Source: Eunapius fragilis (taxonomy: Eukaryota > Porifera > Demospongiae > Spongillida > Spongillidae). Taken from it: a stretch of DNA of 64,000 nucleotides. The DNA lies in contig OY811987.1 in assembly GCA_963681505.1 (NCBI GenBank), positions 2,552,604-2,616,603 of the forward strand, in the 5' to 3' direction. A program made the translations under genes and the position numbers. Of the stretch, positions 1 to 64,000 are shown in pieces (the first letter of the stretch is position 1; each line of letters starts with the position of its first letter). The notes beneath the pieces were generated by a model. That model made no database searches, was not told the origin of the DNA, and worked only from the letters and a program-made list of their open reading frames with translations.

Positions 1-21925
<21,925 letters not shown>

Positions 21926-22011
21926 TGTGCAACGTTATATTACAAACGGGTTAATTTATATAATATTACATAACAATAATACACTAAAAGAAACTACTAG
22001 TAATAGTAGTG
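21926..22011 (-). promoter_or_regulatory. NEMF upstream region, presumed promoter
   Basis: It lies between the NEMF start codon and the RT relic. No clear TATA box; the ATG context is GCACAATGA (A at -3). The placement is positional inference only. Confidence 0.3.
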
Positions 22012-22395
22012 GGAGATGAAAAAGTGTTCCTAAGATGGAGGCTGCATTTCCCCTTTGTACCGCCACTGAAAGGCGCTGGATCAGGTAGCTGTAGCTTTTG
22101 GTCTCACCAGTTGTGGCTGAGAGCCTGCGACCTAGCTCTCTGAGAAAGATCATGGAAAGAGGACCAAGTACTCCTGATGTTTCAATGGCAATAGGGTTGA
22201 AACACATGCCTGGATGTTTTTCCAAATAGGAGTACTTAGCCTCTTTCAGGTCCTCTGCCTAACTAGCGACAGCACCTGCTGTCATAGTGGACTGTGTCAG
22301 GTGAGAGGGGGCATAGGTGTCAGAACATGTGGCGTCCCAAACCAAAAGGTTACCGCTTTTTGGCATGGATCCATCGTGTTAATAAATAATTGCTC
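22012..22395 (-). pseudogene. reverse-transcriptase element, C-terminal relic
   Basis: The minus strand reads RPLVWDATCSDTYAPSHL, then (after a stop) EDLKEAKY, FNPIAIETSGVLGP, FLRELGRRLSATTGE and YLIQRLSVAVQRGNAASILG. This is the conserved tail found after the RT domain in many invertebrate mobile elements. The WDATC block resembles part of a nuclease-like fold (inference). There are one or more stops and no RT domain here. It ends within about 90 bp of the NEMF start codon. Confidence 0.7.
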
Positions 22396-22506
22396 GTTCC
22401 CAGACGAGGTCATGAAGTTAATGAACCGAGTGTCATCCTTATTTATTTGTTTTTAAATATATACCGGGGTATTTTTAAAAGGAGGACCATCCTTAAATAA
22501 GGATTA

Positions 22507-22671
22507 GGGGCCGTCCATAAAGTACGTCACGCGCAAGGGGGAGGGGGGTCTCAGTCAGCTTGACGATGCATACATTAAGTATACCATCAGTATGGGATGA
22601 GGGGGGGGGGGGGGGGGGGGGGGGGTCCATAATGGTCAAAAAAAAGCGTGACGTACTTTATGGACAGCCCC
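22507..22671. mobile_element. Harbinger-type MITE with TTA target duplication
   Basis: Terminal inverted repeats GGGGCCGTCCATAAAGTACG and its reverse complement (one mismatch in 3'-CAGCCCC) enclose 165 bp, with TTA at 22504-22506 and 22672-22674. A G-run of about 30 lies inside. A 3-bp TTA duplication fits PIF/Harbinger; the superfamily is inference. Confidence 0.8.
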
Positions 22672-22674
22672 TTA

Positions 22675-24270
22675 CCGGAGATTAAACATATTAATACGTG
22701 CTGGTCGACAATAACATGATTTTATAGATAGTCGTGTTTTGAATGTTCGGCTGTGCGGAGGCGTGTATTAGTTGTGTGTACGTTTAAATAGTCCTTACCG
22801 CTCCAAAAAAAAGTATATGTCTACGAGTATGATACAGGTGAGCGAAAAGTTTTTAACATCGTTGCGCGCGGATGATACGCGGCAAAAAAAGTAGTCACTT
22901 GCTGTGTTATCGGACCTCGCAAAAATCATAGATATTATATAGAACATCGTGGCGTGGTGCCTAAACACGCAGCACACTGCAGTAGGTCGAAGGTTCCCTG
23001 TAAACAGCGCACTGCAGGAGGTTCCATGTAAAATGAAATAATTTTTATGCTATTACTTTGAGGAGAACATAAGGGAATTAATGAACGTGGTGGTTCGGAC
23101 ACTCGCCATCCCTCCCTCTCTCTCTCTCCCTCCCTCTCTCTACCCCACACCATGGCCCCTTGTATCCTTAGTACCCCACACCATGGCAACAAAGGATACT
23201 GTATCTGCTGAATCAGATTACCCCACTACCCAAATAAAAAAACTCCCTCCTCTGCATGAGTGTGAGGGGTATATATGGGGAGGGGGAGGGGGAATGCCTT
23301 GCAGGGAGCTATGAGGGGGTGTGGTGAGGGAGTTTTGGAGTTATGATATCTCATCCTTGCAGGGAGAGAATCTCCATACTTGGCTTCCAAGTAGTAAGTT
23401 ATCATAGCAGTTTGTGTGGGCATGGATATACTGGCCTCAACAGTTGTGTTGTAGTAGTTAAAGGTGTGGTCACAACAGCAGTGATAACCATTATTAGCAG
23501 TGATAAGGGAGTAATGGAGGAAATAGCCATTTTCATTCAGCCAATCAAAATGTGTTGTGACCTCAACACACAACTTTGCTTCTTCGTCACTACCTTAAAT
23601 CATTGTACCATGAAACAAAAGTAACCTGCAGTTACGCCTGGACTAAACAGGGGGATCAATGCAGTTTTGCAGAATGGGGGGACTTGTGCATGTTTCTGGT
23701 GGGAATGGGGACCTGTATTGCCTATAAGGTTCCTGGCGGGAATGGAGGACCTGTATTGCATATAAGGTTCCTGGTGGGAATGGGGACCTGTATTACACCT
23801 AGTGGGAAAATAATTTCCTACTATCGTATTCTGTACTGGCCATGGGGATTATGGAGTGTGTCAATGGCACATGAAGAGGTGAAGTAAAAGTTGTAGATAA
23901 CAATAATGGTCTATGGGGTACTGATTAGGAATATTGGTCTGCTTGTGGTTTGCTCTTTGTCAATTGTCAATATCAAGAAGGGATCTGCAGACATACAGAG
24001 ATCAGTCTAAGTCCAGAAAGGTAGCCAGATGACCTGTGGTTGGTTGTAAGCGCGTACAGACTAAGAGGACGGCTTCTCGTGACAGCTTGGGTTCTCGTGC
24101 CAACAGAGAATTGGCCAGATGACAAGCGGGTTTAGTGTTGTGGGATTGGCCAGATGATATAAGTGGATGCATGTACATGTATGGGATCCACCATTACTGC
24201 TGTAGGGGAAAAGCCTTGGCCTAGTTGTGGGATCCACCATTACTGCTGTAGGGGAAAAGCCTTGGCCTAG
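22675..24270. other. intergenic region between NEMF and the START gene
   Basis: It holds a CT-rich tract (23097-23145), a duplicated GTACCCCACACCATGG motif, a short minisatellite (23690-23800) and a duplication (24182-24275). An upstream exon of the START gene could lie here, but none can be supported. Confidence 0.4.
23690..23805. repeat. short minisatellite, about 37-bp unit
   Basis: Three to four copies of TTCCTGG(T/C)GGGAATGGGG followed by ACCTGTATTGC(A/C)TATAAGG. Confidence 0.8.
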
Positions 24271-24275
24271 TTGTG
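24182..24275. repeat. tandem duplication of 46-47 bp
   Basis: GGGATCCACCATTACTGCTG plus TAGGGGAAAAGCCTTGGCCT plus AGTTGTG occurs twice in direct succession. Confidence 0.9.
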
Positions 24276-24506
24276 GCCTTTAATTACCCACATAATACAA
24301 TTCATATCCGTTATATTGATTTATTTAGTATTCCCCAACCTGTTAAAATCCTTACTACATTTCATAACAAATAGTGTCTTCTTTTTATCTTCTCTAAGTT
24401 GTTTACTTTATTTGGAAAGCTTAAGGGAAGTGGAGTGTTTCTTAATAGGTTTTCTAGCTCTACCAAGCATGTCCTGATGTGTATATGCAGTGTACGCGCG
24501 CGTGGG

Positions 24507-24557
<51 letters not shown>

Positions 24558-24660
24558 TTGCATGCATGTGTATGTGTGTGGTGTGCATATGTGAATGTGT
24601 GCACACATTGTATTTGTATATGCATAGTAGTATGCACAATCACATGGTGTGTGTCTGCAG

Positions 24661-27600
24661 CCCAAGATGGAAGAATTGACTGGAACACACTTGGAAACAC
24701 ACTAACTGCTGCTCTTCTTGGAGAGGTACCAAACATTAGTGTGCTGTACGATATTCTAATTAATGAGCACTTTAAACAGGTTTTACAGGTATCGTATTTG
24801 GATGCAAAACATGCTGCAAAGAAGGGGAAAGAGGCGATACTAACTGATTGGTGGTAAGGCGACAGTACTGGTCATTTAGCATAGCCACATACATGTACTA
24901 ACTGATCAGAGCACTAGTCATCCATCATAGCCACATACTAACTGATCAGAGCACTGGTCATCCATCATAACCACATACTAACTGATCAGAGCACTGGTCA
25001 TCCATCATAGCCACGTACTAACTGATCAGAGCACTGGTCATCCATCATAGCCACGTACTAACTGATCAGAGCACTGGTCATCCATCATAGCCACATACTA
25101 ACTGATCAGAGCACTGGTCATCCATCATAGCCACGTATTAACTGATCAGAGCACTGGTCATCCATCATAGCCACATACTAACTGATCAGAGCACTGGTCA
25201 TCCATCATAGCCACGTACTAACTGATCAGAGCACTGGTCATCCATCATAGCCACGTACTAACTGATCAGAGCACTGGTCATCCATCATAGCCACGTGCTA
25301 ACTGATCAGAGCACTGGTCATCCATCATAGCCACATACTAACTGATTAGAGCACTGGTCATCCATCATAACCACATACTAACTGATCAGAGCACTGGTCA
25401 TCCATCATAGCCACATACTAACTGATTAGAGCACTGGTCATCCATCATAACCACGTACTAACTGATTAGAGCACTGGTCATCCATCATAGCCACGTACTA
25501 ACTGATTAGAGCACTGGTCATCCATCATAGCCACGTACTAACTGATTAGAGCACTAGTCATCCATCATAGCCACGTACTAACTGATTAGAGCACTGGTCA
25601 TCCATCATAGCCACGTACTAACTGATCAGAGCACTGGTCATCCATCATAGCCACATACTAACTGATCAGAGCACTGGTCATCCATCATAGCCACATACTA
25701 ACTGATCAGAGCACTGGTCATCCATCACAGCCACGTACTAACTGATCAGAGCACTGGTCATCCATCATAGCCACGTACTAACTGATCAGAGCACTGGTCA
25801 TCCATCATAGCCACGTACTAACTGATCAGAGCACTGGTCATCCATCATAGCCACGTACTAACTGATCAGAGCACTGGTCATCCATCATAACCACGTACTA
25901 ACTGATCAGAGCACTGGTCATCCATCATAGCCACATACTAACTGATCAGAGCACTGGTCATCCATCATAGCCACGTACTAACTGATCAGAGCACTGGTCA
26001 TCCATCATAGCCACGTACTAACTGATCAGAGCACTGGTCATCCATCATAGCCACGTACTAACTGATCAGAGCACTGGTCATCCATCATAGCCACGTACTA
26101 ACTGATCAGAGCACTGGTCATCCATCACAGCCACATACTAACTGATCAGAGCACTGGTCATTTAGCGTAGTTGTGTTTTATATAGTCTTTAAATGTTTTG
26201 TATAGCTAACCATTGTTTGGGTGAATCTGAATGTTGTGTTCAGTAACTTACATTGCATCACTTAGCAAGCGATATGGAAACAGTTTATCTTTCAGGGCCA
26301 AAGTGCGGGTAAAAGTAAAATTGACATAACTTTAAATTTAGTTACAGTTTCGAAGAAAATAACGTAGCAGTGTTCACAAAGAAGCCAGAGGACACGAATT
26401 TGTGTTGGTGAGTTTGTGTGCAATCAGTAGTGGTGTGTTTATGGTGTTTACATATTTGCATGTGCGTGTATGTGTGTGTGCATGTGCATGTGTGTGTGTG
26501 TGGGTGTATGTGTGTATGTGTGTGTGTCTCACTTCACAATTCCTGTTATAATGCAGTGGCAACTCCTGGCTTATTGACTACATGTAGAGTGTTACATTCT
26601 TGTACGTACACGCCACAAACTATTATAGAATTATAATTATATAATTATTGTATATAAATATGGGACAGTGTCCAGCAAAATCTTCATGTGACTCCTCTCC
26701 ACCCCTCACCCTCCCATATCTCCACCTTCATGTGACTCCCCTCACCTTCCCATATCTCCACCTTCATGTGACTCCCTCACCCTCCCATATCTTCACCTTC
26801 ATGTGACTCCCTCACCCTTCCCATATCTCCACCTTCATGTGACTCCCCTCACCCTCCCATATCTCCACCTTCATGTGACTCCCTCACCCTTCCCATATCT
26901 CCACCATCATGTCACTCCCATCCACCCTCACCCTCCCATATCTCCACCTTCATGTGACTCCCCTCCACCTCACCCTCCCATATCTCCACCTTCATGTGAC
27001 TCCCTCCACCCCTCACCCTCTCATGTCTCCACCTTCATGTTACTCCTTCCACCCCTCACCCTCTCATATCTTCACCTTCATGTGACTCCCCTCCACCCTC
27101 ACCCTCCCATATCTCCACCATCATGTGACTCCCCTCCACCCCTCACACCTTTATGTGACTCCCCTCCACCCTCACCCTCCCATATCTCCACCTTCATGTG
27201 ACACACCCCTCACCCTCCCATATCTCACCTCCTCTAGCTTCATGGGACGTGGTGTCATTGATCTCCCTATAGCTGAAGTGGCAGAGTTCCTTGCCGTTCA
27301 GCACGGACTCTTTATTGACAGCAAGAATGTCCTTGTAAGTAAAAAAGTAACGTGCCTTTGTTTTTCACCTGGATGGGACCGCTTGCTCCATTTTGGTATA
27401 TGTGTGATTGAATAATACTGTAAAGTATCACGTATAAATATAAGCTCCTCCCCTGCCCCGTCCACTCCACCTTCATTGAATAAAAAAGCTTGTATTCAAA
27501 TGATTGTAACTGCTTCCAAATTTTTACTACATTTCGTAAAATGGCATTCCCACATGATGTAGAGTCATGCAGAATCATTCACAGTTATGTAGATATGCTG

Positions 27601-30302
27601 CACATTTAAACACGAGCCTTTTTTTGATGGGGTGGGGTTGGGAGGGGGAGGGGGGGGGGGAGATGGCGGGTGGCCTTATATACGGTACTTTATGCAATTA
27701 ACCTTCCTATGTGACTGGTAACCCCAGCAGAAGAGAAGTGTATAATGACATGGATCCAGAATAGAGTTCTGGAGCGTACTTGAGATGGATTGCACCATGC
27801 TGGCTTCGGCCTGCCTGTAGTTGTGATGCAGCGGTGCCATGGCTACCATTGTAGCCACTAACATGCGTAGAAGGGAAACGTGCCACTCCAAAAAAAAAAA
27901 AAAAAAGATTTTTTTGGTGCATATACATGTAGCTGTCACTCATCTATCATATGGCCTTTGATTGTGCCCCACCCCTTGTAGTCTGCAAAGTATGTACGTT
28001 CCATTGTGAACACCCAGAAGAAGAAAGATCTTATAGGTGAGCCCGTTAGAGGTCAAAGGTCGCACGGGCCACTGGGTGGAGCAGTGCATGCATTTCAGCA
28101 CCACATATGTTTGTTGGTGCTGTTCTTTGCTATTATTAGAACACGGGAGGATATGGGTCATGGGGTGGTAATCCAAGGGAGGATATGGGTCATGTGGGAG
28201 TAATCCAAGGGAGGATATGGGTCATGTGATGGTAATCTAAGGGAGGATATGGGTCATGTGATGGTAATCCAAGGGAGGATATGGGTCATGTGATGGTAAT
28301 CCAAGGGAGGATATGGGTCATGTGGGGGTAATCCAAGGGAGGATATGGGTCATGTGATGGTAATCCAAGGGAGGATATGGGTCATGTGATGGTAATCCAA
28401 GGGAGGATATGGGTCATGTGATGGTAATCCAAGGGAGGATATGAGTCATGTGATGGTAATCCATGGGAGGATATGGGTCATGTGATGGTAATCCACATTT
28501 TGCACCTCTTTTAGAATGTGTTTTACCAGTTATTTTGTTGAGTACTAAGCTACATGTTACCATGTTGATCCCCATCCAGGGTACCTTCTGCTGCGGCAGA
28601 AAATCTGGTTCCTGCAAGGCACTGGGGACCTGTGCTACTATTGCAGGAAAGTGTTCATGGTAAAGCCGCACCTTGAGTGTATAGTTTGTGCCAATCGTAC
28701 GGCAATGTTACAGGAAGATGGGAAGTTTGTCGTAACTGTTATGTCTGTGGACTGTCCCGAGTGCCCTCAAATCCCTAACGTGTCCAGATTTAAGGTCTGT
28801 AAAGGTGTGCAAGTGTGTGCCTGTGAGTGTTCTTGTGTAGTACATTTCATGGCTTTGTACAAATGATGTCACCACCATAGGGGTATGAGGGCGCCATACC
28901 CTGCATAGGGCTATGAGGGCACCATACCCTGCATAGGGCTATGAGGGCACCATACCCTGCATAGGGCTATGAGGGCACCATACCCTGCATAGGGCTATGA
29001 GGGCACCATACCCTGCATAGGGCTATGAGGGCACCATACCCTGCATAGGGCTATGAGGGCACCATACCCTGCATAGGGCTATGAGGGCGCCATACCCTGC
29101 ATAGGGCTATGAGGGCGCCATACCCTGCATAGGGCTATGAGGGCACCATACCCTGCATAGGGCTATGAGGGCACCATACCCTGCATAGGGCTATGAGGGC
29201 ACCATACCCTGCATAGGGCTATGAGGGCACCATACCCTGCATAGGGCTATGAGGGCACCATACCCTGCATAGGGCTATGAGGGCACCATACCCTGCATAG
29301 GGCTATGGGGGCACCATACCCTGCATAGGGCCATGGGGGCACCATACCCTGCATAGGGCTATGAGGGCACCATACCCTGCATAGGGCTATGAGGGCACCA
29401 TACCCTGCATAGGGCTATGAGGGCACCATACCCTGCATAGGGCTATGAGGGCACCATACCCTGCATAGGGCTATGAGGGCACCATACCCTGCATAGGGCC
29501 ATGAGGGCACCATACCCTGCATAGGGCTATGAGGGCACCATACCCTCCATAGGGCTATGAGGGCACCATACGCTGTATAGGGCTATGGGGACGCCATACC
29601 CTGCATAGGGCTATGAGGGCACCATACCCTGCATAGGGCTATGAGGGCACCATACCCTGCATAGGGCTATGGGGGCACCATACCCTGCATAGGGCTATGG
29701 GGGCACCATACCCTGCATAGGGCTATGAATGGTGCTCTCTTGCTAGTGTGCTTCATATGGCTGCTTACACATCTCTACAGGTTCTCAAAGGATCTGGATG
29801 GGTCCTTGAGCCTTACAATGGAGATCAGTCCAAGACGTTGGTCAGCTATGCGATGCATGTGAGTGTAGCTGCCTATCTTCCATCTTTGAGCGTACACAGT
29901 CTGTGTTTAGGTGCCAATCTTGCTTTACATGTACCAGCCTACATATGATATAAATGCCATTAACTAAATAGATTAGCTGACATGGGTTGTTGCTTTTAAA
30001 TAATAATTTACTTGGTAATGGAATTCGTATCATCGACTGCCCTTTTGTTGATAACCTTGGCAAGTGTGAACTTAATACCACTACGTCATTCACATATGCT
30101 AAATCTAATCGGTAATGAACACACACCATTTCCTTGTCTTTTATAGATATGTAGTACCAAGATCTAAGTCTTACGCATGTTTAATTGAAATGCTTTGGTA
30201 GTAAATATTCCCGTGTGGTAAATTCATTAACCATTAATGATACACAACATTGCACATACACACATAACAACACACACACACATACACACATGCACACACA
30301 CA

Positions 30303-30344
<42 letters not shown>

Positions 30345-30607
30345 TGGTCAATGGTCACCAGTCGGACACTGGGGATTTTCCCTCTGCGCTGGTCCAGAAG
30401 GCCATGAAGGCCCAAGCTCTTCAGATAAACAAATTGAGGCAATGCCTTTTTAAACAGCAGAAAAGCAAGATCTTGTCCTCTCTATCTGTACCGCCTTCTG
30501 CTGACAGTGGCTCCATCGTGGTACCATACCGAGACACCTCTGTACCCTATGAAGATGCCCTGCCTATGGTGGAGTTCACCAGGTATATGTATGATGATTG
30601 CTTTTAG
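24661..30607 (+). CDS. START-domain (lipid-transfer) protein, 5' end not found
   Basis: Seven exons join in phase: 24661-24853, 26348-26407, 27238-27334, 27982-28036, 28580-28794, 29781-29858 and 30362-30607 (stop TAG). About 314 residues are visible. The N-terminal exon reads IDWNTLGNTLTAALLGEV, GKEAILTDW. START-like segments follow in order: NNVAVFTKKPEDT, FMGRGVIDLPIAEVAEFL, CRKVFMVKPHLECIVCANR, FVVTVMSVDCPECPQIP, GSGWVLEPYNG, TLVSYAMHSDTGDFPSALV and a C-terminal helix QKAMKAQALQINKLRQ. The family binds a lipid or sterol in a hydrophobic pocket; the ligand cannot be told. The last exon could instead splice at 30582 (AG/GTATAT). The first exon in the window opens in phase 2, so at least one upstream exon is missing. 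The exact STARD subfamily is not recognised. Confidence 0.75.
24860..26170. repeat. 40-bp minisatellite starting at a splice donor
   Basis: About 32 copies of ACTAACTGATCAGAGCACTG plus GTCATCCATCATAGCCAC(A/G)T, with a few C/T variants (GATTAGAG). The end of the exon (ACTAACTGATTGGTG at 24839-24853) and the following intron (TACTGGTCATTTAGCATAGC) form a diverged first unit. Confidence 0.95.
26690..27228. repeat. 36-bp minisatellite ending at a splice acceptor
   Basis: About 14 copies of CTTCATGTGACTCCCCTCAC plus CCTCCCATATCTCCAC. The last unit runs into the acceptor, and the exon opens CTTCATGGGAC, matching 10 of 11 bases of the unit start. Open frames here are artefacts. Confidence 0.9.
28140..28500. 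repeat. 32-bp minisatellite (GATATGGGTCATGTGATGG)
   Basis: About 11 copies of GATATGGGTCATGTGATGGT plus AATCCAAGGGAG in the intron after exon 27982-28036. Confidence 0.95.
28878..29728. repeat. 28-bp minisatellite (GGGCTATGAGGGCACC)
   Basis: About 30 highly uniform copies of GGGCTATGAGGGCACCATAC plus CCTGCATA fill most of a START-gene intron. The near identity indicates recent amplification. Confidence 0.95.
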
Positions 30608-31134
30608 CAAGATGCAGTTTCATTGATATTGTGTGTAACAGCATTTCATTTTGTCAGCACTGTTTCGTATGTGAACACGATTGCTTGTTGATGTTACATC
30701 ATGTGACTTCTTCTAAGCGTTGCGTTCAGTCACGGACACCTATACACGTGTGCACTGATTCCATTTACGCACTGATGGACGCAACACTTTCGAATGGTTC
30801 ATTCATGGACATCCTGTAGATATGTACACGTGTTACTCTGTTCACGGCCATGTCAATTAAAGTGATGAGATGAAGACACCAAAACAGCAGTCAGAAATCA
30901 CACAGTGTTAATAGCACACATACAGCATCTACTTGTGCATCAACAGCCAGATAACTAATGTCATTAAGGAAGAATTATAGCACATAGCTAGGACAAGCAG
31001 TTCTGACAAATTGAGCCAATTATTTGTTGAAAGGGTGTTGTGATAAATACCTTCAATGAAGGATACATGTACCACAAAAATATGAGAAGCCTCTTACTAA
31101 TGTTCCAACATGCAATCATGTATTCATTTATCAA
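30608..31134. other. intergenic, no gene seen
   Basis: AT-rich sequence downstream of the START-gene stop, probably including its 3' UTR. No clear features. Confidence 0.4.
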
Positions 31135-31600
31135 CTGTTAAATCAGCACATTAACATACATGTGTATGCAGTTTTTAAGTGGAGGATGCTTTGAACAACT
31201 AGTACTGCTCCTTGTGGTGGATTGATTCCCTTCCATATGCCACAACGCGTTGCGTGACATAACAGGAAATTTTCCCACAGAAGTGTGCCATTCTGTGGGA
31301 ACAGGGCCACACTTGCAACCTTTATCCTCAAGCATACAACATCAAATGTTGGTGATGATGTGGTTGCAGAAAATGTTTAGTTGTCAGAAGACAAAAGTCA
31401 TTCTTTGACGTCAAGGTGTTCAACCCTTGTGCTAAAACGTATGTTATTTTATCACTGGCAAAGTGAGGAGAAGCATGTTATCGCATGCCCTGCAGCTGGC
31501 ATCATAGGAACTATGCTCATCTTTTCTTTCAACTTCAGGGGCAGGGGCCTGCAGCCACTGTAGTGCATAAGAGTCTGGCTTCTCTTGGTGCTGACCAAAA
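31135..31600 (+). pseudogene. reverse-transcriptase element tail, degenerate
   Basis: Plus-strand pieces CGGLIPFHMPQRVA, FFDVKVFNPCAKTY and GQGPAATVVHKSLASLGA resemble the conserved C-terminus (CPCGG, FFDVRVFNP, GPAAT..KRLASLL) of RT elements common in sponges and cnidarians. Stops and frame changes are present. Confidence 0.5.
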
Positions 31601-32105
31601 AAAAAAGTATTTGCATAATGCCATGTCTTATTTTTGTTGTATAAATTATGTTCAGTAGAATTCTAAAATTAAATAAGTAAAATTACTAAGGATGATGAGG
31701 ATGCAAATTTTAATTCTTGCATGGTTTATATTTTAAAGTTACTGATTACACAGCAATGAACCAGTCAACAAAGAAAAAAAACCACCCATTTGATTAAACG
31801 TACATCATCCAAACCAGCTAAAATCTTGGCCAAGAACTTTTGCTGGTATTCTTGGTGTATCTGCATGGCCATAGAACTCCAAACCAGCTCAACAACATTC
31901 CTTTTACTTGGGTTGAATTTTAGACTATCTGCCGGTTAAGTAACATGTTACACAGCCACATTGTCACACATATGGTGTTGTGCATGCAACTATAACATGT
32001 AATTATTACTGTACCAAGACTCTTACATCTCTACCACCCCCCCCCCCCCCCCCCCCCCCCAACTTTGAGCACGTATACCATTTTTCATCACCACAAAATA
32101 GAACC
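31601..32105. other. intergenic, with a poly-C run at about 32034-32060
   Basis: No coding signal. It probably includes the 3' UTR of METTL18. Confidence 0.4.
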
Positions 32106-33065
32106 TCACTGGGTAGTATGTGGTCTCAAAACTAGGATCTGCCTGGGAAGGCTGGAGTCAATCGTCTTGACACTCACAATATCCAGGCACCCATCATTCT
32201 CAACAAGCTCTCTAAATGTCTGCATTGACCCACCAACACCAAAGTAGTGGGTCTTGGCTGCTACAAGGACCAGGCTGGACGGCCTTGGACTGAGCAAGTC
32301 CTTTATGGCCTGCAGAAGGACAGGCTGCTGACCGGTACAGTATATCGTTTCCGCCGTAAGTATGACATCAAACGCTACGTCTTGGTTGGCGATCATCAAT
32401 TGGGTTACGTCCGTCCAATCTCCTGAATAGAAGCGACAACGGGGAAGCACGCCCGCAAGCTGGGGGTGGGCAGATGTGTTGAGGTACAGATTGGGGATAG
32501 TGAGACACTGGAGGACCTCCTCGTTGTAGTCCTGAAAGCACGCGCTCTCCGCTCCTCTTAAGATGGCTGCTATCCCAGGTAGACCGGCTCCGCAGCCCAG
32601 TTCCAGGACTCTCAACCCCGGGAAACGGATTTCGCATGTCAGAATGTGGTGGACAAGGTCGTAGGCGCATTCCCACACTTTCAGGCCACCTTCGTACACG
32701 CCCGGAAGCAGGTCCGAGTGCTCGGAGTCGGCCAAAGTCAACAGTCGCTTCAGCTCCGCTCCACGTGACCGTGCCTCTGAACTGTCGGCCGCGAGGAGGC
32801 GACCCAACACTGCGCCCGGTGCAACGCACGGGATATTTACTGGAGGAAAGCTGCAGTTCTGAGCGACGTCCTTCAAGGACGGAAGGAAAGAGTGGTCCTC
32901 TGCTAATAGCCGCTTCGCTGGCTTCTTGCCCACCCAGGCGGTGGACATATTTTCCTCCGCCATGCGCTTTTCACGACTGCGCGTCGCACTGTTGCTACTA
33001 CTGGCATCCAATCTGCGCTCTTCTTCATCCTCTTCAACACAAAAGTTGAAGTAATGCGTGCACAT
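32106..33065 (-). CDS. METTL18: METTL18 / Hpm1, protein-histidine N-methyltransferase
   Basis: Transfers a methyl group from SAM to a histidine, in yeast and human a residue of ribosomal protein uL3/RPL3 (family knowledge). The frame is a single exon of 319 residues, near the human length of about 372. The N-terminus (1-115) is variable and charged. HSDLLPGVYEGGLKVWECAYDL at 116-137 is the family signature. VLELGCGAGLPGI at 153-165 is the SAM-binding motif I. CFQDYN at 176-181 is the acidic strand-2 motif. DVILTAETIY at 233-242 and KTHYFGVGG at 271-279 are further METTL18 blocks. The start ATG at 33065 is the most upstream in frame; M36 and M40 are alternatives. It diverges from HSD17B12 with 99 bp between start codons, so one promoter probably serves both. 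Confidence 0.93.
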   Translation of the reverse strand: MCTHYFNFCVEEDEEERRLDASSSNSATRSREKRMAEENMSTAWVGKKPAKRLLAEDHSFLPSLKDVAQNCSFPPVNIPCVAPGAVLGRLLAADSSEARSRGAELKRLLTLADSEHSDLLPGVYEGGLKVWECAYDLVHHILTCEIRFPGLRVLELGCGAGLPGIAAILRGAESACFQDYNEEVLQCLTIPNLYLNTSAHPQLAGVLPRCRFYSGDWTDVTQLMIANQDVAFDVILTAETIYCTGQQPVLLQAIKDLLSPRPSSLVLVAAKTHYFGVGGSMQTFRELVENDGCLDIVSVKTIDSSLPRQILVLRPHTTQ

Positions 33066-33164
33066 AATTTTAATTTATATCTATAATAACTATTGTATAG
33101 TTAAGTTCCAATTAGCCTGCTTATTATATTATTGTTGGACGAGTGGGTGGTATTCGGTGTCAGC
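33066..33164. promoter_or_regulatory. bidirectional METTL18 / HSD17B12 promoter
   Basis: Only 99 bp separate the two divergent start codons. The interval is AT-rich at its METTL18 side and includes ATTAGCCTG and GGACGAGTGGG. No TATA box sits in a typical place. Function is inferred from position. Confidence 0.6.
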
Positions 33165-36859
<3,695 letters not shown>

Positions 36860-37949
36860 GTGTGTATTTGAATTTTATTTACCCCTCACCGAGTAGTGTG
36901 TATTTGACTCCTCTGTGTTTGGTATCTTTTTTGCTCAAACACCTAATCAGGGTTCTCTTTCAAACAGGCCATGTGGATATGTGGAGAGAAAAGCAGCGAG
37001 TTTTATTTAGTTTATTGATGAAGACCATACTTTAAAATATGTATAATGATGAAATTGAAATGATAATATACTATCTGTGTGAACCATGGTTCAGTACTGT
37101 GACTACTGTTGATAGAAGCATGCATGGTTAGAAGCATCACGTTGGAACATGAGTAAGAACCACTGGCTGCTTGAATGTAAGAGGAAGTAATGGTCAGCTC
37201 ACAAATCGTGTTGAGATCTCGTGACCATTGGTGAATCATGTCGTTATAGGCTGGTACATGGTGGGTGGGGATCTATATCTCTACAACAGACAGATGTCAT
37301 ACATAAAATGCTGATACTCTTGGCTCTGTCTTGCAAATCCCATAGAAAACCAACTATGTTACCGTGGGGGCAAAAAGAAATCAATTTAACGCGCAAGCTC
37401 TATCGGAAGAAGTTTACTTCCATATAGGATTTGACCCCGACTATGAAATCATTGTGATCCGTTTATAACGAGACTCCTGGCGATCGGATCGTTTAGCTAG
37501 TTGTTGTAATCGAACGAGAAGACCGAAAGTGAGTATAATTTCGTCGTATGTTTTATGTCGCAAAACCGCTCGGTGGTAGAGAACAAAAGGGTACTGCCCG
37601 TCCTCGTACCCGGTCCCAGAATTATCCTCCTCCTTTGACCACGCATAACTCGGGATAAGAACACATAGAATTGGCTGGAGGAGTGCCTACTGTGATCAAA
37701 TAGTCGATTGTATATTTTGGTAATTGTATGGCCGTAATAAACGTTACTCGTATCATTACGGCCGAATCTGACAAGTTTAGAATTGTCGTTACCAAACCAG
37801 AAAACTACAGGAGCAGTAGCAAATGATTTACAATCAACTATACGGTCAGTATGAGACGTATAATTAGATATGAGGAAAAATCAATGAAAATTAAAAATAA
37901 TCAGCCTGTATATAGTAATTAATCATAATAAAAACAGCAAAACGGCCTA
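36860..37949. other. intergenic, no gene seen
   Basis: Downstream of HSD17B12; it includes the likely 3' UTR. Nothing else is supportable. Confidence 0.4.
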
Positions 37950-40521
37950 GTCCCCTACCAACCTTTGAAGCTATTTGTGAACTTCCAGTTCTCACAGTGA
38001 GGCATATCCCTGCCAAGGACAGACAAGCTGTTGCTCTTGTATTATCTTTTTCCCTAAGAGCTGCTGCATTTGAGAATACCCAGGTGGCATGGTTGAAAGT
38101 CTTAATGCTGCCCAAGTGCATACTGTTTGCTTCTAAGCGTTGTGGACGTCACCACAAACCTCGTCCAATTAGAGATTTGTGTGATATATGGCCAAAAGGC
38201 AATTTTGATGTGCTTTGGAATATGGCTTCAAATCAACGATCTTCTAAAAGTACTTCTCCTCCTGGCAGTAGAAATTCAGGAATTCAAACTTCCATCTCCT
38301 GTGCTAGAGAGGGACTCTTTTCAAAAGCTTGTCAGGCCCTCCTTTCATCAGGATTAGCTCCAAACAATCAAGCCACTTGGAATTTATTAGCTTCTAAGCA
38401 TCCAAAGAGTCCTCTTCCATCTCCACCTTCTATGCCTTCAGCACCACTTCTCCTCCCTCCAGATTTTGCATTCTTTTCCAAAGGGCACAGCTTGTTGTCC
38501 ATCAGGACTTCACATTCAGCATTTGGTTGAGGTAGCTGGCATCCCAATGCAGTCTCCTATTTGTGCAGTCCTCAGGGATATAGTAAATCTACTCTCAGGT
38601 AAGGTTCCTGTTTCAGTGGCAAAGTTTATGGCTGGCGGTAGTCTTGTGGCCTTGGAGAAGAACAAGCCAAATTGTCCCCTTGATGTTCGCCCAATTGCTG
38701 TTGGCGAAACTTTAAGGCGACTGGCTAGCAAGTGTATTTGTGCTATTGTTAAGAACAAAGCTTCTGAATTCTTTTCCCCTTTCCAGCTCGGGGTGGCATG
38801 CCCTTCAGGAGCAGAAAAAATTATTCATGGCTTGAGAAGTTGTGTGGATGATCATTGGCTTGTTTAAGTAACACATTTAATCTGGTGTCTAGGCAGCAGT
38901 GCTGAATGCTGTTAATCTCATTTCCTACCTGGTGTTATGGTCAATACCCTATTACATCTGAGTCAGGTGTCCAGCAGGGTGATCCCTTGGGCCCTTTGCT
39001 TTTCTGCATCAGGTAGTTTGTGCCATTGCTACTAGACAGTGAGTGTGCCTCTCTGCTGTTTCATAGGTGGTATATAGATGATGGTGATGTGGCTGGTCCC
39101 ATCTCTGCTGCTTTCTATCATAAAAGACTTGGGACCTCCTCTCAGTCTTCATATCAAATTGTCCAAATGTGAATTATTCAGCGTCAGTGACCTAAGTAGG
39201 TTCTCAGGTGAAATGAAAAAATGCAATGTACCTCATTTTGATATACTTGGGCCCCAATAGGAGATTTTTTGTTTTGTGCCAAGTATATTGCTCAAAAGCA
39301 AACAGATGCCTCCAACTTGCTCCAGCAGTTAGCCCAGGTGGGTTCTTCAGATCCTCATGCAGCCATGCTTCTACTCCGTCAATGTGGAGGGTTTTGTAGG
39401 CTGATACATCTGGCTAGAACTATCCTACCTTCTTTAGCTGGTGATGCCCTCAGTCTGTTTGATGATGAGGTGCGGCAGTGTTTTGCGGAGTGTACTGCAG
39501 TAGACACACCTGACTTTGCATGGCAGCAGGCACAACTTAGTCTAAGTCGGGGTGGTCTAGGCTTGCGTCGTGTCTCCTACCACTCTTCTGCTCCATATTT
39601 AGCCTCAGCTGTCAGTTCAAGCTTATCTTATGAGGTTTGTAGGTACTTGCACCCCACTCTGTAGACCTTTATAACAACCTTGTTGATCCACCTGACTCAC
39701 TGACTCCTGATTCTGTTGACAACAGCTGTTCCTCACTCACTCAGAAGTTCCTGTCAAACAAAATTGAGGATTGTCAGTTCAGGAAACTGTTGATAACTCC
39801 ACTCCAATTGACAGGGCTTGTCTATTATTCATTTCATCACCTCATGCCTCAGCTTGGCTATCAGTTACTCCATCCCCTAGCATGGGCCTTCACTTGGAGC
39901 CCTCTGAATTCCAGGTGGCGATAAAATGGTGGCTAGGTATCCCAGTTACTCAAGGTCAAAGTTGCACTCAATCACATGCTGCCTTGGATGCTTATGGCCA
40001 TCATGCACTGTGTTGCAAGTTGTGGGGTGATGTTGTCTCTCGTCACAACAGGTTGAGAGACATCTTCAATGATTTTTGTCATCGTGCATATCTTGCTCCA
40101 CAACTAGAGATGGGTGGATGGTCTAGGGAACATACTCGTCCAGCTGATGTTCTTGTTCCAAACTGGGTCCTGGGTAAGCCCATGCAGCGGCATTTGACCT
40201 GTTTGTCACACCAACGCTAAATGCACAAATTTTTCAAGAAGCATGTGTGACAGCAGGTTCAGCTGCCTTGGCTCCCTAGATCCACAAGCATAGGGTAAAT
40301 GATGAAAGGTGCAGGGAACTAGGCTGGATCTGTATCCCTCTTGTGGTGGAGACATATGGATGTTGGGGGTACCGAGGTTATTCAAGCACTGTCAAGACTT
40401 GCCACCCGTTTGTCCACTAGGCAGGGACGTCCCAAGTCACTCATGTGTAGTGAAATATTTGGAAGGCTCAGTTTGGCTCTTGTGAGAGCAAATTCCCGAG
40501 CCATCCTATCCCACTCTCTGT
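37950..40521 (+). pseudogene. non-LTR-like retrotransposon: reverse transcriptase plus nuclease-like tail, decayed
   Basis: Plus-strand frames keep the order of a known invertebrate RT family. At 37950-38150 are RHIPAKDRQAV and LMLPKCILFASKR. At 38480-38870 are GLHIQHLVEVAG, LVALEKN, DVRPIAVGETLRRLASKC and FQLGVACPSGAEK. At 38960-39090 are SGVQQGDPLGPLLFC and YIDDG, the RT catalytic Asp pair. At 39270-39660 lies the thumb-like region. At 39770-40220 are GHHALCCKLWGDVVSRHNR and RPADVLVPNWVLGKP. A C-terminal ATRLSTRQGRPKS / LALVRANSRAILS block closes it. Stops and frame changes separate the blocks. The RPAD tail looks like a PD-(D/E)XK-type nuclease (inference). No ends or target duplications are seen. 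Confidence 0.85.
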
Positions 40522-41931
40522 AAACTAAACTGTGCATGTTAGGTAAAGTATGTATTATATGTACTGTAGGTGGTAGTAATACTGGGAATCACAAATTATA
40601 TTATGGATTATGGTGATGTTAGTTACAAGGAATTTTTTGTGTACTTCCAATTACAGGATAGACTGAAGCCATATGTATATAGTATAGTTCCTGGCAGAGA
40701 AGAGCAAATTGGTATTCAAAGCTACATAGTGGCCCCCTACGCCCCTTCATGAGAATAGATCATGTTCAGTTTTCCAGAGAAGAGCAGCTAACATAATCAT
40801 AACATAATCACGCCCCTCACCCAAAATACGTCGGTGTGTATTGGACATGATATGAATAGCGTCTACTATTAACATGGATGTATCAGTTGCAATCAATAAC
40901 CGATAAGATGGCGAGTACGAGTATGATGCTGGGGAACGGAAAGCACGTTTCGAAACCATTCGTGGCAAATTCGATTCCAATCGTAAATATGTGGCTCAAA
41001 CTTAAAACTAAAAACAAAAATAAGCCAGCAGAACTAGGTTGGATAATTAAACCAAGCTTGGTTTTCACTGTATATAGCGGAGATGTCAAACCAGATTGGA
41101 TATGCATACTGGTTAAGAGGTGCCTCAACAGGATTTGGTGGCAATGGACGTATGAAGTCTGAGACTGAAGAAGCCACCCCACCATGCACCATTACACTTA
41201 TTGGAATAGGGTCATTTCCCCATATTATTAAACCCTTGTTTTTACACCACTATTGCCTTCAAACAAATCCTATATGCCCACCAACTATCTCATATTGTTT
41301 TTTTGTTTAATTGATTTTTGTTCATACGGTCTGTACATCGAATCAGTGGGGGCCTTAGCTGTTGGCACAGTTGTGATTATAACGTCGCTAGCATACGAGG
41401 AATGTAATAATGAGCACTGCTGTTATTGGACCTGGGTACGAGATTACTTATAACGTCAGCGTCCTGCACGACGATACGAGAAACGTTAGGTCACGGTTCC
41501 CAGAGATACTCGTGGCTATCAGTAGTATTCGCACCACAAACTACTGTAGCTCTGTACATGTATTCATACCCGCAGCCAGGCCGCCTAATATTGAGTTGGT
41601 TCGAAGCATGCTCTTTACCCTACCCTATTCAGGCCACGAACCTTTAAAAAAAGAAAAAGTGATATGATTGTCACGTGACCGTTTCCTTCGCTATATCTAA
41701 TCAATACCCTTGCGATTTCTCCGAAAGGTATACGATCGATGGAATTGCAGTGAGCTATAAATTTTAGTTGTCGCTTTGCACAGCATTTGACTTTGCACGA
41801 AACTTTGAATACCATTTTCCAAGTATTTATCGGCCATCAGTTAGATATTCACACGATATATTTGTATGCTACGGATATTCATACGTCACCACAGATGACG
41901 GCGCATGCGTAAAAAATCGCTTCTTCTTTTG
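40522..41931. other. intergenic; possible first exon at 40908-40982
   Basis: ATG at 40908 has a strong context (ATAAGATGGCG) and opens 25 codons (MASTSMMLGNGKHVSKPFVA...) up to a GTAAAT donor. I could not find a convincing next exon or a family. The rest of the stretch shows nothing clear. Confidence 0.25.
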
Positions 41932-41938
41932 TATAAAT
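41932..41938 (+). promoter_or_regulatory. TATA box of the small Gly-rich gene
   Basis: TATAAAT lies 52 bases before the ATG at 41984, which would place transcription start around 41962 and give a 5' UTR of about 22 bases. This is the only textbook core promoter I see in the window. Confidence 0.7.
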
Positions 41939-41983
41939 AGCTTTCTCATCGTGCCATCCTAAACTTGGCAAACAGAGTGCAAT

Positions 41984-42211
41984 ATGTCATATACAGGAAC
42001 GGGAACCCCAGCAGACTTGAACAACCACTCCAGTCAGCTTAATCCGAACAATGAGCAGTACGGAGGCGGCGGCGGTGGATATGGTGGAGTTGGAACCCAA
42101 GCAGACTTGAACAACCACTCCAATCAGCTTAACCCGAACCATGCGCAGTATGGAGGCGGTGGCGGTGGTGGAGCGGGACAGAAGTCCGGAGGGGGAAGTG
42201 GTCACCGCTAA
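41984..42211 (+). CDS. 75-residue Asn/Gly-rich repeat protein, unknown function
   Basis: A single-exon frame from ATG at 41984 to TAA. The protein is two tandem units of about 32 residues, each built as TGT/GTQ-x-ADLNNHS(S/N)QLNPN followed by (E/A)QYGGGGGG, then a basic Gly/Ser tail (QKSGGGSGHR). It has no signal peptide, no cysteine and no hydrophobic core, so it is probably disordered. The two units are also similar in DNA, indicating internal duplication. A TATA box at the right distance and a compact intronless layout suggest strong or inducible expression. I do not recognise a function. Confidence 0.7.
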   Translation: MSYTGTGTPADLNNHSSQLNPNNEQYGGGGGGYGGVGTQADLNNHSNQLNPNHAQYGGGGGGGAGQKSGGGSGHR

Positions 42212-42734
42212 AGAAGAAAAATTGCAACTGACAACTGACATTATAATCAAACTGTTTGCGCTGTTTTGTCAGTTGTAATGCCTGCATATCTTTATGCTGC
42301 TTGGATGTAGATATAGAGTGATACATGATGTAACTATATTTCATCACTGCGAGGATGGCGAGAAATGGTCAGGAAATGTGCAACATGCATGCAATGATAT
42401 GATTGGTATATAATTAACGAATGAAACATGTCAAGGCAGCCTGCCGGGATAAAATATATATAGCGAAATGACTTTTCTTCGGACTGCATCTAAGCGATAA
42501 CTAAATATAGAATTCACCTGTAATAACCATGCGCTAGATCAATAGGGCGCGATTATATTCATAATTTTGCAGGCAACCGTGCAGTGAGATTCTAGGTAAG
42601 GGCCCACCAGAATTTTAATCTCATTGTCGGTGACTGTGATCTCTACTACAATCACGGCTCGCACTTTAAAAAAAGAAACAGCGCACACATTTAAAATAAG
42701 CCCTATTCATCATTGTGATGTTAAGGCGTTTTTA
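42212..42734. other. intergenic after the small Gly-rich gene
   Basis: Probably includes that gene's 3' UTR. No other features. Confidence 0.4.
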
Positions 42735-45395
42735 ACTAGCAACGTGACACACATGTATGCCATGATCACACTGTTCCTCAGATTAGCAAGAGGGCACCAC
42801 TGTGATATAGTTCCTCAGATTACCAATGTGACATACATGTATGCCACGATCATACTGTTCCTCAGATTAGCAAGAGGCCACTACTGTGATACAGTTCCTC
42901 AGATTAGCAACGTGATACACATGTATGCCATGATCATACTGTTCCTCAGATTAGCAAGAGGGCACCACTGTGATACTGTTCCTCAGATTAGCAACGTGAT
43001 ACACATGTATGCCATGATCATACTGTTCCTCAGATTAGCAAGAGGGCACCACTGTGATACTGTTCCTCGGATTAGCAACGTGACACACATGTATGCCATG
43101 ATCATACTGTTCCTCAGATTAGCAAGAGGGCACCACTGTGATATAGTTCCTCAGATTACCAATGTGACATACATGTATGCCATGATCATACTGTTCCTCA
43201 GATTAGCAAGAGGCCACCACTGTGATACTGTTCCTCAGATTAGCAGCGTGATACACATGTATGCCATGATAACACTATTCCTCAGATTAGCAAGAGGCCA
43301 CCACTGTGATACTGCTCCTCAGATTAGCAATATGATACACATGTATGCCATGATAACACTGTTCCTCAGATTAGCAAGAGGGCACCACTGTGATACTGCT
43401 CCTCAGATTAGCAACGTGATACACATGTATGCCATGATAACACTGTTCCTCAGATTAGCAAGAGGGCACCACTGTGATACTGTTCCTCAGATTAGCAACG
43501 TGATACACATGTGATAACACTGTTCCTCAGATTAGCCAGAGGCCACGACTGTGATACTGTTCCTCGGATTAGCAATATGATACACATGTATGCCATGATC
43601 ATACTGTTCCTTAGATTAGCAAGAGGCCACCACTGTGATACTGTTCCTCAGATTAGCAACGTGATACACATGTATGCTATGATAACACTGTTCCTCAGAT
43701 TAGCAAGAGGCCACCACTGTGATACTGCTCCTCAGATTAGCAATATGATACACATGTATGCCATGATAACACTGTTCCTCAGATTAGCAAGAGGGCACCA
43801 CAGTGATACAGTTCCTCGGATTAGCAATGTGACACACATGTATGCCATGATAACACTGTTCCTCAGATTAGTGTAATGCGAGGCGTGGCTTCCGCAGACG
43901 AGGGTGACAAGTGCAATCATAATTATTCCGCATGCACGTACACAAGGTTTTTATACAAGGAGTGCAGAACACTGCGCAAGCGCAGCAATACACGACAAAT
44001 GGAGTCCATTACATTAGCAAGAGGGCACCACTGTGATACTGTTCCTCAGATTAGCAATATGATACACATGTATACCATGATAACATTGTTCCTCAGATTA
44101 GCAAGAGGGCACCACTGTGATACTGTTCCTCGGATTAGCAACGCGACACACATGCATGCCATGATCACACTGTTCCTCCACGGAACAGTGTGATCATGGC
44201 ATACATGTGTGTCACGTTGCTAATCTGAGGAACTGTATCACAGTAGTGCCCTCTTGCAAATCTGAGGAACAATATGATCATTGCATACATGTGTGTCACG
44301 TTGCTAATCCGAGGAACTGTATCACAGTGGGGCCCTCTTGCAAATCTGAGGAACAGTATGATCATGGCATACATGTGTATCACGTTGCTAATCCGAGGAA
44401 CTGTATCACAGTGGTGCCCTCTTGGTAATCTGAGGAGCAGTATGATCATGGCATACATGTATGTCACATTGGTAATCTGAGGAACAGTATCACAGTGGTG
44501 CCCTCTTGCTAATCTGAGGAACAGTGTGATCATGGCATACATGTGTGTCATGTTGCTAATCCGAGGAACTGTATCACAGTGGTGCCCTCTTGCCAATCTG
44601 AGGAACAGTATGATCATGGCATGCATGTGTATCACGTTGCTAATCCGAGGAACAGTATCACAGTGGTGCCCTCTTGCTAATCTGAGGAACAGTATGATCA
44701 TGGCATACATGTGTATCATATTGCTAATCTGAGGAGCAGTATCACAGTGGTGCCCTCTTGCTAATCTGAGGAACAGTGTTATCATGGCATACATGTGTAT
44801 CATATTGCCAATCTGAGGAACAGTATCACAGTGGTGCCCTCTTGCCAATCTGAGGAACAGTATAATCATGGCATACATGTGTATCACGTTGCTAATCTGA
44901 GGAACAGTATCACAGTGGTGCCCTCTTGCTAATCTGAAGAACAGTGTTATCATGGCATACATGTGTATCATATTGCTAATCTGAGGAACAGTTCACAGTG
45001 ATGCCCTCTTGCTAATCTGAGGAACAGTGTTATCATGGCATACATGTGTATCATATTGCTAATCTGAGGAGCAGTATCACAGTGGTGCCCTCTTGCTAAT
45101 CTGAGGAACTGTATGATCATGGCATACATGTATGTCACATTGGTAATTTGAGGAACTATATCACAGTGGTGCCCTCTTGCCAATCTGAGGAACAGTATGA
45201 TCATGGCATACATGTGTGTCACGTTGCTAATCCGAGGAACAGTATCACAGTGGTGCCCTCTTGCTAATCTGAGGAACAGTGTGATCATGGTATACATGTG
45301 TATCACGTTACTAATCTGAGGAACTGTGATACAGTTTCTCAGATTACCAATGTGATACACATGCAGGCCTTGATCACACTGTTCCTCAGATTAGC
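42735..45395. repeat. palindromic 84-bp minisatellite, inverted at about 44179
   Basis: About 17 units run one way (42735-44176) and about 14 the other (44182-45395). The unit alternates CTGTTCCTCAGATTAGCAAG plus AGGGCACCACTGTGATA with GTTCCTCAGATTAGCAACGT plus GATACACATGTATGCCATGA. At the centre GCCATGATCACACTGTTCC, a 5-base spacer and GGAACAGTGTGATCATGGC form a perfect hairpin. Frames of up to about 300 codons arise because 84 is a multiple of three; these are not genes. Confidence 0.95.
43872..44013. mobile_element. 142-bp MITE inside the palindromic array, TTAG target duplication
   Basis: The array motif CAGATTAGCAAG is interrupted after TTAG (43868-43871) by a non-repeat segment beginning TGTAATG and ending CATTACA. 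It is followed by a second TTAG (44014-44017) and resumption of the array. Terminal repeats are only 7 bp. The superfamily is unknown; a 4-bp duplication is the only clue. Confidence 0.8.
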
Positions 45396-46215
45396 AATGT
45401 GGCACACATGCATGCCATACTGGGTTGTTGGATTAGGTTTTAAAAAACTGCATAGTCGTTCCGCATATTAGTAATACCCATAATTCTGATGAGGCTAATA
45501 ACTGTGTGTATGTGTGTGTGTGCCCGCGCGCGCTTGCGTGTGTGTGTGTGTGGGTGCGTGTGCATGTGTGTGTGTGTGCACATGCATTAGTAGCCATAAG
45601 ATACATTAACTTGTTGTGTACAACTCCGTCAAGCTCTCGTTGCAATTAGCAGTTCCCCATATCCCTACGAATGTGCGAGTTTGCTGTTCCTCAAAACTCC
45701 TGTGTGAGAGACGGCCATTTTTGTCATGGGTGCGCCCAAAACTGCATCGATCCGGTTTGGGCAATGAATGCTAATTACCTAGTGCCCCAATCCGGATCAA
45801 TCCGGTTTGCGGTTGCTGATGAAGAAACGCCTTTAGACAATTCAAGGGTTAGTATTCTTTGCATGACCCAATCGATCACTTGGTCACTTTGTACAGGAAC
45901 TCATTAAACGTATAAACCACCCATCTGTGTCTGTTGATCATTCCAGAAATAAAAACAGTACCTTACATGTGCTTTTACCATAGATAATAGCGTGCTTTTA
46001 CCCTTCAGCTGAGAAGAAAACAACGGTGCATGGTATGGTATTTTCTACCTCCATGGCCAGATAAGGCAGCCGGCCTGCCCGCAGCTGTACATGTAACACC
46101 CAGACAACAAAAGTGGCATAATACATGCATGTAAACCACGTACCATACATGTGGAGCAGATACACGTGATGTACATATGTATATGTGCACCCTGTGCACG
46201 TGACATGGCCTGCGT
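45396..46215. other. intergenic, with a (GT)n/CGCG compound microsatellite at 45502-45582
   Basis: No gene recognised. The microsatellite has the form (GT)n-CCCGCGCGCG-(GT)n. Confidence 0.4.
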
Positions 46216-46427
46216 GGGCATAACTAGTCTCGCAAGCCAGACGTACTTCTCCGACGTACCGTACTATGACGTGACTGGGGACTAGCACGAGTAGTACATC
46301 GGCCACTAATTATTTATACCGACCCAAATTCCAGCAGACCCAATCAGATTACAGTTTACATAATGTCATGTGACCTCTAGCGGTTTTATTGCATTCCTTA
46401 ATGTGGCCATACTAAATAATCTATGAT

Positions 46428-46604
46428 ATGGCAGAATCGGCAATTCTAGACGCTATACATACAGTAGCTACATTTCTTGGCTATTCGCAGTTGCGTAAAC
46501 CACAGGAATCGGCTGTGAAGCACTTTTTACTAGGGAGAGATGCTTTTGTTACCCTTCCGACTGGTAGTGGCAAGTCCTTGCTCCCTAAAGCTTTTGACGA
46601 ATAG
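46428..46604 (+). pseudogene. captured RecQ-like helicase N-terminal fragment
   Basis: ATG at 46428 opens 58 codons: MAESAILDAIHTVATFLGYS, QLRKPQESAVKHFLLGRD, then AFVTLPTGSGKSLLP. This is the start of a RecQ-family ATPase: the FGY-x-LR-x-Q-x-A motif 0 and the Walker A loop LPTGSGKS. It then hits a stop shortly after the Walker A. The DEAH, arginine-finger and RecQ C-terminal parts are absent, so it cannot be a working helicase. It lies wholly inside the MULE-type element. Confidence 0.75.
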
Positions 46605-46845
46605 CAGATAAGTCCATAGTTGTAGTTGTATTAGCCCTTTGAAAATTCTTTCTAGACGTCTGTAGCAGCGAAGGCAAGCGTACGCACCTCTATAATAACT
46701 ATCACTAACGGCGGCTTTATTCGAAGGTTCAGCAACGGCATTCTTTACGAGTGCAAGATCATCTGGGCAGGTTTCTATCTTCCTACGTTGGCCAGGCTTT
46801 TCAACCACACACGAGGCATATAGTATGCATGCTGTGTTGTGCCAT
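46530..46845 (-). CDS. cysteine-rich ORF inside the MULE-type element, unknown
   Basis: The minus-strand frame from the ATG at 46845 gives 105 residues with two Cys pairs, CLVC near residue 10 and CLRC near 70, plus KPGQRRKIETCPDD, consistent with a small zinc-binding head. Residues after about 80 are the reverse of the helicase fragment, so the biological part is probably MAQHSMHTICLVC to YRRLERIFK. It may be a second captured exon, in convergent orientation. Confidence 0.35.
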
Positions 46846-47028
46846 GTTTCATGTGACTTGGGCTATGAATAATGTTTTTCATGTGACGCGGTTACGTGAT
46901 TAAACTCCAGATAGCATGTTTGAATATGCATTAGTGGCGATACCAGACGTACTACTCGTGCTAGTCCCCAGTCCACGTCATAGTACGGTACATCTTAGTA
47001 CATCTGGCTTGCGAGACTAGGGCATAAC

Positions 47029-47684
47029 AGCTCAATGAAACACTCCAACAACTTCCTTACCAAAGGACATGCAGCCACTCTATTATATATGGAAACAGTT
47101 TACTGAGAGCAGCTGAATTTAAAAAATCTTCTGGGGCTCCGCCCTCAGACCACCCATTTTTTCCCTGTATCCGCCCTCGTTTGAAGCAACCAGCCATGCA
47201 TGCATGCATATCGCATTTTGCAATACGAATTAATTTTTATGAAGACCCTGGATCCGATTGATGTCACATATGAACATGTTGGCAATGGAGTAACCCTCTT
47301 TACCGCATGCGAAGAACCCTATAGTTTGAGCTCCAGCAGTGCAGCATGCAGGTCCGTTGATTTGCGAACTCTTTGCCAGCACGTGATCAGCCGAAGGTCA
47401 CATATAATTGTCAGTAAGCATGCAGTTCAAGAGTAAGCATGAATCGAATGATTGAAAACACGAGTACAGATATACCCGGTATTAAGTCTTCTCAGGCGCC
47501 CCTTTTCAAGATAGATAGATAGTTGCCATGGCGATCACCTCTTCTCGGGTAATAGTTATTCACAGCCAATACATTCGCGTGCGCGTGCTCTCTTATATGA
47601 TTAATTAGTTCAGATGCGCTCATATAATATAGTTTTCTGAGAATATCGCGCGCGCACGCACGCACACACACACATGCATACTTG

Positions 47685-47781
<97 letters not shown>

Positions 47782-47878
47782 TGAAAACGAAGTCTGGGGA
47801 CCAGATGATTGGATTTGTTATAAATAAATTAAAAAAACCATTGCCACGTTCAATCAGCACTGGAGTGTGTATGTGGAG
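47029..47878. other. intergenic upstream of the DUF4470 gene, with (CA)n
   Basis: It contains GCGCGC/CACA tracts at 47648-47688 and (CA)n at 47689-47779, ending 100 bases before the start codon. No TATA box is evident close to the ATG. Confidence 0.4.
47689..47779. repeat. (CA)n microsatellite, about 90 bp
   Basis: Perfect CA run upstream of the DUF4470 gene. Confidence 0.95.
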
Positions 47879-50800
47879 ATGAGCCTCAGCAAACTAGTTA
47901 GTTTTCCAATCGCACGCGATACTTTCCGGGGATACTACTATCCTTACGGGAACACTCCGCCTACAGATCTCCTGGAACATATTCATATACCACCCTGCGA
48001 AGAGCCGTCGGTCCTCGTTCTGGGGTGTGGCGATATCAGATCCTGCTTGTACACCATGTGGAAACATTTTGACCCGCTGCACTGCAACGATTGGTGCACC
48101 AAGATCACGTTCACTTTGTGTGACCAGAGTGCAGCAGTATTAGCAAGAAATGTCCTATTTCTTTATTTGTTAATAAACAACGCCGAAATGGAGGTAAAAA
48201 ATTGGATACCTAGCGTTTGGGCTATATGGTATTGTCATGAACTACGACCTCACCATTGGGAGATGCTGAAGAGTGCTCTGACGGATCTTCTGTCGTTATC
48301 AAAGAGCTACGAGGAATGGACATCTTCAGATAGTGTCGTGTGCTCCGTGTGTCGCTTTAGTGAGGATACGCTAAAACAGATGCACGAAATGTGGAAGATA
48401 TGGCGCTACAAGTCGTTTGGTACTCCAGAGTTAGTGAAGGACTTGAGAGAAAGAGACCAAAAGGAATGTATGTTTAACGTAGGTATTTCGTCACATTATG
48501 TGTCCGTGTTTCTTGGCGAGTCAAAAAAGGGAACGGAGGTATCAAGGTTTAATGCAATGATTAAGGATTACGAGTATTATGCTAAGAAAGGAACTGCATA
48601 TGCAGAAGGTGTGTGCAAACAATCAGACAGATGTTGTGGCAATCAGCCTATCGTAAATCCAACGTTCTTTGAAAGATACTTAGATGAAAGCAAAGATGAG
48701 AACTTCTACACAACCTGTAGTACTCTTGTCCCATACAGATGTTTTTATCACAGTGTCCTGTTCTCATCAGATAAGATGTCCCAAAGCGCAATCCTAGAAG
48801 CGAATGCATTTCAAAAGCATCCCCTTTTAGCAAATAGTGTGCAACAGTTTTCATTATGGTTGTCCTCAGCAGCAAAAGTTTTAAATCATAAGAAGCCATC
48901 GGTCAAATTTATTTTTCACTGCTCGAAAGCCATTGAGTACTGCCAACTATCACCAGATAATGATTTCAAATATGATGTAATCTACACATCTAACCTACTA
49001 GATTACATCAGTCCACTTATCCTTGTTTTGCCAACAGTGATGCTTTTGAAAGAAAATTGTGTCTTGGTTACAACATGCTTACATCCAGAAAAAATTCCAT
49101 CAAAAGAAGGTTTTATAAAGCAGACATTCGGGTTTGAAGCAGAACTGTTGCCTGCTGTGTTTGGTATCAGATGTATAGGATGTGATGGAAAATATGCTGA
49201 CAATAAATCCATTGAGCCCAATCCTTACCTACAATCTTCAAGGTCCATTTTTTTAAATATGTATACTGAAGGGATTGCCTCAAGAATTATTGACTGTTTT
49301 GCAACAACAATGATCTGGGAAAAGGTAAGCCTAGAACCATTGCAGGTGAAGTCATTAGGTGAACTACCCGCTATATGTAAAGCCCTATACAACATGGCTG
49401 AACAGTCAGTCCTATCATTTTTTAAGGAGCAATACGAGTACATGACATGTACTGAAACAATGATCACTGCCTTATTATGCTTTGCTTCTCAGCTACACTC
49501 GGCAGTACCATACAAAAACTATCAGTTCTGGGAACACCTGTGCGATCTTCTGAGAGATAATGCCAACCTGAAGCCATTTCTACATCACATCCAGACTCAT
49601 GCACTGCTTCATGGGCTGCATCTTCATCTCATCCATAACGAAAGCGATTGCCCTATCTGTAGTAATGTGCCAATCAGTGACTTTGTTCACCAGTTGGCTG
49701 TTAGGTTTCCCTTACCTAATAACACCAGCAAACTTGGTGTTCCATCATTCACAATTTTCCTTCACCCACAAGACAGATTTAACTTGGACCAAACCTCTTC
49801 TCCATGGGAGGTGGAGGCATTTGTAGTTGACTCAATTACTTGTAAAGAGGAAGCTAGTCAAATAGAAATCAGCTTTTTCACCTCCCAGTTAGAAAATGTC
49901 TTCATGACTATTGTAGCCCATCGTGTAGACAAAAGACTGCAGGATAAGGTGATATCTATCAATAGCCTTCCTTTATCTAGTGCTAGGATTGTCCAACCAT
50001 TTACATATTCCTTTGTTCAGGCTAACGTGCGTTCAATTTCTAATTCCTCTTCACTGGGAACTGTTATCGAACATGCTGGTGACAGTGATAAGTTTTGTTC
50101 CCAAATCTTGTTAAGTGAGGCGGTAACATCTGCACTTAATTCGAAGTTAACAAAAGGGTATCTTTCTCCTTGCACTCTTGACATATCTGTAGGTCAACAC
50201 CATTTTCATCTTGCATATCCTTATGCCATCAACTCATCTAAAGTACGCGTTACATTTTCTAATGATAAGGGAAAAATTGATGTTAAAATTGCTCGTGATA
50301 TCAGCAAGTGGTTTCATGAGAAGCCGTTGTTTATTGCCATCCCATTAAATAAGGTCTGTTTTCCTGACCTGTCCATTGTTGATGGTGCCCCGAATGAATA
50401 TGATGATAGACAGTACACACGAAGTGAAATCAAAAGTCTTGAATCCGGTAAAAGGTTTGGAATTATTGGTGTTAAGAAAAGTATTAGCACTCTCATTCAC
50501 TGTTCTGGTCAGTACATTACTCTATTGGACTCTAAAGATAAATCAAAGTGGCGTGGTTTGATAGTAGTCCACAGAAGGATTTTTGATATTGAAAAGCAGT
50601 CGCCCGCTATCCACATTTCATTTGTCATGAAAGTCGCACCAGCCGATTCAGCATATACACCATTACTTGAAATTTGGAGTCAGATTCGATCTACTTCATG
50701 GCCAATAGATGATGATGCAGCTGTCATGCTTGAGGAGGTACTCATGAAATTTGCTGCTCGGACACAAATATCCAAAACTAGTCGTACCATTTTGACAGAA

Positions 50801-50893
50801 TATAATGTGGAACATTTCTTCACACAAGCTGTTGTTTATCCTCTTTATATGGATTACAACAAATATGTCGCTGATGTAATGGCACATATTTAA
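47879..50893 (+). CDS. DUF4470-domain protein, 1,004 residues, single exon
   Basis: The first in-frame ATG is at 47879 (MSLSKLVSF); an upstream GTG at 47867 is not a likely start in an animal. Residues 15-105 hold the DUF4470 signature: YYYPYGNTPPTDLLEHI, SVLVLGCGDIRSCLYTMW and FTLCDQSAAVLARNVLFLYLL. The VLVLGCGD loop resembles a SAM-binding or Rossmann motif, as in the dynein assembly factor DNAAF3, which carries the same domain. The middle and C-terminal two-thirds are unfamiliar. A CPIC at about residue 590 and cysteine clusters near 160 and 260 could bind metal. No membrane segment is obvious. The uninterrupted 3-kb frame contrasts with the exon-rich genes nearby and may reflect retroposition or family expansion. 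Function is unknown. Confidence 0.8.
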   Translation: MSLSKLVSFPIARDTFRGYYYPYGNTPPTDLLEHIHIPPCEEPSVLVLGCGDIRSCLYTMWKHFDPLHCNDWCTKITFTLCDQSAAVLARNVLFLYLLINNAEMEVKNWIPSVWAIWYCHELRPHHWEMLKSALTDLLSLSKSYEEWTSSDSVVCSVCRFSEDTLKQMHEMWKIWRYKSFGTPELVKDLRERDQKECMFNVGISSHYVSVFLGESKKGTEVSRFNAMIKDYEYYAKKGTAYAEGVCKQSDRCCGNQPIVNPTFFERYLDESKDENFYTTCSTLVPYRCFYHSVLFSSDKMSQSAILEANAFQKHPLLANSVQQFSLWLSSAAKVLNHKKPSVKFIFHCSKAIEYCQLSPDNDFKYDVIYTSNLLDYISPLILVLPTVMLLKENCVLVTTCLHPEKIPSKEGFIKQTFGFEAELLPAVFGIRCIGCDGKYADNKSIEPNPYLQSSRSIFLNMYTEGIASRIIDCFATTMIWEKVSLEPLQVKSLGELPAICKALYNMAEQSVLSFFKEQYEYMTCTETMITALLCFASQLHSAVPYKNYQFWEHLCDLLRDNANLKPFLHHIQTHALLHGLHLHLIHNESDCPICSNVPISDFVHQLAVRFPLPNNTSKLGVPSFTIFLHPQDRFNLDQTSSPWEVEAFVVDSITCKEEASQIEISFFTSQLENVFMTIVAHRVDKRLQDKVISINSLPLSSARIVQPFTYSFVQANVRSISNSSSLGTVIEHAGDSDKFCSQILLSEAVTSALNSKLTKGYLSPCTLDISVGQHHFHLAYPYAINSSKVRVTFSNDKGKIDVKIARDISKWFHEKPLFIAIPLNKVCFPDLSIVDGAPNEYDDRQYTRSEIKSLESGKRFGIIGVKKSISTLIHCSGQYITLLDSKDKSKWRGLIVVHRRIFDIEKQSPAIHISFVMKVAPADSAYTPLLEIWSQIRSTSWPIDDDAAVMLEEVLMKFAARTQISKTSRTILTEYNVEHFFTQAVVYPLYMDYNKYVADVMAHI

Positions 50894-51084
50894 GCTAATA
50901 GAATGAAGATTATATCCATCAATGTTTGTTGTGGCAAATAATTAACTGCAATTGTAGTGTAGTTTATATTAACGTGTCATGTATGATTATTGATGGAAAA
51001 ATTATCAAGCAATTTAGTAGTGATGCATGATAAGGTACTGATGGTCTTTGCTTTATCAAAGCACTGGACTTGACTATTTTGGTT

Positions 51085-51130
51085 AGTCAAACTGGTAATA
51101 CCCGCATTGCAGGGTATTACCAGTTTGACT
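51085..51130. repeat. perfect 19-bp inverted repeat with an 8-base loop
   Basis: AGTCAAACTGGTAATACCC (51085-51103), loop GCATTGCA, then the exact reverse complement (51112-51130). It lies about 190 bp past the DUF4470 stop and could fold in its 3' UTR. It could also be a small mobile-element footprint. Confidence 0.85.
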
Positions 51131-51949
51131 TTGTACTAGTTTAACCCTAGTCTCACCCTGTAGTTGGCATTCATGAAGGTAAAGCATCCTAAGAAAATGA
51201 TTATATTCTCTGCAGTATGTGTACAAGTAGCTTTGATACTTTTTGAGATATGAAATATATTAAATCACATATGCACTTCAGAGCCATGTGTGGAAAAATT
51301 ACAGTTCACTTTAATAAATTTTATATCAACTCAGTAAAGAACCTTTTGTGTATGTAGAATAGATAATACACAGCAGCACAATACAATGATAACATTGTCA
51401 AACAAATGAAATATTGGCTCTGACTAATTTTTAAGTAAGGCAATGGAGCTGGCGTTATAACAGATGGTGGTTTGTTATGTTCTGCTCATGTTTCGGGGAA
51501 GTGCAGGTTGTCCTTGATGGTTTGTTTTCGGCGGAGCTCCACTGAAGTGAAGGACTCAGAGGAGGAGCGGAACCGTGTTTTGTGCAGAGCAGTACTAGTT
51601 AGTGGTTATTTTCCCCTAAAGTGGATTTCCCCTGTTAGACGGTTTCATTTTCCCTGGATGAAAATGTGGGCTCACCTCTTCCGAATATAGGTAATTAGTA
51701 TGTCTCCTGCTAATATGTTAGTGGTAGTGGAGATGTGGTGTTAGTATGCAGGAGGAAGCAGCTGTATGTTGAGTTGTGCGATAAAGCTTGGTGCGTTACA
51801 AGAAACATTGCATAATGGTTGTTGTCATGCCATGGGAAGGGGGGTAGATATTTAAGGAGGGAGTGGGTGGCCTCCAGGAAGAGGAGGTTGAGGAGACTGA
51901 GCCTTATTATGTGGAAAAAAAATGCAAAAGTGGAACCAAGCAGTGAGAG

Positions 51950-52086
51950 GAAGAAGCGGCTCCATTGATGTCAACCATGTATGAAAGAAGTGGTTCCACT
52001 GATGTCAACCATAAGTGAAAGAAGTGGCTCCACTGATGTCAACCATGTATGAAAGATGTTACTCCACTGATGTCAACCATGTATGA
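51950..52086. repeat. 34-bp minisatellite, four copies
   Basis: Unit GAAAGAAGTGG(C/T)TCCACTGA plus TGTCAACCATGTAT. Confidence 0.85.
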
Positions 52087-52204
52087 TTTGTTTCCAAATT
52101 AGTCTTTATCACTGCTTGTTTTCATCTTTCCATCCCTGATTGTCGTTAATCACACACTGGTCATTACATTCCTAATTGGTGTGCGTTGCAGTCCTTCTCT
52201 GCAC

Positions 52205-53120
52205 CTAAATGTTTTGCACATTACTCACTGTATCCTGTAGGTTTGGGTGCATCAGTTGTAACCAGCTACTTAGTTCCTGTCCTACCATCAATCGAGCTGG
52301 TGTCTCCTCTTTTGCTGAATGCTTTGCATAACTTATCAGGAATGTGAGTAATGTGTGTTGTAATACCCAACACCCTTCTTTTTTGACTATAGTAATGCCT
52401 GTTTCACAGTTTGGACAAAACATTCTGATAGGCTGTTTGGTGGCTCATTTTAATGTGTGTTTCATGCCATTCAATTAGTGATATGTGTTTCTGAAGACAA
52501 ACTGTGGGCTGTTAACCAAAATCATATCTCCTTTACTGTTTTGTCTGCAGTGGTCCATTCCACAACGGCCATTTTAAATAAGCATTTACTCTCACTAGCA
52601 GCATCTTCACTTCTATCGGCCCAGCAAAGTCCACATTTTGTCTTTTCCAGGCCCCACCAGGGATCTCCCATGGGTGTGGTGGCATCAGTTTTAGATCTCT
52701 CTCCATCTTCAGAACACAAGGCGGTAGTAAGTAGAGGCGTTATTTTTAAGCTTAGAAATGGGACTAGACGCTTGTTGTAAGTCTCAACTGTGAAATGCCT
52801 TCAATTAAAAAGATGGAAAATCTTTCACTGCCCAGACAATGGCTAGTGCCTCCTTTTCAATCTGTTTGTATCACTTTTGGGTGCCAGAAATTGACCTTGA
52901 TGCAAATACAACACGTTTCCAGCTGTGTATTGAAGTGTAAAACCTGAGCAAACCATGCTTTCTCCCAGTGACCTGCACTACATCCAAGAGCATCTCTTCA
53001 TTTAAGTGATCCTGATTTTTTATCTGCTCAACACACGTCAAACGGCATTCATGGTCAATGTATCCCCTCTTTTGACATTTGAAACAAGTAGCCAGGGCAT
53101 CCTTCCTTTAGGTTAAAGTT
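52205..53120 (-). pseudogene. Ty3/Gypsy retrotransposon relic, rearranged
   Basis: Minus-strand pieces are recognisable. At 53100-53040 is CFKCQKRGYIDHEC, a gag-type zinc knuckle with Tyr in the His position. At 52930-52800 is VVFASRSISGTQK, then YKQIEKEALAIVWAVKDF, the RNase H block. At 52420-52205 is SYAKHSAKEETPARLMVGQE, then LMHPNLQDTV, the end of an integrase. Protease, RT and most of integrase are missing and stops are present, so it is a deletion derivative. No LTRs were found. Confidence 0.6.
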
Positions 53121-53889
53121 ATTACTCCAATAGGGACATTGTGAGTGTCTTCTTGCAGAAGGTCTGAAAGACTGTTTTCTAACTTTTGGTTGGTTTCTCT
53201 CCTTTTTGAAAAGTTATAAAATGGCTCTGGGAGTGCTAGATGAACACTCGCTATTGCTGGCACCATGCAATAGTTGCATCAAACAGGATATATAATAATG
53301 GTCCCTCCCCCAAATCATGTGTACTATATGAACGCATGAAATACAATAACACTACACACGGAAAGTGAACACAGGGTTTCTATATGGCATACCATCATCA
53401 CGCTAATGGTTTGTGGAGTGTTACAATCAAACACTGCAGCGATCACTAATCAAGCTTTCCAATGACAAGCAGAATGATTAGGAGGAACTTTTATAAAACG
53501 GGATTAATAAAAATTTCAGTTTAAAAACCTGTGAACACTCTTTTCCCACTTACCATCTATCCAGCTCATCATCTGAAGTATGCTATGCATCATGCCTCGA
53601 CCATTAGTCCACCCATAAGCTCTCGTGCCAGACGTCTGGCCCCTGCACCTCTTAGGTTGCACTGAAGGAGGTTGAAGGGAGTTCTTTAGTGCAGAAGTTA
53701 ACTACAATGCACAGCATTTAGGTCATTGCATCACATCTGGTGGCAAGCCGTAAGATTATGTTTGTCGACAAGGAACGACAACTTAATCAATCGATGTATG
53801 ACTACACAAATCCCAGGAGTGAAATGGAAGGTAACATGTGGACCAACAACCACTAAACTGATACAAGCCCTCTTTCAGAGGGAGTAGTA
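53121..53889. other. spacer between opposed retroelement relics
   Basis: No coding blocks recognised. Confidence 0.4.
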
Positions 53890-56135
53890 GGCCATGCTAA
53901 GATGACAATGTGATTGTCAAAAGGAATAAATGTGAAAAAAAGCAAGGAGGACAGCAGAGAGACACAAGCGCAAGGAGGATCATCCTAGAGCAGGGGAAGA
54001 AAGTAGGTGTCAGAGGGAGTAAGAATGTCAAAGGAGGGACAAAGCAGAAAGAAGAGATGGATATGGCAGAGGAGATAAAGGAACAACGGCATTTGGAGAT
54101 TCCATTGGAAGCACAGACAGTCAGGAGAGCAGGGTGCTAAACTTACGAAGCTCACAGAGAATGAAGACGTCAAGGCTAACCTCACCAAATTTGAATGAAT
54201 GATGGCGGCCACAAAGTAATGACAGATACGTGGGCTTACCATTTGGCCCTGAACCTGACAGGATGAGTACAACAAGCCTACGCGGCTATGGGTAATGAAG
54301 ACGCAAAGGACTATGATTTGGTCAAAGAAACAGTTCTTCTGCGGTATATCAACACCACTGATGGTTTTGCAAGAAGCAAGGCCACTGGTTGTATAGAGAC
54401 CTCATCATGAAACTGCAGGACCTGGCTCGTAAATGGACAATCGAAAAGATAATGGCCAAAGAGATTGTGGATCAAATGGTAACTGAGCAGTTCCTTACGA
54501 CTCTATGATTAGCTGGATTTGAGAGTATGGGACGTGGATAGAAAACTTCACTTGAGTCTGGACACAGGTTCACTGGCAGATAAATATGTTCAGGCACGCA
54601 AACCCACACAAGATGGAAAGCCTTCAGTGGAGAAGAAGAGTAGTACCTGTCATATATGTGGTAAGACGGGTTATGCAACAAGGGAATGTTGGTTTAAGCA
54701 TCAGGAAGGACCAAGAAAGGGGGAAGGGGACAAGCCAAAGAATGGAAAAGAAGCCCTAAAGTGCTATAGTTGAGGGGAAAAATGACATAATGCCATGAAG
54801 TGCAAGGCTCTGGTTGTAGTTGAACTGCATAGGTATGGAAGGAGCAGGTGTCCAATGAGCAGGGGAAATATTGTAGGGAAAGCAGTGGAGGACATTTTAT
54901 TAGAAACGGGCTGTTCTAGTACCATGCATGGTACAGGCTGATCTTGTACCCTCCCAAAAGATGACAGACATAACCACTACAATTTGGTGTGCACATGGCA
55001 GTGTGGTTGTGTATCCAATAGCCAAAGATGAAGATGAGAATTGGAGACCAACCATACATATCGAAGCAGCGGTGTCAAAATCCTTACCTGTTTCAGTGTT
55101 GGGCACTGAAGTGCCTGAGCTATTCTCACTGTTATACTGAGTAGAGCCTGCATGGAGAAGGTGGCTGTGGCCTGGCAGTGGTCACTCGTGCTAAGTACAA
55201 GCAACAGGAAATGTGGAACAGTTTGGAGCAGGAAAAATGGAGTCTCAGTTTAGAGGCAGTGGCAAAACCCATCGAACAACTGACCACCAGAGTTGAAGGG
55301 GAATGGAAGCGACATCACAAGGGGAAATCCCAGAAGAACCAATTTGGATATATCTGGCTTAGAAATTTCATGCGAAATATTAGTTGGAGGAAAAGCACAC
55401 AAGAAGTTGTCAAGGAGGTTAAATATGAGAAGAGTCAAGGACATTTACAACAGTGCGGTCAGAATATTGCATGAGGCTACCAAAAATGGGAACAGAATCC
55501 TGAAGAAATGAAGAAGCTGCAGATGGATGACCCAACAGTACAACAGATTCAAGATACAGCATAACAAGCAGAAGGGGAATTCATGTTTTTTCAACAATGA
55601 AGTTTATTTTACAGACAGTGCAATACCAAGAATAGTATCGTTGACTAACTAGTGTTGCCCAAGGTATGCAAGGAACCAATAATGAAGATGGCTCATTCCA
55701 TTCCCATGGTTGGGCATCTGGGAGGAAACTTGAAGCTCAATTCTTGTTGCAATAGATACCTCTGATGTAGAAATTGGGGCAGTTATAAGACAACAGGACA
55801 GTTCTAGTAACGAACATCTGGTAGCTTATTGCAGTCGTAAGTTGGCACAATGTGAAAGGAACTATGCTTCCATTGAGAAGGAATGCCTTGACATCAAGGC
55901 AGCAGTTTCAACTTTTAGAGTGTATCTGGTGGGATGCAGTTTTACTGTTGTGACATACCATAAAGCATTGAAATTGGTGAACAACATGGAGGACAGCAAT
56001 CTACGTTTAACAAGATGACATTAATTCCATCAACCCTGTCAGTTTGAGATACGACATTGACCAGGGAAAGGTAATGATAATGCTGATGCATTGACACGCT
56101 CTCACTGCCTGGATCACTTACTGCTGCCTAAACAT
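53890..56135 (+). pseudogene. Ty3/Gypsy retrotransposon relic: gag, protease, RNase H
   Basis: Gag at about 54200-54780 includes QQAYAAMGNEDAKDYDLVK, then LSLDTGSLADKYVQARK and the knuckle CHICGKTGYATREC, again with Tyr for His. A second knuckle is broken by a stop. A retropepsin-like part at 54890-55130 has LLETGCSSTM, ADLVPSQK and SVLGTEVPEL. At 55640-55740 VLPKVCKEPIMKMAHSIP and VGHLGG match the integrase zinc-binding start. At 55750-56110 IGAVIRQQDSS, HLVAYCSRKLAQCERNYAS, IEKECLDIKAAVSTFRVYL and PGKGNDNADALTRSH are RNase H. The polymerase domain is absent. The zinc-binding piece precedes RNase H, the reverse of the normal order. Confidence 0.75.
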
Positions 56136-56308
56136 ATCTGGGTAATATTTATGTTTATGAAATAGTAGTTGTGCATGAGGTACAATGAACAAAAAATTTC
56201 TGAGAAGTACAATTAACATTATAATTGTGGTCTGACTTGCAAGTTACAGAATTATTTCATGGTTGTTTGGTGTGAGAATAGATGAATTGAATGGCTCAGC
56301 AAACGTAA

Positions 56309-56776
56309 ATGAACCGCCAGCTGCAGTTTAATTTGATCGACGACACCATTGTGCAGTATCCTGATCAGTTTAGTGAACCCCAAAAGCGATTGGTTAGAAA
56401 TAAAGCTAGAAAGGTTTTTGTCAATGATTTAATGTGCAATGTACCAGGTATCCTCCCGGGGGTACATTTGTCTACCGAGGTGTATATACAGAAAATAAAT
56501 TTATTCACGTTGTGCCAGTTTAGCATTCCTTTTACACTTGACGGTGCATGCTTATTGTACAGGTTGTTTGGAGCTTATTCCTTTTCTTTGGTCCCAAGCC
56601 AGAGCTTCAAAGTGAAGCTATTCGATCACGATATGCATGGTTGCTATGTAATTTTCTACACTAATTACGCGTACCGCGATCGAATTGCTTCACTTTTACG
56701 CTCTGAATTCAGACCAGAGAAAAAGAATAAGATCTTAGTAATTTCGGGCCATGCTCTAAAGCACCTGTACAACTAG
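56309..56776 (+). CDS. 155-residue ORF of unknown function, overlapped by an inverted repeat
   Basis: ATG at 56309 (context GTAAATGAA) opens 155 codons: MNRQLQFNLIDDTIVQYPDQ, then QKRLVRNKARKVF, FDHDMHGCYVIFYTNYAYRD and a basic tail EFRPEKKNKI. No family recognised and no signal peptide. Residues about 41-67 are encoded by the left arm of an 80-bp inverted repeat whose other arm follows the stop codon. It may be a complete small gene or one exon. Confidence 0.4.
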   Translation: MNRQLQFNLIDDTIVQYPDQFSEPQKRLVRNKARKVFVNDLMCNVPGILPGVHLSTEVYIQKINLFTLCQFSIPFTLDGACLLYRLFGAYSFSLVPSQSFKVKLFDHDMHGCYVIFYTNYAYRDRIASLLRSEFRPEKKNKILVISGHALKHLYN

Positions 56777-56895
56777 AATGCCACCGTCATATGTAAAAGG
56801 GACGTTAAATCCGCAGAACGTGAATAAATTTATTTTCTGTACACGTAGGTAGACCGGCAAATGTACTCCCGGGAGGACGCCCGGTACATTTGACA
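56431..56895. repeat. inverted repeat pair of about 80 bp, each arm itself semi-palindromic
   Basis: The arm at 56431-56511 (AATGTACCAGGTATCCTCCC, GGGGGTACATTTGTCTACC, then CAGAAAATAAATTTATTCAC) matches the reverse complement of 56818-56895. Each arm contains an inner near-palindrome AATGTACC...CCCGGG...GGTACATTT. Confidence 0.85.
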
Positions 56896-58646
56896 TTAAG
56901 AAGAATCCGTGCATCATATACATGCATGTTTATCCAATACATAATTGGTGATCATGTGTCATGTACCTGTATATACATTTACATATAGCAGATTGCTATG
57001 GTGTGATGTGCTAGGACGTCCTTGTGTCACGGCAAGGCCGCATTTGCATAGTCTTCAATTAGCCAGCTATGCTGCTGAAATTTGTTGAAAGGGTTAGTAG
57101 AGCAAATCTGAAACCAAAAATAGAAGTTATGAGACGAACAGAGAACAGTATGGAAGAGGAGGAAAAAGCAGATGACAAACGTGAACAACCATTATATGAA
57201 TTTACTTATCTTGCTTGTGCATGATCTTTTTTCGTGAATATTAATAAGCCCCCCCCCCCCCCCCCCCCCCCCCCCAATTTTTTATAAACGACTATGGCCA
57301 TGATTATGGTTTGACGCGTGAGTACTTCTGACACTCAAAATGGTGACTAGCAACTGTTGCTATTTATTGATGATGATTCAATAAACTGTACAAGATATAT
57401 AGCTGTCTGACAAACAAAATGCAGAGGCTGAAGTGCACTATGCAAGAACATCCTCAGAGTGTTGTCCACCACTTACTGCCTGGAGAGAAGCTGATAGTTT
57501 CACTGATGCACTTCAACTGACATATTTGCTTTATATTGCATGCCTGACATAAAATTTTTACAGGCTGCTCGGGACAAAGCAGTCAGAGCAGCCCTGCCAA
57601 AAGGAAAAATAAGAAAGGTGATGGCTGCTGTCAAGCCAGTAGTTCTAGACAATGTATAGACTCAGGACCTCACAGCAACAGAGGATATCAGCTGGTGCAT
57701 GACGAAACTTGGAAGCTTCTTGAGTTTCAAAAAGCGCAAATGAGCACTGAACATTGCAATTGCATGCAAGTGCTGCATGTGGGGCAAGCTAAGAGGACAG
57801 CACGAGCAGCCAAACTGCTTCCTATTCCAGATCCGCATCCAAACTGCAGCACTTTGTGTGTCATTGCATGCAGTAAAGCGAATACGTCAGTGAGTTCACA
57901 CTCGTGCATGGTCACTCGTGTACTAGAGGCCAGGGGACATGATGTTAGCTGAAGTCATGGAACATGCATGTGTGAGCATGTACCGGAGGCCAAAGAAGGC
58001 TAATGGGCACTGAAATTGTATCTGAATGCACTATCATTTATCTATCAACAATATGTTATGCTATGGCCATGACAAGGCCTTATTTCAGTACCACATAATC
58101 ACAGCAGCATATTCCTTACGAGGCCAATAAGCACGCATTTTGCTGAGAAGCAATGGCATTGCCATCACCACATAATTCAGCAGGCTGACAAGTACATAAT
58201 ATTTAATGAGTGAAGGGAACATAGGCACAACTTTTCATGCAATCAGAATCATCAATCAAATCCCTAACCTTTAGCATTGATGTTTGCCATAACCACAGTT
58301 ATCAAATCTTGATTGAACTGCCTAGGTTTGGAAGCGGTTTTGAAGTGAAATTGTCCATATAATAAATGCATGGTTTCAGCACACATCTTACAGTCTTTTG
58401 ATCCCCCTATTTAAGTGATACTAATATATTATCTTATCAGCCAGTCTCTATTGCATGTACGCATGCACCTTGTTGCTTTGCTGAACATCAAATCTGCTAT
58501 ACTATCATCAATTTAGAATTAGAAACTAAACAATATAGACAGTGTTTAAAACCAATAAAACAATTACATAATATAAAATCGCATAAAAAAGATAAAGATT
58601 CAAAATCAGAAAAAATGGGTCTGAAAAGCATTGAATCTGCTACAAT
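56896..58646. other. intergenic, poly-C at about 57249-57276
   Basis: A frame at 57695-57952 (MHDETWKLLEFQKAQ...) has no recognisable domain. Most of the stretch is AT-rich and empty. Confidence 0.35.
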
Positions 58647-59153
58647 TTAGCAATGATTTTTAATGTTATCACACACAACAGAAGTGCCATATTCACAGTG
58701 CTTCAGGTGATACTTCAACCCTATCTTGTATAGAAATGACCTGTGGCACCCTCTGTTCTGGCATTTAAATCTCTCGTCACTATGTATTCGGCAGTGGGCC
58801 TTTAATCCTTTTAATGACTTAAATGATTTCTGACAAAAGCAGGTAAATGGCTTCTCCCCTGTATGAATGAGCAAGTGGGTTTTCAAAGTGAATCGGTGTG
58901 AAAATGTCTTTCCACATTGTTCACATTTATGTGGCTTCTCCCCTGTATGAGTAACCATGTGTCTTTTCAAAGACGATTGGCATGAAAATGGCCTTCCACA
59001 TTGTTCACAATGATATTGCTTTTCCCCTGTGTGGGTGAGTATGTGTTTTTTGAAAGCTGTCTGGTTTGAAAATGTCTTTCCGCATTGTTCACACAGAGGT
59101 GGCCTCCCCCTATATGAGTGAGCATACATCATTGCCGACATAATACATGTCAA
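58647..59153 (-). CDS. C2H2 zinc-finger protein, five fingers
   Basis: The minus-strand frame of up to 168 residues carries tandem fingers joined by TGEK-type linkers: CEQCGKTFSNQTAFKKHILT, CEQCGRPFSCQSSLKRHMVT, CEQCGKTFSHRFTLKTHLLI, a degenerate CFCQKSFKSLKGLKAHCRIH and CQNRGCHRSFLYKIGLKYHL. Such arrays bind DNA at about three bases per finger. The listed start (59153) may lie in an intron or in a decayed upstream finger. HSYRGRPPLCEQC suggests fingers continue 5' from here, so this is likely the last exon. The stop follows DNIKNHC. Confidence 0.75.
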   Translation of the reverse strand: MTCIMSAMMYAHSYRGRPPLCEQCGKTFSNQTAFKKHILTHTGEKQYHCEQCGRPFSCQSSLKRHMVTHTGEKPHKCEQCGKTFSHRFTLKTHLLIHTGEKPFTCFCQKSFKSLKGLKAHCRIHSDERFKCQNRGCHRSFLYKIGLKYHLKHCEYGTSVVCDNIKNHC

Positions 59154-59292
59154 GTTTGTTCACACTTACATGATTTCTCTCTTTGCCATTAAAGCAGTGT
59201 TGTCTATAAACATGATTGTGCAAAGTGGGTGAGTGCGGAACAACAAGATGGCCTTCCTATCAAACTGATTCTTACTGTCGCACACTTTAAAT

Positions 59293-59466
59293 TATGTATG
59301 TATGTAATGTATGTATGTATGTATGTATGTATGTATGTATGTATGTATGTATGTATGTATGTATGTATGTATGTATGTATGTATGATGTATGTATGTATG
59401 TATGTATGTATGTATGTATGTATGTATGTATGTATGTATGTATGTATGTATGTATGTATGTATGTA

Positions 59467-59497
<31 letters not shown>

Positions 59498-59822
59498 ATG
59501 TATGTATGTATGTATGTATGTATGTATGTATGTATGTATGTATGTATGTATGTATGTATGTATGTATGTATGTATGTATGTATGTATGTATGTATGTATG
59601 TATGTATGTATGTATGTATGTATGTATGTATGTATGTATGTATGTATGTATGTATGTATGTATGTATGTATGTATGTATGTATGTATGTATGTATGTATG
59701 TATGTATGTATGTATGTATGTATGTATGTACGTATGTACGTATGTACGTACGTACGTACGTACGTACGTATGTACGTACGTACGTACGTACGTACGTACG
59801 TACGTACGTACGTACGTACGTC
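59293..59822. repeat. (TATG)n / (TACG)n tetranucleotide array, about 530 bp
   Basis: A long ATGT run with a short GT patch (59468-59486), turning into ACGT repeats after 59730. Open frames (MYVCMYVC... and THIHTYIH...) are repeat artefacts. Confidence 0.97.
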
Positions 59823-59889
59823 ATGCATGCATAGTAGACTCTCCTGTATGTATCTTATCTTGAATACATTTTCTGATATCAAAGGCAGC

Positions 59890-60400
59890 TCATCTAGACT
59901 TCTTCACTTGGTACTTTAATTTTGTTAGCAACGGAGAATTGGCTGAGTTTTGGCTCTTCAGTCTCAAGCTTTCTTTTGATTTGGACTGATTTCCAAAGGT
60001 AGTTAAAGAATTCATCTGATCGCATTGTCTAAAGTGTTTCACAAGATTTTGGTCGCCACTGGCAGAAACAGAATACCCTTGTATAGCATTTGACAAATTG
60101 TCTGTCACAGCAAGCAGTATCTGCTCCAAATAAAAAAGTCACATGATTCCATTTGTTTAGCTACGCATGCCTATACACTCACTTCTTTGGCCTGAAACCA
60201 TTTTTCTTTCATAGCAAATGAATTTCTGGTGATTCCAATGCTATTTCATTTCTTGTAAAAATTATGATGACCTCTACTGCCTTCTGAACCACTAGGGTGA
60301 AAGCATGACAATGTGAATACAGGGCTCTAGGCTCTTTTCTAAGTAGAGATGTTGATGCACCAGTTTTAATTTGGACCAGGCATTGAGCCTGCTCCATCTT
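59890..60400 (-). pseudogene. hAT-like (ZMYM1/DUF4371-type) transposase fragment
   Basis: Minus-strand pieces AQCLVQIKTGASTSLLRKEP, RALYSHCHAFTLVVQKAVEV and, further on, DNLSNAIQGYSVSASGDQNL match the middle of ZMYM1-like hAT derivatives (EEPRALYVHC..H.LNL, then DNLSKTLQ..SMSA). Frame breaks and missing ends mark it as a relic. Confidence 0.6.
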
Positions 60401-63259
60401 AGCATTGTCCTTGGCATTTACGAAGAGACAATGATAATCTCCACAGCTTCAGATCACACTTATCTCTCACTCCACTAACACACAACCTCGCACACACCCC
60501 CTCACTATCACAGGTATTCTTACATTGCTTATGATGTACACTCAGTGCAACATGAGGAAATGACAGAGGATGTCTCGTTCAATGGCAGTTCCTCCTTCCA
60601 CCTCCCATCCAAACAGGTGAGCAGTACACATGCATGTGTATGTGTGATTGAATGTGTGTGTGCAAATAAGTGGATATGTCAATTGGTTTCATGTGTTCAC
60701 TACACAGCACAAACCAACCTTGGTTTAAGGTTAATACAATGATTTGTTGACTTACTTTTCAAACTGTACTTTTGGTTTGAAGTAGGAACCAGTAATTAGA
60801 TTGAAAATCAAATGTTTGCCATGAGAGGGATTACAACTGACATTGCAAACACCGGTTCCAAATTTGTATGCATGATACATATGGGATCATTGCCGCAAAA
60901 ATGGACCTAACTCGTCTAATGTTTTACATTTTAGGTCCCTGTTTGTTGCAACATACCTGTTTACAAGGAGTTGCTGTTTGTGGTTCAAACCAAGACAATT
61001 ACATTAAATATGGCCGCAAGGAATTTTTGTACGGTTGGAAGGACTTCTAACAAACTGAAGCCACATTCATAAAGAATAAAAAATTGGTATAATGTTTCAA
61101 AGGTATACTTTCTATAATTAGTAAACACCTAGCGAATTTTTAACCCGTTAACCACCCATAGAAATGACCCTGGTTAACCGCGGCAACCCTGCCTTGCATG
61201 GTGTTTACTAAAGTCCGCAACACCATCGAGGAAGAAAACATTAATGGATTCGTTAAAACCTGCCGCAAATACCACAATGTGGAAAAATCTATCAGCTATG
61301 TTGGCTATAAAAAATGAACCCTTTGCAGCTTAACAGCTAGTCAAAAAATTCAAGTTGAAGTAACAATTCGACCATAATTTTGTACTGCATCCTAAATAAA
61401 GAATCATATTTTGATTACAATGTACATTATCTTGTCTTCTGCTTTTACGTTGTCGGTTTGATTTTCAAGAATCACGGCGGTCTGCTCTCTTTGAACGCTT
61501 GGAAACTAGGCCCTACGCCCTACGCCCCAGAATATTGAAGTGACTGCGTAGCCCCATAGCAACGAACCTAGTAATCGATGTCCTTTAGAACAAGCTGTGC
61601 ACGAGGTACATGAAACTTAATCAACACCTAAAAGCTATACTAGCAGTGACAGACACCATAAACAACGTGATCAGGCGTTGCGAACTGTCGGCTCTAGTTC
61701 TTCGAAAGCTATTGACTAAGCACGGTGAACATGTATGTTTAAAAAATGATAACGATCCTCGGTGACTGAGATGGAACATGCCAAAACTATCACAGTAAAG
61801 TTCGTTGAATGTACTGTCGTTTTCTGGTACGCCTTAATGGTGACGAATTTTCTGAAGTAGTTTTCAAGCCTTTGAAAATCCACCATTTTTGTGGTGGGGA
61901 ATATTTGCGCAATGAACTGAGTTTGATTTGACTTAATGTTGATATAGATTGAGTTTGAACTGAATTACATAGCTATAGTATTCTTTACTCTCTTAGCGAG
62001 AGGAGGGATGGCAGCTACCAATTGTGGCTCAATACTTAGTAAGTGTTCTTTCACTATGCACTTCAGGTTTTGCACGACCAGATCTCATTGGCTGCTATAA
62101 ACCCTTCATGCCAGGTAAACCTGCCAGTTCTAAAACTATGTTTTAACAACCTTAGTATTTCACTGTCTTACTATTTCACTCTCTTACCTTTCATTCCCAT
62201 CCAAGGGCTGCACAACTTTATCCACCAGATGTGGAATGTATACCAAAGGAGCTCCTTTGATTTCCTCTCCACCAGATGGAATTGTAAACAAAACGGGGCT
62301 GTCTCTCCCTTGAGGTTATCTCCAACAATTTGGCTGGAAATGAGGTGCATCCTTTACTCACCAGCCAGACAGATGCCTGTAGATTTGATAGCAGTAAGTT
62401 AGAATAGGTACCTTTGGTGTATGATGTGACATACCGGCTCAGAAGCCTCAGTTTATTTCAAGTGTAGCGCCCGTGCCAAGAGGTTGACCAGGTAAGGTAA
62501 TGCAGCGAAGTAGTAATTCAATCTTACATACACAATGTGCACACTCTTAAATACATAAAAAGTGCATGCGTCACAGACTGTCAAAGTTCACACATGACAT
62601 ATGCATGGTGCCACTTACAGTCAGGTGGTGCATGTCCCATGTTACACAAGGTATGGCAAGTCCTGCCTTAATTGCCAATACCTCAGCTGCCCCAAGCTCA
62701 ATTGATGATGAGATTCCTGCCTTATCCAACAAAAAAGATTGCCTCTCTTCATCGCTAAGGATGAGGACCTCTTTTTGGATAAGCGTAGATGTTTCTCTGC
62801 CACTGACAACGCCTCGGATCTTCTGCATTAGAGAACATCACATCTTTACAGTCTGCAAGCAGCTGTGGTTTCTTGGTGAGGTCTGGTAACATGCGTGAAT
62901 GTCATTGGCTTCAGTACAAGCCAATGACATTCACTTCACTGTTCCTCCTGTAGGAAGTTGTATGATGTCTTTTTCAGGACTGGTAGAGATGGTCCTCTTC
63001 AGCAATCCTGCTGCTTGCTTCTCCTCAGGTGTAAGTGATGGTACACAGTCATGTCCTTCATAGTCACCAGCCTTATTATCCCTGCTGCAGTCAGTATGGG
63101 CTTGTGAAAATTTTCCGATTACATTCTGGGGAAACACATCTTGATTGAAACAGATCACAAAACACTTGTGCCACTTCTTAGTTCCAAACACTTAGACTTC
63201 CCCCACGTGACTTGAGATTCCGACTTCGATTGATGTGATTTAGTTTTGTTATTATTCAT
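60401..63259. other. region with unassigned possible exons
   Basis: Candidate plus-strand exons with splice sites are 60515-60616 (YSYIAYDVHSVQHEEMTEDV, then GTGAGC) and 62067-62113 (VLHDQISLAAINPSCQ, then GTAAAC). Minus-strand frames at 62571-62828 (ELGAAEVLAIKAGLAIP) and 62931-63191 have no recognised family. I cannot link these into a gene. Confidence 0.3.
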
Positions 63260-64000
63260 GTGCCAAGTTCATGTATACATCTGACGCTCCTTCCCATGCA
63301 CCGGTAGCGACTGCCGACAAGAGTAGCACTGCACTCCAGGAGGAAGTAGGGTGTCCCATTGCTGCCATTACTTCTGGCTTCCCAGCTACTAAACATCAGC
63401 TTGAGATTTACCGTACTGCCCAAGCCAGAAACCCAATTACAGAAACACTGATCAAATCCAAATTTGGTTGGCGGAGAAGCATAAATTTCCCTCTACCATT
63501 AAATCTTATTGGTCAGTGAGAGGACAGATCACATTGCATAATGAGCTTCTTCTGTTTGGCAATCGAATTGTAGTCCTGGAGGAATTGCAAGATAATGTAC
63601 TTGAGAAGATCCATCAAGGGCACCAAGCTAGGGATCTTGAAATGTCAACTTAGGGCTCATTCCGCTAAGCCATTCCCTTCCGTATATCTAGGACTGCTGG
63701 TAACGTGTTCAAGTTTATGACAGTTAATGTTTTCATCTCACTAGACACGAACTACGGCCCATTATCACTAACCACAACTTCTGGAATACCAAACCAGGAA
63801 AAATTCGTTTTCGAGTTACCTATAACAACACCTGAACAAGTAGAAGCCAAGTACTCAAGTGCCCAGAGTACAAGAGCAGTGAAGAGCTGAGGAAACAACA
63901 CGAAGCACACAAAGGGAAACAAGCTGATTATTATGATGTGAGTCATCGGGTAAGAGAGAGGCCTGATCTGGGTATTGGCAGTGCAGTATGGGTGACAAAT
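63260..64000 (+). pseudogene. Ty3/Gypsy integrase relic with an inverted catalytic segment
   Basis: On the plus strand at 63440-63650, KHKFPSTIKSYWSVRGQITL, LLFGNRIVVLEELQ and VLEKIHQGHQ form the integrase zinc-binding region. At 63870-64000 EELRKQHEAHKGKQADYYDV and HRVRERPDLGIGSAVWV form the C-terminal region. Between them the core motif WFGIPEVVVSDNGP is readable only on the minus strand (about 63850-63650) and is followed by a stop. The element continues beyond the window and is inactive. Confidence 0.7.

Follow-up and report, generated by a model that had tools for sequence, protein, structure and literature searches.

A window of 64,000 nucleotides (the whole stretch of DNA analysed, C17:2552604-2616603) from the 219-Mb genome of the sponge Eunapius fragilis, which is contained in 24 contigs, raises the question of whether intronic minisatellites arise at splice junctions by a mechanism of their own. 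A reading of this window from its letters had described four arrays in three unrelated genes as starting at splice junctions, and had asked whether they share a mechanism, the pattern being one not known to be described.

Two arrays in a START-like gene

Two of the four arrays lie in one gene, the relevant features of which are listed below.

24726..24853, + strand: predicted START-like coding exon (ab initio chain; by eye open in frame back to ~24661)
24838..24894, + strand: first unit copy of the 40-bp array, diverged and extending over the exon end, the donor GTG/GTAAGG and the intron start (intron from 24854)
24895-26161, + strand: 40-bp minisatellite, START_A (TRF; 31.7 copies, 97% matches)
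26348-26407, + strand: predicted 60-nt exon (FEENNVAVFTKKPEDTNLC; ab initio only), with phases that fit both neighbours
26702-27230, + strand: 36-43-bp pyrimidine-rich minisatellite, START_B (TRF; 13.7 copies), stopping 7 nt short of the intron end
27238..27334, + strand: exon after START_B, the first 11 nt of which (CTTCATGGGAC) carry on the array unit (sequence and ab initio chain)
28145..28495, + strand: 32-bp array (TRF) in another intron of this gene, no junction copy seen
28876..29728, + strand: 28-bp array (TRF) in yet another intron of this gene, no junction copy seen

The gene had been labelled START, a name that is used here only in the form START-like: comparison with the Pfam START family yielded E=0.0046-0.0087, below the family cut-off, and for the longer START-like protein no Pfam family was found at E<=0.01 and no START structure at E<=1. 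TRF calls and in-register alignment bear out that the 40-bp array starts with a diverged copy of an exon end and that the 36-bp array runs into the start of the next exon. However, the two arrays had been taken to flank one intron, and the predicted exon at 26348-26407, which the sequence-only reading had missed, would place them in separate introns (24854-26347 and 26408-27237).

The end of exon 24726..24853 provides ATACTAACTGAT to the 40-bp array. Across the junction (slash), the sequence from exon into intron is ATACTAACTGAT(TGGTG/GTAAGGCGA)CAG.ACTGGTCAT..CATAGCCACAT, which represents an in-register copy of the unit except for the 14-bp block in parentheses. These 14 extra bases of the edge copy carry the donor and are absent from later units, and no copy of the donor 10-mer (at most one mismatch) was found in this intron. 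The motif ACTAACTGAT, previously given as the exon end, is located near the end but not at it, as TGGTG follows before the donor. Furthermore, GGTCATTTAGC (with TTTAGC) occurs twice, in the upstream edge copy and in the final one, whereas inner units have CCATCA in its place and 27 copies read GGTCATCCATCATA. This difference between edge and inner copies is a usual signature of array growth, the 27 copies sharing a derived form.

At START_B, the array end reads CCATATCTCAC(CTCCTCTAG)/CTTCATGGGAC, compared with a unit of CCATATCTCCACCTTCATGTGAC. The START_B units are without the 9-bp CTCCTCTAG acceptor block, and no near copy of the acceptor site was found in the intron; in both arrays of the gene, the splice site has thus been lost from the unit that was amplified. 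The START matches, at 11-13 nt, might be put down to chance, and that of START_B is indeed short: a single mismatch separates the array from the first 11 nt of the exon, a fit equalled by none of the 67 other exon starts but by 10 of 4760 exon 11-mers, those of its own exon among them. Against coincidence, both START matches are in register with the flanking unit copies, and the last 30 nt of the START_A exon score 13 against their own intron, above all 75 other exon ends. Chance is consequently considered a highly improbable explanation.

Straddling arrays in other genes and their frequency

The remaining two arrays described in the window were located as follows.

36263..36487, + strand: 49-bp array in an HSD17B12-like gene, HSD_4 (TRF), with a unit in which the donor is preceded by the final 23 nt of exon 36220-36285 and followed by 24 nt of the intron
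10613..11315, - strand: 33-bp array in NEMF, NEMF_3 (TRF), ending in the acceptor and the first 5 nt of exon 10555-10617

Both arrays were shown to straddle a junction with the splice site kept, although the exon overlap of the NEMF array amounts to only 5 nt. HSD_4 contains four inner donor copies that score equal to the real donor. NEMF_3 contains 19 inner acceptor copies, and entry from the nearest of these leads to an in-frame TAG after ten residues. The NEMF protein is matched in the structure library at E=6.8e-47, with no Pfam family at E<=0.01. The HSD17B12-like protein matches adh_short (Pfam; E=3.6e-19), with no solved structure at E<=1e-8; this supports membership of the short-chain dehydrogenase family only, the name HSD17B12 being that of the sequence-only reading.

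Other repeats were observed in the same window. Two 84-bp arrays of ~1.1 kb each are positioned head to head at 42737-45324, the consensus of 44182-45324 resembling the reverse complement of 42737-43871 (by eye). Another inverted pair of arrays is found at 3674-4614, where a 38-80-bp repeat (3674-3840) and a 42-bp array (3836-4614) are near reverse complements (by eye), and identical predicted peptides on opposite strands at 1512-1709 and 7714-7911 suggest that a large palindrome has its centre near 4.7 kb. At 59293-59818, TRF calls a (TATG) microsatellite with 131.5 units.

The frequency of straddling arrays was assessed in a sample of 76 introns of conserved genes rather than the whole genome: 52 from myosin and CCT genes, eight from kinesins and 16 from the window. 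Outside the window, junctions were placed by protein homology and introns were retained at a score >=7, |insertion-gap| <=5, donor >=2.5 and acceptor >=-1, failures, among them three of the 11 kinesin introns, being dropped. The 52 comprise 46 introns from myosin and CCT loci and six from a later batch of CCT-family and myosin loci; this batch held eight introns, from which two near-copies in L055 were dropped, and its six were filtered without a script, passing by their printed scores. One intron of L052 (2337) was re-placed to 2309 after alignment with CCT-eta. For the 16 introns of the window, manual placement relied on ab initio exon predictions, with NEMF introns 2-5 backed by structure-library alignment and the START_E donor position set by eye. 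Arrays were counted as TRF calls with period >=10 and score >=50. A hmmscan of whole frames of three 10-kb stretches, with stops as X, returned a single weak or stray match each, probably owing to short exons.

L055 was left out of the sample as a near copy of L054. These loci and L056 represent three CCT-family copies on contig C2; L054 and L055, which lie ~62 kb from each other, agree at 95% over 1.67 kb, and L056 is 90-95% alike in its longest matched stretches. Comparison of the three yielded no array history.

At least one array was present in 40 of the 76 introns, and arrays account for 11,631 of 29,292 intron bases (~40%), compared with 2.3% of ten 10-kb stretches at preset positions (L041-L050). 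In five 10-kb myosin loci (L036-L040), arrays of period >=10 make up 21.8% of the sequence, against the same 2.3%, the exception being L039 (50 bp array).

A straddling array was identified in eight of the 76 introns, namely START_A, START_B, HSD_4 and NEMF_3 in the window and L040:1311, L052:1476, L052:2309 and L059:1583 outside it. TRF alone called five of these, while START_A, START_B and L052:1476 were found by alignment or by eye. The claim that arrays derive from splice-junction sequence therefore holds and extends to other parts of the genome (L040, L052 twice and L059). With respect to the features of amphioxus mirages (see below), unit sequence stems from both sides of the boundary in all eight cases (with 5 exon nt each in NEMF_3 and L059), and both 5' and 3' boundaries are duplicated, five cases being donor-side and three acceptor-side. 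AG/GT is kept in many but not all copies: the splice site recurs in register in five of the eight, and no in-register copy was found in START_A, START_B or L052:2309. In the five straddlers with an in-register site, use of an inner copy would cause a frame shift or a stop (offsets and the NEMF_3 stop were computed, the other stops read by eye). The exon part looks longer in some donor-side straddlers (23 and 27 nt) than on the acceptor side (11, 5 and 5 nt in the three cases), although there are too few cases for a judgement.

In 5 of 76 cases, the final 30 nt of the exon outscored every other exon end as a match to its own downstream intron, compared with interior exon controls recurring in their own intron in 0 of 76 (donor-side) and 1 of 76 (acceptor-side). 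The same 30-nt test on exon starts picked out only two of 76, at low scores of 9.0 and 9.5; as none of the eight straddlers was among them, it showed no true case.

The direction of copying may be approached through the exon parts themselves. Exon edges could have been recruited from arrays, by intron gain or by extension of an exon into a minisatellite, as is proposed for amphioxus globin introns in the part of that report used here (PMC3087553) and as is suggested by boundary repeats that form novel introns in human segmental-duplication genes, according to the portion consulted (PMC2812944). In the CCT-eta and NEMF cases, however, the exon parts fall on residues conserved in solved relatives, which, for those two genes, points to copying from exon to intron. 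We regard the reverse direction as very unlikely, and exon-to-intron copying may be presumed for the other genes.

Placement of arrays relative to splice junctions

The sequence-only reading had called for a comparison of array edges with shuffled positions. When arrays were shuffled wholly inside introns, edges within 15 nt of a junction were two-fold in excess (20 of 56 blocks against 10.3 expected; reached in 0 of 4000 shuffles), in line with earlier runs of this kind (13 of 42 against 5.4; outside the window, 15 of 41 against 7.8). This doubling is what would be expected if splice junctions were true hotspots, at which splicing- or transcription-linked breaks, for instance R-loops over G-rich donor-side sequence, start duplications. 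The contained shuffle, however, forbids straddling, whereas the model preferred here lets the outermost unit reach into the exon. Once straddling was allowed, the total excess disappeared, with 20 near-junction edges (<=15 nt) observed and 17.9 expected across the 76 introns (P=0.29). Straddlers were, if anything, too few: five called by TRF against 9.0 in the straddling-allowed simulation (P(<=obs)=0.075). Array density times unit length predicts 7.2 for the same five, in support of even seeding. In the 60 introns outside the window, 17 of 48 near edges compared with 14.5 expected (P=0.22), and three straddlers with 6.9 (P(<=obs)=0.054).

An excess persisted in one class of edges, those at -5 to +15 nt, with 15 observed and 9.0 expected in the 76 introns (P=0.02) and 14 against 7.6 outside the window (P=0.009). 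This class favours a hotspot, as do the four straddlers in the window where 1.0 was expected, a count from a stretch picked after the fact, where the pattern was first noticed. Conversely, array cover shows no peak at junctions in the 76 introns. It falls from 41-44% at 60-120 nt to ~10% at 5-15 nt and ~5% at 0-5 nt, and inside the exon it is 2.6-3.9% at 0-5 nt and 0 at 30-60 nt. Neither straddlers nor near edges in total thus exceed even seeding, although edges at -5 to +15 nt do, and junction hotspots are judged unlikely. Near-junction edges thus fit even seeding in total, but relative to it more of them lie just inside the junction and fewer arrays reach across.

The surplus at -5 to +15 nt, together with the shortage of straddlers, suggests either selection against straddling or additional seeding from splice-signal sequence. 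Arrays might grow from low-complexity splice signals (the GT-/G-rich donor flank and the polypyrimidine tract), with exon matches as a side effect. Consistent with such an origin, purine content drops from 0.58 on the donor side through 0.44 to 0.35 on the acceptor side (P=0.005; 68-intron set before the L052 re-placement), and the class in excess comprises many edges 0-15 nt inside the intron without exon sequence. Since donor-side units are purine-rich and acceptor-side units pyrimidine-rich, the excess inside junctions may come from splice signals as well as from selection. The units of HSD_4, L052:1476 and START_A, on the other hand, carry 12-27 nt of coding sequence that is not low-complexity, and splice signals are accordingly viewed as a possible, though rather doubtful, source of the arrays as a whole.

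The broad agreement with even seeding leads us to favour, as the probable explanation, a dense and roughly even seeding of minisatellites in introns and across their edges, with straddling copies hidden by splicing at the outer junction. Tandem duplications would be seeded at about even density along introns and across their edges; those wholly in exons would be removed and those in introns would persist. A straddling duplication would remain hidden from the mRNA while splicing uses the outer junction (first donor or last acceptor), leaving the original exon intact, all copies inside the intron and the protein unchanged, so that the array would presumably be neutral. Turnover of repeat units, by slippage or unequal exchange, may then amplify inner copies and leave edge copies behind. 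The resulting array would look as if it started or ended at the exon, its edge copy being exon sequence under coding constraint. More speculatively, the birth of minisatellites may be coupled to transcribed introns, given the ~40% cover of sampled introns against 2.3% at the preset positions. Straddlers would then mark the visible margin of a process duplicating intron DNA, splice junctions included, and selection would remove many of them and leave edges just inside the junction; we offer this only as a tentative extension.

The arrays are thus real, junction-derived, recurrent and of a known kind, and there is no clear evidence for a special junction mechanism, the shared mechanism originally proposed being unneeded for most of the pattern.

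Boundary minisatellites in other genomes

The view that the pattern had not been described does not stand. Minisatellite-like tandem duplications of exon-intron boundaries, termed mirages, are reported in the Adh3, globin and TnC genes of amphioxus, and similar but imperfect ones in PGBD5, in the sections consulted of two studies (PMC3087553, PMC3902484). As described there, mirage units measure 10-72 bp in Adh3 and ~150-160 bp in globins, the copies seem not to disturb splicing, not all of them keep AG/GT, and the edges of clusters escape homogenisation (PMC3087553, PMC3902484). In the text examined of a study of amphioxus huntingtin (PMC2206037), tandem repeats are mentioned and no boundary repeats appear. 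A literature search limited to one paper collection found no genome-wide treatment of boundary minisatellites, and a search in it for sponge-genome papers found nothing.

As far as the consulted accounts of mirages go, the sponge arrays resemble them in that units span a 5' or 3' intron boundary, the splice dinucleotides survive in many copies though not in all, and edge copies escape homogenisation. The likeness is one of sequence features only; unlike the amphioxus work, the present analysis concerns a 219-Mb genome, lancelet genomes being about twice as large, and it measures how frequent such arrays are (8 of 76 introns) and compares them with even seeding. Human segmental-duplication genes, according to the portion of the report consulted, contain variable internal tandem repeats with ~30-bp units, some at exon-intron boundaries (PMC2812944). 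Those repeats alter exon/intron structure and create novel introns (PMC2812944), whereas the sponge repeats would be spliced out whole.

Exon-edge minisatellites look like evidence of a special mechanism, but their number here is about what dense, even seeding of introns would yield with straddlers hidden by splicing. Arrays with up to 19 acceptor or four donor copies also represent natural tests of how the splicing machinery chooses the outer site. Tandem duplication has reportedly been proposed to generate splice structure; in contrast, no intron gain is shown here, and the CCT-eta and NEMF junctions lie in conserved stretches of protein. Even seeding with hidden straddlers provides a simple null model for mirages, and likewise where intron gain is attributed to tandem duplication.
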